64,000 nucleotides of DNA from Occultella gossypii (GTDB lineage Bacteria; Actinomycetota; Actinomycetes; Actinomycetales; Beutenbergiaceae). Below are positions 1-64,000 of the stretch, one piece after another (within the stretch, counting starts at the first letter, position 1; every line of letters begins with the position of its first letter). A program made the position numbers and the translations under genes. Location: positions 1 through 64,000 of the forward strand of contig NZ_JAGSHT010000029.1 in NCBI RefSeq assembly GCF_019947135.1, written 5' to 3'. A model generated the notes under the pieces. That model saw only the letters and a list, made by a program, of their open reading frames with translations. It searched no databases and had not been told where the DNA came from.

Positions 1-54
1 CCCCCCCCCCCGCCCCCGAACCGGACGTCCGATCACGGCCGCCGGACGAACGAG

Positions 55-1119
55 TCAGGACTGGAAGGCCGTGGGTAGATACTGCTCCACGTTCTCCGCG
101 GTCACGACCGGGGCGTACAGCTGGACCAGCCGAGGTACCTCGACCTCGACGAGGTCGGCAAGGGCACGCTGCTGGACGACGAGGCGGGCCAGCGCGATGC
201 CGTCCGCCGCCTGGGTGGCCGGGTAGATGACGGTGGCCTGGATCACGGAGTCGCCCGAGGCGATCAGTTCCATCATGTTCGCCGAGCCGGCGCCGCCGAC
301 CATGACGAACTCGTCCCTGCCGGCGGCCTCGATGGCCGCCAGCACACCGATGCCCTGGTCGTCGTCGTGGTTCCAGATGGCGTCGATCTGCGGGGCTGCT
401 TGGAGCAGGTTCGACGCAGCCGCCTCGCCGCCCTGGACCGTGAAGTCCGCGGCGACCCGGTTGTCGACGGTCTGTCCGCACTCGGCCAGCGCGTCGGAGA
501 AGCCCTGGCTGCGGTCCTGGGTGAGCGGCAGCGAGTCGATCCCGGCGATCTCGGCGACGACGGCGTCGGCGTTGTCACCGACCTGCTCGCAGATGTACTG
601 CCCGGCGCTGACACCCATTCCGTAGTTGTCGCCCAGCACGGTCACCCGGGCGGCGTTCGGGTCGGAGAACTCCCGGTCCACGTTCACCACCACGATGCCG
701 GCCTCCATGGCGCGGAGCGCCACCTCGGTGAGCGCGGCACCATCGAACGGAAGCAGCACGATCGCGTCGACGCCGTCGTTGATGAAGGTCTCGACCTGGC
801 TGATCTGCAGGTTCACATCGTTGGTGCCCTCGGCGACGCGGAGCTCGACGTCCGGATACTCGGCCGCATGATCCTCGGCGGCGCTCGTGATGGCCCCCAT
901 CCAGCCGTGGTCGGCGGCGGGTGCGGAGAACCCGATCACCACCGTGTCCCCGGCCTCGGCGTTCGGGTTGCCGCCACCGCCGCCGCCGGTGTCTTCGGTG
1001 GTTTCGCCCTCCTCGGGTGGTGGCTCGTTACTGGTGCAGCCGGCCGTGAACGTGGCCACGGCGGCCAGACCCGCGATTCCGACGAGCAGGCGCCGGCGCA
1101 ACGTCATCGGTGCAGACAT
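55..1119 (-). CDS. Sugar ABC transporter substrate-binding lipoprotein (CUT2 type)
   Basis: Extracytoplasmic solute receptor for the permease and ATPase encoded just upstream in the same leftward operon. The 354-residue protein starts with a basic signal peptide ending in a lipobox (TAGC, Cys about residue 28). An acidic Gly-rich linker follows, then a type-I periplasmic-binding fold of the ribose/xylose-binding family, starting around VVIGFSAP and showing the typical VDAIVLLPFDG and ATVIYPATQAADGI segments. An excellent Shine-Dalgarno (AAGGAGGA) sits just before the ATG at 1119. An in-frame ATG four codons later is less well spaced. The gene follows the permease by 43 bases. The ligand is probably a pentose or a related sugar, but it cannot be read from sequence. 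Confidence 0.93.
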   Translation of the reverse strand: MSAPMTLRRRLLVGIAGLAAVATFTAGCTSNEPPPEEGETTEDTGGGGGGNPNAEAGDTVVIGFSAPAADHGWMGAITSAAEDHAAEYPDVELRVAEGTNDVNLQISQVETFINDGVDAIVLLPFDGAALTEVALRAMEAGIVVVNVDREFSDPNAARVTVLGDNYGMGVSAGQYICEQVGDNADAVVAEIAGIDSLPLTQDRSQGFSDALAECGQTVDNRVAADFTVQGGEAAASNLLQAAPQIDAIWNHDDDQGIGVLAAIEAAGRDEFVMVGGAGSANMMELIASGDSVIQATVIYPATQAADGIALARLVVQQRALADLVEVEVPRLVQLYAPVVTAENVEQYLPTAFQS

Positions 1120-1162
1120 GTGTTCCTCCTTGTGGGTGGGGTTGAGGCGGGGGTGGGTCCGG

Positions 1163-2188
1163 CTACGGGGATGACGAGCCGGGCCGGTTCGCGAAGCGCT
1201 GCTGGAGCAGCACGGCGATGACGATGATGGCTCCCTTGACGATGGACTGAGCCGAGATCGAGAGATTGTTCAGCGTGAAGATGTTGTTCAGCGTCGAGAA
1301 GATCAGCACGCCCAGCACGGTGCCCACGATCGTGCCCCGGCCGCCGATGAGCAGCGTGCCACCGACCACGACCGCGGCGATCGCATCGAGCTCGTACAGC
1401 GAGCCGTGCGTGGAGCTGCCGACCGTGGTGCGGGCGATCATCATGGCGCCGGCCAGGCCGGAGCAGAACCCGCAGATCACGTAGAGGGCGACGGTGTGCG
1501 CCCGTACCCGGATCCCGGCCAGTCGCGAGGCCTCGGCGTTCCCGCCGACGGCGATGGTGCGGCGTCCGAACGTGGTCCGGTTCAGCAGCACCCAAGCCAT
1601 GGCGGCCACGATCAGGAAGACCCAGACCAGCGTGGGCAGGCCGAGCGGCCGGGATTGGAAGAAGTCCATGAACGGCGGCACGTCGAGGATCTGCGAGCGC
1701 TTGTTCGAGATGATCTCCGCCAGTCCGCGCGCGGCCACCATCATGGCCAGCGTCGCGATGAACGCGACGACCTTCCCGTACGCGATGAGGATGCCGCTGA
1801 CGAGCCCGCAAGCCGCGCCGACGGCGCAGGCGGTGAAGACGACCACGAGCCAGTGCACGTCACCGGCGATCGTCTGGGTGGCGAGCGTCGACGCCCAGAC
1901 CGAGGAGAGGCCGAGTACGGAACCGACGGACAGGTCGATGCCACCGCCGGTGATCACGAACGTCATGCCGACACTGACCACGCCGATGACCGAGGCGAAC
2001 CTCAGGATCGTGACGAAGTTGTCGCCGTCGAGGAATCGCACGTCGGCGGTGAACCACCCCACCGCGCACAGCACGAGCAACGCTATGACCAGCCCGAGGT
2101 TTCGGGCCAGTGAGCCCGGGAGCGTGTATCGGCGGGTGCCCTCACGGACCGTCTCGTCCGGCGGCACCGGATCTGTGAAGGCGCTCAT
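1163..2188 (-). CDS. Sugar ABC transporter permease (RbsC/AraH family)
   Basis: Membrane permease of the CUT2 importer. The 341-residue product (ATG at 2188) has about nine hydrophobic segments and the family hallmark region GMTFVITGGGIDLSVGSV, followed by GRGTIVGTVLGV near the C terminus. The reading frame stays open far upstream, but the ATG at 2188 overlaps the ATPase stop codon as ATGA, is followed by a normal cytoplasmic N terminus, and gives the family length. It would work as a homodimer with the ATPase (2185-3696) and the receptor (55-1119). Translation is probably coupled to the ATPase gene. Confidence 0.93.
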   Translation of the reverse strand: MSAFTDPVPPDETVREGTRRYTLPGSLARNLGLVIALLVLCAVGWFTADVRFLDGDNFVTILRFASVIGVVSVGMTFVITGGGIDLSVGSVLGLSSVWASTLATQTIAGDVHWLVVVFTACAVGAACGLVSGILIAYGKVVAFIATLAMMVAARGLAEIISNKRSQILDVPPFMDFFQSRPLGLPTLVWVFLIVAAMAWVLLNRTTFGRRTIAVGGNAEASRLAGIRVRAHTVALYVICGFCSGLAGAMMIARTTVGSSTHGSLYELDAIAAVVVGGTLLIGGRGTIVGTVLGVLIFSTLNNIFTLNNLSISAQSIVKGAIIVIAVLLQQRFANRPGSSSP

Positions 2189-3696
2189 GCGGCCTCTCCT
2201 TCCATGACGAGGTCGAGGACCCGGTGTTCGTCGATCTCGTGGGCCGGCCCGGTGTGGACCACACGCCCGTCGGCGACGACGTGGATGGTGTCGCTCATGC
2301 CGAGGACCTCGGGGAGCTCGCTGGAGACGACGAGGACGGCGGTGCCGGTCGCGGCCAGCGCGACGATCAGCTGGTAGATCTCGGCCCGGGCACCGACGTC
2401 CACACCGCGGGTCGGCTCGTCCAGGACCAGCACCCGGCACCCGTGCTCGAGCCAGCGGCCGAGCAGGATCTTCTGCTGGTTGCCCCCGGAGAGTGTCCTG
2501 GTCACCCGGCTCGGGTCGGCGGGATGCAGTTGGAGCCCGGCGATCTGCCGGTCGGCGGCCCGGCGCTCGCGCAGTTCGTCCAGGAATCCACCTCGGGCGA
2601 ACCTCGCGAACGAGGACAGGGTGATGTTCCGGTAGACCGGCTCGTCCAGGAGCAGGCCCTGACTCTTGCGTTCCTCCGGGCACAGTCCCACTCCGGCGGC
2701 CACGGCGGACGTGACCGAACCCGGCCGCAGCGGCGCCCCGTCCACCCAGACCCGTCCGGTGCCGGCTCGACGCGCCCCGCAGATGGTCTCCAGGATCTCG
2801 GAACGACCCGAACCCACCAGACCGGCGAGCCCGACGATCTCACCGGCTCGGATCCGCAGGGACACGTCCTCGAAGATCCCCGGTACCGAGAGGCCCTCAG
2901 CGACCAGCACGTCCGGGGCGTCCGGGGCCACCGCCGGTCGCGGCGGGAACACGTACTCCTCGCTGCGCCCGGTCATCAGGGTGATCAGCTCCCTGGTGGA
3001 CGTCTGCTCCACCGGGATCCCGATGGCGACCGTCTGCCCGTTCTTCAGCACCGTGATGCGGTCCCCGATCTGGCGGATCTCCTCGAGGCGGTGCGAGATG
3101 TAGATGATCGCCACACCTGCGGCGGTGACCTCGCGTACCACCCGGAACAGGGTGGCGACCTCCTCGGAGTCGAGGACGGCCGAGGGTTCGTCCATCACGA
3201 TCAGGCGGGCCTGGCGCGACAGCGCACGGGCCATCGAGACGATCTGCTTGCCGGCTGCGGACAGATTGCCGACCTCGGTCCGGGGCGAGATCTCCCTGTG
3301 CCCGAGCTGCGCGAGCAGGTCCCGCGTTCGCCGGATCATGGCCCCGGAGCTGCTCACGCCCGCAGTGGAGAGCTCGTGGCCGAGGAAGACGTTCTCGGCG
3401 ACGGTGAGACCGTCGACGACATCCAGTTCCTGGTACATCGTGGCGATCCCCAGCCGCAGGGCCGCCACCGGGCTCGTGATCGCGACCGGATGCCCGTCGA
3501 TGTGGATGTCGCCGGCGTTGGGCTGGTGTGCCCCCGCGAGCACCTTGATGAGCGTCGACTTCCCTGCACCGTTCTGGCCGAGGACGCAGTGCACCTCGCC
3601 GGCGCGCACGTCGAGGTCGACGCCATCCAGGGCCCTGGCACCCGGGAAGTGTTTGACGATGCCACGCATCGTCAGGAACGCGCCGTCGCTGACCAT
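2185..3696 (-). CDS. Sugar ABC transporter ATP-binding protein, double ABC domain (RbsA/XylG type)
   Basis: Energy-coupling subunit of the sugar importer. The 503-residue protein has two ABC cassettes. The first has a canonical Walker A (GQNGAGKST, about residues 40-48) and Walker B (LIVMDEPSA), but its signature is the variant LSAAGKQ. The second has a degenerate Walker A (GLVGSGRSE), an intact signature LSGGNQQK and Walker B VLVLDEPTRG. This asymmetry is normal in RbsA-type proteins. It is the first gene of the operon. A possible promoter ends seven bases before the ATG, so the mRNA may be leaderless. A ROK regulator is divergent and is the likely controller. Confidence 0.94.
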   Translation of the reverse strand: MVSDGAFLTMRGIVKHFPGARALDGVDLDVRAGEVHCVLGQNGAGKSTLIKVLAGAHQPNAGDIHIDGHPVAITSPVAALRLGIATMYQELDVVDGLTVAENVFLGHELSTAGVSSSGAMIRRTRDLLAQLGHREISPRTEVGNLSAAGKQIVSMARALSRQARLIVMDEPSAVLDSEEVATLFRVVREVTAAGVAIIYISHRLEEIRQIGDRITVLKNGQTVAIGIPVEQTSTRELITLMTGRSEEYVFPPRPAVAPDAPDVLVAEGLSVPGIFEDVSLRIRAGEIVGLAGLVGSGRSEILETICGARRAGTGRVWVDGAPLRPGSVTSAVAAGVGLCPEERKSQGLLLDEPVYRNITLSSFARFARGGFLDELRERRAADRQIAGLQLHPADPSRVTRTLSGGNQQKILLGRWLEHGCRVLVLDEPTRGVDVGARAEIYQLIVALAATGTAVLVVSSELPEVLGMSDTIHVVADGRVVHTGPAHEIDEHRVLDLVMEGEAA

Positions 3697-3703
3697 GCGG
3701 CCG

Positions 3704-3733
3704 AACCTAGGCGGCGCTTCTGCCTGCCGTCAA
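3704..3733 (-). promoter_or_regulatory. Putative leaderless promoter of the sugar ABC operon
   Basis: On the minus strand TTGACG (3733-3728) is followed after 18 bases by TAGGTT (3709-3704). Seven bases then separate that hexamer from the ATG at 3696, placing the expected transcription start at the start codon. No Shine-Dalgarno precedes the ATG, consistent with a leaderless mRNA. The call rests on consensus matching only. Confidence 0.5.
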
Positions 3734-3754
3734 GCAAAAGTCGGCGGGTCGGTC

Positions 3755-3803
3755 TTCTGTGACCGATCCGTGATCCCTATAGTGGTCGTTCGCCGCTAGG
3801 AGG
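3755..3803 (+). promoter_or_regulatory. Putative promoter and ribosome-binding site of the ROK regulator
   Basis: A TATAGT hexamer (3778-3783) with a weak TTCTGT (3755-3760) 17 bases upstream precedes a strong Shine-Dalgarno, TAGGAGGA, at about 3796-3803. The SD fixes the GTG start at 3808. A short repeat, GTGACCGATCC then GTGATCC, overlaps the spacer and could be an operator half-site. The promoter call is by consensus only. Confidence 0.45.
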
Positions 3804-3807
3804 ACCC

Positions 3808-4989
3808 GTGGGTGAGACCCGCCGATCGACTGCCGCGCCCGCCGGGTTGAGCTCGGTACTGGCGCTGCTGCGCGACGGCGTCCCGCGCTCGCGCGCAGAG
3901 CTCGTGGAGCTGACCGGTCACGCCCGCTCGACCATCGCCCAGCGCGTCGACCTGCTCCTCAAGAGCGGACTGTTGACCCACGGCGGCGCGGCCAGTTCCA
4001 CCGGGGGACGCCCGCCGGAGACCTTCGCCTTCGCCCCGGCGTCACGGATCGTCCTCGCGGCGGACCTCGGCGCCGCACACCTACAGATGGCCGTCACCGA
4101 CCTCGGCGGCACGATCCTCGCGCAGCGACGAGAGGTCGCCGCGATCTCCGATGGGCCCGAAGCCGTCCTCGCGCGCGTGTGCGCCCTCGGCATCGAACTA
4201 CTCGACGAGGTCAGTCGGCCGCGCCGCGACCTCGTGGGGGTCGGAGTGGGGGTGCCGGGCCCGGTCGAGCATGAGACCGGCCGCCCCCGCAACCCCCCGA
4301 TCATGCCGGGCTGGGACGGCGCCGACATCCCCGGCGTGCTGGCCGCGTCGTTCCGGACCCCGGTGCTGGTCGACAACGATGTGAACCTGATGGCCGCCGG
4401 TGAACACTGGCGGCTGTACGCCGACGTCGACGACCTGGTCTTCGTCAAGGTCGCGACGGGCATCGGCGCGGGCATCATCACGGCGGGCCGGGTCTATCGC
4501 GGCGCCCAGGGCGCCGCCGGGGATCTCGGCCACATCGCCGTGCCTGGCGGCGAGCCCGTGGCGTGCACCTGCGGTAACACCGGCTGCCTCGAGGCACTCG
4601 CCAGCCGCGGTGCGGTTCGCCGTGCGTGGCTCGCCGCGGGCCGCAGCGCCGAGGAGGCCGGTGGCGTCTCCGCCCTGATCGCCACTGGGGACACCCTGGC
4701 GCTCGACCTCACGTGGCGCGCGGGCCGGGACATCGGGTCCGTGCTGGCCGGCACCGTGAGCCTGCTCAACCCCTCAGTGGTGGTCATCGGTGGGTCCATG
4801 GCGATGGACAACCCGGTCCTCATCGAGGCGATCAGCGACGTCATCCTGACCCGCTCGCTGGCGTTGGCCACCCGTGACCTCCGGATCGTGGGCACCGGCA
4901 CGGGCAGCCAGGCGGCGGTGCTCGGCGCGAGCCGGATGGTGGCCGATCACGTGCTCTCGGACGAGGCCATCGAGTCCCTCCTGGCGTGA
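3808..4989 (+). CDS. ROK-family transcriptional regulator
   Basis: Probable sugar-responsive repressor of the divergent ABC importer. The 393-residue protein has an N-terminal winged helix (about residues 12-70, LVELTGHARSTIAQRVDLLL) and a ROK sugar-kinase-like domain. That domain shows DLGAAHLQMAV, GVGVPGPV, DNDVNLMA, GDLGHIAVPGG and the zinc motif CTCGNTGCLE. The combined HTH-ROK architecture identifies the NagC/XylR-type regulators rather than free glucokinases. The GTG start at 3808 follows a strong SD. The 3' end overlaps the convergent sensor-kinase gene by 43 bases. The inducer is probably the imported sugar or its phosphate, by context. Confidence 0.92.
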   Translation: MGETRRSTAAPAGLSSVLALLRDGVPRSRAELVELTGHARSTIAQRVDLLLKSGLLTHGGAASSTGGRPPETFAFAPASRIVLAADLGAAHLQMAVTDLGGTILAQRREVAAISDGPEAVLARVCALGIELLDEVSRPRRDLVGVGVGVPGPVEHETGRPRNPPIMPGWDGADIPGVLAASFRTPVLVDNDVNLMAAGEHWRLYADVDDLVFVKVATGIGAGIITAGRVYRGAQGAAGDLGHIAVPGGEPVACTCGNTGCLEALASRGAVRRAWLAAGRSAEEAGGVSALIATGDTLALDLTWRAGRDIGSVLAGTVSLLNPSVVVIGGSMAMDNPVLIEAISDVILTRSLALATRDLRIVGTGTGSQAAVLGASRMVADHVLSDEAIESLLA

Positions 4990-7289
4990 GCCTCCCGGCC
5001 GAGTCGGTCCAGCTCGGCCCGCTCGTCGCCGCCCGGTCCGCTCCGAAGCACCGTCGCGAACACCGCCCGCCCCACTGGCAGCAGCCGCACCGTCACAGAG
5101 CCCGCCTCCTGCGCGTCGACGAGTTCGGCCAGAGCCAGGGTGAAGCCATCCTCCAGAAGCCCAGCCCGATCGGCACGATGGTCCGGGTCGGCCGGCCCGG
5201 CCCGGTCGGCAGGCTCGGAACCGCCGGCCCGGTCATCGAGCAGCAGGACGTCCACGCCCCGGCGGCGGGCGGCGTCCACAGCCGCGGCCACGCGCGTCCG
5301 CGCCAGTGCCGGCGCCCGCAGCCGGTCCCGGACGTGCGCCTCGGCGATGCGGCACTCCATCCGGTCGGCGGCGGTCAGCGCCCTGGGCGGATCGGTGGCC
5401 GCCAGATCCACGACGCGCCGCAGCGGCGGCCCGGCCACCTGGGCGATCGTGAGCAGTTCCGCCGCGGTCCTGGCCAGCGCAGTTTCCTCGGCGGCGAGCG
5501 CCCGCGCGGAGGCCGCATCAGCGCGGCGATGCGCGGTGAGCCGGGCCAGCATCCGTCGCAACAGCGCCGACCAGGCGAGCCCCACCGCGGTTGCGGCCAC
5601 CGGCAGCGCGAGGACGGCCGACACCGTCGCGGCCGGCGCACCCACCCAGCCACCCCAGACCGCCACCGCGGCCGCCGTCGCGCCGACCGACGCCAGTCCC
5701 GCCCAGGTGCGGCCCCGCACCATGAGCAGCGCCGCGAGGTAGGCACCGGTCTGCAGCAGCCAGGCCCGCTCCCCTGGCGCCCCACCCAGCTGGGGCAGGA
5801 ACAGGAGCGCGTTCACGGGGGCCACTGCGGCCGCGACCACGGTGGCCCGCCAGGGCAGCGGATCGTCCGTGGGCGTGCTGAGGGCGAGCGCCCCGGCGAG
5901 GCTGACGAGCAGCGCGACGCCGATCGCGGCGGGCTGCGGGTAGGTGTGCCAGAGCAGCGCGGACTGGACCGCTCCGGTCGTCCAGACCAGGACCAGCACC
6001 ACCCGTGCGGCCGGGGTCGCAAGTCCCGAGATGCGGCTACCCGCGTGGGGGCCCGGGTTCGCGCCGCCGGCGGCACCACCGGTCCCGGGACCTGGGTGGC
6101 CTGCGACCGGCCCGACCCAGCTGAGCTCGACCACCGCGCCGTGGCCGGGCTCGGAGCGCACCCGCGCGTCTCCTCCCGGCACGGCGCGCATCCGGGCGAG
6201 CACGCTGTCCCGAAGGCCCAGCCGGTCCGGGGCCACGTCGTCGGGATCGAAGCCGGAGCCGTCGTCCTCGACGGTCACGGCCACCCGTCCCGGCTCGACG
6301 GTCAGCCGGAGGCGGCGACGGACCGTGGTCGCGCCGGCGACCGGGCGCGCGTGACGCAGACTGTTGTCGATCGCCTGCGCGCAGGCCGCGACGAGCGCAT
6401 CCGCGGCTTGGTCAGGTAGCACCATCCGCGTGGTCTCCAGTGGCGCGACGAACTGGAGCCCGTGGTCGCGCGCGAGTGCCCCCAGGTCGGCATGCAGATG
6501 CCCCGGCCGGCCGTGGGTGGGCGCCACCGCGCCGCGCAGGACCGCAAGCGCCCGCCCGGCCTGGGTGGCGACGGACTCGGGCACGACCTTGGTCCGCATC
6601 GCGAGGGTCAACGCGGTCAGCACGTCGTCGTGGATGAGCGCGGTCAGCCGGGCGTGTGCCCCGGCACGAGAGCGCGCCGCGGCGGCGAGCGCCGCATTGC
6701 GCTCGACCTCCCGTTCGGAGCCGCGCAGGGCACGCAGTTGGGTGTCGATGGCGAACAGGATGACCACGAACGCCACATTGCCCAGATGGATGATCGCCCG
6801 GAGCAGGATCTGCCGGTCGACGCTCCCGTCGACCAGGAACAGACTCAACGGCAGGAGCGCGGCCGCGATCAGCGCGTACCCGACCGCCGTCCGCCACGCC
6901 CATGACACGGCCGCGAACCCGACGGCCGCGGGCTCGAGCACCCACACGGACGGTTCGTCGTCGCCGCTCGACCGGGCCAGGACCCACGTCGAGACGAGCA
7001 CCAGGTAGAGGATCGGAAAGCACGCCCAGCCCCGGCGCAACAGCCGCTGCGGCAGGTGGAACGCACCCACGGCGAGGACCACGCCGATACCGATCAGGGC
7101 GAGGACGCCGAGGCGCCAGCCGACATGTGCGTGCGACCACCGGGTGAGACCGTCCCCGAAGTGGACCGCGACCAGGGTCAGTGCGCCGATGGACACCATG
7201 GCGCCCATCCGGCGACGCACACTCATGGCTCGCGCGGTCGCCACGATCGTGCTCGATCCCTGCCGTCGGTCGTCGGGAGAGCCGTTCAC
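4947..7289 (-). CDS. Sensor histidine kinase with duplicated membrane/kinase-like module
   Basis: Membrane sensor of the two-component system completed by the NarL-type regulator upstream, whose stop it overlaps (ATGA). The 780-residue protein opens with several transmembrane segments (about residues 25-175). A HisKA_3-type helix follows with phospho-acceptor LIHDDVLTALTL (His near 217), then an HATPase_c domain with AQAIDNSLRHA and VEDDGSGFDPDD (about 300-390). Unusually, a second group of five or six hydrophobic helices follows (about 425-590). The protein ends in an Ala/Arg-rich, partly helical region resembling a worn second dimerisation domain without an obvious His or N-box. The family is usually 380-450 residues. 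Either a tandem duplication or fusion to a second sensor is possible; I cannot decide. Confidence 0.85.
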   Translation of the reverse strand: MNGSPDDRRQGSSTIVATARAMSVRRRMGAMVSIGALTLVAVHFGDGLTRWSHAHVGWRLGVLALIGIGVVLAVGAFHLPQRLLRRGWACFPILYLVLVSTWVLARSSGDDEPSVWVLEPAAVGFAAVSWAWRTAVGYALIAAALLPLSLFLVDGSVDRQILLRAIIHLGNVAFVVILFAIDTQLRALRGSEREVERNAALAAAARSRAGAHARLTALIHDDVLTALTLAMRTKVVPESVATQAGRALAVLRGAVAPTHGRPGHLHADLGALARDHGLQFVAPLETTRMVLPDQAADALVAACAQAIDNSLRHARPVAGATTVRRRLRLTVEPGRVAVTVEDDGSGFDPDDVAPDRLGLRDSVLARMRAVPGGDARVRSEPGHGAVVELSWVGPVAGHPGPGTGGAAGGANPGPHAGSRISGLATPAARVVLVLVWTTGAVQSALLWHTYPQPAAIGVALLVSLAGALALSTPTDDPLPWRATVVAAAVAPVNALLFLPQLGGAPGERAWLLQTGAYLAALLMVRGRTWAGLASVGATAAAVAVWGGWVGAPAATVSAVLALPVAATAVGLAWSALLRRMLARLTAHRRADAASARALAAEETALARTAAELLTIAQVAGPPLRRVVDLAATDPPRALTAADRMECRIAEAHVRDRLRAPALARTRVAAAVDAARRRGVDVLLLDDRAGGSEPADRAGPADPDHRADRAGLLEDGFTLALAELVDAQEAGSVTVRLLPVGRAVFATVLRSGPGGDERAELDRLGREAHARRDSMASSEST

Positions 7290-7960
7290 CCCGGTCCTGG
7301 CAACACGCCGTCCTCGACGGCGCGCATGTACAACTCCACCTTCGTGTGCGCCGGCCGCTCCACGGCGGCGTACTTCACCCGGATGCGGCGGATGTGGTCC
7401 AGCACCGTCTCCCGGGACACGCCCAGCAGCCGGGCCACCCGGTCGGCCTTCTCCCCGGACGCGTACAACTCCAGCACCTGCCGCTCGCGGGGCGACAGCC
7501 CAGGGGCGTGCGGGTCACTGTCCACGGCCGCGGCCCACTCGGTGGAGGCGACCACCTCGCCGCGAGCGACGTGCCGCAGGGCCTCGAGCAGGTGCTCGGA
7601 GTCCTCGGACTTGCGGACCATGCCGGCGATCCCGGCGCGTGCCGCAGCGCGCACCAGATCCACATCGTCGCCGGAGGTGAAGGCGAGGACCTCGGCACCC
7701 GCCTGTCGCAACCTGCTGATGTTCTGCCAGATCGACGAGCCGTCCGCCAGGCGCAGGTCCAGCAGCACCACGTCCAGATCCGCGGTGCCGGCGAGCAGGT
7801 CGGCCACCGTGGGCTCCGCGGCCACGAACTCCAGGTCAGGATGGTCGGTCAGCAGCGCACGCACGCCGAGACCGACCACGTCATGATCGTCCACGAGGCC
7901 GATCCGGGAGACCGTGTTCGTGTGTGCCGGGGCATCGACCCGCCGTGAGTCAACCGTCAT
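7286..7960 (-). CDS. NarL/LuxR-family response regulator
   Basis: DNA-binding partner of the sensor kinase at 4947-7289. The 224-residue product has a receiver domain (IGLVDDHDVVG, phospho-acceptor Asp in VVLLDLRLADG near residue 65, conserved Lys in VRKSED) and a C-terminal LuxR helix-turn-helix (LSPRERQVLELYASGEKA through VSRETVLDHIRRI). The frame is open further upstream, but the ATG at 7960 has AAGGGG eight bases before it and gives a normal length. It overlaps the kinase gene by four bases. A 33-bp palindrome about 125 bases upstream, shared with the divergent AbgT gene, is a natural candidate binding site. Confidence 0.92.
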   Translation of the reverse strand: MTVDSRRVDAPAHTNTVSRIGLVDDHDVVGLGVRALLTDHPDLEFVAAEPTVADLLAGTADLDVVLLDLRLADGSSIWQNISRLRQAGAEVLAFTSGDDVDLVRAAARAGIAGMVRKSEDSEHLLEALRHVARGEVVASTEWAAAVDSDPHAPGLSPRERQVLELYASGEKADRVARLLGVSRETVLDHIRRIRVKYAAVERPAHTKVELYMRAVEDGVLPGPG

Positions 7961-8085
7961 CGAGTGGCCCCTTATGTCGTATCGCGCTTCCTGCCACAGG
8001 CTGAGCGCCCCGCCCGCACCCGCTCCTGTGCGTCCCACCCTAGCCAACGGTGGGCGCCGGCCGCCCGAGGGTCGATCGACGCCAA

Positions 8086-8118
8086 CCCCTAGTTCTGGGG
8101 ATCCCCCAGGACTAGGGG
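8086..8118. promoter_or_regulatory. 33-bp palindrome, candidate NarL-type operator
   Basis: Two 16-base arms around T8102 match at 14 of 16 positions (left begins CCCCTAGTTCTGGGG, right ends AGGACTAGGGG). A further half-site, ACTAGGG, lies at 8147-8153. It sits between the response-regulator gene and the divergent AbgT transporter gene, so it may serve autoregulation and control of the transporter. Binding is inferred from position and symmetry. A hairpin in either transcript is the alternative. Confidence 0.55.
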
Positions 8119-8221
8119 AAGTCTGTTGCCCGCGTGCAGCCGCTCACTAGGGTCGTCAATGACCGACTCCGTGCGCCGCACGCCGGTCGGCCGACGGCGC
8201 ACACTCGGGAGAGGAATTCGG

Positions 8222-8317
8222 ATGAATACTCGGACCACGATCGTCGAGACGCCAACGATGCCGTCCAGGTCGGTGCGCGTCACCGCGGCTGCGATGGGGG
8301 CAGGCCGTGGCTGCTGA
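8222..8317 (+). CDS. Putative 31-residue upstream ORF (leader peptide) of the AbgT gene
   Basis: ATG at 8222 is preceded by a convincing Shine-Dalgarno (GAGAGGAA, about 8209-8216). The ORF encodes 31 residues starting MNTRTTIVETP and ending GRGC. Its stop (8315-8317) lies inside the transporter gene, whose GTG is at 8307, so the two overlap by 11 bases in different frames. The layout suggests translational coupling or an attenuating uORF. There is no run of one amino acid to indicate amino-acid attenuation, and no homologue is recognised. Confidence 0.4.
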   Translation: MNTRTTIVETPTMPSRSVRVTAAAMGAGRGC

Positions 8318-9968
8318 GTCGGTGGAGCTGTCGCCGCCGGCCGACAACAAGGGCTTCCTGAACTGGATCGAGCGGGTCGGCAACAAGGTGCCGAACCCGA
8401 CGATCATGTTCGTCTACCTCATCGCCATCATCGCGGTGCTCTCCGCGATCCTGTCCTGGGTCGGGGTGTCCGTCACCGACGAGGTGGTCACCCCGGTTCC
8501 CCGCGACGAGTTCTCGCAGATCAACGAGCACCTCGGCGGCACCTGGTCGCTCTACGACTCCGTCACGGGCCAGCCGGCCGAGGTCCCGGACTACATCGTC
8601 GAGGAGCAGACCTTCGAGGTCCGCAGCCTCATCTCCGTCGACGGCATCCGCTTCTTCTTCTCGTCCTTCGTCGACAACTTCGCCGGCTTCGGCGTCGTCG
8701 CCGTCGTGCTCATCGCGATGGCCGGCGTCGGCGTGGCCGAGCACGCCGGCCTGATGGGCGCCCTGATCCGCCGCACGGTCAAGGTCGCGCCCAAGAGGTG
8801 GCTCGCCTTCATCCTGATCTTCGTCGGCGTGCTGTCCTCCGTGGCGACGGACGCCGGCTACCTCATCCTGGTCCCGCTCGCCGCGGCGGCGTTCCTCACC
8901 GTCGGACGACATCCGCTCGCCGGCCTCGCCGCTGCGTTCGCGGGCGTGGGGGCGGTGTTCGGGGTGAACCTGCTGATCACCCCGTCGGACAGCATGCTCA
9001 CCGAGGTCACCAACGAGGTGCTCGCGACCGCCGGCATGGAGACGCTCGAGGTCACCCAGAACTTCTACTTCGCGGTGGTCTCGTCGATCCTGATGGCGGT
9101 GGTCGTGCTGCTGGTCACGCTCTTCGTGACTGAGAAGCGACTGGGGAACTACAACCGCAACGACCTGGTGGTCGGCATCGAGGGCGACGAGGACGTCGAC
9201 CACGCCGCGGAGGCACGGGGCCTGAGATTCTCGTTCTGGGCGCTGATCGGTTTCGTGGCGTTCATCGCGCTGCTGACGGCTCCGCCGGGAGCCCCGCTGC
9301 GCGATCCCGAGAGCGGGGCGATCATCGGAACCACGCCGTTCATGGCGAGCCTCGTCTTCATCATCTCGCTCGCATTCCTCGTCTGCGGCATGGCCTACGG
9401 CGCCGGGGCGAAGACACTGGTGGGCGGGAACGCAGCCGTCGGCGCGATCACCAAGACCTTCGCGAGCCTGGGTGGTCTGCTGCTGATGTTCCTGATGATC
9501 GCCCAGTTCATCGCACTGTTCAACTGGTCGAACCTGCCCACGGTGGCCGCCGTCTCTGCGGCCGAACTGCTGGAGACGGCGGACGTCCCAGCACTGGTGC
9601 TGCTGCTGGCGTTCATCCTGGTGATCGTCATCCTCGACTTCATCCTCCCGGGCCTCGTGCCCAAGTGGGTGATCTTCGCGCCGGTGTTCATCCCGATCTT
9701 CGCCTCGCTCGACGTCGCCCCGCAGACCCTGCTGGCCGCCTACCGCGTCGGCGACTCCCCCGTGAACGTGCTCACGCCGCTCATGGTGTACCTGCCGTTC
9801 ATGGTCACCGTGGCGCAGCGCTACAAGAAGGACGCCGGCATCGGCACGATCATCGCCCTGATGATCCCGTACGCGGTGGCGGTACTGGTGACCTGGACCG
9901 TGCTGTTCGCGGTCTGGTTCCTGCTGGGGATCCCGTGGGGCCCCGGCGCGCCGGTGGACATGGGCTGA
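8307..9968 (+). CDS. AbgT-family transporter
   Basis: Polytopic inner-membrane protein of 553 residues with 11-13 hydrophobic segments. The N terminus, NWIERVGNKVPNPTIMFVYL, and the segments SVATDAGYLILVPLAAAAF, ITPSDSMLTEV and YRVGDSPVNVLTPLMVYLPF are hallmarks of the AbgT family. Members import p-aminobenzoyl-glutamate (E. coli AbgT) or export sulfonamide-like antimetabolites (MtrF, YdaH), and the sequence alone does not tell which. GTG at 8307 follows a G-rich SD and overlaps the upstream mini-ORF. A cytosolic leucyl aminopeptidase follows 61 bases downstream, which would fit uptake of a peptide-like substrate. The divergent two-component system probably regulates it. Confidence 0.93.
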   Translation: MAAESVELSPPADNKGFLNWIERVGNKVPNPTIMFVYLIAIIAVLSAILSWVGVSVTDEVVTPVPRDEFSQINEHLGGTWSLYDSVTGQPAEVPDYIVEEQTFEVRSLISVDGIRFFFSSFVDNFAGFGVVAVVLIAMAGVGVAEHAGLMGALIRRTVKVAPKRWLAFILIFVGVLSSVATDAGYLILVPLAAAAFLTVGRHPLAGLAAAFAGVGAVFGVNLLITPSDSMLTEVTNEVLATAGMETLEVTQNFYFAVVSSILMAVVVLLVTLFVTEKRLGNYNRNDLVVGIEGDEDVDHAAEARGLRFSFWALIGFVAFIALLTAPPGAPLRDPESGAIIGTTPFMASLVFIISLAFLVCGMAYGAGAKTLVGGNAAVGAITKTFASLGGLLLMFLMIAQFIALFNWSNLPTVAAVSAAELLETADVPALVLLLAFILVIVILDFILPGLVPKWVIFAPVFIPIFASLDVAPQTLLAAYRVGDSPVNVLTPLMVYLPFMVTVAQRYKKDAGIGTIIALMIPYAVAVLVTWTVLFAVWFLLGIPWGPGAPVDMG

Positions 9969-10029
9969 GCCCCGAACGACATGCCCGGACCCGACCACGA
10001 AACCAGCTGAACGCAAGGGAGCAGAGGCC

Positions 10030-11550
10030 ATGACCACACGCAGCCCGAACAAGGTGATCCCGGCGGACTTCGCCACCCTCCCGGGCCTCGATGCTCTCGA
10101 CACGGCCCGAGTCGGGCTCGGCACGGACGTCGGTGACGCCGAAGCCGTCGGCATCGGTGTGTATTCCGACGGCGACGTACCGGCGGCGCTCGGCTTCAAC
10201 CGCGACGCTCTGGCGGATGCCGGATTCGAGGCCGCCGCGGGCTCGACGTTGGTGCTGCCGCAGGCCGACGGGCCCGATCTCGTGGCCGTCGGCCTCGGCG
10301 CCCGGCCGGAGACGAACGTCGCCACCCTGCGGGATGCGGCTGCCGCCCTCACCCGCGCCGTCTCTCGCCGCTCCCGGCTGGCGCTGCACCTCGACGATCT
10401 CGCCGGCGTTGAGGTCGCCGATGCCGTGCGCGGCCTCGCCGAGGGTGCGCTGCTGGGGCGCTACCGGTACACGGTCCTTGTGCGCGAGTCGAAGCACGTC
10501 GCGCTCGCCTCCCTCGTCCTGGACGTGCCCGGCGGCGCGGACGCCGAGGGGGCCTTGGCCGAGGCCTTCCTCGGAGCCCGCGCCGCCGTCGTCGCCCGCG
10601 ATCTCGCCAACACGCCCCCCGGGCACCTCACCGCGACGAACATGGGCGATATCGCCGTCGACCTCGGTGCCCGCTTCGGGTTCGAGGTCGAGGTGTTCGA
10701 CAAGCAGGCGCTGATCGACCTCGGCTGCGGCGGGCTCCTCGGTGTCAACCAGGGCTCCACCGAGGAGCCGCGCATGCTCAAACTCGCCTACGCGCCCGAC
10801 GGGCCGTCGACGGGTCACCTGGGTCTGGTCGGCAAGGGCATCATGTTCGACTCGGGCGGCATCAGCCTCAAGCCCAGCGACCCGATGCACCTGCTGATGA
10901 AGATGGACATGGGCGGTGCGGCGGCCGTCCTCGGCGCCTTCACCGCCCTGCGCGACTCCGGCGTGGGCGCCACGGTCACAGGCTGGCTGATGTGCACGGA
11001 CAACATGCCGTCCGGTACCGCCCTGAAGCTCGGCGACGTGCTCACCACTCGCCGAGGCACCACGATCGAGGTGAAGAACACCGACGCGGAGGGACGCCTC
11101 GTGATGAGCGATGCGCTCGACCTCGCGAACGAGGCCGGCGTCGATGCGATCATCGACATCGCCACCCTCACGGGCGCGGCGCTCGTCTCACTGGGGCCGT
11201 CCACGGCACCGGTGCTGGGCAACGACCAGACCATGATCGACCTGGTCCGCGCAGCGTCGGCCGTCGTCGACGAGCCGGTCTGGCAGCTTCCCCTCGAGCA
11301 GAAGTACCGCAAGCAGCTCGACTCCGAGATCGCCGACATCGCCAACCTGGGCGGTCCGTTCGCGGGCGCGACCACCGCGGCGCTGTTCCTCCAGCACTTC
11401 GTCGGGAAGACGCCGTGGGCGCACCTCGACATCGCGGGGACGATGCAGTCCGACAAGGACGACTCCTGGCGCACCAGCGGGGCCACCGGTTTCGGCGCCC
11501 GCATCCTGCTCGAGGCGGCCCGCACCTTCGCCCCGGACGCGTCCGCCTGA
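10030..11550 (+). CDS. pepA: Leucyl aminopeptidase (M17)
   Basis: Cytosolic dizinc aminopeptidase releasing N-terminal residues from peptides. The 506-residue protein has a variable N-terminal macro-like domain and a C-terminal catalytic domain with the M17 signature NTDAEGRLVMSDAL (about residues 345-358) and the metal/lysine region IMFDSGGISLKPSD (about 272-285). These hold the expected Lys, Asp and Glu ligands. The ATG at 10030 has GGGAG upstream. It sits 61 bases after the AbgT transporter on the same strand, so co-transcription is likely and a role in processing an imported glutamyl or dipeptide-like compound is possible. General peptide turnover is the default role. Confidence 0.95.
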   Translation: MTTRSPNKVIPADFATLPGLDALDTARVGLGTDVGDAEAVGIGVYSDGDVPAALGFNRDALADAGFEAAAGSTLVLPQADGPDLVAVGLGARPETNVATLRDAAAALTRAVSRRSRLALHLDDLAGVEVADAVRGLAEGALLGRYRYTVLVRESKHVALASLVLDVPGGADAEGALAEAFLGARAAVVARDLANTPPGHLTATNMGDIAVDLGARFGFEVEVFDKQALIDLGCGGLLGVNQGSTEEPRMLKLAYAPDGPSTGHLGLVGKGIMFDSGGISLKPSDPMHLLMKMDMGGAAAVLGAFTALRDSGVGATVTGWLMCTDNMPSGTALKLGDVLTTRRGTTIEVKNTDAEGRLVMSDALDLANEAGVDAIIDIATLTGAALVSLGPSTAPVLGNDQTMIDLVRAASAVVDEPVWQLPLEQKYRKQLDSEIADIANLGGPFAGATTAALFLQHFVGKTPWAHLDIAGTMQSDKDDSWRTSGATGFGARILLEAARTFAPDASA

Positions 11551-11674
11551 CCAGCCCTGGCACGACGACCCATCGATCGAGGAGAGTCGTAATTCGAGAC
11601 TCGTCACGCGACATGCGTGACGGCAGCACGCTCGGCCCAGGTGGGTCGGGTCCGATCCATCCGAAGGAGACGGC

Positions 11675-12160
11675 ATGTCGGAATTGATCATCATCGGCTA
11701 CGACGACCACGAGAAGGCCCAGGGCGCCTACGAGCAGGTCCTGGTGGCACAGCGGGACTTCATCGTGACCCTCAACGGCCTCGCCCTGGTCAGCGTGGAC
11801 GCCGACGGCAAGCAGCACGTGGAGACTCCCGCCAAGATCGTGGGCGTCTCGGCCGCCTCCGGCGCCCTGTGGGGCACCATCATCGGACTGCTGTTCCTGG
11901 TACCCGGCCTCGGCCTGCTGTTCGGTGGCGCACTCGGCGCCCTCACCGGCAAGCTCAGCAAGACCGGCATCAACAACTCCTTCAAGGAACGCGTCCAGGG
12001 CATGCTCACCCCGGGCAAGGCGGCCGTCGTGGTGCTGGCCTCGAAGATCACCGAGGACAAGTTCGCCGACGCGATCAAGCCGTTCGGTGGCACCGTGCTG
12101 CAGACCTCGCTCTCCGACGAGGACGAGGCGGAGCTCGCCACCGAGCTGTCCGGCTCCTGA
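11675..12160 (+). CDS. DUF1269-like membrane-associated protein
   Basis: A 161-residue protein. It has an N-terminal alpha/beta region (SELIIIGYDDHEKAQGAYEQ), a central glycine-zipper hydrophobic hairpin (about residues 52-90, ASGALWGTIIGLLFLVPGLG) and a C-terminal soluble part ending in acidic residues. This layout matches the DUF1269 family, which has no defined biochemical role. A good SD (AAGGAG) precedes the ATG at 11675. It lies between pepA and the SLC13 transporter on the same strand. A small hairpin at 11603-11621 in the pepA-to-DUF1269 gap may weaken read-through. Confidence 0.75.
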   Translation: MSELIIIGYDDHEKAQGAYEQVLVAQRDFIVTLNGLALVSVDADGKQHVETPAKIVGVSAASGALWGTIIGLLFLVPGLGLLFGGALGALTGKLSKTGINNSFKERVQGMLTPGKAAVVVLASKITEDKFADAIKPFGGTVLQTSLSDEDEAELATELSGS

Positions 12161-12205
12161 CCGACGCGACATGACGGCCGGCCCGAGGAGAGGAGTGCGA
12201 GCATC

Positions 12206-14014
12206 GTGGATCCCGCGACGATCACACTGATCATCCTCGGGCTGGCCGTCGTCGCGTTCATCTCGAACAAGCTGCCGGTCGCGGTCGTCGCCCTGCTGGT
12301 GGCCCTCGCCCTCTGGGCCACGGGTGTGCTGGACCTGAGCGGCGCGCTCGGTGGCTTCGGCGACCCGGTGGTGATCTTCCTCGCGAGCCTGTTCGTGGTG
12401 AGCGAGGGTCTCGACTCCTCGGGGGTGACCGCGTGGGCAGGCCAGGCGCTCGGCCGCCGCGCCGGCACCTCACCGCGGCGGGTCCTGATCGCCATCATGG
12501 TGCTCTGCGCGCTGCTGACGACCCTGCTCACCCCGAACGGCTCGGTGGCGGCCCTGCTCCCCATGGTCGTGGTGCTCGCGATCCGGGCGAAGTCCTCACC
12601 CTCGCAGTTCCTCATGCCGCTCGCGTTCGCCGCCCACGCGGGCTCGATGCTCGCCCTCACCGGCACCGTGGTCAACGTGATCGTCTCCGATGCCTCGCTG
12701 GAAGCCGGCGCCGGGAGGTTCGGCTTCTTCGAGTTCGCGCTGGTCGGCCTGCCGTTGCTGGCCGCCACCATCGCCGCCTGCGTGATCCTGGGGCCGGTCG
12801 TCCTACCCAAGGAGACCCCCAAGTACATCGGGCCGGACCTGAGCCGGCACGCGCACACGCTCGCCGGACAGTACGACCTCACCGGCGGGCTCTACCGGCT
12901 CCGCGTCCGGGAGCAGTCGCCGCTGGTGGGCCTCGCCCTCGAGGATCTGGATCTCGGCGCCGACCACCCTGGCCTGCGGCTCGTGGGTGCGCAGCGCCCG
13001 GACCGCCACCCGGCGCCGCCCGGGCACGTGATCGGCGTCGATGACGTCCTGGTCGTCGCCGGGCCCTCGGACCAGGTCAGCCTCGTCATGGTCGACTCCG
13101 ACCTCGCCGTGCGGATGCTCCCGCTCGGCAGCGAGTCCGGCGGCGACCTCATCACCCGGGAGGCCGGGGTGGTCGAGGTGGTCGTCCCGCCCAGGTCGCC
13201 GTTCGTCGGTGAGCGGGTGTTCCCGGGCATGCTGCGCGGCTCGGACGTGGTCATCCTCGCCGTGCGCCGCCGCGGCAAGGACGTCACCGGAGCCACCGAC
13301 GTCGCCGAGGGCGATGTCCTGCTGCTGCACGGGTCCTGGCCCGCCGTCGACGCTCTCGTCGACGACCGGGACGTGCTCCTGGTCGACTCCCCCGACCTGC
13401 TCCGACGCCAGGCAGTGCCGTTCGGAAGCAAGGCCCCGCGGGCGCTCATCGTGGTCGCGGTCATGGTCGTGCTGCTGGTGCTCGGTGTGGTGCCGGCGGC
13501 CGTCGCCGGAATGATCGGCGCGCTCGGGATGGTGCTGACCCGGGTGGTCACCGTGCCCCAGGCCTACCGGGCCCTGCCCTGGGAGATCATCATCCTGATC
13601 GGTGGGCTCATCCCGCTCTCGGTGGCGATCACCGACTCCGGCGCTGCGGACGTGATCGCCGACGTCATCGTGGCCGTGGTCGGGGATGCGAACCCGTACG
13701 TGCTCCTGGTGACGCTGTTCGTGTTCACGTGTGCCCTCGGCCAGGTGGTCTCCAATACCGCGACGGTCCTGATCGTGGTACCGATCGCCCTCGCTGCCGC
13801 CGCCGAGACCGGGCTCTCGGTGCAGCCCGTCCTGATGCTCGTGGCGGTCGCGGGCGCGGCCTCGTTCCTGACCCCGATCGCGACACCCTCGAACATGATG
13901 GTGATGGGTCCTGGTGGCTACCGGTTCGGCAGCTACTGGCGGCTCGGCCTACCGGTGATGGCGTTGTGGCTGGCGGTGGCCCTGTTGGTGATCCCGCTGG
14001 TCTGGCCGCTGTAG
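12206..14014 (+). CDS. SLC13/DASS-family transporter with two RCK_C domains
   Basis: Membrane permease of 602 residues. The N-terminal helices contain the first family repeat (GDPVVIFLASLFVVSEGL, LTPNGSVAALLPM). Two soluble TrkA-C/RCK_C-like domains follow (about residues 230-310 and 315-395, each with a VGLALEDL or FVGERVFPG start and an acidic turn). The second half has VVSNTATVLIVVPIALA and LTPIATPSNMMVM. SLC13 members take up sulfate or dicarboxylates with Na+, and forms with RCK domains are often annotated as sulfate or citrate transporters. The substrate is not evident. The GTG start at 12206 follows a GAGGAGAGGAG stretch. Confidence 0.88.
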   Translation: MDPATITLIILGLAVVAFISNKLPVAVVALLVALALWATGVLDLSGALGGFGDPVVIFLASLFVVSEGLDSSGVTAWAGQALGRRAGTSPRRVLIAIMVLCALLTTLLTPNGSVAALLPMVVVLAIRAKSSPSQFLMPLAFAAHAGSMLALTGTVVNVIVSDASLEAGAGRFGFFEFALVGLPLLAATIAACVILGPVVLPKETPKYIGPDLSRHAHTLAGQYDLTGGLYRLRVREQSPLVGLALEDLDLGADHPGLRLVGAQRPDRHPAPPGHVIGVDDVLVVAGPSDQVSLVMVDSDLAVRMLPLGSESGGDLITREAGVVEVVVPPRSPFVGERVFPGMLRGSDVVILAVRRRGKDVTGATDVAEGDVLLLHGSWPAVDALVDDRDVLLVDSPDLLRRQAVPFGSKAPRALIVVAVMVVLLVLGVVPAAVAGMIGALGMVLTRVVTVPQAYRALPWEIIILIGGLIPLSVAITDSGAADVIADVIVAVVGDANPYVLLVTLFVFTCALGQVVSNTATVLIVVPIALAAAAETGLSVQPVLMLVAVAGAASFLTPIATPSNMMVMGPGGYRFGSYWRLGLPVMALWLAVALLVIPLVWPL

Positions 14015-14061
14015 CGGCTCAGTGCAGCCCGGGCTCGGCGTGCCGGCGTTGCACCCCCGGC

Positions 14062-14472
14062 TCAGGCGTCGATCGCGTGGTGCACCAACGCGAGCAGCGC
14101 GCCCGCGTAGGCGTCCTCGACGACGGCGGCCCGATAGGTCGCGGGCCCGTCCGGTCCCCGGGTGGTCACCGCGTAGAGGTCGCCGTCGCGCTCGAGGGAG
14201 CGGAACGTGCCACCGAGGAGTGCGCGAAGCTGGTCCTCGCGGGGCAGCCAGAGTGTGTCGTCCTGCGCGATGCTGTCCAGCGCCCACTCGGTGGTGCCGT
14301 TGAAATGCAGGACGGTGCCGGTGTCATAGGTGCGCGGCTCGATGACCATGTGCGAGAGCGTGAACACCTCCTCGCTGAGCGCCTCGGCGGAGATCCGGAA
14401 CTGGTCCCCGGGCCTGGGTTCCCACCGCAGCCCCGCCAGGGCCAGTTGCTGGGCAAGTTCATCGCTGATCAT
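14062..14472 (-). CDS. Conserved actinobacterial protein of unknown function
   Basis: Soluble 136-residue protein with a central FNGTTEWALDS motif followed by LWLPREDQLR. Such proteins recur in actinobacteria and are often mislabelled as pilus assembly protein CpaE; nothing here indicates an ATPase or pilus role. The ATG at 14472 is preferred over a TTG one codon earlier. GATACT lies six bases before the ATG, so the transcript may be leaderless, although GGAGGG a little further up could also serve as SD. It converges on the SLC13 gene. Confidence 0.7.
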   Translation of the reverse strand: MISDELAQQLALAGLRWEPRPGDQFRISAEALSEEVFTLSHMVIEPRTYDTGTVLHFNGTTEWALDSIAQDDTLWLPREDQLRALLGGTFRSLERDGDLYAVTTRGPDGPATYRAAVVEDAYAGALLALVHHAIDA

Positions 14473-14523
14473 CAACCCAGTATCCCTCCACCCGCGGGAA
14501 TGAGCCGCTCCCGCGCGGGAGGT

Positions 14524-14562
14524 CGCCGGGCAGCAGGACTTCTCGAGGTCCGCTGCCCGGCG
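14524..14562 (-). terminator. Strong hairpin downstream of the 14575-15111 gene
   Basis: Arms CGCCGGGCAGC (14524-14534) and GCTGCCCGGCG (14552-14562) pair perfectly. After a one-base bulge, a further GGAC/GTCC pairing closes an eight-base loop. It lies 13 bases past the stop of the leftward lipoprotein gene, a typical place for a GC-rich actinobacterial terminator that lacks a T tract. Confidence 0.6.
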
Positions 14563-14574
14563 CCTGCGCGGCGA

Positions 14575-15111
14575 TCAGAGCGTGGCGGCCGAGAGGATCC
14601 AGGATCCGGCGTCCTGCGGGAGCAGGGTCCAGGTGGCGTCGCCAAGCGTCCCGGTCACGATGCCGGAGATCTCGGCGACGTCGGTCATGCCCTGCTCGGT
14701 GAACCAGGCCTGGTAGAACGCGCTCAGCGCCGTCGGGTCGGCCGGGGCCGGGAAGTCGAGCTGCAGCGAGTTCGCGGTGGTGGTGGTGACCTCGTACTCG
14801 ACGCCCGCGGGGACGCTGACCTCGGTCACGAAGGTGCCCTCGAGGGGGACCACCTCGGCCTCGGCCGTGTCGCCCGCCCCTTCGGCGTCATCGGCGGCGT
14901 CGTCATCGGTGGTGTCGGTCGCGTCGTCGTTCTCGGTCGCGTCGTCGGCGCCCTCATCGGAGTCGCCGCTGTCGGCTCCGGCGCCCTCCTCGCTCGAGGT
15001 GCCGGTGTCGGAGTCCCGGTCATCGTCCCCGGCGGAGCATGCCCCAAGTCCGAGGGCGGTGGCGAGCACCAGGGCGGTGACGGGGGCGGCGTAGCGTCGA
15101 ACAGGTCGCAT
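14575..15111 (-). CDS. Putative lipoprotein with acidic linker
   Basis: 178-residue secreted protein. A basic signal peptide ends in the lipobox LGAC (Cys near 25). A long Asp/Glu/Thr/Ser-rich low-complexity linker follows (about residues 28-82), then a small C-terminal domain (about 85-178, FVTEVSVPAGVEYEV and DATWTLLPQDAGSWILSAA). The C-terminal part resembles small surface beta-domains but I do not recognise a family. It is a single gene with its own terminator. Confidence 0.65.
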   Translation of the reverse strand: MRPVRRYAAPVTALVLATALGLGACSAGDDDRDSDTGTSSEEGAGADSGDSDEGADDATENDDATDTTDDDAADDAEGAGDTAEAEVVPLEGTFVTEVSVPAGVEYEVTTTTANSLQLDFPAPADPTALSAFYQAWFTEQGMTDVAEISGIVTGTLGDATWTLLPQDAGSWILSAATL

Positions 15112-15197
15112 GGGTATGTATGTCCCTCAGGTCGGTATCGGATCGTGCACAGTGAACCTAAGCCGACCCGGCCGCCGGTTCCGCCCGGGGCGCGGGG

Positions 15198-15265
15198 CAG
15201 AACTACCCAGGCACCGGTGTTTTGCGCCGGATCTGCCGGGATCAGGACAGAACTGCCCAGGCGCC
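15198..15265. repeat. Two copies of a CAGAACTnCCCAG repeat upstream of 14575-15111
   Basis: Two 18-base copies, at 15198-15215 and 15248-15265, match at 16 of 18 positions with a 50-base period. They share CAGAACT, CCCAGGC and the final CC. The same core recurs, once per strand, at 21604-21616 and 21671-21682. All lie between genes. The function is unknown; a dispersed REP-like family or part of a terminator for ligA is possible. Confidence 0.5.
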
Positions 15266-15295
15266 CGTCAGCATGCGGATCCGACTGCCTGCCGC

Positions 15296-17953
<2,658 letters not shown>

Positions 17954-18001
17954 TCGCGACTACCGGCCCCGCGCGCGCCCCCGATGTGATGGGATGGGGA
18001 G

Positions 18002-18712
18002 GTGAGTTGGTTCCCGGAGCAGTCCGCGCCGGTGCCGCAGCCCCCGGCGCCGGTCTCCGGCGCGACCGGAGGGACCCCGGTCGACCCGCTCGAGCGGGCC
18101 CGCCGCCAGCTCGCCGACCAGCTGGCCCAGCACAAGAGGCTGCTCGATCAGAACGTGGCCGCGCAGCGCCAGACCCTCGGCCAGAACCTCACCCAGCGCA
18201 CCGAGGCAGTGACGCAGCCCTGGCAGCGACCGCCGCAGCAGGGTCAGAACCCGACCCAGCCCCCGCAGCCCTTCGCCGGGCAGCAGGGGTCTCCCGCCGG
18301 CCAGAACCAGGCGGCGTCGAGCCAGGCGGCCCGGCCCGGCCAGAACGCGCCGGCCACGGCGAACTCGGCAGGCCCGACGAACACGGCCCGTCCCGCGATG
18401 CCGGGCCTCGTCCTGACCAACGTGCTGCTCGTGCTGGCCACGCTCGCCTTCATCATCTGGCATGTGGTGACCTGGACCGGCACGCTCGTGGACGCCGTCG
18501 CGGCCTGCGGGGACGCGGGCGGCACCCTCGACTGCTTCACCGGTGACGCGATGCGCACCTGGCTGTTCCTCCCGCTGGTCGCGGCGATCGGCGCGTTCGG
18601 GGCCAGCGCGGGTACCCGGATCGAGACCCGGCAGGGCCGCCAGCGCGGCTACCTCATCGGTCTGGCCGGCTTCGCCCTGCTCGCGCTCAGCATCTCGATG
18701 AGTTACTCATGA
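18002..18712 (+). CDS. Membrane protein with Gln/Pro-rich cytoplasmic N terminus
   Basis: 236 residues. The N-terminal half is a Pro/Gln-rich disordered segment containing a helical stretch (LERARRQLADQLAQHKRLL). The C-terminal half has three transmembrane segments (about residues 138-160, 180-200 and 215-235) and two loop cysteines (VAACGDAGGTLDCF). GTG at 18002 is preceded by GGGGAG. Its stop overlaps the next gene as ATGA, so the two are translated together. No family is recognised. Confidence 0.7.
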   Translation: MSWFPEQSAPVPQPPAPVSGATGGTPVDPLERARRQLADQLAQHKRLLDQNVAAQRQTLGQNLTQRTEAVTQPWQRPPQQGQNPTQPPQPFAGQQGSPAGQNQAASSQAARPGQNAPATANSAGPTNTARPAMPGLVLTNVLLVLATLAFIIWHVVTWTGTLVDAVAACGDAGGTLDCFTGDAMRTWLFLPLVAAIGAFGASAGTRIETRQGRQRGYLIGLAGFALLALSISMSYS

Positions 18713-19167
18713 GCATCTTCGACCCCTACAAGGTGGCTGCCAACGACCCGACGGCGGTGCGGCTGGGTCGCGCCACGGTCTCGCCCACGCTGGCCGGCAC
18801 GGACCTCGGACGCATCGACCAGGGCCGCCCCCAGGCCTCGGGTGCGCTGTACGCCGTCGGGTTCGTGCTCGGCTGGGCGGCGATCCTGCTTCCGCTCATC
18901 CTCGCCTCCCTTGTGTACCTGACGCCGTTCGCCGTGGACGAGGGCTGGCAGACGCCGGAGCCGGTCGACGCGGGCGTGGTGGTCATGGCCGGGACCATCG
19001 TGCCGATCGTCACCGCCGTCCTCGCCACCATCCTCGCCGGGATCGGGCGGCGGCAGATCAAGGCCACCCGAAACGGGGCCGGCGCCGTGTGGCTGGCACT
19101 GGCCTTCGGGGTGCTGGCCGTGGCGACCGTGTGGATCGGCGACACGACGGGGATCCCGTTCCCCTAG
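18709..19167 (+). CDS. Membrane protein, coupled to the upstream membrane protein
   Basis: 152 residues with three hydrophobic segments (about 44-72, 90-112 and 125-143). The ATG overlaps the preceding stop (ATGA), so the pair probably forms one unit or complex. The last four bases overlap the convergent mnmA gene. No recognisable motif or assignable function. Confidence 0.7.
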
Positions 19168-20285
19168 GACCGGGCCGCGTGCTCCGCCCGGTCGAGGGTG
19201 CCCCGCCCGGCCGCCGAGATGCTCGCCTGGCCGAGCACCCGGGTGCCGTCGTAGACGACGATCGACTGCCCGGGCGCGATGCCCCGTAGCGGCGTGCCCA
19301 GCCGTGTGGCCAGGCCGGCGTCGTCGCGTCGGACCCGGGCCGGCACCGGGTCGCCGTGTGCGCGCACCTGCACGGTGACATCCGTCCAGTCCGCCGCGTC
19401 GACGTCGTCGGCGAGCCACACCACGTCCGCGGCGGCGATCTCGGTGACGGACAGCAGCTCGCTCGGGCCGACGATGACCCGGTTCGCCGTCGAGTCGACC
19501 TCCAGCACGTAGCGGGGCTTGCCGTCCGGCGCCGGAGCGCCGATGCCCAGACCCTTGCGCTGTCCGACGGTGAAGCCGTAGGACCCGTCGTGGCTGCCGA
19601 CCACCCTTCCGGCGGTGTCGACGACCTCACCCGGCTGAGCGCCGAGGCGAGACCGCAGGAAGCCCCGGGTGTCGCCGTCGGCCACGAAGCAGATGTCGTA
19701 GGAGTCCGGCTTCGCGGACACGCTCAGCCCGCGGCGGGCAGCCTCGGCGCGCACGTCATCCTTGGACGGGGCGTCCCCGAGCGGGAAGATCGACCGGGCC
19801 AGCCGTTCGGACCCCATCACCGCAAGCACGTAGGACTGGTCCTTGAGCGGGTCGGCGGCCCGGTGCAGCTCGCGCACCCCGCCCGGTCCCTCGGCGATCC
19901 GGGCGTAGTGCCCGGTGGCGACGGCGTCGAAGCCGAGCGCGAGCCCGCGGTCCAGCAGCGCGGAGAACTTGATGTGCTCGTTGCAGCGCACGCACGGGTT
20001 CGGGGTGCGGCCGGCCGAGTACTCGGACAGGAAGTCCGCGACCACGGTGTCCTCGAACTCCTCGGACAGGTCCCACACGTAGTACGGGATGCCGAGCACG
20101 TCGGCGGCGCGGCGGGCGTCGGAGGCATCCTCGATGGAGCAGCAGCCGCGGGAACCGTTGCGGTGCTGGGCGCGGGACCGGGACAGCGCCATGTGCACGC
20201 CGACGACGTCGTGACCGGCGTCCACGGCACGGGCGGCGGCGACGGCGGAGTCCACTCCACCGGACAGTGCGGCCAGGACGCGCAT
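19164..20285 (-). CDS. mnmA: tRNA-specific 2-thiouridylase MnmA
   Basis: Installs the 2-thio group on U34 of Lys, Glu and Gln tRNAs using sulfur relayed from a cysteine desulfurase. The 373-residue protein has the N-terminal PP-loop [12 protein letters not shown] (about 7-18), the first catalytic cysteine region [13 protein letters not shown] (about 96-108), GHYARI, and the second cysteine region [13 protein letters not shown] (about 197-209). A C-terminal beta-barrel follows. Its start codon shares one base with the stop of the cysteine desulfurase (TGATG), so sulfur donor and acceptor enzymes are translationally coupled. Confidence 0.96.
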
Positions 20286-21529
20286 CAGCGCCCACCCCCG
20301 ACCGTGGCGCCCGTGCCCGCGGCGGTGCGCGCCGCCGTCGGGGTCCTCCGCGGGGCGTGCGCCGCCCGGGCTCGTTCGACCACGCCGGGCAGGACCGCGA
20401 GCAGCGCGTCCACGTCCGCGCCGGTGGAGGTGTGCCCGAGGGTCAGGCGCACGGCGGAACGGGCCCGCTCGTCGTCGTCACCCATCGCGGCCAGTACGTG
20501 CGAGGGCTGCTGCACGCCGGCCTGGCACGCGGACCCGGACGAGGCACAGACCCCGACCATGTCCAGTCCGAACAGCAGCGCATCCGCGTCGGTGCCCTCG
20601 ATCGTGAAGTGCGCGTTGCCGGGCAGCCGGTCCGCGCCCGACGGGGTGCCGCGCAACGTGGCGCCCGGCACCGCCTCGAGCACACCGGCCACGAGCCGGT
20701 CCCGGAGTACGGCCAGCCGTGCCGCCTCGTCGGTCAGGTCGGCGACGGCGGCCCGCACCGCGACCGCGAGCGCGCGGATCCCGGGGGTGTTGACGGTGCC
20801 CGAGCGGACGCCGCGCTCCTGCCCGCCGCCGTGCAGCACCGGGGTCATGGGTAGGTCCCGGCGGGCCAGCAGGGCACCGATGCCGATCGGGGCGCCGAGC
20901 TTGTGCCCGGACAGTGCGAGCGCGGCGAGCCCGCTCGCCGCGAAGTCGACCGGGACGTGCCCGACGGCCTGGACGGCGTCGGAGTGCACCGGCACCCCGT
21001 GCGCGGCCGCGAGCGCGACCACGTCGGCGACCGGCTGGATCGACCCGACCTCGTTGTTCGCCCACATCACCGAGATCACCGCGGTGCGCGGGCCGGCCAC
21101 CTCGAGAAGGTGGGCGACCTCGTCGAGGCGGATGACGCCGTCGGGCCCCACCGCGATCTCGGTCAGGTGCGCGCCTTCGCGTTCGGCGAGCCAGTGCGCC
21201 GTGTCGAGCACCGCATGATGCTCGACGGCGGAGATCGCCACCCCGGTCCGGTCCGGCTGCGTATCGGTCGCCGCGAACCACGCGCCCTTGACGGCGAGGT
21301 TGTCCGCCTCGGAGCCGCCCGCGGTGAAGATCACCTCGGTCGGGTGGGCGCCGAGGTCGGCTGCGATCGACTCACGGGACTCCTCCACCACGCGCCGGGC
21401 GGCGCGGCCGCGGGCGTGCAGCGAGGACGGGTTGCCCAGTTCGAGGGCAGCCTCGGCGAAGGCGGCCGCCACCTCCGGGCGCACCGGGGTGGTGGCCGCG
21501 TGGTCGAGGTAGACGGCGGGTGTGGTCAC
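20285..21529 (-). CDS. Cysteine desulfurase (NifS/IscS family)
   Basis: PLP enzyme that converts cysteine to alanine plus enzyme-bound persulfide. The 414-residue product starts at GTG 21529 ([18 protein letters not shown]). It has the PLP lysine in [14 protein letters not shown] (about 205-218) and the mobile-loop cysteine in [13 protein letters not shown] (near 331), giving the class I/IscS-type layout. The very long open frame upstream is antisense to the propeller gene. TAGACT lies eight bases before the GTG, hinting at a nearly leaderless mRNA. Immediate coupling to mnmA indicates that it supplies tRNA thiolation and perhaps Fe-S assembly. Confidence 0.94.
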
Positions 21530-21603
21530 GGTCCACCAGTCTACGTTCCGCGACCGGACGCTTCCGCGGGGTGCGTGCACACGGTCGCGGACCGCGCCCG
21601 GGA

Positions 21604-21682
21604 GCAGAACTCCCAGCCGGTCCCGGCCCGGTCGGCCACCGCGCTCGACGGCGCCGGGCCGGGTGCGATGGGCAGTTCTGCA
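21604..21682. repeat. Inverted pair of the CAGAACT-CCC repeat in the iscS-type/propeller divergent region
   Basis: GCAGAACTCCCAG at 21604-21616 and, on the other strand, GCAGAACTGCCC at 21682-21671 form a long inverted repeat around a GC-rich centre. The core is shared with the direct copies at 15198-15265. It lies between the divergent starts of the cysteine desulfurase and the propeller gene, and the rest of this gap holds only a possible TACGCT -10 element at 21718-21723. Confidence 0.45.
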
Positions 21683-21778
21683 CGCGACTCCGGTGCGGCG
21701 CTGTCCGCGCAAGCACCTACGCTCTGGGGCACGTGCCCGAGCACCGAGGGCGGCGGGATCGACAAGCGGGGGGGCAGC

Positions 21779-23518
21779 GTGAGCGAGACGAACGAGCCAG
21801 GCAGGGAGACCTCCTCGGGCGCCGGATCGGACTCGGCTGCCCAGCCGGACTACGGCGTCGGCGAGAACTACGGCGGCGCACCCTCGCCGTACGGCGCCTC
21901 GGCCCCGGACCCGTTCGCGGGCGCCGCGTCCGACCGGTCCGGTGGCTCGGGGGCGGCGCCGTCCGGTGATGCCTCCTCCGATCCGTTCGGTGGCGGGCCG
22001 GCGCCGTGGGACCAACCCACGGCCGGCAGGCCCGGCGGCGCGAACCCGTCCCCCTACGGCATCGACCCCGCCGCCGCGTACGGCTCGCCGTACCTGCAGG
22101 CGGGCGGCTATGCCCCACCGAGCGCACGCGGCGCCGGACGCACGGGCTGCCTCGTCGCCGCCGTGATCGTCGGCGCCGTCACAGTGCTCATCGTCGGCCT
22201 GATCGTCGTCTTCGTCGTGGCGGTCGGCCGGACGAGCGGTTCGGTACCCACGCCCGGACCGCCGGCGACCACGGACCACCTGACCGAGACCTGGCTGGCT
22301 ACGCCGCAGGACCTCTCCCCCGGCGTCAGCGCCGACACCCAACTCGGCATCGGCGTGGACGGCGCGTTCACCGGTCCGTCCTTCATCGGCGGCGAGAACG
22401 CGTGGATCGTGACGCTCGAGGACGCCGGTAGCGCACCGTTCGCGGTCGTCGGCCTCGACCCGGCCACCGGGGCGCCACTCTGGCAGCACGATCTGCCCGG
22501 GGTCCTCTGCGGCGACGCCGAACTCGACGGCGTCATCATGTGCGTCAGCCGTGACGGCGGCGCCTGGCAGGGCCACGTGATCGACGCGGCCACCGGGCAG
22601 GTCCGGCTCTCCTGGGCCACCGACCTGACCAGCGCCGCGACCGTGCACCACACCGCCGCCGGCCTGATCGTGGTCGGGGACAACGAGCCCCAGGCCCCGC
22701 ACGCCCGGATCAGCCTGCTCACTCGGGAGGGCGCCACCGCCTGGAGCGTGGACCTCGCCGACATCCCCGGCGGCGAGGCGCTGTTCAGCGACTTCCTGGC
22801 CAGTGACCTGGGCAACTCGGACTCCGACGACGCCGAGTCGACGCTGGAGCGGCCGCGCTGGCGTCAGCTCGACGGCGGTCTGATCATGCTGTGGTCGACG
22901 CCGGGCGCCGCGATCATCGACCCCGCCACCGGGACCGTGTTCGCCCACGAGTGCCGCCGCGCCACCGTGGCCGGGTCGGCCTACTACTGCGCCACCGACG
23001 CCGGCATCACCCGACACGACCTCGACGGCAAGGTTGTGTGGACACTTCCCGGCCTGACCCTGACGCACGCGTCGGACATCTCACCGGGCCGGCCGGTCGC
23101 CTATGACGAGTCGAACTACGCCATCGTCGGCGTCGACTGGGACACAGGCACCGTGACTCACACCGTGGCGACCCTGGCGCCGTCGTCGGGTGGTTTCGCG
23201 CCCGGCGTCAGCCCGCTCAGCAGCTCCGGCAGCCCCGAGTACCTGGTCGTGGCCGGCGGCGCGTCCATGATCGCGCTGACCCCGGACTCGGACACGCTCG
23301 CCTGGACCTGGGAGCCCGAGGACGGCGGCTACATCGGTGACGTGTACGTTGTCGGGGACCTGCTCGTCCTCGACGGCTTCGAACAGGTCGGGTTCGATCC
23401 GGTCACCGGCGACGAACTCTGGACGCAGCGGGTGGACACCGGGATCTACCGGCAGGTGGTCGGCGACCGGGTCGCGACGATCGGGTTCGAGGGCATCGCA
23501 CTGTTGGAGCTGCCATGA
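21779..23518 (+). CDS. Membrane-anchored PQQ-like beta-propeller protein (first paralogue)
   Basis: 579 residues. The cytoplasmic N terminus (about 1-120) is disordered and rich in Gly, Ser, Pro and Tyr. A single transmembrane helix follows (about 122-148, GCLVAAVIVGAVTVLIVGL), then an extracytoplasmic domain with repeated propeller blades of the PQQ-binding-like type (DPATGAPLWQHDLPG, DAATGQVRLSWATDL, DPVTGDELWTQRVD). The PQQ ligands are not evident, so it is more likely a binding or scaffold domain. GTG at 21779 is preceded by a G-rich SD. The gene overlaps the next paralogue as ATGA. The role is unknown, possibly a cell-envelope assembly or sensing pair. Confidence 0.75.
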   Translation: MSETNEPGRETSSGAGSDSAAQPDYGVGENYGGAPSPYGASAPDPFAGAASDRSGGSGAAPSGDASSDPFGGGPAPWDQPTAGRPGGANPSPYGIDPAAAYGSPYLQAGGYAPPSARGAGRTGCLVAAVIVGAVTVLIVGLIVVFVVAVGRTSGSVPTPGPPATTDHLTETWLATPQDLSPGVSADTQLGIGVDGAFTGPSFIGGENAWIVTLEDAGSAPFAVVGLDPATGAPLWQHDLPGVLCGDAELDGVIMCVSRDGGAWQGHVIDAATGQVRLSWATDLTSAATVHHTAAGLIVVGDNEPQAPHARISLLTREGATAWSVDLADIPGGEALFSDFLASDLGNSDSDDAESTLERPRWRQLDGGLIMLWSTPGAAIIDPATGTVFAHECRRATVAGSAYYCATDAGITRHDLDGKVVWTLPGLTLTHASDISPGRPVAYDESNYAIVGVDWDTGTVTHTVATLAPSSGGFAPGVSPLSSSGSPEYLVVAGGASMIALTPDSDTLAWTWEPEDGGYIGDVYVVGDLLVLDGFEQVGFDPVTGDELWTQRVDTGIYRQVVGDRVATIGFEGIALLELP

Positions 23519-25455
23519 GCCAGACCGACGACGGCGACGACGAGTTCCGCGGCAGCGCCCGGTTCCAGGGCGGTGCCCGCTTCGGGGAGAGCCCGGCGGG
23601 TTCCGACGCTGACGCAGACGACGCGGCCACTCCCTCGGCGACCGGGGACCCCTCCGGCAGCACCGGCTACACACCGTCCTCCGGCACCACCGGCTACACG
23701 CCGTCGTACCGGACCACGGACTACACGCCACCCGCGTACGGCACGTCCGGCTACCAGCCGCCGAACTACAACACGCCCGCGAACCCCTACGTCGGTCTCA
23801 CCGACCCCTCCTCAACCGCGTCCGACGCCGTCACGGTCGATCCGCCGTCGACCAGCGCGCCCTGGGTCGCGGCAGGCTCCACCGGCGTCGACCCCTCGAC
23901 GGTGACCAGTGGCCCCGCAGAGGACACCCGGGTGGTGCTGGGCCGGATCGAGCCGAAGCGGATCGAGGTCACCCGGGTCGCACCACCCGCCGGCGGCACG
24001 CCCGCCCGGCCGGCCACGCCAGCAGCCACCGAACCGGTCGTGGTCCGGATGCCGCCCCGCACCGAGCGCATCCACCCATCCGTTCACAGGCGGAACCAGC
24101 GCCGCACCCGCCGCTACATCGCGGTGGCGTCGGCCGTCGGCGTGATCGGGATCGCCCTGCTCATCGTGTTCCGGCTCGTCGGGGGCCCGACCGGGATCTT
24201 CGACAGCCGACCGAACATCGAGGGCGACGCGGAGCCGTTCGACACCCGCTGGCAGGTGACCGCTGACGCGCTCCTGCCCGGGGCCGGGGAGTTCCTGCCG
24301 ATGAACACCGGCGACTGGTTCGAGTACCGCGCCCCGTACCTGATCCCCGGCGACGGCGCCTGGGCCGCACTCGTCGACGACGCCACCGTCAGCCTCCCCG
24401 ACGGCGCCGACGTCACGGCCGCGGACGTGGTCGCGTTCGATCCGGAGACCGGTGACCTGCTCTGGGACGCGCCGCTGCCCGGTGGTCTGTGCTCCGAACG
24501 GCTCACGGACGCCCAGGAACTCGTCTGCCTGGGCCGCGCCGACGGCGACGGGTGGGCGATGACCATCTTCTCGATGGCCGACGGCGCGATCGTCGCGACC
24601 CACCCGGTGGACATCGACCGGCCGTGGAACGTGCACCTGAGCGCGGCAGGGCTGCTCGTGTTCACGGAGGCCCACATCGACCGGTTCACCACGCTCAGTC
24701 TGCTCTCCGTCACCGACGGGACGCTCACCTGGTCCCGCGACCTGGCCCACCTGCCGGACACCGAGGACCTGTTCCGCGAGGACGACTCCGCCGCCCGGAC
24801 CCGGGTGGTCCCGAACCTGCCGATCTGGCGGGACGTGGGTGCGAACACGCTGCTGTGGGCTTCCTCGGTGACGCTCCACATCGACCCGGTGACCGGTGCC
24901 CTGACCCCCCATCGGTGCCACGAGCTCGCCGTGGTCGCGGACACCTTCGCGTGCGACTCGGGCCTCGGGACCACCCGCTTCGCGGCCGACGGCACGCAGC
25001 TGTGGCACTCCGAGGAGGTCGGCCTGGAGGGGACGGCGTTCCTGCCGGCCCCGGCGCTGGTGAACACCGGCACCCCGGGCATGCTGCGGGCCACCGACTG
25101 GGACCGCGGCGGCGTGGGCGATCCCCTGCTCGAGTATCCGCTGCCGCAGTCCACGAACCTCTCCGGCACCGCGCAGTTCCCCTTCTTCAACACCGAGACC
25201 GAGCTCGTGTCACTGAGCGAGGACGGCGGGTCGACGCGCTGGATCGCGGAGATCCGGAACATGAACTCCATCACCGACGTCGTTGTCGTCGACGACGTCG
25301 CGATCGTAACCGGCTTCATCTCGATCGGCCTGGACCTCGACACCGGGGAGGTGGTCTGGTCCCGGAACACCAACGGCGACATCCGCCTCGTCGACGGGCG
25401 GCCCGTCTCGTTCAGCTACAACGGGTTCGCGCTGCTCGAGCTCCCCGAGGGCTGA
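23515..25455 (+). CDS. Membrane-anchored PQQ-like beta-propeller protein (second paralogue)
   Basis: 646 residues, same architecture as its upstream neighbour. The N terminus contains a tyrosine repeat (GYTPSSGTTGYTPSY and variants GYQPPNYNTP, about residues 55-90). A basic stretch (RRNQRRTRRY) precedes one transmembrane helix (about 202-222). The outside domain carries propeller-like strands (DPETGDLLWDAPLPGG, DTGEVVWSRNTNG). It begins in an ATGA overlap with the first paralogue, indicating tandem duplication and joint translation. The convergent flavoprotein gene starts seven bases beyond the stop. Function unknown. Confidence 0.75.
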   Translation: MSQTDDGDDEFRGSARFQGGARFGESPAGSDADADDAATPSATGDPSGSTGYTPSSGTTGYTPSYRTTDYTPPAYGTSGYQPPNYNTPANPYVGLTDPSSTASDAVTVDPPSTSAPWVAAGSTGVDPSTVTSGPAEDTRVVLGRIEPKRIEVTRVAPPAGGTPARPATPAATEPVVVRMPPRTERIHPSVHRRNQRRTRRYIAVASAVGVIGIALLIVFRLVGGPTGIFDSRPNIEGDAEPFDTRWQVTADALLPGAGEFLPMNTGDWFEYRAPYLIPGDGAWAALVDDATVSLPDGADVTAADVVAFDPETGDLLWDAPLPGGLCSERLTDAQELVCLGRADGDGWAMTIFSMADGAIVATHPVDIDRPWNVHLSAAGLLVFTEAHIDRFTTLSLLSVTDGTLTWSRDLAHLPDTEDLFREDDSAARTRVVPNLPIWRDVGANTLLWASSVTLHIDPVTGALTPHRCHELAVVADTFACDSGLGTTRFAADGTQLWHSEEVGLEGTAFLPAPALVNTGTPGMLRATDWDRGGVGDPLLEYPLPQSTNLSGTAQFPFFNTETELVSLSEDGGSTRWIAEIRNMNSITDVVVVDDVAIVTGFISIGLDLDTGEVVWSRNTNGDIRLVDGRPVSFSYNGFALLELPEG

Positions 25456-25461
25456 GCGGCC

Positions 25462-26700
25462 TCAGCCGCCGAGGAACGCCATTGCGCCGCTGACCGCCTC
25501 GCGCCCGGCCCGGTTCGCCCCGATCGTGGACGCCGACGGGCCGTAGCCGACCAGATGCAGGCGCGGTTCGGCGGCCACCTGGGTACCGGACATCTCGATG
25601 CCGCCGCCGTGGCCGCGCAGGCGCAGCGGCACCAGGTGGTCCAGCTGGGAGCGGAACCCGGTGGCCCAGAGGATGGCGTCGGCACGCTGCTCGGTGCCGT
25701 CCGCCCAGCGCACCCCGGTCGGGGTGATCTCGGCGAACATGGGCCTGCGGTCCATCACGCCGCGCTCCGCGGCGGCGGCCAGGATCGGGGTCCGGATCAG
25801 GCCGGTCACGCTGACTACGCTGCGCGGCGGCAGGCCCGCTCGGACCCGCTCCTCGACGAGGGCGACGGCCCGGCGGCCCGCGTCGGGATCGAACTCGTCG
25901 TCGCGCCAGACCGGCTCCCGGCGGGTCACCCAGGTGGTGTCGGCGACATGGGAGATCTCTTCGAGCAGTTGCACCGCCGAGATGCCGCCCCCGACGACGA
26001 TCACGTGTCGGCCGGCGAACTCGTCGGCGCTCACGTAGTCGGCGGTGTGGAGCTGGCGGCCCCGGAACGTCTCCTGGCCGGGGTAGATCGGCCAGAACGG
26101 CTTCGTCCAGGTCCCGGTCGCGTTGATCACGGCCCGGGCGGACACCTCGCCACGGTCGGTCGCCACGAGCAGCCGGCCGCGCGCGTCGTCGTCGGCGCGG
26201 GTGACCCGGTGCACGTGCACCGGCCGCAGGATCGGCAGCTCGAAGTCACGCTCGTAGTCCCCATAGTAGGAGGGCACCACCTCGCGCGAGGGCGCGCACG
26301 GGTCCACCTCGGGCAGCTCTCGCCCGGGCAGGTCGTGCACCTTGTTCACCGTGGCCATCCGCAGCGTGCGCCACCGGTGCCGCCAGGCGCCGCCCGGCCC
26401 CGCCTCGCCGTCGAGCACCACGAACGTGCCCGACGGCGGCCGGTCGCCGCCGGTGGTCGGCGTGGCCGTCGCGGGGCCCAGGCCCCGCCGGCGCAGGTGG
26501 TACGCGGCGGACAGGCCGGCCTGGCCGGCGCCGATCACGACGACGTCCGCGGCCGGTGGCACTGTCGCCGTCGACGCCACTGCGACGACGGTCGACGGCG
26601 AGGGCTCGGCGTGTGCCGACGTCGCCTCGGTCGGGGGTCGGCCGGTCGCCGTCTGCGGCACGTCGATACCGGTCAGCTCGCGGGTCAGATCGGTGGTCAC
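25462..26700 (-). CDS. Flavin-containing monooxygenase-like NAD(P)/FAD oxidoreductase
   Basis: 412 residues from GTG 26700. An FAD-binding Rossmann motif near the N terminus (VVVIGAGQAGLSAAYHL, about 50-66), a second dinucleotide motif (HVIVVGGGISAVQLLEEI, about 222-240) and the later ATGFRSQLDHL motif place it in the CzcO/YUCCA-like class B flavin monooxygenase group. It probably uses NADPH and O2 to oxygenate a small molecule or a metabolite carbonyl. The start follows the neighbouring gene's stop by seven bases; an earlier start would overlap that gene deeply. Substrate unknown. Confidence 0.85.
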   Translation of the reverse strand: MTTDLTRELTGIDVPQTATGRPPTEATSAHAEPSPSTVVAVASTATVPPAADVVVIGAGQAGLSAAYHLRRRGLGPATATPTTGGDRPPSGTFVVLDGEAGPGGAWRHRWRTLRMATVNKVHDLPGRELPEVDPCAPSREVVPSYYGDYERDFELPILRPVHVHRVTRADDDARGRLLVATDRGEVSARAVINATGTWTKPFWPIYPGQETFRGRQLHTADYVSADEFAGRHVIVVGGGISAVQLLEEISHVADTTWVTRREPVWRDDEFDPDAGRRAVALVEERVRAGLPPRSVVSVTGLIRTPILAAAAERGVMDRRPMFAEITPTGVRWADGTEQRADAILWATGFRSQLDHLVPLRLRGHGGGIEMSGTQVAAEPRLHLVGYGPSASTIGANRAGREAVSGAMAFLGG

Positions 26701-26707
26701 GTCCGTC

Positions 26708-27565
26708 TCAACCAGTCCGCCACGGCGGATCTTCCGGACCCCAGGTCCGACCGACCGATTCGAGCCGGACGCTGTGCCCGGCGCCGGCGCGCTCGCCGCC
26801 GACCTCCTCGGTGAACACGCAGATCCCGGTGTCGACGTCGAGACGGACCCGGAAGGCGTCGGCGTAGTCACCCTCGCGGTTGCGCCAGTTGTCGGCGATA
26901 TCGGTCGCCTCGTTCGGGAGCAGGGCGCAACAGGAGCACCGCGGGTCGTAGGCGGCGGTGGTGCGGAGCACGGCCTCCCAGGCGGGGCGGCCCTCGTGGT
27001 CGACGGTCCGGACCTCGTCGATCACGGTGCCCGGAACGACGCCGTCCACTCCGCCGGCGCCAGGGCCGTCCGGGTCCTCCGGGTCGTGCCAGTACTCGCT
27101 CCCGTCAGTGAGCTCGATCGGGTCGAGCATCGCGACCCAGTGGTAGTTCTGGTACATCGGCGCGTCGTGGTCGTCTCTGTTCGTGGTGCGCCGGCGAACC
27201 AGGCCGGCGTCGTCGACAAGCGTCTCGGCGAGGCGTCTGGCCTGCACATCGCGATACCGGTCCCCGGCGGTCCTCGACCGGTAGGCGGGATCGGCGAGTT
27301 CGGGTTCCTGCGCGAGAGCCTCGGCGTCGAACGCGATCACGAAGCCGGTGGACGACCCGACGTCCTGCCTCTCGTCGAGGACCTCCCGGCCGCCCAGGGT
27401 CTCGACACGGATCCGGTTCGGGCGCTCGATCCATGCGCGGACCGCCGCGCCGGCGTAGGGACCGGTCCACTCGGCCGTGAACCGGACGATGCGCCAGCGC
27501 CACGGCGAGGACCGCGCGAGGGCGCGGAAGTCCTCCGCGTCAGGGACTGTGGGTGCGAGCGGCAT
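26708..27565 (-). CDS. Uncharacterised protein, probable operon partner of the flavin monooxygenase
   Basis: 285 residues from ATG 27565. It contains aromatic-rich segments (SSPWRWRIVRFTAEW, MYQNYHWVAMLDP) and a Cys cluster (DPRCSCCALLP, about residue 216). The acidic C-terminal half ends with an immunoglobulin- or beta-sandwich-like tail. I do not recognise a family. Seven bases separate it from the monooxygenase gene downstream, so the two are very likely co-transcribed. The open frame upstream of 27565 overlaps the divergent gene and is not used. Confidence 0.65.
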   Translation of the reverse strand: MPLAPTVPDAEDFRALARSSPWRWRIVRFTAEWTGPYAGAAVRAWIERPNRIRVETLGGREVLDERQDVGSSTGFVIAFDAEALAQEPELADPAYRSRTAGDRYRDVQARRLAETLVDDAGLVRRRTTNRDDHDAPMYQNYHWVAMLDPIELTDGSEYWHDPEDPDGPGAGGVDGVVPGTVIDEVRTVDHEGRPAWEAVLRTTAAYDPRCSCCALLPNEATDIADNWRNREGDYADAFRVRLDVDTGICVFTEEVGGERAGAGHSVRLESVGRTWGPEDPPWRTG

Positions 27566-27761
27566 CCGCCCATTGTCGGTGGTCCGGTGGACGATTGCAG
27601 CAGCAATTCCACCCGGTCGCGTTGCCATTTCCTCGGTCCCGATGTCACACCACCTCAACCACGGATCCGCTTGAGTAGCGTGGACGCACATGTTGCGTAT
27701 CCGCAGTAACTGCGGCACAATGGACGGCGTCAGCACCATCCACCACCGACCGGAGGCCGCC

Positions 27762-28151
27762 GTGTCCACCGAGAACCGCCTGCACACCGCACTCGAGCAG
27801 GCACGCGCCGAGCTCGACGCGTGCGACCCCTCGTCGGCCGCCGGCTCGCTGCCCCACCTGCGCGCCGCCGTCGGGCATCTGGCCGACGCCGTCGACGAGG
27901 CGATGGCGATGGCCGTCCTCGAGGAGGGCACCTCACTACGTGCGGCCGGCGCGATGGCCGGCTTGTCCGAGAACGCGGTTCCGCCCCGTCTCGGCCGCAC
28001 GGCCGCTCTCGCCTCCTACCGCGACGCCAGCGGGCGGGTCTCCGCCCGCGGCGTCGAGCGCGCCCGGTACGACGTGGAGCGCGGCGACTACTCCCCCGCC
28101 CCCGAGGCCGAACGCGAGCCCATGCGGTTCCGACCCCGCCGCCCCGACTGA
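27762..28151 (+). CDS. Small conserved actinobacterial protein, unknown function
   Basis: 129 residues from GTG 27762, which has GGAGG seven bases upstream. The longer open frame from 27690 lacks an SD. The protein is mostly helical with a putative helix-turn-helix-like stretch (TSLRAAGAMAGLSENAVPPRL, about residues 50-70) and a basic C terminus (MRFRPRRPD). A DNA-binding role is conceivable but unproven. It precedes the VWA-domain gene on the same strand. Confidence 0.6.
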   Translation: MSTENRLHTALEQARAELDACDPSSAAGSLPHLRAAVGHLADAVDEAMAMAVLEEGTSLRAAGAMAGLSENAVPPRLGRTAALASYRDASGRVSARGVERARYDVERGDYSPAPEAEREPMRFRPRRPD

Positions 28152-28239
28152 GCCACACCCGGCCCGCGGCACCACCGGCGCCGACCGCGACCACCCGACA
28201 CCTGCCACCGGTACCACCCCACCGACGAAGGGAACCGCC

Positions 28240-28900
28240 ATGACCGACCCAGAACTTCACCCACATCGCATTCCTGCTCGACCGTTCCGGCTCGATGCAG
28301 TCCATCAAGTCCGACACCGTCGGCGGCTTCGACGCGTTCATCGCGGAGCAGCGCGGCGAGCCGGGCCGGTGCACGGTCTCCCTGTCCCAGTTCGACAACG
28401 AGTACCAGGAGGTCTACGCGGATCGGCCGATCACCGACGTGCCCTCGCTCGACCTCGTCCCGCGCGGAAGCACCGCCATGCTCGACGCCATCGGACGCCT
28501 GATCAACGCCACCGGCGCCCGGCTCGCGGCCCTGCCCGAGGCGGAGCGTCCGGGCACCGTGATCGTCGGCATCATGACCGACGGCCTCGAGAACGCCTCG
28601 AAGGAGTTCAGCCGCACCCAGATCAAGGCGATGATCGGCGAGCAGACCGACCGCTACGGCTGGCAGTTCCTGTACATGGGCGCCAACCAGGACGCGATCG
28701 AGGTCGGCACCGGGCTGGGCGTGGACCCCGGCCTGGCCGTCACCTACTCCTCGACCAAGGTCGACGCGGCGATGCGCATGACGAGCAAGAAGGTCGCCGG
28801 AGTGCGCGCCGCCATGGCCGCGGGCATGCCGGCACCCGCCGCGCGCGCCGCGCACGGCTACACCGAGGCGGAGCGCGCGCAGGTGGGCGAGGACGGCTGA
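28240..28900 (+). pseudogene. VWA-domain protein gene with an apparent single-base frameshift near the start
   Basis: The ATG at 28240 has a good SD (GAAGGGAA) but reads out of frame after four codons. The frame carrying the von Willebrand A domain has no ATG or GTG before 28295. Skipping one base at 28252 gives MTDPNFTHIAFLLDRSGSMQ, the usual start of this family with an intact MIDAS motif DRSGSMQ. The remaining domain (GGFDAFIAEQRGEPG, RGSTAMLDAIG, GIMTDGLENASKEF, WQFLYMGANQDA) is intact to the stop at 28900. Starting at 28295 would remove the first strand and the MIDAS aspartate. It could be a sequencing error, a real mutation or a recoded start. A related protein of about 220 residues is expected. 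Confidence 0.7.
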
Positions 28901-28978
28901 CCCCTCGTGTGCCGAGGCGCCCGACGGCGTCGCGTCCGCCGGTCGGGCACCTCGCCTTGGCGCGGCCGAGCGGTCGCG

Positions 28979-29620
28979 TCAGGATCCGACCGTGACGACG
29001 CCCCCGCGCGCCTCGGGCCGCTCCAGCTCGTCAAGCGCGGCCACGGCCAGGTCCTCCATGGACAGTCCCGACGAGCCGTCCGGGGCCACCACCAGCTGGC
29101 CGCCCTCACCCAGGCGGTAGCGGCCGGTCCGCTCCCCGGGTCCGAGGTTCGCGGGCGGTCCGAGGTAGGTCCACGATCCTGAGTGGTCGCGGCACGCGGC
29201 GAGCTGGGCGACGCTGGCCGCGGCGATGGTGCGCCACTGCCGGGGGACGTAACGTTCGTCATCGATCGCGAGCCGCCCGGCACCACCCGGTACCAGCAGC
29301 GGACCGGCGCCCCCGACGATCAGCAGCCGGGTCCCGGCGTGGCTCGCGGCTCGCAGCAGCGTCTCGGTCGCGTGCCGGACCGTGTGCTCCTGGCCCGTCG
29401 TCGGCCGGATCGCACTCACCACCGCGTCCTGACCACGCAGGGCGGCCCGCAGGGCCACTTCGTCGGCGACGTCGAGCAGTCGCACCGGCCGGCCCGGCGG
29501 CAGCTCGCCACGGCGAGCTCGGGAGCGCGCGAACGCACTGATCCGGTGGCCGCGTTCCAGCGACTCCACCACCACCCGGGACCCGACGGCCCCGGTGGCA
29601 CCGAGTACGGCGATCCTCAT
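28979..29620 (-). CDS. NAD(P)-binding NmrA/SDR-like protein
   Basis: 213 residues with an N-terminal Rossmann motif (MRIAVLGATGAVGSRVV) and the atypical short-chain fold (GQDAVVSAIRPTTG, LLIVGGAG, WTYLGPPANLGPG). It belongs to the YwnB/BVR-B-like NAD(P)H-binding group, which lacks the classical YxxxK pair. It may be a reductase or redox sensor. Its ATG overlaps the stop of the EamA transporter (ATGA), so the two form an operon governed from the MarR-controlled region. Confidence 0.85.
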   Translation of the reverse strand: MRIAVLGATGAVGSRVVVESLERGHRISAFARSRARRGELPPGRPVRLLDVADEVALRAALRGQDAVVSAIRPTTGQEHTVRHATETLLRAASHAGTRLLIVGGAGPLLVPGGAGRLAIDDERYVPRQWRTIAAASVAQLAACRDHSGSWTYLGPPANLGPGERTGRYRLGEGGQLVVAPDGSSGLSMEDLAVAALDELERPEARGGVVTVGS

Positions 29621-30642
29621 CGGCGCACCCGCGCCGGGCCGGCCTCAGCGGACCGATCGATGCCGACTCCGAGCGTGACGAGCTCCGTTCCGGGATGCGC
29701 GAGGGCGGCCACGGAGGCACCTGCCGTAGCCAAGGGCTCGACCGCCCGGGCCGCCGTCGGGACGTTCTGCTGCTCGGACGCCGATGGCGGCGCCGCGGCG
29801 CCGGTCCGCAGCTGCCCGGCCACGATCGCGCTGAGCGCCAGTGCGAACCCGAGGAGCTGCGCAGGTTCGAACCGCTCCCCCAGGACCAGCGCACCCAGCG
29901 CCGCGGCAACGACCGGGGAGAGCAGCGCGAGCATCGCGGCCGACGTCACCGGGATCCGCCCGATCCCGGTGAACCACAGCGCGTACGCGAGCAGCCCGCC
30001 CACCAGCCCCAGCCAGGCGTAGCCCGCCACGGCCGGCGCGTCGATGCCCGCGGGCACGCCCTCCACGATCAGCGTCAGCGGGAGCAGGAACAGCCCGCCG
30101 GCGGTGAGTTGCCAGCCGGCGAACGCGAGCGCCCCGGCCGGCCTGCCCCAACGCTTCGTCAGCGTGACGCCGAGCCCCATCGACGCGGCCCCGGCGAGCC
30201 CGGCCACGACCCCGAGCAGATCCGGCACCGCGTCACCGCGCAGCACCACCAGCGCCACGCCGAGCACCCCGACGACTCCCCAGCCGAGCCGCCAGGCCGA
30301 CCACGCCTGGCCCAGCAGGACCACCGCGAGCACGGCCACGATCAACGGCTGACCGGCGCCGAGGGTGGCCGCGAGGCCGCCCGGCAACCGATAGGCAGCC
30401 ACGAACAGCAGCGGGAAGAACGCCCCGATGTTCAGGACGCCGAGCACCGCCGCCCGCCACCACCAGGAGCCTCGGGGCAGCGCGCGGGAGAGCGCCACGG
30501 CCAGCAGGCCCGCGGGCAGAGCGCGCATCAGGGCGGCGAAGAGTGGCGCATCCGGTGGCAGGAACTGGGTCGTCACCAGGTAGGTCGTGCCCCAGACGAG
30601 TGGGGCGAGGGCCGTGGCCATCGTCACGGAGAGGCGTCGCAT
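29617..30642 (-). CDS. EamA/DMT-family transporter
   Basis: 341 residues with about ten transmembrane segments in two EamA repeats (LAPLVWGTTYLVTTQFLPPD; LAYALWFTGIGRIPVTSAAML). Family members export amino acids, metabolites or drugs. A short hydrophilic tail (about 290-341) follows the last helix. The ATG at 30642 has SD AAGGAG and lies next to a palindrome and direct repeats that flank the divergent MarR gene, so it is probably repressed by that regulator and induced by its ligand. Confidence 0.9.
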   Translation of the reverse strand: MRRLSVTMATALAPLVWGTTYLVTTQFLPPDAPLFAALMRALPAGLLAVALSRALPRGSWWWRAAVLGVLNIGAFFPLLFVAAYRLPGGLAATLGAGQPLIVAVLAVVLLGQAWSAWRLGWGVVGVLGVALVVLRGDAVPDLLGVVAGLAGAASMGLGVTLTKRWGRPAGALAFAGWQLTAGGLFLLPLTLIVEGVPAGIDAPAVAGYAWLGLVGGLLAYALWFTGIGRIPVTSAAMLALLSPVVAAALGALVLGERFEPAQLLGFALALSAIVAGQLRTGAAAPPSASEQQNVPTAARAVEPLATAGASVAALAHPGTELVTLGVGIDRSAEAGPARVRR

Positions 30643-30655
30643 CTCAAACTCCTTA

Positions 30656-30674
30656 ACGTTGAACTATTCAACGT
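30656..30674. promoter_or_regulatory. Perfect palindrome, probable MarR operator
   Basis: Eight-base arms ACGTTGAA (30656-30663) and TTCAACGT (30667-30674) surround CTA, between the divergent EamA and MarR genes. The surrounding sequence is conspicuously AT-rich for this window. MarR-type regulators typically bind such 16-20 bp palindromes close to their own gene. Confidence 0.7.
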
Positions 30675-30705
30675 GAAGCACTGTAGGATGAACGGAGTCG
30701 GTTCG

Positions 30706-30735
30706 TCAAACAATTCAACGTCAAACAGTTCAACA
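30706..30735. promoter_or_regulatory. Two 15-base direct repeats ahead of the MarR gene
   Basis: TCAAACAATTCAACG (30706-30720) is followed directly by TCAAACAGTTCAACA (30721-30735), 13 of 15 identical. Both contain the TTCAAC half-site of the nearby palindrome, so they are likely secondary operators. The second abuts the SD (AAGGAG) of the GTG at 30749. Confidence 0.55.
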
Positions 30736-30748
30736 TCAAGGAGTCGCC

Positions 30749-31255
30749 GTGGAAGACGCCGTGGATGCCCGCCTGCAGCAGTGGGGCGTGGTCCGGCCCG
30801 ATCTCGACGTCTCCGCCATGGGCGTGATCGGGCGCCTGTCCCGATTGACCCGGCTGCTCGAAGGCAGCCTGCAGGAGATCTTCGATGCGCACGGTCTGCA
30901 GCCTGGCGAGTTCGATCTGCTGGCCACCCTGCGGCGAGCGGACCCGGAGGGCACCGGCCTGACCGCGGTGGCGCTGGCCCGTGCGGCGATGCGGACCTCC
31001 GGGGCGATCACCAACCGCCTCGACCGTCTGGTCGCCAAGGATCTGGTGCGCCGCGACGTGGACGAGGCCAATCGACGCGCCATCCTGGTCACGCTCACGC
31101 CGAAGGGGCGCACCGTGCTGGACGCCGCGCTGGCCGATCACGTCGCGAACGAGGAGCGTCTGCTCGCCGCCCTCGACGCGGCCGAACGCGAGCAGCTGGC
31201 GGGCCTACTGCGCACCCTCCTGCTCGCCCACGGCGACGAGGCACCCCCGGCCTGA
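30749..31255 (+). CDS. MarR-family transcriptional regulator
   Basis: 168 residues with the MarR winged-helix core (LQPGEFDLLATLRRADP, RTSGAITNRLDRLVAKDLV, the wing DEANRRAILVTLTPKG) and flanking dimerisation helices. GTG at 30749 is fixed by the SD AAGGAG. It is divergent from the EamA exporter, with shared repeats in the gap, which indicates autoregulation and repression of the exporter/NmrA pair. The inducer is unknown. Confidence 0.93.
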   Translation: MEDAVDARLQQWGVVRPDLDVSAMGVIGRLSRLTRLLEGSLQEIFDAHGLQPGEFDLLATLRRADPEGTGLTAVALARAAMRTSGAITNRLDRLVAKDLVRRDVDEANRRAILVTLTPKGRTVLDAALADHVANEERLLAALDAAEREQLAGLLRTLLLAHGDEAPPA

Positions 31256-31312
31256 CTCCCTCGACTCGCCTGGGGGCACGGAACCCTTCGTCCGGGTGGA
31301 ACTCGCGGTGGA

Positions 31313-31720
31313 CTAGGGAGTCGTGTGCGGGGCGACCATCGGCGCACCGATCCGCTTGATCCGGTCCGTCCCCCACGCACCCAGCGGTGCGAGAGCGGCG
31401 TTCAGCGCTGCGCCGGCCTCGGTCAGGGAGTACTCCACGCGCGGCGGGACCTCCCGGAACACCTCGCGATGCACCAGCCCGTCCACCTCCATCTCCCGCA
31501 GGTGCTGGACGAGCATCTTCTCGCTGACCCCGGGCAGGCCACGTCTGAGCGCGGAGAACCTACGGGTGCCGTGGTCGAGCTCCCACAGGATCAGTGACTT
31601 CCACTTGCCGGTGATCACATCCATGGCGGCGTCGATGCCGCAGATGTAGGGCCCCTGCCGCGGGCCGGACGACACCGCCTCGGCAGGGCTCGTCGGGGCT
31701 GTGACCTCGATGCTTACCAT
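31313..31720 (-). CDS. HxlR-family transcriptional regulator
   Basis: 135 residues from ATG 31720. It shows the HxlR pattern: a cysteine near the N terminus (PYICGIDAAMDVITGKWK), the winged helix (LILWELDHGTRRFSALRRGL, VSEKMLVQHLREMEVDGL) and PPRVEYSLTEAG. The Cys may be redox- or electrophile-sensing, as in related regulators. A palindrome overlaps its putative -10 (GATACT, six bases before the ATG) and lies 38 bases before the divergent imine reductase pair, which it probably controls. Confidence 0.92.
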   Translation of the reverse strand: MVSIEVTAPTSPAEAVSSGPRQGPYICGIDAAMDVITGKWKSLILWELDHGTRRFSALRRGLPGVSEKMLVQHLREMEVDGLVHREVFREVPPRVEYSLTEAGAALNAALAPLGAWGTDRIKRIGAPMVAPHTTP

Positions 31721-31731
31721 CCGGTGAGTAT

Positions 31732-31747
31732 CCCACTTTGAAGTGGG
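31732..31747. promoter_or_regulatory. HxlR operator palindrome
   Basis: CCCACTT (31732-31738) and AAGTGGG (31741-31747) form perfect seven-base arms around TG, with GTA/TAC-like flanks. The site overlaps the likely -10 of the HxlR gene and sits in the short gap before the first imine reductase gene, a configuration that suits repression of both. Confidence 0.7.
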
Positions 31748-31787
31748 TACTTGTGCGTGGGTGCGCGGCCGACGCAGTCTCGACGAG

Positions 31788-32762
31788 ATGACTCCCACAA
31801 CGGCCCCGCCACCCCACTCCCCGACCATGCCCGCAACGCCGGTCACCTCGGCGTCCAACTCCTCCACCACCCTCGGCTCCCCGGCGCACCCGCGGGTGAG
31901 CGTCCTCGGACTCGGGGCGATGGGCGCCGTGCTGGCCGGCACGCTGCTCGCCGCCGGGCACCCGACCACCGTCTGGAACCGGACCCACGGCCGGGCTGAC
32001 ACCCTGCGCGCCGCCGGCGCGATCGAGGCGACCTCCCCCGCCGAGGCGGTCTCCGCCGCCGACGTGGTGATCGTCTGCCTGTTCGATCACGCCTCCGTGC
32101 ACCAGACGCTCGACCCGATCGCCACGCACCTCGCCGGCACCGACCTCGTCAACCTCACGACCACCACCCCGGAACAGGCCCGCGAGCTCGCCGCCTGGTC
32201 CGAGACCCACGGGATCCACCATCTCGACGGCGGCATCATGTCCGTCCCGGAGATGATCGGGCACGCGGGTTCCGAGATCCTGTACAGCGGATCGCCCGAG
32301 GTGTTCGGGCGCCGCCAGGACCTGTTGGCACACTGGGGGGCGAGCACCTATCTCGGCCCCGACGCCGGCCGTGCCTCCCTGGAGGATCTCGCGATCCTCT
32401 CCGGGATGTACGTGATGTTCGCCGGGTTCCTGCACGGCGCCGCCATGGTGGCCTCCGCCGGCGTCGGCGCCGTGGAGTTCGCCGGCCGGGCCGCACCGTT
32501 CCTGGCCGCCATGACCGGAGGTCTCGGAGGGCTCGCCGAGACCGTGGACGCCCGGTCCTACGCCGCGCCGGGCCAGCAGAGCCTCGACTTCTCCGACCTG
32601 TCTCACATCGTCCGGGCAAGCGCCGAGGCGGGCGTCAGCACCGAGGCCGTGCAGATGGTCCAGAACCTGATCACCCGCCAGCGCGATGCCGGCTTCGGCA
32701 CCGAGGGCTTCGCCCGGATCTACGAGAGCATCACCGACACCACCTCCAGGAGCCACCGATGA
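31788..32762 (+). CDS. NADPH-dependent imine reductase-like dehydrogenase (Asp type)
   Basis: 324 residues: an N-terminal NADPH Rossmann domain (VSVLGLGAMGAVLAGTLLAAG, WNRT preferring NADPH) and a C-terminal helical dimerisation domain, as in the imine reductase branch of the 6-phosphogluconate/hydroxyisobutyrate dehydrogenase superfamily. At the catalytic column in ASLEDLAIL it has Asp (about residue 200). The first 33 residues are a Pro/Thr/Ser-rich extension, so an internal start at ATG 31827 is possible. Its stop overlaps the second reductase as ATGA. Confidence 0.87.
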   Translation: MTPTTAPPPHSPTMPATPVTSASNSSTTLGSPAHPRVSVLGLGAMGAVLAGTLLAAGHPTTVWNRTHGRADTLRAAGAIEATSPAEAVSAADVVIVCLFDHASVHQTLDPIATHLAGTDLVNLTTTTPEQARELAAWSETHGIHHLDGGIMSVPEMIGHAGSEILYSGSPEVFGRRQDLLAHWGASTYLGPDAGRASLEDLAILSGMYVMFAGFLHGAAMVASAGVGAVEFAGRAAPFLAAMTGGLGGLAETVDARSYAAPGQQSLDFSDLSHIVRASAEAGVSTEAVQMVQNLITRQRDAGFGTEGFARIYESITDTTSRSHR

Positions 32763-33667
32763 CCGCGCAGACCACACCGACCCCAGTGACGATCCTCGGC
32801 CTCGGCCCGATGGGCCAGGCCATGGGCCAGGCCCTGCTCGCGGCCGGTCATCCGGTCACCGTCTGGAACAGGACCGCGTCGCGCGCGCAGACCCTCGTCA
32901 CGGCAGGGGCGAACCTCGCGCCCGACCCGGGCTCCGCCGTCGGGAGCAGTGAGCTGGTGATCCTCAGCCTCACCGACTACCAGGCGATGTACGACATCCT
33001 CGGCGGCCACACCGACGCGCTGCGCGGACGACTGCTCGTGAACCTCAGTTCGGACACCCCGGCGCGCACCCGCGACGCCGCGGACTGGGCACGCACCCAC
33101 GGCGCCCGGTTCCTGACCGGCGGCGTGATGACGCCCCCGCCGACCATCGGCACCGAAGGCGCCTACGTCTACTACAGCGGACCCCACCCCGACTTCGAGG
33201 CACACTCCGCCGCGCTGGCCGTGATCGGTGAACCGCGGTATCTCGGCGAGGACCCAGGGCTCGCCCAACTCCTCTACCAGGCGCAGCTGGACGTCTTCCT
33301 GACGGCGTTGGCCGGCCTCCTGCACGCGACCGCGCTCGCCGGCAGCGGCGGCGTCAGCGCCACCGAGTTCGTACCGCAGGCGTTGGAGACACTCGCCGGC
33401 ATCCCCGCCATGATCGAGGACGGTGACGCGCTCGGGGCCGCGTTGGACGCGCGCTCCCATCCGGGCGAGCTCAGTACGACCACCATGATGGGCGCCACCG
33501 CCGATCACATCGCGGCCACCTCGGCCGCCGCCGGCCTGGACCTCGGGCTGCCCGACGCGGTGGCCTCGCTCTACCGGCGAGCCATCCGCGCAGGCCACGG
33601 CGCCGACAACTGGACCTCACTGATCGAGGTCATCCGCGGAGCAGAACTCAGCGCAGCCGCTCCCTGA
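32759..33667 (+). CDS. NADPH-dependent imine reductase-like dehydrogenase (Tyr type)
   Basis: 302 residues, paralogous to the gene upstream and translationally coupled to it. Rossmann motif VTILGLGPMGQAMGQALLAAG and WNRT at the N terminus, helical domain after about residue 165. Aligned through LLHATALAGSGGV, the column that holds Asp in the partner is Tyr here (AQLLYQAQL, about residue 173). In characterised imine reductases this column carries the proton-donor residue and correlates with opposite stereopreference. The 3' end overlaps the convergent kinase gene by 20 bases. Confidence 0.87.
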   Translation: MTAQTTPTPVTILGLGPMGQAMGQALLAAGHPVTVWNRTASRAQTLVTAGANLAPDPGSAVGSSELVILSLTDYQAMYDILGGHTDALRGRLLVNLSSDTPARTRDAADWARTHGARFLTGGVMTPPPTIGTEGAYVYYSGPHPDFEAHSAALAVIGEPRYLGEDPGLAQLLYQAQLDVFLTALAGLLHATALAGSGGVSATEFVPQALETLAGIPAMIEDGDALGAALDARSHPGELSTTTMMGATADHIAATSAAAGLDLGLPDAVASLYRRAIRAGHGADNWTSLIEVIRGAELSAAAP

Positions 33668-34565
33668 GCCACGCGAGGGCGATCTCCCCCTGGGCGCGCT
33701 GGAACGCGCGCAGGTGGGGGATCCCCGGTGGCGGCTGCTGCAGGGAACCGTGCACGAAGAACCCGGTCACGGCCGCGACCAGCGCGGTCACCGCGTCCGG
33801 GTCGGCCCCGCGGCTGAGCGGGTGTGCCCGCCAGAGCTCCTCGGGTTCGCCGCCACCCTCCAGCCCGACGCTCGGCAGCATCAGCACCAGGTCCACCCAC
33901 GCGGCGCCCGAGGCGGCGTAGGGCCAGTCGACGGCGAGCAGCCGGCCGCCGGACCGGACCATGTTGTCCGCGCGCAGGTCGCCGTGCACCAGGGCGTCAC
34001 CGGCCACCGCCTCGCGCCAGCCGTCCGCGGCGGTGGCAAGGAGCTCGAGGTTGGCCGCCACCCAGGGATCCCAGCCGGTCAGCGCCTCGCCCGACGCCAG
34101 CAGCAGATGCCACTCCCCGAACGTGTCCGCCTCGTTCAGCGGAGTGATCAGATCCACCCGCGGGGCGCTCACCCGACCGAGCGTGGCGATCAGCTCCAGC
34201 GCCTCGCGCAGCTCGTCCGGCTGCCACGGCGTCACCGGGCCGGGCCCCTCAGCGGCGTCATAGCCGAGGGCGATCCAGTCGCCGTCGTCGAGGGTCCAGC
34301 GCAGCCGGGGTGCCGGCACGTCCGGCGGCAGGATGGCGGCAACCGCCGCCTCCTGCCGGTACAGCTCGGCGCTGCGCTCGTGGAAGCTCGTGGCGACCGC
34401 CTTCACGAACGCCCGCCCGCCGTCGGCCGTGACCAGCGTGGCCGCCATGCCGGGGCTGTAGCCGCCCTCGTGGCTGTGCGCGGTGACCACCTCGCCGGTG
34501 TGCTCGATGACCAGCGAGCGGACGCCGTCGGGCAGGTCGGACCAGGCGAGCCGAGTCCGGCTCAT
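33648..34565 (-). CDS. APH/choline-kinase-family phosphotransferase
   Basis: 305 residues from ATG 34565, which overlaps the etfA stop (ATGA). The kinase-like fold is shown by VKAVATSFHERSAELYRQEA (Lys and Glu of the N lobe), the Brenner loop LVHGDLRADNMV (about 210-221) and the metal loop LLAVDWPYAASGA. Members phosphorylate small hydroxyl substrates, for example aminoglycosides, homoserine or macrolides. Chromosomal placement behind etfBA argues for a metabolic rather than a resistance substrate, which is not identifiable. Confidence 0.87.
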   Translation of the reverse strand: MSRTRLAWSDLPDGVRSLVIEHTGEVVTAHSHEGGYSPGMAATLVTADGGRAFVKAVATSFHERSAELYRQEAAVAAILPPDVPAPRLRWTLDDGDWIALGYDAAEGPGPVTPWQPDELREALELIATLGRVSAPRVDLITPLNEADTFGEWHLLLASGEALTGWDPWVAANLELLATAADGWREAVAGDALVHGDLRADNMVRSGGRLLAVDWPYAASGAAWVDLVLMLPSVGLEGGGEPEELWRAHPLSRGADPDAVTALVAAVTGFFVHGSLQQPPPGIPHLRAFQRAQGEIALAWLRERLR

Positions 34566-35584
34566 GAGTCCGCGGCAGCGGCGCGCTGCTCGCGGATCGC
34601 GGCGGCAGCGGCGGGCAGGATCTCGTGCAGGTCCCCGATCACCGCGAAGTCGCTGATCTCCACGAGCGGCGCCTCGGAGTCGGTGTTCACCGCGATGATC
34701 GTGCGGGCGGCCTGCATGCCGCCGTGGTGGTGCGGCGCACCGGAGATACCGGCGCCGATGTAGACGCGCGGGGCGATGGTGACGCCGGTCTGGCCCACCT
34801 GCGCGTCGTGCCCGATCCAACCCTCGTCGACGGCGTCCCGGGTGGTCCCGATCGCGGCGCCGAGGGCGTCGGCCAGGTCCTCGACGGGTCCGAAGTCACC
34901 CGCGGTGCCCCGGCCGCCGGCGACGACGACGGCTGCCTCGGCGAGCGCCGGTCGGACCACGCCGCTCGCGTCCGCGGACACCTCGTGCACCACCCGGTCG
35001 AGGAGTTCCAGGCCCGCCGGCGCCGCGGCGGCCACGGGCAGCCGTTCCACGGCGGCCGCGCCCGGTGCGTCGGCGGGTTCCGCCGCGAGCGCGTTCGGGC
35101 GCAGGGTCGCCACAGCTAGGTCCGTGGTGACCGCGCACTCGGTGTCCCAGGTGCCGGCGAACACCCGCTTGCCGCCGACCAGCCGGCCGCCGTCGTCGGC
35201 GAGCGACGTCACGTCGATGAGCAGGCCGGCGCCGGTGCGCCACGCCGTGTGCGCGGCGATCTCCTTGTTCGCGAACGACGACGTCAGCAGCACCAGTCCG
35301 GCCCGCACGTGCTCGGCGGCGGCGGCCACGGCGGCGGCCGCCACCACGGGGATCTCGCGTGGGGCGTCGCCCAGGTCCGCCTGCAGCACCCGGTCGACGC
35401 CGGCCTCGGCGAGCTGGTCCAGCGCCGGCCGGCTCGGCTCGGACAGGGTCAGTGCGACCACGTCGCCCAGGGTGCGGGCGAGCGTGAGTGCCTCCAGCGC
35501 GGGTGAGCGGAGGGCGGCGTCGGCCGTGTTCTCGACCAGCACGAGGACGGTCCGGACAGCGGTCTCGGTCACGGGGGTCACCAC
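34562..35584 (-). CDS. etfA: Electron transfer flavoprotein alpha subunit
   Basis: FAD-carrying subunit that passes electrons from acyl-CoA and related dehydrogenases to the respiratory chain. 340 residues with the N-terminal alpha/beta domain and the C-terminal FAD-binding region (GGRGTAGDFGPVEDLADALG, GQTGVTIAPRVYIGAGISGA, IIAVNTDSEAPLVEISDFAV). GTG 35584 or the adjacent GTG is the start, two bases after the etfB stop. No ETF-quinone oxidoreductase lies nearby. The order etfB-etfA is the usual actinobacterial one. Confidence 0.95.
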   Translation of the reverse strand: MVTPVTETAVRTVLVLVENTADAALRSPALEALTLARTLGDVVALTLSEPSRPALDQLAEAGVDRVLQADLGDAPREIPVVAAAAVAAAAEHVRAGLVLLTSSFANKEIAAHTAWRTGAGLLIDVTSLADDGGRLVGGKRVFAGTWDTECAVTTDLAVATLRPNALAAEPADAPGAAAVERLPVAAAAPAGLELLDRVVHEVSADASGVVRPALAEAAVVVAGGRGTAGDFGPVEDLADALGAAIGTTRDAVDEGWIGHDAQVGQTGVTIAPRVYIGAGISGAPHHHGGMQAARTIIAVNTDSEAPLVEISDFAVIGDLHEILPAAAAAIREQRAAAADS

Positions 35585-35586
35585 TC

Positions 35587-36372
35587 TCAGATGAGGTTGT
35601 TGCTGATCAGGTAGTCGGCGAGCGCACGGCCGCCGGCGCCGGAGTCGGAGTCGGTCACGATCTCCGGCTCGGGACGGGGCGGCCGCGGCTCGGCCAGGAC
35701 CACCTCCGTGCGCGCGGTCGAGGCGGCGTCGGCGAGGCCGAGGTCGGCGGCGCTGAGCACCTCGATCTCCTTGGCTCGGGCAGCCATGATGTCCTTGAAC
35801 TTCGGGAACCGCGGGGTGTTCGCGAGGTCCGTCACGGCGACCACGGCCGGCAGTGAGGCACGTAGGGTCTCGGTGACGCCGTCGAGCTCACGCCTCGCGG
35901 TGAGCGCGCCACCGGCGTAGGTCAGTTCCTGCACCACCGTCAACTGCGGCAGGTCCAGGGCCGCCGCGAGCAGGGACGGCACCACCGCGCCGAGCCCGTC
36001 CAGCGCCGCCATTCCGGTGAGGACCACGTCGACGTCGCCGATACGCCGGATCGCCGCCGCGAGCGCGGTGGCGGTGCCGAAGTAGTCCGCACCCGCCAGC
36101 GCGTCGTCGGTGATCCGGATGCCGCGGTCAGCGCCCATCTGCAGGGCGCGGCGCACGGCGTCCGCGGCGACGTCCGGGCCGAGGGTGAGCGCGATGATCT
36201 CGTGCTCGCCGTCGCCGGCCGCGGCCACGAGCCCGAGCGCCGCCTCGACGGCGTTCTCGTCCACCTCGTTCATGGTGCCGTCGTCGGCGCTACGAATCAC
36301 CCGGCGCTCGGCGGTGAAACCACGCGTGGATTGCAGGTCCGGGACGTGTTTGACACAGACTACGATTCGCAT
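35587..36372 (-). CDS. etfB: Electron transfer flavoprotein beta subunit
   Basis: 261 residues beginning MRIVVCVKHVPDLQSTRGF, with the AMP-binding/adenine region VLTGMAALDGLGAVVPSLL and the recognition loop YFGTATALAAAI. It ends in the conserved arm (ALADYLISNNLI) that reaches EtfA. First gene of the etfB-etfA-kinase operon, divergent from glgX with a 69-base shared gap. The long frame upstream of 36372 is antisense of glgX. Confidence 0.95.
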   Translation of the reverse strand: MRIVVCVKHVPDLQSTRGFTAERRVIRSADDGTMNEVDENAVEAALGLVAAAGDGEHEIIALTLGPDVAADAVRRALQMGADRGIRITDDALAGADYFGTATALAAAIRRIGDVDVVLTGMAALDGLGAVVPSLLAAALDLPQLTVVQELTYAGGALTARRELDGVTETLRASLPAVVAVTDLANTPRFPKFKDIMAARAKEIEVLSAADLGLADAASTARTEVVLAEPRPPRPEPEIVTDSDSGAGGRALADYLISNNLI

Positions 36373-36441
36373 AGTCACAGCCTGCCACTGCGAGGCCCCT
36401 CCCTGGCAATCGCGACCGCCCTCCGACGGATCGACCACCTG

Positions 36442-38664
36442 ATGTTGTTCACCGAGACCGACCCGCCCACCACTGCCGCACCCCGGCTGATCGGTGTGGA
36501 ACGGGTCATCGGGAGCGCGCGGCACCAGGACCGGTACGGCACCCACCTCGTGCCCGGCGGGGTGGACACGGTCGTGCATGCTCCGCAGGCGACCGCCGTC
36601 GAGTTCTGCCTGCTCGACGGCGAGGGCGCGGACGCCACCGAGCGACGGTTCCGGCTGCTCGTGGGCGAGCACGGCCGCTGGCACGGACACATCCCCGAGG
36701 TCGGCCCGGGCCAGCGGTACGGACTGCGCGTGCACGGCCCGTGGGACCCGGCGCACGGCCAGTTCCACAACCCGCACAAGCTCCTCACCGACCCCTACGC
36801 CCGGGCAGTCGTCGGCTCGCTCGACCTGGTTCCGGCCGTGTACGGGCACATCGTTGACGACGACCTCCGCCCGGTCCCGGGGCAGGACGGGCGGGACGCC
36901 CGTGACAGCGCCGCGCACGTCCCGCACGGCGTGGTCGTCGACGACGCGTTCGACGACGAGCCGGTGCAGCACCCGGACACGCCCTGGGGCCGCACGGTCA
37001 TCTACGAGGCGCACGTGCGCGGCCTGACCCGCCGGCTGCCCGGGGTGCCCGAGCACCTGCGCGGCACCTACGCCGGCCTGGCGCACCCCACGACCGTGGC
37101 GCACCTGCGTGACCTGGGCATCACCGCCGTCGAACTCCTCCCGATCCACGCGAAGGTGACCGAACCGGCGCTGACCATGCGTGGCGTCGTCAACTACTGG
37201 GGCTACAACACGCTCGGCTACTTCGCACCGGAACCGTCCTACGCCACGCAGGCCGCGCAGGCAGCCGGCCCGGCCGCGGTGCTGGCCGAGGTCAAGGGCA
37301 TGGTCAAGCTCCTGCACCAGGCCGGGATCGAGGTCATCCTCGACGTCGTCTACAACCACACCTGCGAGGGCGGCACCGACGGTCCGCTGCTGTCCTGGCG
37401 CGGTCTGGACAACGCCGGGTACTACCTGCACGACGGCGCCGGGCACAGTCAGTACCTGGACGTCACCGGGTGCGGCAACTCGCTCGACTTCCGCAACCAG
37501 CACGTGGTCCGGATGACCCTCGACTCGCTGCGGTACTGGGTGACCGAGGTGGGCGTGGACGGGTTCCGGTTCGACCTCGCCACCACGATGGGCCGCAAGG
37601 GCACCACGTTCCTGGCCGACCACCCGTTCCTGGTGGCGCTGGCCTGCGACCCGGTGCTCGGCGGGCGCAAACTCATCGCCGAGCCCTGGGACCTCGGCCC
37701 CGGCGGGTGGCGCACCGGGCAGTTCGCGGCACCGATCGCGGAGTGGAACGACCGGTACCGGGACGTACTCCGGACCTTCTGGATCTCGGACGCGGCGGCC
37801 GCGGTGAACGGTGGGTACGGTCACGACCTGCGGGACCTGGCCACCCGGCTCGCCGGTTCGGCGGACATGTTCGCCCACTCCTCGGTGCCGGGCGGGCGTG
37901 GCCCGATCGCGAGCCTCAACTTCGTCACCGCCCACGACGGCTTCACGCTGCGGGACCTGGTCTCCTTCGACCACAAGCACAACGAGATCAACGGCGAGGA
38001 CAACCGGGACGGAACGGACAACAACCGGTCGTGGAACCACGGCGTCGAGGGCGAGACGGACGAGCCGGAGATCCTGGCGCACCGGCGGCGCACCATCCGC
38101 AACATCCTCGGCACCATGATGGTCTCGGCCGGCACTCCGATGATCACGGCCGGGGACGAGTTCGGGCGCACCCAGCAGGGCAACAACAACGCCTACTGCC
38201 ACGACGACGAGTCCGTGTGGGTCGACTGGGACCTGGCGCCCTGGCAGCGGGACCTGCAGGCCACCACCGAGCACCTGCTCACCCTGCGCCGGCGCAACCG
38301 CGTGCTGCGGCCGGCCCGGTTCCGGCCGTTCGACGCGCACGCGTCCCGGTCCCGACCCGCGCTGGCCTGGTTCGACGAGCACGGCGCGACCATGTCCCTG
38401 GAACGCTGGCACGACGTGAACCGCAGGGTGCTGCAGATGTTGCGCGGCGGCGAACGGGCCGACGAGCGCGACGCCCTGACCGTGATCAACGGCGCCGCGA
38501 ACCCGGTCCACGTGACCCTCTCCAGCGACGGTCCGGAGTTCTACGAACTGGTCTGGGACTCGGCCTGGGAGCACCCCGACGAGCGTCCGTCCTCGGCGAG
38601 CGTGCCCGCCGGCACCACGCTCGAGGTCCCCGAGCTGAGCATGCGGATCTACCTGCAGGCGTAG
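36442..38664 (+). CDS. glgX: Glycogen debranching enzyme GlgX
   Basis: GH13 isoamylase-type enzyme that hydrolyses alpha-1,6 branches left after phosphorylase action. 740 residues from ATG 36442. An N-terminal CBM48 domain (GGVDTVVHAPQATAVEFCLLD), then a (beta/alpha)8 barrel with DVVYNHT, nucleophile Asp in GFRFDLATT (about 377), acid Glu in LIAEPWDLGPGGW (about 413) and Asp in VTAHDGFTLRDL (about 499), and a C-terminal beta domain. GMVKLLHQAGIEVILD and DNNRSWNHGVEG are typical of GlgX. It fits with glgP and the glgE cluster a few kilobases away. Confidence 0.94.
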   Translation: MLFTETDPPTTAAPRLIGVERVIGSARHQDRYGTHLVPGGVDTVVHAPQATAVEFCLLDGEGADATERRFRLLVGEHGRWHGHIPEVGPGQRYGLRVHGPWDPAHGQFHNPHKLLTDPYARAVVGSLDLVPAVYGHIVDDDLRPVPGQDGRDARDSAAHVPHGVVVDDAFDDEPVQHPDTPWGRTVIYEAHVRGLTRRLPGVPEHLRGTYAGLAHPTTVAHLRDLGITAVELLPIHAKVTEPALTMRGVVNYWGYNTLGYFAPEPSYATQAAQAAGPAAVLAEVKGMVKLLHQAGIEVILDVVYNHTCEGGTDGPLLSWRGLDNAGYYLHDGAGHSQYLDVTGCGNSLDFRNQHVVRMTLDSLRYWVTEVGVDGFRFDLATTMGRKGTTFLADHPFLVALACDPVLGGRKLIAEPWDLGPGGWRTGQFAAPIAEWNDRYRDVLRTFWISDAAAAVNGGYGHDLRDLATRLAGSADMFAHSSVPGGRGPIASLNFVTAHDGFTLRDLVSFDHKHNEINGEDNRDGTDNNRSWNHGVEGETDEPEILAHRRRTIRNILGTMMVSAGTPMITAGDEFGRTQQGNNNAYCHDDESVWVDWDLAPWQRDLQATTEHLLTLRRRNRVLRPARFRPFDAHASRSRPALAWFDEHGATMSLERWHDVNRRVLQMLRGGERADERDALTVINGAANPVHVTLSSDGPEFYELVWDSAWEHPDERPSSASVPAGTTLEVPELSMRIYLQA

Positions 38665-38666
38665 CG

Positions 38667-38703
38667 CTGCGCCACTGACCCACGTGACGGGTCAGTGACG
38701 CAG
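38667..38703. repeat. Inverted repeat A downstream of glgX
   Basis: Fifteen-base arms (38667-38681 and 38689-38703) match at 14 of 15 positions around the loop ACGTGAC, starting two bases after the glgX stop. It would make a strong terminator hairpin. It shares a perfect 20-base segment (38683-38702) with the second repeat at 38752-38771. Confidence 0.7.
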
Positions 38704-38734
38704 GCGGTCGCACGGCACCGCCAGGTCCAGCCGC

Positions 38735-38773
38735 GTTGCGTCACTGATTCGCGTGACGGGTCAGTGACGCAAC
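38735..38773. repeat. Inverted repeat B, related copy
   Basis: GTTGCGTCACTGA (38735-38747) pairs perfectly with TCAGTGACGCAAC (38761-38773) across a 13-base loop. Its right half is the same 20-base sequence as in repeat A, 69 bases away. Two related palindromes in tandem suggest a REP-like element rather than a chance terminator. The rest of the gap to 38892 shows no gene. Confidence 0.7.
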
Positions 38774-38892
38774 ACGCCGGACGGCGCCCAAAGGATCAGC
38801 GATGCCGCGCCACGCGAGAAGCCTCGCGGGCCCGCCGGGGCAAGGCACCGCCGTCGGGCCTTGGCAGCGCCACCACCGGCGGACCACCTGGC

Positions 38893-38898
38893 TACGCT
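38893..38898 (+). promoter_or_regulatory. Possible -10 element of a leaderless FAD dehydrogenase mRNA
   Basis: TACGCT ends seven bases before the ATG at 38906, and no Shine-Dalgarno is present. This is the spacing expected when transcription starts at the start codon. Confidence 0.45.
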
Positions 38899-38905
38899 GA
38901 GGCCC

Positions 38906-40561
38906 ATGACCGACACGGACGTCATCGTCATCGGCGCGGGCCTGTCCGGCCTCGTCACCGCCACCCGCCTGACCGCCCGCGGGCGGCGCGTCATCGTGCT
39001 GGACTCCGAACCCGCGGCCTCCCTCGGCGGACAGGCCTTCTGGTCGTTCGGCGGGCTGCTCCTGGTCGACTCCCCGGAGCAGCGTCGCCTCGGGGTGAAC
39101 GACAGCGCCGAGCTGGCGTTCTCGGACTGGCTCGGGTCCGCGAACTTCACCGCCGGCGCCGACCGCGGCGAGGGTCCGGACGCACAGGGCTACGCATGGG
39201 CGCAGCGCTACGTGGAGTTCGCGTCCGGACCGATGCGCTCGTGGCTGCACGACGAGGGCGTGCGCTGGTTCCCGCTGGTGCAGTGGGCCGAGCGCGGCGG
39301 CTACCCCGCCGGCGGGCACGGCAACACGGTGCCCCGGTTCCACGTCACCTGGGGAACCGGCCCGGGCGTGCTGGCCCCGTTCCTGCGGGCGGCGCGGGCG
39401 GCCCGGGACGCCGGGCTCCTTCAGATCCGGTTCCGACACCGGGTCACCGCCCTCGTCACGACCGACGGCGCCGTGACCGGGGTGCGGGCCGAGGCGCTCG
39501 AGCCGTCGACGGTCGACCGGGGCGAGCCGAGTTCGCGCGCGGTCACCGGCGAGGTCGAACTGACCGCGGACGCCGTCGTGGTCGCCAGCGGCGGCATCGG
39601 CGCGAACCACGACCTGGTCCGGGCGGCCTGGCCGGCCTCCGCCGGTCGGCTTCCGGACCAGATGCTCTCGGGCGTGCCCGACGCCACCGACGGGTGGATG
39701 CTCGCCACCGCGGAGGACGCGGGCGCCGCGGTGGTGCACTCCGACCGGATGTGGCACTACCCGGAGGGCCTGCCGATGCACACGCCGGTCTGGGGCCGGC
39801 ATGGCATCCGGATCCTGCCGGGCCCGAGCTCGCTCTGGCTGGACGCCGACGGCGGCCGGCTGCCGGCGCCGCTGTTCCCCGGCTTCGACGCACTCGGCGC
39901 GCTGCGGCACATCACCGGCCGCGGCGACTCGCACTCCTGGTTCGTGCTGAACAAGGCGATCATGGAGACCGAGTTCGCGCTCTCCGGCTCGGACCAGAAC
40001 CCGGACCTGACCGGCAAGGACGTGCGGCTGCTCGCCCAGCGGGTACTGCCGGGCGCCGTCGGGCCGGTGGCGGCCTTCGCCGAGCACTCCCCCGAGTTCA
40101 TCTGGGCGGCCACCCCGGCCGAGCTGGCTGCGGGCATGAACGCGCTCACCGGGTCGATGAGGATCGGCGCCGATGCCCTGACCCGCCTGATCGAGCTGCG
40201 GGACGCACAGGTGCGCAGCGGACTCGGGAAGGACCCGCAGCTCATGGCGATCAACCACGCCCGCACCTACGTGGTGGACAAGCGGATGCGGGTCAGCCCG
40301 CCGCGGCCACTGACCACCCCGAAGGACGGTCCATTGCTCGCGGTACGCCTGTCCGTGCTCACCCGCAAGACGCTCGGCGGGCTGCACACCGACACCGAGA
40401 CCCGGGTGCTGCGCCCGGACGGGCAGGTGCTGCCCGGGCTGTACGCGGTCGGCGAGGCGGCTGGGTTCGGTGGTGGCGGTATTCACGGCGAACGCGCGCT
40501 GGAGGGCACCTTCCTCGGCGGCTGCCTGTTCTCCGGGCGGGTGGCCGGCGGCGCGATCTGA
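38906..40561 (+). CDS. FAD-binding dehydrogenase (fumarate reductase/KstD-like family)
   Basis: 551-residue flavoprotein. The N-terminal FAD-binding Rossmann motif (DVIVIGAGLSGLVTATRL, about 5-22) is followed by E/D ribose-binding (VIVLDSEPA), the GGQAFWSFGG loop, and a C-terminal FAD motif (LPGLYAVGEAAGFGGGGIHG, GTFLGGCLFSGRVAG). It belongs to the FAD_binding_2 group that includes ketosteroid dehydrogenases and fumarate reductase flavoproteins. The substrate is unknown. A TACGCT box seven bases upstream suggests a leaderless transcript; an earlier in-frame start exists only inside the repeat region. It is followed by trpS. Confidence 0.88.
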   Translation: MTDTDVIVIGAGLSGLVTATRLTARGRRVIVLDSEPAASLGGQAFWSFGGLLLVDSPEQRRLGVNDSAELAFSDWLGSANFTAGADRGEGPDAQGYAWAQRYVEFASGPMRSWLHDEGVRWFPLVQWAERGGYPAGGHGNTVPRFHVTWGTGPGVLAPFLRAARAARDAGLLQIRFRHRVTALVTTDGAVTGVRAEALEPSTVDRGEPSSRAVTGEVELTADAVVVASGGIGANHDLVRAAWPASAGRLPDQMLSGVPDATDGWMLATAEDAGAAVVHSDRMWHYPEGLPMHTPVWGRHGIRILPGPSSLWLDADGGRLPAPLFPGFDALGALRHITGRGDSHSWFVLNKAIMETEFALSGSDQNPDLTGKDVRLLAQRVLPGAVGPVAAFAEHSPEFIWAATPAELAAGMNALTGSMRIGADALTRLIELRDAQVRSGLGKDPQLMAINHARTYVVDKRMRVSPPRPLTTPKDGPLLAVRLSVLTRKTLGGLHTDTETRVLRPDGQVLPGLYAVGEAAGFGGGGIHGERALEGTFLGGCLFSGRVAGGAI

Positions 40562-40580
40562 TCCGAGCCTCGGGCGGCAT

Positions 40581-40586
40581 TAGGGT
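40581..40586 (+). promoter_or_regulatory. Possible -10 element of a leaderless trpS mRNA
   Basis: TAGGGT ends six bases before GTG 40593. It directly abuts the alternative ATG at 40587, which would then lie upstream of the transcription start. This favours the GTG as the true trpS start. Confidence 0.45.
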
Positions 40587-40592
40587 ATGCGG

Positions 40593-41717
40593 GTGACTTC
40601 CGCCGCCCTGCCCTCCGACCCGCCCATCGACGACGCCGAGCTCAGCACCACCGAGACGCTGGACCGCTCGCTGCTGTCCGCGGTCGCCCGGAGCGGGGAG
40701 ATCGAGCAGGCCCTGGCCACGGATGCGAGCAGGTTCCGGGTGCTCACCGGGGACCGGCCGACCGGCCGCCTGCACCTGGGGCACTACCTCGGCACGCTGG
40801 CGAACCGGGTGCGTCTGCAGGACCTCGGCGTGCAGACGATGCTGCTGGTGGCCGACTACCAGGTGATCACCGACCGGGACGACGCCGGGCCGATCGCCGA
40901 GCGCACCCGTGAGCTCGTCACGGACTACCTCGCCGCCGGGATCGACCCCGCGCGGACCACCATCTTCGCGCACTCCGCGGTGCCGGCGCTGAACCAGCTG
41001 ATGCTGCCGTTCCTGTCCCTGGTCACCGATTCGGAACTGCGCCGCAACCCCACCGTGAAGGCCGAGAACGAGGCCACCGGCGGCCGGCCGATGAGCGGCC
41101 TGCTGCTCACCTACCCGGTGCACCAGGCCGCGGACATCCTGTTCTGCAAGGCGAACCTGGTACCGGTCGGAAAGGACCAGCTCCCGCACCTGGAGCTGAC
41201 CCGGGTGATCGCCCGGCGGTTCAACGAGCGCTACGCGGGCGGCCGAACCGTGTTCCCGTCCCCGGACGCCCTGCTCAGCGACGCCGTGAACGTGCTCGGC
41301 GTGGATGGGCAGAAGATGTCCAAGTCCCGCAGGAACACCATCGATCTGGCGATGACCGAGGACGAGACCACCAAGCAGCTCAAGCGGGCCGTCACGGACT
41401 CCGACCGGAACATCACCTATGACCCGGTCGGGCGGCCCGAGGTCGCGAACCTGCTCTCGATCGCGGCCCAGCTCGGCGCCGGCACCCCGGAGGAGCTCGC
41501 CGCGCAGATCGGCGACGGCGGTGGTGGCGGCCTGAAGAAGCTCGTCACCGAGGCCGTCAACGAGCACCTGCGCCCGATCCGGGCCCGCCGCCGCGAGCTC
41601 GAGGCCGACCCCGGCTACCTCGCCTCCGTACTCGCCGAGGGCAATGCCCGCGCCAACGAGATCGCCGACGCCACGCTCGCCGAGGTCCGCGAGGCGATGG
41701 GCATGACGTACGTCTGA
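40593..41717 (+). CDS. trpS: Tryptophan--tRNA ligase
   Basis: Class I synthetase charging tRNA-Trp. 374 residues with a roughly 45-residue N-terminal extension, the HIGH-like motif TGRLHLGHYLG (about 57-67), DYQVITDRD, YPVHQAADILF, VGKDQLPHLELTR and the KMSKS motif GQKMSKSRRN (about 243-252). An ATG two codons earlier is possible, but the GTG lies six bases behind a TAGGGT box and may be the leaderless start. An essential single-copy role is expected. Repeat-rich sequence begins 44 bases downstream. Confidence 0.95.
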   Translation: MTSAALPSDPPIDDAELSTTETLDRSLLSAVARSGEIEQALATDASRFRVLTGDRPTGRLHLGHYLGTLANRVRLQDLGVQTMLLVADYQVITDRDDAGPIAERTRELVTDYLAAGIDPARTTIFAHSAVPALNQLMLPFLSLVTDSELRRNPTVKAENEATGGRPMSGLLLTYPVHQAADILFCKANLVPVGKDQLPHLELTRVIARRFNERYAGGRTVFPSPDALLSDAVNVLGVDGQKMSKSRRNTIDLAMTEDETTKQLKRAVTDSDRNITYDPVGRPEVANLLSIAAQLGAGTPEELAAQIGDGGGGGLKKLVTEAVNEHLRPIRARRRELEADPGYLASVLAEGNARANEIADATLAEVREAMGMTYV

Positions 41718-41760
41718 GCAGCCCCCGGACCCCTCGTCCTGCCGCGCGAGCGTGCGATCG

Positions 41761-41871
41761 TCCGGCCCATCAGGGTGTTCCGCCGCATTACCGAACGTTC
41801 GCGCCCGGCACCGCCCACAGGGGAACCCGCCGACCGTGCGGTTCTGCGGCCCATCCGGGGTATCCGCCGCA
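41761..41871. repeat. Two copies of the CGGCCCATC repeat upstream of the first DUF559 gene
   Basis: Twenty-seven-base units at 41761-41787 and 41845-41871 match at 22 of 27 positions, and each can pair its ends (TGCGGC with GCCGCA in the second). They share the GCGGCCCATC core with the palindromes after the gene (43007-43051). Besides these and the small hairpin at 41889-41907, the gap 41718-41995 contains nothing recognisable. Confidence 0.55.
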
Positions 41872-41888
41872 CAACAACTCCCGGTCTG

Positions 41889-41907
41889 ACTCGCCCATCC
41901 GGCGAGT
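41889..41907. repeat. Small stem-loop ahead of the first DUF559 gene
   Basis: ACTCGCC (41889-41895) pairs with GGCGAGT (41901-41907) across CATCC. The GCCCATCCGG core relates it to the neighbouring repeat units. Confidence 0.4.
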
Positions 41908-41995
41908 GGGACGCACAACCGCACCCTCGACGCGGCTCGGGCGGGCTGTCCACAGGCCTGGGACGGCGTCTGGGTAGTTCTGGTGACCTTGCGGG

Positions 41996-42973
41996 ATGCG
42001 GAAAGTCAGCCATCCGGACCAGGCCACCGCCCTCGCCCGGAGTCAGGGCGGCCTGATCAGCGCCCGCCAGTGCGACGAACTGGGTATCAGCGGCGACCGC
42101 CGCACGGCCCTGGTCCGTCACGGCCTGTGGTACCGAGTGGTGCGCTCGGTCTACGACTGCCAACTTCCCACCGACGACGGCAATGCCTTCGATCGTCGCC
42201 GGCGGCGGTCGGCGTGGATCGCGCTCCTCGCGGCGGGACCGGACGCGGTCGCGACCGGAATGTGTGCCCTCGTGCTCCACGGTGTCTGGGGACTTCCCCA
42301 GGTGATCGCTCCGGAGGCGATGCTTCCCGGCGTGCGCGCCAACCGGGGGCCGGTCGGAGTCCGGATCCGTCGAGGTCCACGGACCGGGCGTATCGTGCGC
42401 GTCGGCAGCGCCCGCGCGGTCGACGTGCGCACCGCCCTCATCCAGGCGCTGCCGGAGTTGGATCGCAACACCGCGGTCGCCGTCATGGACTCTGCTCTCA
42501 ATCGAGAACTCATCGACACCGAGGGACTCGCGTGGGTCCGCCGGCACCTGCGCGCACGCCGGGGGGCACGCAGGCTCGAGGCCTGGTGGCCGCTGGTCGA
42601 CGGACGTGCCGAGTCGCCCCTCGAGACGCACGCCCGCCTGGACTGCCTCGACCATGGGCTGCCGCCGGAGGAGCTCCAGCTCAAGGTTCGGGACGGGCAT
42701 GGCCGCCTGCTCGGCCGGGGTGACCTGGCCTGGCGACGAGAGGACGGAACATGGGTGGTCGCCGAGGTCGACGGCGAGGACATCCACTCCGCGACACCGG
42801 CGTTGTACCGCGACCGGAACCGTCAGAACGATTTCGCGATCGACTCGGACGTGACGCAGCTCCGCTTCGCTGCCCCGGACGTCTACCGACCGGGTGCGAT
42901 CGCGGCCAAGGTCCGTGCCGCGCTGGCGTCGAACGTGCGATCCCGCGGCAGAACAGGCCGATCCGCCGCCTGA
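41996..42973 (+). CDS. AbiEi-HTH / DUF559 (Vsr-like) endonuclease-family protein
   Basis: 325 residues. The N-terminal third resembles the AbiEi antitoxin winged-helix domain (ALARSQGGLISARQCDELGI through GLWYRVVRSVYD). The middle has the usual linker (ALVLHGVWGLP). The C-terminal DUF559 domain has PD-(D/E)XK-like elements (GRAESPLETHARL about 203-215, LGRGDLAW about 239-246, VVAEVDGEDIHS about 254-265) and RDRNRQNDF. Nuclease activity is predicted from fold, not known. No AbiEii-type toxin is next to it. It stands alone between trpS and glgP, bracketed on both sides by related palindromic repeats. A homologue, frameshifted, is at 53872-54836. Confidence 0.8.
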   Translation: MRKVSHPDQATALARSQGGLISARQCDELGISGDRRTALVRHGLWYRVVRSVYDCQLPTDDGNAFDRRRRRSAWIALLAAGPDAVATGMCALVLHGVWGLPQVIAPEAMLPGVRANRGPVGVRIRRGPRTGRIVRVGSARAVDVRTALIQALPELDRNTAVAVMDSALNRELIDTEGLAWVRRHLRARRGARRLEAWWPLVDGRAESPLETHARLDCLDHGLPPEELQLKVRDGHGRLLGRGDLAWRREDGTWVVAEVDGEDIHSATPALYRDRNRQNDFAIDSDVTQLRFAAPDVYRPGAIAAKVRAALASNVRSRGRTGRSAA

Positions 42974-43006
42974 TCGCACCGTCGGTTCGAACCCGCTCGG
43001 TCGAGA

Positions 43007-43051
43007 GTGTCCTTGTGCGGCCCATCAGGGCGATGGGCCGCACGATGACAC
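43007..43051. repeat. Palindrome 1 downstream of the first DUF559 gene
   Basis: Perfect 12-base arms GTGCGGCCCATC (43015-43026) and GATGGGCCGCAC (43032-43043) surround a five-base loop, with partly matched outer GTGTC/GACAC ends. An 18-base segment (43007-43024) recurs exactly at 43079-43096. Confidence 0.75.
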
Positions 43052-43073
43052 CCCCGACGAAACTGCCCCGAGA

Positions 43074-43127
43074 CGAACGTGTCCTTGTGCGGCCCAACGG
43101 AGCTGTGGCCGCACAAGGACACATTCG
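43074..43127. repeat. Palindrome 2, 21-base arms, between the first DUF559 gene and glgP
   Basis: Arms 43074-43094 and 43107-43127 match at 20 of 21 positions around a 12-base loop; the left arm begins CGAACGTGTCC. It may act as a bidirectional terminator for the convergent DUF559 and glgP genes. Its CGAACGTG ends are also found on the otherwise different palindrome at 53810-53865. Confidence 0.8.
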
Positions 43128-43158
43128 GTGTGATGCCGGTCGCGGCGGGGAACCGAAC

Positions 43159-45750
43159 TCAGGCCGTGGCGACCAACGCCAGCTCGGTCGGACCCGCCAG
43201 GTCGCGGTGCTTGGGCACGATCCGGACGTTGTAGCCGAACGGACCGGACTGGGCGAGGGTGAACGCGCGGCTGAAGTGGTAGCGCCCGCCCTCGTAGGTG
43301 TCGGTCAGCTCCAGCTTGGACGTCCCGAACTCGTCGATCTCGTCGTTGTCGGAGACCCGGCCGTAGTTCATCTGGACCTCGACATCGTCCGGGCTGAGCT
43401 GGCCGAGCGAGACGAACGCCTTGATGGTGACGTGGTCGCCCACCTTGACCGCCTCGTGCAGCCCCTCGGACTCGACGTGGTCGACCCGCACACTCGGCCA
43501 GGCGGCGCGCACCGTGGCCTTCCAGTCCGCGAGCTCGATCGCTCCGGTGTACCCGGGGCCGTCGAGGTTCCGGTAGGACTGCGCCGTCGGGGTGTACAGC
43601 TCGGTGATGTAGTCGCGCACCATCCGGGTGGCCTGGACCTTCGGCCCGAGGGTGGCCAGCGTGTGCCGGATGTTCTCCAGCCAGTGCACGGGCAGCCCGT
43701 CGGTGCGGTCGTAGAACCGCGGCGCGACGGTGTTCTCGAGCAGGTCGTACAGCGCGGAGGCCTCGAGGTCGTCCCGACGCTCCGGGTCGTCGACGCCGTC
43801 GGCGGTGGGGATCGCCCAACCGTTCTGGCCGTCGTACATCTCGTCCCACCAGCCGTCGAGCACGGACAGGTTGAGCGCGCCGTTCAGGGCCGCCTTCATG
43901 CCGGACGTCCCACACGCCTCGAGCGGGCGCAACGGGTTGTTCAGCCACACGTCGCAACCCGGGTAGAGGGTCTGCGCCATCTCGATGTCGTAGTTCGGCA
44001 GGAACACGATCCGGTGCCGCACGTCCTCGGAGTCGGCGAACTGCACCAGCTTCTGGATCAGTCGCACGCCCTGCTCGTCGGCGGGGTGGGACTTGCCGGC
44101 GACCAGGATCTGCACCGGCCGGTCCGGGTCGGTGAGCAGCGCCCGCAGCCGATCCTCGTCGCGCAGCATCAGCGTGAGCCGCTTGTACGTGGGCACCCGG
44201 CGGGCGAACCCGATGGTCAGCACGTCGGGGTCGAGCACACCGTCAACCCAGCCGAGCTCGGCAGCCGAGGCGCCGCGCTGGGTCCAGGACTTGCGCACCC
44301 GGCCGCGGGCGTTGTGGACCAGCCGCTCGCGCAGCTGTCGGCGCAGCTCCCACAGGGTCGCGTTGTCGATGCCGCCGTCCTGCTTGTACCAGCCGCTCCC
44401 GGATTCGATCTCGTCGGCGGTGAAGTACTCGGCCTGGGCCCCGGCGAACAGCGGGTCGATCCAGGTCGGGCTGTGCACGCCGTTCGTCACGGACGTGATC
44501 GGCACCTCGCCGACGTCGAAGCCCGGCCACAACTGGTGGAACATCGACCGCGACACCTGGCCGTGCAGCTTGGCCACGCCGTTGGCACGCTTGGCCAGCC
44601 GCAGGCCCATCACGGCCATGTTGAACACGGTCGGGTCGCCGCCGTCGTAGTCCTCGCGACCGAGCGCGAGGACGTCGCCGACCTCGATCCCGGGGATCGA
44701 GTTGCCGCCACCGAAGTACTCGGCGATCAGGTCGGCACCGAAACGGTCGATGCCGGCGGGCACCGGGGTGTGGGTGGTGAACACCGTGCCGGCCCGCACC
44801 GCCTCGAGCGCGGCCGGGAACGCGAGCCCTTCCGACTCGATCAGCTCGTGGATGCGCTCGATGCCGAGGAAGCCGGCGTGGCCCTCGTTGCAGTGGTACA
44901 CCTCGGGCGTCGGCGCGCCGGACAGCCGCGAGTGCAGTCGCAGGGCCTTGACCCCGCCCATGCCGAGCAGCAGCTCCTGCTGCAGCCGGTGCTCGCTGGT
45001 GCCGCCGTACAGGCGGTCGGTGACCTTGCGGGCCGCGTCGTCGTTGTCGGGCACGTTCGAGTCGAGCAGGAGCAGCGGGACCCGGCCGACGTCGGCGCGC
45101 CACACCTGGGCGTGCAGGGTGCGCCCGCCGGGCAGCGGCAGGCTGATCCGCGACGGCGTCCCGTCGGCTTCGCGCAGCAGCGTCAGCGGGAGGTTGTCCG
45201 GGTCGAGCACGGGGTAGGTCTCGTGCTGCCAGCCGTCCCGGGTCAGGGACTGGCGGAAGTAGCCGGCGCCGTAGAGCAGGCCGACGCCGACGATCGGCGC
45301 GGCGAGGTCGGAGGCGCTCTTGAGGTGGTCGCCGGCCAGGATGCCGAGGCCGCCGGAGTACTGCGGCAGTGCGGCGGCGATCCCGAACTCGGCGGAGAAG
45401 TACGCGACGGCGGCGGGCAGGGCCGGCTCGCCGGCCTGCTCCCGACGGCGTCCCTCGGCCTGGTACCAGCGGTCCTCGCTCCGGTAGGTGTCGAGGTCCG
45501 CGGCGAGCGCGCGCACGCGCTCGACGAAGCCGGCGTCCGCGGCGAGCTCGGCCAGCCGCTCCGGCGACAGCGACCCGAGGAGCCGGATCGGGTCGCCGTG
45601 GAAGGCCTCCCACCGCTCGGGGTCGATCGAGGAGAATAGGTCGCGGGTAGGTGCGTGCCAGGCCCAGCGCAGGTTCAGGGCGAGGTCGTCGAGTGCGCCG
45701 AGGTCCTCGGGCAGGACGGTGCGAACGGTGAATCGTCGAATGGCTCTCAC
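43159..45750 (-). CDS. glgP: Alpha-glucan phosphorylase GlgP
   Basis: PLP-dependent phosphorylase releasing glucose-1-phosphate from alpha-1,4-glucan ends. 863 residues from GTG 45750, with the DUF3417-type N terminus of actinobacterial/archaeal phosphorylases (LPEDLGALDDLALNLRWAWHAP). It also has the active-site region YFSAEFGIAAALPQYSGGLG, GNEGH-like YHCNEGHAGFLGIERI and the PLP lysine in EACGTSGMKAALNGALN (about residue 619). Upstream open frame beyond 45750 is antisense to glgE. TATGCT six bases before the GTG suggests a leaderless mRNA. It shares a control region with glgE. Confidence 0.95.
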   Translation of the reverse strand: MRAIRRFTVRTVLPEDLGALDDLALNLRWAWHAPTRDLFSSIDPERWEAFHGDPIRLLGSLSPERLAELAADAGFVERVRALAADLDTYRSEDRWYQAEGRRREQAGEPALPAAVAYFSAEFGIAAALPQYSGGLGILAGDHLKSASDLAAPIVGVGLLYGAGYFRQSLTRDGWQHETYPVLDPDNLPLTLLREADGTPSRISLPLPGGRTLHAQVWRADVGRVPLLLLDSNVPDNDDAARKVTDRLYGGTSEHRLQQELLLGMGGVKALRLHSRLSGAPTPEVYHCNEGHAGFLGIERIHELIESEGLAFPAALEAVRAGTVFTTHTPVPAGIDRFGADLIAEYFGGGNSIPGIEVGDVLALGREDYDGGDPTVFNMAVMGLRLAKRANGVAKLHGQVSRSMFHQLWPGFDVGEVPITSVTNGVHSPTWIDPLFAGAQAEYFTADEIESGSGWYKQDGGIDNATLWELRRQLRERLVHNARGRVRKSWTQRGASAAELGWVDGVLDPDVLTIGFARRVPTYKRLTLMLRDEDRLRALLTDPDRPVQILVAGKSHPADEQGVRLIQKLVQFADSEDVRHRIVFLPNYDIEMAQTLYPGCDVWLNNPLRPLEACGTSGMKAALNGALNLSVLDGWWDEMYDGQNGWAIPTADGVDDPERRDDLEASALYDLLENTVAPRFYDRTDGLPVHWLENIRHTLATLGPKVQATRMVRDYITELYTPTAQSYRNLDGPGYTGAIELADWKATVRAAWPSVRVDHVESEGLHEAVKVGDHVTIKAFVSLGQLSPDDVEVQMNYGRVSDNDEIDEFGTSKLELTDTYEGGRYHFSRAFTLAQSGPFGYNVRIVPKHRDLAGPTELALVATA

Positions 45751-45756
45751 ACCGCG

Positions 45757-45762
45757 AGCATA
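45757..45762 (-). promoter_or_regulatory. Possible -10 element of a leaderless glgP mRNA
   Basis: On the minus strand TATGCT ends six bases before GTG 45750 and no SD is present. TTCGCA 17 bases further up could be the -35, and it overlaps the first TTGCGA-type operator. Confidence 0.5.
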
Positions 45763-45768
45763 GGGGAC

Positions 45769-45806
45769 TCGCAACGGATTGCGAACCTTGCAACGTTCTT
45801 GCAAGG
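45769..45806. promoter_or_regulatory. Two TTGCAA-type palindromic operators in the glgP-glgE control region
   Basis: TCGCAA (45769-45774) pairs with TTGCGA (45779-45784) around CGGA. Directly after it, CCTTGCAA (45786-45793) pairs perfectly with TTGCAAGG (45799-45806) around CGTTC. The form resembles operators of LacI-family maltose/alpha-glucan regulators such as MalR. No such regulator gene is in the window, so the binding protein is inferred. Confidence 0.65.
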
Positions 45807-45856
45807 CCGCCTCGCCCGACTGACCGACTCCACGTGTGGAGGAGCGCCGCTCTGGG

Positions 45857-45862
45857 TAGGTT
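45857..45862 (+). promoter_or_regulatory. Possible -10 element of a leaderless glgE mRNA
   Basis: TAGGTT ends six bases before GTG 45869, with no SD directly before the start. Together with the glgP box it gives a symmetric, divergent, probably leaderless promoter pair around the operators. Confidence 0.5.
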
Positions 45863-45868
45863 CGACCC

Positions 45869-47880
45869 GTGAGCACTCCACTACCCGCGCCCACCGCACC
45901 CATCGGCCGAATCCCCGTCATCGAGGTCGGCCCCATCGTCGAAGGTGGTCGCTGGCCCACCAAGGCGGTGGCCGGCGAGGTGATCCCGGTCCGCGCCACC
46001 GTCTTCCGCGAGGGGCACGATGCCGTCGCCGCGACGGCGGTCCTGGTCGGACCGGACGGCACCGACCACAGCCACGTGCGGATGGTGGACGTCTCCCCCG
46101 GCAACGACCGGTACGAGGCCTGGGTCCAGCCGGACGCCGTCGGGAACTGGTCGTTCCGGGTGGAGGGCTGGTCCGATCCGTACGGCACCTGGTCCCACGA
46201 CGCCGTGCTGAAGGTGCACGCCGACGTCGACACCGAGCTGATGCTGGACGAGGGCGCCCTCGTCCTCGAGCGCGCCGCTGCCGCCCCGGCGATGACGGCG
46301 GCGCACCGGCAGGTCCTCGGCGACGCCGTGCTGGGTCTGCGGGACGTCGCCCGTCCGCCCGTGGCCCGGCTCGCCGCGGGCATCTCGCCCGAGGTCCGCG
46401 CTGTGCTCGCCGAGGTGCCACTGCGGGACGCGGTCTCCCCGAGCGCCGCCTATCCCCTCACCGTGCACCGCCCGCGAGCGCTGTACGGCTCCTGGTACGA
46501 GTTCTTCCCCCGTTCCGAGGGCGCCCACCAGGACCCGAACACGGGCGAGTGGATCTCCGGCACGCTGCGCACGGCGGCCGAGCGACTGCCTGGCATCGCC
46601 GAGATGGGCTTCGACGTCGTCTACCTGACCCCGATCCACCCGATCGGCACCACGAACCGCAAGGGCCGCAACAACACCCTGGGCACCGAGCCCGGCGACC
46701 CCGGCTCCCCGTACGGCATCGGCGCGGCCGACGGCGGCCATGACGCGATCCACGCCGACCTCGGCACCTTCGACGACTTCGACGCGTTCGTGGCCCGCGC
46801 CCGCGCGCTGGGCCTCGAGGTGGCCCTGGACCTGGCGCTGCAGGCGTCCCCGGACCACCCGTGGGTCACCGAGCACCCGGAGTGGTTCACCACCCGTGCG
46901 GACGGCACGATCGCCTATGCCGAGAACCCGCCGAAGAAGTACCAGGACATCTACCCGCTGAACTTCGACAACGACCCCGCCGGCATCTACACCGCCATCC
47001 GGGACGTGCTCGGCGTCTGGATCGACCACGGCGTCACCCTGTTCCGGGTGGATAACCCGCACACGAAGCCGCTGCCGTTCTGGGAACGCATCCTGGCCGA
47101 CGTCGCGGCCGACCACCCGGACGTGATCTTCCTGTCCGAGGCGTTCACCCGCCCGGCCATGATGCGCACGCTGGCCACCGTCGGGTTCCACCAGTCCTAC
47201 ACGTACTTCACCTGGCGCCATACGAAGGACGAGCTCGCCGAGTACTTCACCGAGGTGGCCGGAGACTCCGCCGCCGTGATGCGGCCCAGCTTCTGGCCGA
47301 CCACCCACGACATCCTCACCCCGTACATGCAGCAGGGCGGCGCCGCCGCGTTCGCCATCCGCGCCGTGCTCGCCGCCACCGGCTCACCGACGTGGGGCAT
47401 CTACTCCGGCTACGAGCTCGCCGAGCACGTCGCCCGGCCCGGCGCCGAGGAGCAGATCGACAACGAGAAGTACGAGTACAAACCACGGGACTGGGAGCGT
47501 GCCCGCGAGCAGTACGGGCTCACCGCGCTGCTGACCGCTCTGAACCGGATCCGCCGCGACCACCCGGCGCTGCAGCAGCTGCGCAACATTCGTATCCACC
47601 CGACCTCCGACGACGCGACCCTCTGCTACTCCAAGCGGGTCCGCGCCGAGCATTCCCCCACCGGCCGCGAGGACGTCGTCATCGTCGTGGTGAACCTCGA
47701 CCCGTTCACCACCCGGGACTCACTGCTGCACCTGGACCTGGCCGCGCTCGGGCTCGACGGCCAGGACGCGTTCGCCGCGCATGACGAGCTCTCCGGCGAG
47801 ACCTACTCCTGGGGCGCGAACCCGTTCGTGCGCCTGGACCCGTGGGGGCGCCCGGCGCACATCATCCACGTGAGGCCGGC

Positions 47881-47884
<4 letters not shown>
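45869..47884 (+). CDS. glgE: Alpha-1,4-glucan:maltose-1-phosphate maltosyltransferase GlgE
   Basis: Transfers maltose from maltose-1-phosphate to alpha-1,4-glucan. 671 residues: an N-terminal Ig-like domain (about 1-110), a helical insert (about 110-190) and the GH13_3 barrel. Characteristic motifs are [29 protein letters not shown], nucleophile Asp in [16 protein letters not shown] (about 394), Glu in [12 protein letters not shown] (about 423) and [16 protein letters not shown] 45869 is preceded by TAGGTT and no SD. It is the first gene of the glgE-treS-mak/glgB operon and overlaps treS as ATGA. Confidence 0.96.
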
Positions 47885-49934
<2,050 letters not shown>

Positions 49935-49938
<4 letters not shown>

Positions 49939-52900
49939 GCGAGGTGCCGTCGCTGCTGATCGAACTGCTGGAGCCATGGATCCGCGCGCAGCGCTGGTTC
50001 CCGGCCAAGGACGAACCGGGCGCCGCGATCCGTGTGCTCAGTTCCACGGACCTGCCCGATCCCGCCGGGCAGGCCTCCTGCACGGTGCTGATCCTCGCCG
50101 TCGACCGCAGCGCCGGCACCACGCTCGTGCAGGTGCCGGTGGTGACCACCCCGCGGCCCGGAGCGGACCCGGGGCCGGCACCGACCGGACTGATCGCGAC
50201 CCTGGCCGGTGACCGAGCACTCATCGACGGTCCCCACCACCCGGCGTTCGTACGCGCATGGCTGGCGGCCGCCGAGACCGGCCTCGCCGAGAGTGCGTCG
50301 GCGAGTGGCGGCCCGGTAACCGACGCACCGGATCCGGTGGCGCCGGCCGTCGTCGCCGATGTCTCCGCCGCCGCCACGGGCGCCCGGGTCCTCACCGGCG
50401 AGCAGTCGAACACCTCGGTGCTCCTGCCCGCCGCAGGAGCGATCCTCAAGGTGTTCCGGGTGCTTGCCGCCGGCCCGAACCCGGACATCGACGTGACCCG
50501 CGCCCTGCACCGGTCCGGCTGGTCGCAGGTGCCGGCGCCGCTGGGCTGGTCGGCGGGTCGCTGGCCGGACCCGGCCGGGTCCGGCGCGCCGCAGCAGGGC
50601 TACCTGGGCGTGCTCACCGCATTCGTCCCGGACGCCCGCGACGGTTTCGCCCTGCTCTGCGAGCGCGCCGCCACGGGCGCGGACGTCACGGACCTGGTCC
50701 ACGACCTTGGCGTGACGGTCGCGGACATGCATGAGCACCTGCGCACCGCCCTGCCGATCCACGATCCGCGCAGCCCCGCTGCGCGGGCCGGCGACCTGGC
50801 CGCGGCGATGCGCCAGCGCGCCACCTGGGCGCTGGACACGGTGCCCGACCTGGCCCCGTTCGCGGAGGCGATCGACGAACTGATCAGGGGCGTCGCCGCG
50901 ATGGAGACGGTGCCGAGCGTCCAACGGATCCATGGCGACCTGCACCTGGGCCAGACGCTGCGTTCCGGCGGAGGCGACGCGGCGACCGGCGGTGCCGCGG
51001 TCGACGCGATGCCCGACCGCGCCCACGGGCCCGGATGCAGCACGCCGGCCTGGTACGTGATCGACTTCGAGGGCGAACCATTGCGGCCGTTGGCGCAGCG
51101 GACCCGGCCGGACCAGCCGCTGCGGGATCTGGCCGGCATGCTCCGGTCGCTCGACTACGCGGCCGCCGTCGGCGGGGCACCCAGCGAGGACTGGACGAGC
51201 GCTGCCCGCGCCGCCCTCCTCGCCGGCTACATCGAGGGTGGCAACAACTCCGCCGCCCAGCACGAGGCCGTCGACGACGAGCGCGACCTCCGCACCGGGG
51301 GCACCCTGGTTCGTGCCCTCGAACTGGACAAGGCCCTGTACGAGGCCGTCTACGAGTACCAGAACCGCCCGGACTGGCTGTCGATCCCGCTCCGCGGAAT
51401 CCGACGGATCACAGAGGAGCACGCCATGACCTTCCCACCTGAGGACGACGCCGTCGGGGCACCACTGAGCATCCCGGTCGAGGCAGCGCTCGACGCACCG
51501 CCGGCCGCGGTACCGGGCACGGCCGCAGGAGAGCCGGCCGACGGCGACGCCGACGACAACGGCGAGCCCACGCCGTCGACCACCACCCCCGGCGACGCCG
51601 ACGACGACGGCGAGCCCACGCCGTCGACCATCGACCGCGACCTGCTCGGAATCGTCGCCCACGGTCAACACTTCGCCCCACACGACGTCCTCGGTCCGCA
51701 CCTGGACGCCGAGCGCGGCGTCGTCACGATCCGGACGGTGCGCCACCTGGCCACGGCCGTCACGATCGTCACGCCCGACGGTCGGCACGGGGCCCGGCAC
51801 GAGGACTTCGGCGTCTGGGTGCTCGCCCTGCGCGCCGACGAGGTGCCGGACTACCGCGTCGAGGTCACGTACGAGGCCGGCCCGGTCCTGGCCGACGACC
51901 CGTACCGGTTCCTGCCCACCCTCGGCGAGGTCGACCAGCACCTCATCCGGGAGGGCCGCCACGAGAGGCTCTGGGAAGTGCTCGGGGCGCACGTGCGGAC
52001 GTTCGGGTCCGTGCTGGGCGAGGTCCGTGGGGTGTCGTTCTCGGTGTGGGCACCGAATGCGCGGGCGGTGCGGGTCGTGGGCGACTTCAACGGCTGGGAC
52101 GGCCGGTCGTCGTCGATGCGGTCACTCGGCTCGAGCGGGGTGTGGGAGCTCTTCCTGCCCGACGTCGACGATGGCGCGAGGTACAAGTTCGAGCTCTGTT
52201 ACGCCGACGGTTCCTGGCACACGAAGGCCGACCCGATGGCCCGGGCCGCCGAGGTGCCGCCGGCGACCGCCTCGGTGGTGACCACCTCCGAGTACAGGTG
52301 GGCGGACGAGGACTGGATGGCGGCCCGGGCGGCGCAGGATCCGCACAGCGGCCCGATGAGCGTGTACGAGGTGCACCTCGGCTCCTGGCGGCCCGGCCTC
52401 ACTTACGTCGAGCTCGCCGATCAGCTGGTGGGGTACGTGACCTGGATGGGCTTCACGCACGTCGAACTGATGCCGGTGGCCGAGCACCCGTTCGGCGGGT
52501 CCTGGGGCTACCAGGTCACGTCCTACTACGCCCCGACGTCGCGGTTCGGCAGTCCGGACGAGTTCCGGCATCTGGTCGATGCACTGCACCGGGCCGGCAT
52601 CGGGGTGATCCTGGACTGGGTCCCGGCGCACTTCCCGAAGGACGAGTGGGCCCTGGCCGCCTTCGACGGGACCGCCCTGTACGAGCACCCGGACCCGATG
52701 CGCGGCGAGCAGAAGGACTGGGGCACCCTGGTCTTCAACTTCGGGCGCAACGAGGTCCGCAACTTCCTGGTCGCGAACGCCCTGTACTGGCTCACCGAGT
52801 TCCACATCGACGGCCTCCGGGTGGACGCGGTGGCGTCGATGCTCTACCTCGACTACTCGCGCGAGCCCGGCCAGTGGCGACCGAACGAGCGCGGCGGCCG

Positions 52901-53789
52901 GGAGAACCTGGAGGCCATCCAGTTCCTTCAGGAGACGAACGCGACGGCCTACCGGCTCGCCCCCGGGATCGTCATGATCGCCGAGGAGTCCACCGCGTGG
53001 CCGGGGGTGACGGCGTCCACCGATCACGGTGGCCTGGGCTTCGGCCTGAAGTGGAACATGGGCTGGATGAACGACACGTTGCGGTACCTGGCGGAGGAGC
53101 CGATCAACCGCCGCTACCACCACGGCGAGCTGACCTTCTCGCTCGTGTACGCGTTCTCCGAGCGGTTCGTACTGCCGATCAGTCACGACGAGGTGGTCCA
53201 CGGCAAGGGCTCGCTCTGGCAGAAGATGCCCGGCGACCTGTGGCAGAAACTGGCCGGCGTCCGAGCGCTGTTCGCCTACCAGTGGTCCCACCCAGGCAAG
53301 AACCTGATGTTCATGGGCGGGGAGTTCGCGCAGAACCGGGAGTGGAACGAGGGCGCCGGCCTCGAGTGGGGGCTGGGCGACACCCCTGCCCACGCCGGGG
53401 TCCGGCTCGCGCTGCGGGCGCTGAACCAGGTCTACCGGGACAACCCGGCCCTGTGGCGCGCGGACCACACGTACCACGGGTTCGAGTGGCTGGAGGCGAA
53501 CGACGGCGACCACAACGTGCTGGCCTACCTGCGCAAGGACGGCGAGGACCACATCGCGGTGCTGGTGAACTTCGCCGGCACCGGGCACCAGTCCTACCGG
53601 CTCGGCCTCCCGCACGGCGGCGACTGGACGGAGATCCTCAACACCGACGACCCGTCGTTCGGCGGCTCCGGGGTCCTCAATCCCGGCACCCTGACCGCCG
53701 AGGACATGCCCTGGCACGGCCGGAGCCACTCGGTGCTCATCGAGGTACCGCCGCTGGGTGCCATCTTCCTCAAGCCCGTCACCGCCTGA
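49935..53789 (+). CDS. Maltokinase - glycogen branching enzyme (Mak/Pep2-GlgB) fusion
   Basis: One uninterrupted ORF of 1284 residues. Residues 1 to about 495 are maltokinase ([15 protein letters not shown]; Brenner motif [14 protein letters not shown] near 335; YVIDFEGEP near 375; end [15 protein letters not shown]), which makes maltose-1-phosphate. After a repetitive acidic linker (about 498-570) comes the 1,4-alpha-glucan branching enzyme: GlgB N1/CBM48 domains, then the barrel with [15 protein letters not shown] (nucleophile Asp about 962), [12 protein letters not shown] (Glu about 1015) and [11 protein letters not shown]. It starts in an ATGA overlap with treS. An internal ATG at 51426 has its own SD, so free GlgB may also be made. 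Confidence 0.93.
51412..51429 (+). promoter_or_regulatory. Internal ribosome-binding site and start codon of the GlgB part
   Basis: GAGGAG (51414-51419) stands six bases before an in-frame ATG at 51426, and that ATG is part of an ATGA like those joining the other genes of this operon. It could start free GlgB, or be a relic of an ancestral mak-glgB overlap. Confidence 0.5.
51543..51638 (+). repeat. Two 48-base repeats encoding the Mak-GlgB linker
   Basis: Units beginning at 51543 and 51591 encode [16 protein letters not shown] and [16 protein letters not shown]. The acidic, Pro/Thr-rich, probably flexible linker separates maltokinase from the branching enzyme. The near-identical DNA indicates recent duplication. 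Confidence 0.7.
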
Positions 53790-53809
53790 CCCGGGCGTCG
53801 GACCGACGT

Positions 53810-53865
53810 CGAACGTGAGGTTGTTGGCGCCTCCGGCGTCGGTGGAGCCAACAACCTCGCGTTCG
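53810..53865. repeat. Palindrome bracketing the second DUF559 gene (glgB side)
   Basis: Nineteen-base arms (53810-53828, CGAACGTGAGGTTGTTGGC; 53847-53865) match at 18 of 19 positions around an 18-base centre. It lies between convergent glgB and the DUF559 pseudogene, where it can also terminate both. A 45-base segment (53817-53861) recurs at 54898-54942 with four mismatches. Confidence 0.8.
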
Positions 53866-53871
53866 AGCTGA

Positions 53872-54836
53872 TCAGGCCGCGAGGGCCCGGCGGACCTGGT
53901 TGGGGATGATCCCTCCCCGCAGGACGTCTCGGCCGGCGAACCGCAGCAGCAGGGCATCGGATCGGGTGGCGATCGCGTTCTGCCGCTCGCGGTCGGCGAA
54001 CAGCGCGGCCGGGTTCGAGTGGACGTCGCGACCGTCCACCTCGACCAGCACCCAGCGCCCGTCCTTCCGGCGCCAGCCCAGGTCGGCCCGAGCCACGAAC
54101 AGCCCACGCGCGTCCCGGACCTCCACCTGCAGATCGTCCGGAGGCAGTCCGTGATCGACGCAGTCGAGTCGCGCGAACGACTCCATCGGCGACTCGGCCC
54201 GCCCGTCCACGAGTTCGAGCCATCCGTGGACGCCCGTCGACCACGCAGCAGTTGGGCGATCCACTCCAGGTCCTCCGCGCGGAGCAGTCCCAGATGCAGA
54301 CCCGAGTCGAGCATCGCCACGGCCGTGTCCCGCGGCAGTTCCGGCAGCGCCTGCACGAGCGCACACCGTACGGACGCGACCCGCGGCTTCCTCGCCTCCG
54401 GCCCTTCGCGGCCCACGGCGATCCTTGGCCCCATCCGCACGACCTCCAGTGGGAGTTCGTAGCGGCGGACCGTCACTCCGCTGGCACCCGGGGCTCCCCG
54501 GCCGCCGGGGAGCGTCACCTCCGGCGGGATCTGGCGTGGCAGCCCGTGGATGCCGTGGAGCGCGAGGGCGCTCAGCCCGACCACAACCGCGTCGGAGGGA
54601 GCAGCCAGGCAGGCGAGCCAGCCGGACCTCATTCTGGCGAGATCGAGAGGGTGGACGGTCGGGTCCGCCTGGCCGGTGTCGTAGACGCCGCGCGTGGCCC
54701 GGGTCCAGTGACCGGCCCGGACCAGGCTCGCGAGCCGATGGTCACAGATGCCGAGTTCACGGCACTGGTGCCGACTGACCAGCCCGGCCTGCGCGCGGGC
54801 GAGCCAGCGGACCCGCGGCTCCGGTCGAACGGTCAT
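53872..54836 (-). pseudogene. AbiEi-HTH / DUF559 endonuclease-family gene broken by a single-base frameshift
   Basis: Homologue of the protein at 41996-42973. The first part (about 199 codons from ATG 54836: RWLARAQAGLVSRHQCRELG through LEWIAQLLRGRR) is in one frame. The DUF559 part (GVHGWLELVDGRAESPMES, VARADLGWRRKDGRW, VLVEVDGRDVHSN, DRERQNAIA) is in another and runs to the stop at 53872. Comparison with the intact paralogue puts the loss of one base near 54233-54239, inside a CCCGTCG stretch. Catalytic-looking residues remain, so the lesion may be recent or an error. Flanked on both sides by near-identical 45-base palindromes. Confidence 0.78.
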
Positions 54837-54894
54837 CCCCTATGGGACTTCGTTCTGCCGAGACCTCACCGAAGCCCTGTGGACGGCGGCCGAG

Positions 54895-54942
54895 CGCGAG
54901 GTTGTTGGCTCCTCCGGCGTCGACGGAGCCAACAACGTCGCG
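54895..54942. repeat. Palindrome bracketing the second DUF559 gene (thioredoxin-like side)
   Basis: Eighteen-base arms (54895-54912, CGCGAGGTTGTTGGCTCC; 54925-54942) match at 17 of 18 positions around TCCGGCGTCGAC. It is in the same orientation as, and 41 of 45 identical over the core to, the copy at 53817-53861. It lies downstream of the thioredoxin-like gene, where it can act as its terminator. Confidence 0.8.
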
Positions 54943-54972
54943 GTCACCGGCCACGACCCCGGCCGGCAGCGG

Positions 54973-55926
54973 CTAGAAGAGCGCGACGGCGAGGTCGCGG
55001 CGCGCCTTGATGAGTTCCTGGGAGTCCTCGGGAGCGAGCAGGAACAGGTCGAGCAGCCGCAGCCGCGCCTCTTCCCGCTCCGGGCCGGCGGTCACCCGGA
55101 TCACGCCGATGACCCGCGCGTACCCGGCGGCGAGCTGGCCGGCGCCGATCTCGACGTCGGCGGCCACCAGCTGCACCGGCAGGTCGCCGGGGGCGGCGTC
55201 CCGCGCCGCGGTGAGCGCGCTGATCGCGTCAACGCCGTTCAGGCGGCGCAGCAGGTTCACCTGGGCGAGCCCGGCCTTCGCCTCGTTGTCCGCCGGGTTC
55301 TCCTTGAGCGCCTGCTCGAAGGCTGCCGCGGCGCCGTCGAGGTCGTCCGCCTCGATGGCGTCGTAGGCGGCCTGGATCAGCGGCGGCAGCTCCGGCTCCG
55401 GGGCCTCCTCCGGCTCCTCACTGGAGACGTCGAGCTGACCGGAGACGCCGTTCTCGGCGGCAACCCGGAGCAGTTCGTCGAGGACCTGGCGGATCTGCTC
55501 GGCGGGGTAGGCCCCCTGGAACAGCGGGAGCGGCTGGCCCTTCATCACGGCCAGCACGGACGGCACCGCCTGCACCTGAAACGCCTGGGCGATCCGTGGG
55601 CTGGTGGTCACGTCCACGCGGGCGAGCAGGAACCGGCCGGCGTAGGAACCGGCGAGTTCGGTCAGCACCGGCATCAGTTCGTCGCTGTTGGCCTCGGCGG
55701 GCTGGTACAGCGCCACCACGACGGGCACCTGGGCGGACTGCTGGACCACGTCGTTGAACGTGGCCTCGGTGACGTCCACCACGGCCCCGCCCCCGGCATC
55801 CCCGGCCGGGCCAACGCCCCCGGCCGGGCCGGTGCCACCGGCGGGCCGCTGCCCGGGCGGAGGCCCGGACAGTGCCGAGAGGTCGACGGCGCCGCGCAGA
55901 TTCAACGAGGGGGGAGGCTGGCTCAT
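54973..55926 (-). CDS. Thioredoxin-like/TPR protein (CnoX/YbbN-like)
   Basis: 317 residues. After a Pro/Gly-rich N terminus comes a thioredoxin fold (about 48-165: VVVALYQPAEANSDELMPVL, FQVQAVPSVLAVMKGQPL) in which the CXXC active site is absent. An acidic linker (SSEEPEEAPEPELPP) leads to helical TPR-type repeats (about 190-317: AAAAFEQALKENPADNEAKAG). This matches the CnoX/YbbN co-chaperone-like family, where the thioredoxin part has no disulfide activity. ATG at 55926; no clear neighbour function. Confidence 0.85.
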   Translation of the reverse strand: MSQPPPSLNLRGAVDLSALSGPPPGQRPAGGTGPAGGVGPAGDAGGGAVVDVTEATFNDVVQQSAQVPVVVALYQPAEANSDELMPVLTELAGSYAGRFLLARVDVTTSPRIAQAFQVQAVPSVLAVMKGQPLPLFQGAYPAEQIRQVLDELLRVAAENGVSGQLDVSSEEPEEAPEPELPPLIQAAYDAIEADDLDGAAAAFEQALKENPADNEAKAGLAQVNLLRRLNGVDAISALTAARDAAPGDLPVQLVAADVEIGAGQLAAGYARVIGVIRVTAGPEREEARLRLLDLFLLAPEDSQELIKARRDLAVALF

Positions 55927-55950
55927 GGTGGAAATCCTAACGGCCCGAAC

Positions 55951-56964
55951 TCAGGCTTTGGCCACGGCGGTGAGGACATGCTCGCCGCCGAGGACGGTGA
56001 TCTGCGCGCCCTCGGCGGCCGGCGGCACGTAGAACGCCACCATCTGCTCATAGGTCGCCGTCAGGGTCTCGTCGATCTCGCCGTCGCCTCCGGCGAGGAT
56101 CTCGAGCCGACCGCCGACCTCCAGGGTGGCGTCCTCGACCGTCTTCGTGAACACCTGGGCCATCGCCATCGATCCGATCACGATCGCCCCGCCGTCATCC
56201 GTGGCCAGCGTGAGGATCGGGTCCGCGGATGCCGACACCGTGTTCGCGACGGTCCCCGCTTCCTCCACCGCGGTGGACAGGCCGGTCAGTTCGGCTGCGA
56301 GCGCCGTGCGCAGGTTGTCCTCGGCGAACGTGGGGGCGTACTGGCTCGCGGAGTTGGTCAGCACGTCCGCGTACGCCGCGACGACCTGACCGGGCGGAAG
56401 GACGAGGCCCTCGGCGTCGAGGGGGACCTGTGGGCTGCCGATCGAGCCGATCGACGTGGCCGGCATGGTGATCGCCGGGAACAGTCGGATCCAGTTCGTC
56501 AGCAGGTACGGGTCCCGCGGAGTCGTCTGCTCGAGCGTCAGCAGCAGGGGCACGTTCGCCCCGTCGGGGATCTCGGTGACGACCATGATCGTGTGCGGCC
56601 ACGACTCGGTGTTGGAGATGATCTCGACGTCGGCGAGCCCGGTCAGGGGCTGCACGACGTACGGCGCATCCGAGGAGGCGGTCGCGGTGGCGAGGGCGTA
56701 CTCGGCGGTGCGCACCCGCAGGGCGGCACCGGCCACCCGGCTCTCCAGGAGGGTCGCGTCACCGGCCTCGTCGGCCGCGGCGATGGTCTCCTCGAGTGAG
56801 GTCAGCACCCGCTCGAGGCGGGACTCGTCCATGACCGGGACCGGGTCGGTCGGCGCCGGGTCGGCGTCCACCTCGGGGATCGGGATGGCGCAGGAGGCCA
56901 GGACGGCGCCGAGGGCGGTCGCTGCGGCGAGTGCCTGCAGGCGACGGCGGAGCGTCTGCCTCAT
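55951..56964 (-). CDS. Putative lipoprotein, unknown function
   Basis: 337 residues with a signal peptide ending in lipobox LASC (Cys near 25), an acidic Pro/Asp linker, then a helical extracytoplasmic region (ESRLERVLTSLEETIAAAD) and a mixed domain (VQPLTGLADVEIISNTESWP, TNWIRLFPAITMPA). Its start overlaps the stop of the membrane protein gene upstream as ATGA, so the two are coupled and may interact at the membrane. No family is recognised with confidence. Confidence 0.7.
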   Translation of the reverse strand: MRQTLRRRLQALAAATALGAVLASCAIPIPEVDADPAPTDPVPVMDESRLERVLTSLEETIAAADEAGDATLLESRVAGAALRVRTAEYALATATASSDAPYVVQPLTGLADVEIISNTESWPHTIMVVTEIPDGANVPLLLTLEQTTPRDPYLLTNWIRLFPAITMPATSIGSIGSPQVPLDAEGLVLPPGQVVAAYADVLTNSASQYAPTFAEDNLRTALAAELTGLSTAVEEAGTVANTVSASADPILTLATDDGGAIVIGSMAMAQVFTKTVEDATLEVGGRLEILAGGDGEIDETLTATYEQMVAFYVPPAAEGAQITVLGGEHVLTAVAKA

Positions 56965-58688
56965 GAGTCATCCTCCGTTCGCTGGTCGGTCGGTCGGTCG
57001 TCGGTCGGTCGGTCCTCGCCCGGTCGGTCATCACCGGGTCGGTCATCGCCCGGTTCGACGGGCTCGATGACCCCGGTGGTCTCGGCATCGGCGGCCATGG
57101 GTGCGCCCAGGCCCCAGGTCTGGCGCCAGGAGGCCCCGGACGCCTGGGGGTTGGCATCCGCCGGGGATTGCGCGCCGGCAGGTTCCGGCGGCGGCTCGAC
57201 CGCCGCGGCCGTGGTGGCCCCGGCCGCTCCCGTCGTCGGTGCTCCCCACCGGTCCGGGCGCCAGCTGCGGCGGCGCGTGGCGCCGTCACCGCCCGACGGC
57301 GTGGCGTCGCCGTCCGCGGTCGTCTCGCCCTCGGTCCCGGCGACGGTCGTGTCGGCACCGTTGCGGCGCCACCACGGACGCCGCTTGGCCGCCTGCTCGG
57401 CCTCGTCGGCGTCCCCGGCTCCGTCCGCCCCGGACACGGCGGGCAGGCCCGCGCCGGGGGCGTCGGAGGCGTAGGTCTCGATAGGCGCGGCCTCGGCGCC
57501 GGAGCGGCCGCTGCTGACCCAGTCGGCGAGGTCGCTGGCAGCGGCCTCCTGACCGTCGGCGGGCGTGCCGGTCACGCTCTGGGTCGCCTCGACATCCTGC
57601 TCGTTCGTGGCGCCGACCTCATCGGTGGTGTCGGAGGAGTCCGTCGTCGCGGCGGCACCCGTGCCGGCGGCACCGGCCACGACGGTCGCGTCGTCGGGCG
57701 AGGCGGCGGAGTCGCGGCCACGTCCGGACCGGGACTCCTGCTCGGCCTGCGCCTGCGCCTCACGGAGCTGGCGTCGGGTGAGCGGCGCACCATCGGCGCC
57801 CACCGTCGGCACGGTCACGGCCGCCGCGGACTCCGAGCCGGCTGCGACGGCACGTGCCTTCGCCCGCTTCGTCTCGCGGTCCACGAGCAGCGTCATGATG
57901 CCGAGCACGAGGCCGATGAGGACCAGCACGCCCCCCACGATGACACCGGGGACCACGAACGGGGTCTCCACCTCGCGCGTCCAGGTCAGGCCGAGCTGCG
58001 GGGCCGGAGTGGTGCCGTCCGTGGCGATCAGCATCATCCAGCGGCCGTCGACGGCGGTCCAGTCGTAGGTCAGTTCGCCGGTGCCGGTGAGCTCCTCGAT
58101 CCAGAGGTCGGAGCCGGCCGGGTTCGGCACGGTGGCCATCTCGGCCGGGGCCTCATCCGTGGCAGATTCGGCCGGATCGGTCGGATCGGTGGCGGCATCG
58201 TCGGTGGCAGCCTCGTCGGTGGCGGCATCGTCGGTGGCAGCCTCGTCGGTGGCAGCGTCGTCGGTGGCAGCCTCGTCGGTTGCCGCGTCGTCCGTCGTCT
58301 CGGTGCCCTCCGTCGCGGCGTCGTCGGTGGCGCCGGTGCCCGGGTCGGCGACCGCCGGCCCCTCCTCGACGGTGAGGGTCTCCCAGTCCGTGAGTCCGGT
58401 GACCTCCAGGTGCGGGGAGTCCGCGAGCCAGGCCCGGATGTCGGACTCGCGTCCCATCGCGAGCACCAGTGGGGTCTCGGCCGTGGCACCCGTGACAGTC
58501 ACGGTCACGTTCGGGTTCACCACGTCCAGAACCCCGGGCGCCGTGATCACCACCGGTACTTCGGGGTCCTCGGGAAGCGTGGCCGTGACGACCTCATCGG
58601 GTCGCCACACGGTGCCAGAGGCGATCGCTGCACCAGCCGTGCCCAATCCGAGCACGATGAGCAGGACCGCTAAGATCCGTCGAAGCAC
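56961..58688 (-). CDS. Large membrane protein with repetitive extracytoplasmic linker
   Basis: 575 residues from GTG 58688 (SD GGAGGG). An N-terminal hydrophobic segment (RRILAVLLIVLGLGTAG) is followed by an outside domain (EVPVVITAPGVLDVVNPNV) and a decapeptide-repeat linker (ATDEAATDDA, about 120-165). A second beta-rich stretch and a transmembrane helix (about 245-268, VPGVIVGGVLVLIGLVLGI) come next, then a long disordered cytoplasmic tail rich in Ala, Asp, Gly and Trp/Arg. Coupled to the downstream lipoprotein gene. The function is unknown; the layout suits a cell-envelope scaffold. Confidence 0.7.
   Translation of the reverse strand: MLRRILAVLLIVLGLGTAGAAIASGTVWRPDEVVTATLPEDPEVPVVITAPGVLDVVNPNVTVTVTGATAETPLVLAMGRESDIRAWLADSPHLEVTGLTDWETLTVEEGPAVADPGTGATDDAATEGTETTDDAATDEAATDDAATDEAATDDAATDEAATDDAATDPTDPAESATDEAPAEMATVPNPAGSDLWIEELTGTGELTYDWTAVDGRWMMLIATDGTTPAPQLGLTWTREVETPFVVPGVIVGGVLVLIGLVLGIMTLLVDRETKRAKARAVAAGSESAAAVTVPTVGADGAPLTRRQLREAQAQAEQESRSGRGRDSAASPDDATVVAGAAGTGAAATTDSSDTTDEVGATNEQDVEATQSVTGTPADGQEAAASDLADWVSSGRSGAEAAPIETYASDAPGAGLPAVSGADGAGDADEAEQAAKRRPWWRRNGADTTVAGTEGETTADGDATPSGGDGATRRRSWRPDRWGAPTTGAAGATTAAAVEPPPEPAGAQSPADANPQASGASWRQTWGLGAPMAADAETTGVIEPVEPGDDRPGDDRPGEDRPTDDRPTDQRTEDDS
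58190..58310 (-). repeat. 30-base tandem repeats coding the TDDAATDEAA linker
   Basis: Near-identical 30-base units on the minus strand encode alternating ATDDAATDEA decapeptides within the 56961-58688 gene. Repeat number is likely to vary between strains. Confidence 0.65.
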
Positions 58689-58907
58689 GAGCTGAGAGCC
58701 CTCCGTTGTCCGCAGCCGGCCCTACACCGACGACCCACCAGGGTACGTGACCTTTCCGTGATCTCGCGCATCGGAATGCTACTGGGGGCTTCCTAGGACC
58801 CCCGATGGTGGGGTTAGGCTGACAGGTGGCGGGGGCCATCGGCGGGCCGGATCGGTGCGCGCCAGGTTCCGCCGACAACCCCTGAGACATTCTTCCGAGG
58901 AGACCCT

Positions 58908-60545
58908 GTGGCTGACGACCCTTCGACCTTCCCTGTCGTGATGCGTGGCTACGACCGCGCGCAGGTCGACCAGCACGTGCACGCCCTGGACCGCAAGCTG
59001 TCCGAGGCCCGCTCCCAGGTGGAGTCCCTGGACGCTGCAATGATGCAGATCTCCGGCCAGCTCTCGGAGGCCCAGGTCCAGCTTCGCGAGGCCGAGAAGC
59101 CCAGCTACTCGGGACTGGGCTCGCGGATCGAGCTCCTGCTGCGCTCGGCGGAGGAGCAGTCCACGGACGTGCTCGCCCAGGCGAACCAGCAGTCGCGGGA
59201 CATCATCTCCCGCGCCGAGGCTCAGGCGGAGCAGCTCACCAGCCAGTCGGAGAACGACGCCGCCGAACGCCTCGCGAACGCGCGTCGTGATGCTGAACAC
59301 GCCACCGCCTCGGCAGCGAGCGCGACCGAGGGTGTCATGGTCGCCGCGCAGCGCCGGGCCGAGGAACTCGTCGGGTCGGCCGAGCGGGAGGCCGCCCGGA
59401 TCGCGAGCTTCTCCGCTACCGAGCAGAGCGAACGCAAGGCCAGCCTGGAGCGCGAGCTGGGCACCCTGCGCGCGACGACGGAGCAGGAGATCACCCAGGC
59501 CCGCGTCGAGTCCGAGCGAATGGCGCGTGAACTGCGGGTCACGAGCGAGGCAGAGGCCGAGGAGCTGCGGACCCGTGCCAAGGCAGAGGCCGAGGCGTCC
59601 CGCGAGGACGCCCGACGGGAGTCCCAGGCCGCACTGGCCGCCGCCCAGCAGGAGGCCGCCGAGATCCTCCGGGTCGCCACGAGCGAGGCAGAGGCGATCA
59701 AGCTGTCGGTCGCCGAGTTGCGCGAGGACGCCGACCTCGAGATCGCGGCCCGTCGCGCCGCGGCCGAGGAGTCCGACGCCGGGCTGCATGCCCAGGCGAA
59801 GGCGGACACCGACCAGATGATCGCCGATGCGCAGGCCCACGCCCAGGACGCCGAGGCGCGCGTCGCGGCCGCCCTCGAGAAGGCCGAGGAGCTGCGGGCC
59901 AACGCCGAGGAACTCTCCACCCAGATGGTCGCCGACGCCCGGTCCAGCGCGGAGCGGATCATGCACGAGGCCCGCCAGAACGCAGACCTCCTCCGCACGG
60001 ACACCGTCGCCCAGGCGGAGCGCGACCGCCGGGTCGCGCAGCGCCAGGTCGACGACCTGAACCGTCAGCGGGAGTCCATCACCGGCTACCTCGACGAACT
60101 GCGCTCCCTCCTCGGCGCCGGAGACGTGGCCCAGGCCGCGGCCCTCGCGGAGACCGAACCCGCCATCGCCCCCGCCGACGAACAGTTGAGTGACGAGGCC
60201 GAGACCGACGACGAGCTCCTCGACGAAGCTCCAACGGACGAGGCCCAGGCCGAGGACCTGCTCACCCTGGCCGCCGCCGAGCAGGACGCCGCAGACGCCT
60301 CCGCGGGCGCCGAGCGCGTGGATGACGAGGCTGCCCAGGACGAGGACGCCGACGAGGCTCCTTCTCCCGACCAGGCCGACACCAGTGAGGTCGACGAGCT
60401 CGACCCCGCCGACGAGGTGACGGACGCCGAGACGCCCGCGGACGCCACCACGGTCGACGAGACGGCGGGCGGTGCCCCCACGGCCGCGGCCGAGGCGACC
60501 GCCGACACCGAGGTGCTCTCCCCGACGAGCCGGGCCGGCCGCTGA
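58908..60545 (+). CDS. DivIVA-domain long coiled-coil protein (polar growth/cytoskeletal type)
   Basis: 545 residues from GTG 58908 (SD GAGGAG). The N terminus FPVVMRGYDRAQVDQHVHAL (about 7-26) is the DivIVA lipid-binding/crossed-beta motif. It is followed by an almost uninterrupted coiled coil with alanine-rich heptads (about 30-405, AEAQAEQLTSQSENDAAERL) and an acidic disordered tail (about 410-545). Such proteins (Wag31/DivIVA, Scy, FilP) build polar scaffolds; length and the acidic tail resemble Scy-like forms more than Wag31. Followed on the same strand by a small gene. Confidence 0.85.
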   Translation: MADDPSTFPVVMRGYDRAQVDQHVHALDRKLSEARSQVESLDAAMMQISGQLSEAQVQLREAEKPSYSGLGSRIELLLRSAEEQSTDVLAQANQQSRDIISRAEAQAEQLTSQSENDAAERLANARRDAEHATASAASATEGVMVAAQRRAEELVGSAEREAARIASFSATEQSERKASLERELGTLRATTEQEITQARVESERMARELRVTSEAEAEELRTRAKAEAEASREDARRESQAALAAAQQEAAEILRVATSEAEAIKLSVAELREDADLEIAARRAAAEESDAGLHAQAKADTDQMIADAQAHAQDAEARVAAALEKAEELRANAEELSTQMVADARSSAERIMHEARQNADLLRTDTVAQAERDRRVAQRQVDDLNRQRESITGYLDELRSLLGAGDVAQAAALAETEPAIAPADEQLSDEAETDDELLDEAPTDEAQAEDLLTLAAAEQDAADASAGAERVDDEAAQDEDADEAPSPDQADTSEVDELDPADEVTDAETPADATTVDETAGGAPTAAAEATADTEVLSPTSRAGR

Positions 60546-60576
60546 CCGGCGGTCCCATCCCCTGCCGGCAGCGTTC

Positions 60577-61035
60577 GTGACCGACTCCGACTGGGCCGCC
60601 CGGCGCACCGAGGCCGCGCGCGAACACGAGCGCCGGCTGCGGGCGCGCAAGGCGGCCGAGAACGAGCGTGCGGGTGCGATGCTCCGCGAGTTCACGGCCG
60701 CGGCGACCGCAGCCGCTCTGCCGGTCGAGGACTTCGTGGTGCGCGGCTACGGCGGCCGGGGTTCCGCGCGGAGCACGGTCCGTGGCTGGTACCTGCGCCT
60801 GGACCGCACCGCAGGGGTGGGCACCGACGGCGCCTTCTACGTCCTCACCGCGCCACTGAGCGTGCTCGATCGGGTCCGCGGCGTGCGGCTGTCCCCATCC
60901 CCGGCCCCGCTCGTGCTCGGCGCGGGCGGGCGCGACGGCGACTCCATCGATCTGTCCGCGGCCCTGGACCGACTCCTGCCCGGCTGGTCGGAGTTGGGTT
61001 CGGGCGGCGCCGACGCAGGCGGCGACGCCGAATAG
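60577..61035 (+). CDS. Small conserved protein, unknown function
   Basis: 152 residues from GTG 60577. A basic, charged N-terminal helix (AARRTEAAREHERRLRARKA) precedes a compact alpha/beta domain (LPVEDFVVRGYGGRGSARST, GWYLRLDRTAGVGTDGAFYV). It lies 31 bases after the DivIVA-like gene and is probably co-transcribed, so a link to cell shape or division is conceivable. No family recognised. Confidence 0.65.
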   Translation: MTDSDWAARRTEAAREHERRLRARKAAENERAGAMLREFTAAATAAALPVEDFVVRGYGGRGSARSTVRGWYLRLDRTAGVGTDGAFYVLTAPLSVLDRVRGVRLSPSPAPLVLGAGGRDGDSIDLSAALDRLLPGWSELGSGGADAGGDAE

Positions 61036-61070
61036 GTCCGGCGTCCGCCGGGCCCGGGCGGACGTGCGCC

Positions 61071-61859
61071 TCAGCCGGTGACGGCGTGCCGTAGGTCGGC
61101 GAGCGCATGGGCCACCGGCTGCGGCGTCTCGACCGCGCTCAGGTGCCCCGACTCCGGGACCTGCACCACCTCGACACCCAGCGCCCGCGCCATCTGCTCG
61201 TGCTCGGCCGGCGACGCCATCGCATCTTCGACACCGCGCAGCACCAGCCCGGCGACGCCGCGCTCCCGCAGGTCCGCCAGCACGTGGTGCCGGTCCGGGC
61301 GCACCGCCATCGACTCCTGGGCCCAGGCGATGGCCGACGGCGGCGCCTGGGCCAGCCAACCCCGCACCTCCTCGACCACCTCGGGCCGCTGCGCGAGCGT
61401 CGTCTCGCCGAGGACGGTCGCCAGCATCGGCGCGACCGCGGCTGCGCCGTCCGCGCCGCGGGCAGCCCGCGCCACCCCGAGGCGCTTCGACCGCCCGGCC
61501 TCGTCATCCGCGCTTGCCTTGGTGTCCAGGAGCGCAAGGCCGGCCAACAGGTCCGGATGCCGCTCCGCGAGGGCCAGCGCCACATAGCCGCCCATGGACA
61601 GGCCGGCCACCACGGCGCGCGTCACGCCGACGTCGGCCAAGCCCGAGGCGACGGCGTCCGCGAAGGCCTCCAGGCCGCCGTCGGGCAGTGCCGGCGACGC
61701 CCCGAAACCCGGTGCATCCACCGCGACCACCGGAACCAGCGGCAGCGACGTGACCACGTAGGACCACATGCGCGAATCGAGCGGGAATCCGTGCAGCAGG
61801 ACCAAGGGGACGCCGGCGTCGGCGTCGGGGCCGTAACGGTGTAGGGCAAGTGCGGTCAT
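61071..61859 (-). CDS. Alpha/beta hydrolase
   Basis: 262 residues from ATG 61859. Oxyanion segment LVLLHGFPLDSRMW near the N terminus, nucleophile elbow VAGLSMGGYVAL (Ser about 88), acid-strand region GLVLRGVEDAMASPAE and catalytic His in VPESGHLSAVE, the order of a classic hydrolase. Candidate roles are esterase, lactonase or thioesterase; the substrate is not evident. It is convergent with the small gene upstream and divergent from the GCS-like gene. Confidence 0.9.
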   Translation of the reverse strand: MTALALHRYGPDADAGVPLVLLHGFPLDSRMWSYVVTSLPLVPVVAVDAPGFGASPALPDGGLEAFADAVASGLADVGVTRAVVAGLSMGGYVALALAERHPDLLAGLALLDTKASADDEAGRSKRLGVARAARGADGAAAVAPMLATVLGETTLAQRPEVVEEVRGWLAQAPPSAIAWAQESMAVRPDRHHVLADLRERGVAGLVLRGVEDAMASPAEHEQMARALGVEVVQVPESGHLSAVETPQPVAHALADLRHAVTG

Positions 61860-61987
61860 GGTTGTCCTCCCGGACCCGACCCTACCCACCGACCTGTGGC
61901 GGTGCCGGGCGGATGCTGGTTTGCTTCAGGCACGCGAGCGCTTCGGTGCCGCGGCAGCGATGCACGGGGCGGGCAGAGGAGGCAGCA

Positions 61988-63463
61988 GTGGGCGACGAGA
62001 TCTCCTCCCCCACGTTCACCCGCGAGCAGCGTCAGCGCTACCGGGAGAAGGTCCGCCGCTGCCTGGACGTGTTCGAGCGGATGCTCGCGACCGAGATGTT
62101 CGACGAGGACCGGCCCCTGACCGGTCTGGAGATCGAGCTCAATCTCGTCGATGCCGACCGGCGCCCTGCGATGGCGAACGCGCAGGTCCTCGCCGCGATC
62201 GCGGACCCGGCCTTCCAGACGGAACTGGCGCGCTACAACATCGAGCTGAACGTCCCGCCGCAGCCGCTGCCCGGTGACGCGGTGCTGGACCTGGAGACAC
62301 GGCTGCGGTCCTCACTCGATCACGCGGACGAACGGGCGGCCCGGTCCGGCTCGGCGATCGTGATGGTCGGGATCCTGCCCACCCTGACGCCCGAGCACCT
62401 GACCGGGGACTGGATGAGCGCGAACCCTCGCTACCAGGCCCTCGAGGAGGCGGTGTTCGCGGCCCGGCGGGAGGACATCGAGCTGGACATCGCCGGCGCC
62501 GAGCACCTGCGCATGCTGACCGCCACGATCGCCCCGGAGTCCGCCTGCACGTCCGTGCAACTGCACCTGCAGGTCAACCCCGGCGACTTCGCCGCGAACT
62601 GGAACGCGGCCCAGCTGCTGGCCGGGCCGCAGTTGGCGCTCGGCGCCAACTCCCCGTTCCTGTTCGGCAAGCAGCTGCAGGCCGAGACCCGGATCGAGCT
62701 GTTCCGGCAGGCCACGGACACCCGCTCCCCGGAACTCCGTAACCAGGGCGTGCGCGCGCCGGTGTTCTTCGGGGACCGCTGGATCACGTCCATCTTCGAC
62801 CTGTTCGAGGAGAACGTGCGGTTCTTCCCGGCGCTGCTGCCGGAGTCCACCGACGAGGATCCCGAGGCCGAGCTCGCGGCCGGGCGGGCACCGAGGCTGC
62901 AGGAGCTGCGCCTGCACAACGGCACGGTCTACCGGTGGAACCGCCCCGTCTACGACGTCGTCGACGGCGTCCCGCACCTGCGTGTGGAGAACCGGGTGCT
63001 GCCGGCCGGGCCGACCGTGGTGGACGTGCTCGCGAACGCCGCGTTCTACTACGGCGCGGTGCAGATGCTGGCCACCGAGGACCGCCCGGTCTGGACGAAG
63101 CTGTCCTTCGACGGCGCCCGGTCCAACTTCGAGACCGCCGCCCGGGACGGCGTCGACTCGGTGCTCTACTGGCCTGGCTACGGCGAGGTGCCCTGGGACG
63201 AGCTGGTGCTGCGGCACCTGCTCCCGCTGGCAGCCGAGGGCCTACGCCGGCGGCACGTGTCCACCTCCGTGATCGAGCGCTACCTGGGCATCGTCGAGGC
63301 CCGCGCGAAGCTCCGCCGCAACGGGGCCTGGTGGCAGGTCGAGGCCGTCGCCGCGCTCGAGCGCGCCGGCCTCGGCCGGGCCGAGGCGCTGTCCGAGATG
63401 CTCCGCCTGTACATGGACGGCATGCACGCCAACCAGCCGGTGCACACCTGGGAGCTCCCGTGA
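61988..63463 (+). CDS. Glutamate-cysteine ligase (GCS2)-like protein
   Basis: 491 residues from GTG 61988, with SD AGGAGG six bases before it. It carries the GCS2 fold features LTGLEIELNLVD (metal-binding Glu residues, about 39-50), YNIELNVPP, TSVQLHLQVNPGDF, GANSPFLFGKQL and LRVENRVLPAGPTVVD. It probably forms a gamma-glutamyl amide bond. Whether the acceptor is cysteine is uncertain, because actinobacteria usually make mycothiol rather than glutathione and carry several related ligases (EgtA, YbdK types). Stand-alone gene. Confidence 0.85.
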   Translation: MGDEISSPTFTREQRQRYREKVRRCLDVFERMLATEMFDEDRPLTGLEIELNLVDADRRPAMANAQVLAAIADPAFQTELARYNIELNVPPQPLPGDAVLDLETRLRSSLDHADERAARSGSAIVMVGILPTLTPEHLTGDWMSANPRYQALEEAVFAARREDIELDIAGAEHLRMLTATIAPESACTSVQLHLQVNPGDFAANWNAAQLLAGPQLALGANSPFLFGKQLQAETRIELFRQATDTRSPELRNQGVRAPVFFGDRWITSIFDLFEENVRFFPALLPESTDEDPEAELAAGRAPRLQELRLHNGTVYRWNRPVYDVVDGVPHLRVENRVLPAGPTVVDVLANAAFYYGAVQMLATEDRPVWTKLSFDGARSNFETAARDGVDSVLYWPGYGEVPWDELVLRHLLPLAAEGLRRRHVSTSVIERYLGIVEARAKLRRNGAWWQVEAVAALERAGLGRAEALSEMLRLYMDGMHANQPVHTWELP

Positions 63464-63600
63464 CGGCTCAGCCCGGTCTGCGGCGCGCGACCGGGGCACA
63501 CGAGTCGATGATCACCTCTCTGTGAAGCCACAGCAGGGCTGAGCGGGCCGAGCCGGTGTCGCCAGCCCGCGCGCCATGGTGAGCGGGTTACCGTGGCGCG

Positions 63601-64000
63601 ATGCCGACAGCGATGCTGCTCCACGCCCATCCCGACGATGAGGTGTTCGCGAACTTCGGTTGGGCGTATGACTTGGCTTCGCGAGGGTATGACGTCATCG
63701 GGGTGATAGCCACCGGAGGAGAGGCAAACGAACTGCACGCCACTGCTTCACTCCGCGAGGCTCGAACGCGGCGCATCGAAAAGTACGAACGGGCCCTCGA
63801 CATGCTCGGAGCCAGTGCTTGGACGTGGCTGGACGCATCCGCAGGATGGGTTGATGCTCCGTCTGGTCCTTCGCTCGCGGGTGCTGCTCCTGACCAACTG
63901 CGAGTGGGCGTCGAGCGGCTCCTCACGCAACATCGACCGGACATCGTTCTCACTGTGGGTTCGGACGGTCTGACCGGTCATCCCGATCACGTCGCGATCG
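63601..64000 (+). CDS. PIG-L/LmbE-family deacetylase, truncated by the window end
   Basis: The first 133 codons are present. The N terminus TAMLLHAHPDDEVFANFGWA contains the zinc motif HPDDE, followed by DVIGVIATGGEANE and GSDGLTGHPDHVAI with the third zinc ligand. This is the MshB/Mca/LmbE family, which deacetylates N-acetylglucosaminyl groups in mycothiol and related pathways. Base composition is visibly less GC-rich than in the rest of the window, so it may have been acquired. The 3' end is missing and the final specificity cannot be judged. Confidence 0.85.
   Translation, partial: MPTAMLLHAHPDDEVFANFGWAYDLASRGYDVIGVIATGGEANELHATASLREARTRRIEKYERALDMLGASAWTWLDASAGWVDAPSGPSLAGAAPDQLRVGVERLLTQHRPDIVLTVGSDGLTGHPDHVAI

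What the first reader, a model, noticed from the sequence alone, without database searches (positions are those of the whole stretch)
41761..54942. AbiEi/DUF559 endonuclease-like genes bracketed by cognate, gene-specific palindromes: a possible REP-like nuclease element
Seen: both DUF559 genes in the window (41996-42973 and 53872-54836) have palindromic repeats on both sides. The repeats around each gene belong to one family and differ between genes (GCGGCCCATC-type versus GAGGTTGTTGGC-type, 41 of 45 identical across the second gene). Two of the palindromes share CGAACGTG ends. Known: REP sequences and RAYT transposases show this cognate layout; DUF559 is a Vsr-like PD-(D/E)XK nuclease fold. 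Inference: the nuclease may recognise and spread or protect its own palindrome. Alternative: the repeats are ordinary terminators kept by position.
Basis: partly seen in the sequence, partly recalled or inferred. Interest (0 to 1): 0.72.

Follow-up and report, generated by a model that had tools for sequence, protein, structure and literature searches.

The report
Nuclease genes bracketed by cognate hairpins
In this actinobacterium and many relatives, genes for a family of predicted DNA-cutting proteins often sit between matching DNA hairpins that differ from gene to gene, an arrangement that resembles known transposase-and-repeat partnerships but involves an unrelated kind of enzyme.

Summary
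The layout is real and reaches far beyond this window (genus Occultella). The genes are AbiEi_4 winged-helix proteins with a Vsr-like REase C-terminus; Pfam's DUF559 model does not match gene A. In 40 homologue loci chosen by protein score, flanks unseen, 18 carry matching palindromes on both sides of the gene, against 3 of 1749 control windows. The palindrome type differs between loci and between paralogues of one genome. The top outlier of an ORF-level control proved to be a distant homologue. Both window families are dispersed, often at ordinary gene ends. Stems covary across lineages. At one slot the protein diverges faster than its neighbours; two slots are empty in one relative. 23 of 24 family genomes lack a Y1 (RAYT) transposase. 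Best reading: a REP/RAYT-like partnership built on a different nuclease; recognition, cutting and spreading are inferred, not shown. Against active spread: 5 of 5 testable solo sites (4 loci) are shared within the genus; gene B is broken in 3 of 4 species; 22 of 40 loci fail the bracket test. Nine literature searches listed no paper that, by title and abstract start, joins these genes to palindromes.

The parts
41747..41801 (.). family-A repeat, left copy 1 (degenerate palindrome)
   Evidence: repeat family D1; aligned in G001 and G003, region absent in G002
41831..41885 (.). family-A repeat, left copy 2 (degenerate palindrome)
   Evidence: repeat family D1; unit absent from G003 and G002
41996..42973 (+). 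gene A: AbiEi_4 winged helix plus Vsr-like REase (325 aa)
   Evidence: orthologues in the 4 Occultella genomes, in two pieces in G002
42928..42988 (.). family-A repeat overlapping the 3' end of gene A
   Evidence: R2 model hit 31 bits
43000..43060 (.). family-A palindrome, right copy; 72-bp period with its neighbours
   Evidence: R2 model 77.6 bits (it is one of the model's own rows); 72-bp unit absent in G002 and G003
43072..43131 (.). family-A palindrome, right copy, best preserved
   Evidence: R2 75 bits (one of the model's own rows); ssDNA fold z -7.6; present in all 4 species
53809..53866 (.). family-B palindrome at the 3' side of gene B
   Evidence: R1 79 bits (one of the model's own rows); z -9.2; present in G002 and G003, lost in G001
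53872..54836 (-). gene B: same protein family, reading frame broken near 54236
   Evidence: also broken in G001 and G002, no break in G003
54890..54947 (.). family-B palindrome at the 5' side of gene B
   Evidence: R1 72 bits (one of the model's own rows); z -7.5; present in all 4 species

Best explanation
Each gene and its hairpins form a cassette that works like a REP/RAYT pair, but with a different enzyme. Shown: matching hairpins on both sides of many of these genes, a hairpin type specific to the gene, dispersed solo copies of the resident type, a stem kept by compensating changes between lineages, and turnover of the cassette at fixed slots. Inferred: the protein binds its own hairpin (as ssDNA or an extruded cruciform) through its AbiEi_4 winged helix. 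It would read the variable middle of the stem, between the conserved CGA base and CGGC tip. It then nicks or cuts there with its Vsr-like domain, and repair or re-insertion copies the hairpin to other gene ends and keeps the two flanking copies alike.
For: Bracketing (matching palindromes on both sides, score >=18) in 18 of 40 loci chosen without sight of their flanks, against 3 of 1749 control windows; 16 of 40 against 0 of 1904 with 250-bp flanks. Permutation of left and right flanks over 23 loci (these include window A, B and locus C): 0 of 10000. Strong palindrome on at least one side: 27 of 40 homologues against 75 of 381 other ORFs. Among 451 other ORFs, 3 were bracketed: the top one is a distant AbiEi_4 homologue with its own hairpin type, one adjoins a cassette, one lies between two solos of the resident type. 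Solos resemble own-genome cassettes: mean similarity p 2e-4; 7 of 37 at score >=18 against 1.2 expected. An exact two-arm hairpin of the G014 slot-I type occurs 3 times in G014, once in G018 and 0 times in the six other genomes of that genus. Covariation over 15 hand-picked hairpins: 15 of 23 pairs changed on both sides, 61 cells against 22.9+-3.8 shuffled, 0 of 500. Slot I, three species compared: cassette protein 56-65% identical, neighbours 81-89%. Slots I and II empty in G020. Slot II proteins are not one clade (AU p 2e-5). Of 15 R1 sites in G000, 6 lie between convergent, 7 between co-directional, 1 between divergent genes, 1 unclear (read).
Against: No binding, cleavage, insertion or target duplication was seen. 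22 of 40 loci fail the bracket cut-off, 9 of 20 family and 13 of 20 class loci. Locus C (C35) has no matching pair. Gene A's left copies are decayed. Solos number tens, not hundreds (counts are lower bounds). 5 of 5 solo sites of other Occultella, at 4 loci, are present in G000 (R1 sites only, drawn from the best-scoring). Gene B is broken in 3 of 4 species although its hairpins persist. The palindrome-protein correlation is weak (rho 0.17, p 0.018; 0.15 and 0.034 without L179). Covariation within family R1 does not exceed shuffles. Of the 7 solos that match, one in G018 matches G014's cassette better than its own. The related hairpins of slot II in G015 and G016/G019 go with proteins from different branches. 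Flanking copies are direct in 13 and inverted in 8 of 21 loci, unlike RAYT.
Confidence: 0.52

Rival explanations
1. The hairpins are operators. The AbiEi-like winged helix binds inverted repeats to regulate its own gene, and solo copies are a regulon.
For: AbiEi_4 is annotated as a transcriptional regulator. R1 hairpins mix two half-site types, and the mix is kept between species at two loci, as a dimer site could be.
Against: Matched copies also lie downstream of the gene. Only 1 of 15 R1 sites lies between divergent genes. Stem covariation across lineages and tandem 72-bp arrays are not expected of operators.
Confidence: 0.17
2. The whole cassette is an insertion-sequence-like element with the hairpins as its ends; solos are its internally deleted remnants.
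For: Slots empty in G020; slot II occupied by different protein branches; up to 7 matches per genome in the class survey, where 7 is also the number scored per genome.
Against: In the 12 within-genome pairs compared the hairpins are unlike and the proteins at most 65% identical, so no fresh copies were seen. Junctions are not base-precise and no target duplication was seen. The boundaries coincide with gene ends. No match to gene A's protein in the plasmid or phage collections.
Confidence: 0.17
3. Ordinary transcription terminators kept by position, made alike by gene conversion.
For: Most of the 15 R1 sites lie at a gene 3' end. CGAA..TTCG ends recur in unrelated strong hairpins of this genome.
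Against: Does not explain matching pairs concentrated on this protein family or solos matching resident cassettes. The scan found no U-tract terminator in 41600-55200, although that scan covers only the canonical type.
Confidence: 0.08
4. Self-marking defence: the nuclease cuts foreign DNA and its own hairpins act as decoy, protective or addictive sites.
For: The MTES_1575 Vsr-like REase was described in fusions proposed to act in defence (PMC3710099, passages read); that AbiEi is a type IV antitoxin is recalled. Fast evolution of the slot-I protein.
Against: No positive sign of a defence partner; the four direct neighbours of A and B are metabolic or thioredoxin-like genes, and no wider search for a methylase or toxin was made. 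Hairpins persist beside broken gene B.
Confidence: 0.06

Closest known systems
REP / RAYT (REPtron, REPIN-RAYT)
   Same: Gene flanked by two cognate palindromes, gene-specific repeat types, dispersed solos at convergent or co-directional gene ends, clusters, repeat and gene changing together, gene evolving faster than its neighbours (abstract and passages of PMC2817692, PMC3116915, PMC3733652).
   Different: The enzyme is an AbiEi_4 plus Vsr-like REase, not a Y1/HUH transposase, which the 4 Occultella genomes lack. The hairpins are long (about 45-75 nt) with near-perfect arms and no GTAG head. Flanking copies are direct or inverted. Copy numbers are in the tens.
CGTC-tagged REPs
   Same: Dispersed palindromes at gene ends; described as apparently lacking a dedicated transposase (PMC3733652, abstract and passages).
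   Different: CGTC occurs near the stem in 14 of 37 sites, not at a fixed place; here a candidate partner gene exists.
Vsr-like REase MTES_1575 family (PF18741)
   Same: 10 of 25 aligned homologues match.
   Different: The founding protein is a giant fusion with HEPN, helicase and wHTH domains (PMC3710099, passages). Here it is a protein of about 320 residues with AbiEi_4 and hairpins beside the gene.
AbiEi antitoxins (type IV TA; the pairing with AbiEii is recalled)
   Same: N-terminal AbiEi_4 domain in 23 of 25.
   Different: C-terminal nuclease-like domain; the gene downstream of A is a convergent phosphorylase.

Membership tests
REP/RAYT | Y1 (HUH) tyrosine transposase encoded between the repeats | tested here: not met
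   PF01797 has no match at E <= 0.001 in 23 of 24 family genomes, including all 4 Occultella; 2 matches in draft G006. The bracketed gene is AbiEi_4 / REase_MTES_1575.
REP/RAYT | gene flanked on both sides by copies of one palindrome type | tested here: met
   18 of 40 unseen loci against 3 of 1749 controls; not universal, whereas RAYT genes are said to be always flanked (abstract of PMC2817692)
REP/RAYT | flanking copies inverted | tested here: not met
   13 direct, 8 inverted of 21 loci scored; several near ties
REP/RAYT | GTAG (or CGTC) tag beside the palindrome | tested here: not met
   37 G000 sites: GTAG 0, CGTC 14 and at no fixed place
REP/RAYT | solo copies abundant where the cognate gene is present | tested here: inconclusive
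   specificity seen; abundance low; hairpins persist beside broken gene B
Vsr-like REase (MTES_1575) | profile match and conserved acidic residues and His | tested here: inconclusive
   10 of 25 match PF18741; P0001 itself does not. E210, D243, E257 and H264 are invariant in 25. Structure prediction failed, pLDDT 39.
DUF559 (PF04480) | profile match over curated cut-off | tested here: not met
   no match in G000; 1 of 25 members of A3 at E 0.0098
AbiEi antitoxin | AbiEi_4 N-terminal domain | tested here: met
   23 of 25 at E <= 0.01; gene A 21 bits, under its cut-off of 25
AbiEi antitoxin | partner AbiEii nucleotidyltransferase toxin in an operon (recalled) | tested here: not met
   direct neighbours of A: tRNA synthetase and phosphorylase; of B: glycogen-branching type and thioredoxin/TPR; only these four were checked
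intrinsic terminators | GC stem followed by a U tract | tested here: not met
   0 found in 41600-55200

The most novel reading that the evidence does not exclude
A separate class of nuclease-hairpin symbiosis, arisen independently of RAYT/REP: wHTH-plus-Vsr-like nucleases of actinobacteria each maintain and disperse their own hairpin, using a PD-(D/E)XK-type cut and host repair instead of a transposase. Specificity lies in the variable middle of the stem and changes together on both sides of the gene.
Probability: 0.35. Interest if true: 0.92.

Novelty: new variant of a known kind. Interest (0 to 1): 0.8.

Why it matters
If true, REP-like repeat families can be run by more than one enzyme class, which would offer an answer for palindromic repeats that lack a RAYT. 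It also gives a widespread actinobacterial protein family (matches in 125 of 295 sampled genomes of the class) a testable substrate: the hairpin written beside its own gene.

Tried and rejected
PF04480 as a handle for the genes: no match in G000; protein and alignment queries used instead. Genome-contig scan with P0001: one locus, which named the genus (O. aeris). Viral contigs with A3: no relative. Plasmid and phage collections with P0001: no match. Structure of P0001 from a two-row alignment: pLDDT 39, not used; no fold search made. PDB sequence search: nothing under E 0.7. NCBIfam: no family for the 25 members. Covariation inside family R1: no excess over shuffles; R2 a modest excess. Simple terminators and operators were ranked low for the reasons given among the rivals. 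Recent movement of solos in Occultella: not supported, 5 of 5 testable sites shared. The loss of the downstream gene-B hairpin in G001 looks like a deletion between short GCGAG repeats, not an excision (my reading). Papers: nine searches with DUF559+palindrom, DUF559+inverted repeats, AbiEi+DUF559, MTES_1575+endonuclease, REPIN+RAYT+nuclease, REP+RAYT+endonuclease+actinobacteria, AbiEi family antitoxin or type IV toxin-antitoxin+actinobacteria, and two broader sets listed none that, by title and start of abstract, joins these genes to palindromes. Three of the lists were cut (one search showed 15 of 24, 12 of 20, 10 of 58). Only four papers were opened, for passages.

Rows dropped and choices made: the tree has 31 rows; L161 (same locus as L193), L163, L165, L166 and L167 (poor or doubtful ORFs) were left out. 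The 20 family loci are the best scores outside the genus, skipping G006 and G017 (short contigs). The 20 class loci are the best locus of the 18 top genomes plus two lower ones (G107, G177). Two solo palindromes of 39 (from G012, no cassette hairpin) fell out of the test. One search used 19 loci: L178, L180 and L188 had no palindrome over its threshold, and gene B was represented by the G003 protein. One search's slot-I comparison left out G015, whose left neighbour differs. The g8-only clade test was named after seeing the tree. The 15 hairpins were picked by hand and their stem drawn by me after seeing the alignment; several are related, so the shuffle control overstates independence. The score cut-off of 18 was chosen after seeing the first loci; other cut-offs and flank sizes are. 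Rows of both strands of one site stand in the alignments, so the counts are not of independent rows.
Full report
What is in the window. The window lies on contig C12 of a 5.84-Mb draft actinobacterial genome, G000. A 96% identical gene-A protein sits in Occultella aeris, whose contig is that of the G001 genome, which the tool places in the same genus. Gene A (41996-42973, +) lies between a tRNA-synthetase gene (PF00579) and a convergent carbohydrate-phosphorylase gene; gene B (53872-54836, -) lies between a glycogen-branching-type gene and a thioredoxin/TPR gene. Both proteins carry an N-terminal AbiEi_4 match (A 21 bits, B 27 bits, cut-off 25). Over 25 homologues, 23 match AbiEi_4, 10 match the Vsr-like REase_MTES_1575 model and 1 weakly matches DUF559. 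E210, D243, E257, H264, D273, R276, Q277 and N278 of gene A are invariant in all 25. That these form a nuclease site is inference from the family; a structure prediction failed.

The palindromes. Gene A has two copies to the right, one overlapping its own 3' end and two decayed copies to the left. Strong palindromes are rare: 4 in the window, against 0, 0 and 1 in three shuffles, and 51 in 1.08 Mb of this genome, window included. Both families are dispersed. Model R1 (gene-B type) gives 36, 22, 11 and 23 matches and model R2 (gene-A type) 52, 65, 35 and 24 in G000-G003 at E <= 0.1, most sites being counted on both strands; the tool scored 150 candidates a genome, so these are lower bounds. Several R2 sites form arrays with a period near 72 bp, as at 42928/43000/43072 and in G001 contigs C6 and C58. 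Of 15 R1 sites in G000, 6 lie between convergent genes, 7 between co-directional, 1 between divergent and 1 is unclear (my reading, which used a crude ORF caller).

The test across relatives. I took 20 kb around 20 homologues from other genera of the family and 20 from other families of the class, chosen by protein score. 18 of 40 have matching palindromes on both sides (11 of 20 family, 7 of 20 class). Control windows of gene size in the same regions give 3 of 1749; with 250-bp flanks the numbers are 16 of 40 against 0 of 1904; leaving out L179, a near copy of L176, gives 17 of 39. Shuffling which left flank goes with which right flank over 23 loci never reached the observed mean in 10000 trials. 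In L175 both 55-nt hairpins are identical. As a second control I scored 451 other ORFs. Three pass. One is L177:17195-18322, a DAHP synthase between two solo copies of that genome's own type. One is an ACPS gene next to a cassette. The third, L174:13271-14236, had the highest score, and on inspection encodes a distant homologue (AbiEi_4 21.6 bits; tblastn to members of the set at E 1e-9 to 1e-5) with a hairpin type of its own. This was a blind re-discovery.

Specificity. Paralogues in one genome have unlike hairpins (scores 5-16 in 12 pairs), below the matched-pair cut-off of 18. Of 37 solo palindromes in the family regions, 7 match a cassette of their own genome at score 18 or more, against 1.2 expected when genomes are relabelled; the mean similarity has p 2e-4. 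One of the 7, in G018, matches G014's cassette better still. In the G000 sample, 4 of 48 strong palindromes away from A and B match their families at 18 or more; of 27 foreign cassettes, 24 match none, two match 1 and one (L193, whose right hairpin is of a common GAACGGCCCGG type) matches 3. An exact two-arm hairpin of the G014 slot-I type occurs 3 times in G014, once in G018, whose slot-I hairpin is the nearest in this genus, and never in the six other genomes. Over 15 hand-picked hairpins of slot I and of the gene-A type, 15 of 23 stem pairs show changes on both sides and 61 cells changed on both sides, against 22.9+-3.8 in shuffles. The base (CGA) and tip (CGGC) are largely kept while the middle varies. 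Inside family R1 there is no such excess, inside R2 a modest one.

Evolution of the cassette. In the four Occultella genomes A and B are syntenic. Repeat units come and go: a 72-bp unit right of A is missing in G002 and G003, and the unit right of B is lost in G001, probably by deletion. The gene-A position (slot II) is the same, by both neighbours (75-85% protein identity), in nine loci of two other genera. Six of these hold a homologue, in G016/G019, G018, G015 and G012/G013, with hairpins of several types or, in G012, none over the threshold. It is empty in G020, where the neighbours nearly touch; G014 holds 448 bp of filler and G021 two other ORFs, neither with the nuclease gene. Proteins from slot II are not one clade (AU p 2e-5; within one genus p 0.002), so the slot has been refilled or converted. 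The four slot-I proteins do form one clade; their hairpins have diverged, and in three of the four are matched left and right (L174, L175, L177; L184 has a strong hairpin on one side only). There the protein is 56-65% identical between three species whose neighbours are 81-89% identical. Against a simple story, the slot-II hairpins of G015 and G016/G019 are related although their proteins sit on different branches.

Comparison with known systems. The layout, the gene-specific repeats, the solos at gene ends and the fast gene evolution repeat what was reported for RAYT and REP (PMC2817692, PMC3116915 and PMC3733652, abstract and passages seen). The enzyme does not: Y1_Tnp is absent from 23 of 24 family genomes and from the 4 Occultella. 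The GTAG head is absent and orientation is mixed. So this works like REP/RAYT but is not a member. Nine paper searches listed no report of it in the held library, which lacks most subscription journals.

Mechanism and limits. I judge a functional protein-hairpin partnership likely; spreading by nuclease action is the best guess and is unproven. The solo sites that could be checked are old: 5 of 5 sites of other Occultella genomes, at 4 loci, are present in the G000 sample. Gene B is broken in G000, G001 and G002 while hairpins of its type stay. Less than half of the homologues pass the bracket test, and gene C of this genome does not. An operator role or an IS-like whole-cassette element remains possible.

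Noticed in passing
window 38660-38773; L016 8453-8491; L039 8098-8146: A third dispersed palindrome family (GCGTCACTGA...TCAGTGACGC), with two copies close together in the window; its cognate gene, if any, was not looked for.
   Followed up: no
window 54207-54240: Gene B's reading frame breaks here; the homologue is also broken in G001 and G002 and shows no break in G003.
   Followed up: partly
L174 5220-14236: Three AbiEi/Vsr-like genes of two subfamilies within 10 kb in G015; two have matching hairpins on both sides, of different types, and one has a palindrome on one side.
   Followed up: partly
L267 1584-2230; L175 beside the cassette: A FitA-like antitoxin and PIN-domain pair (Pfam) occupies slot I in G016; in G019 an ORF with the same 3' end sequence lies beside the nuclease cassette.
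   Followed up: partly
R1 sites L142, L145, L146 and L044 17917: Many R1 hairpins join two different half-sites (GAGGTTGTTGGC and GACATCGTTGGC), and the mixed state is kept between species at L142/L083/L094 and at L044/L093.
   Followed up: partly
L264, slot II of G014: 448 bp of filler (G+C 0.62 against 0.70 around it) without the nuclease gene where relatives hold a cassette.
   Followed up: no
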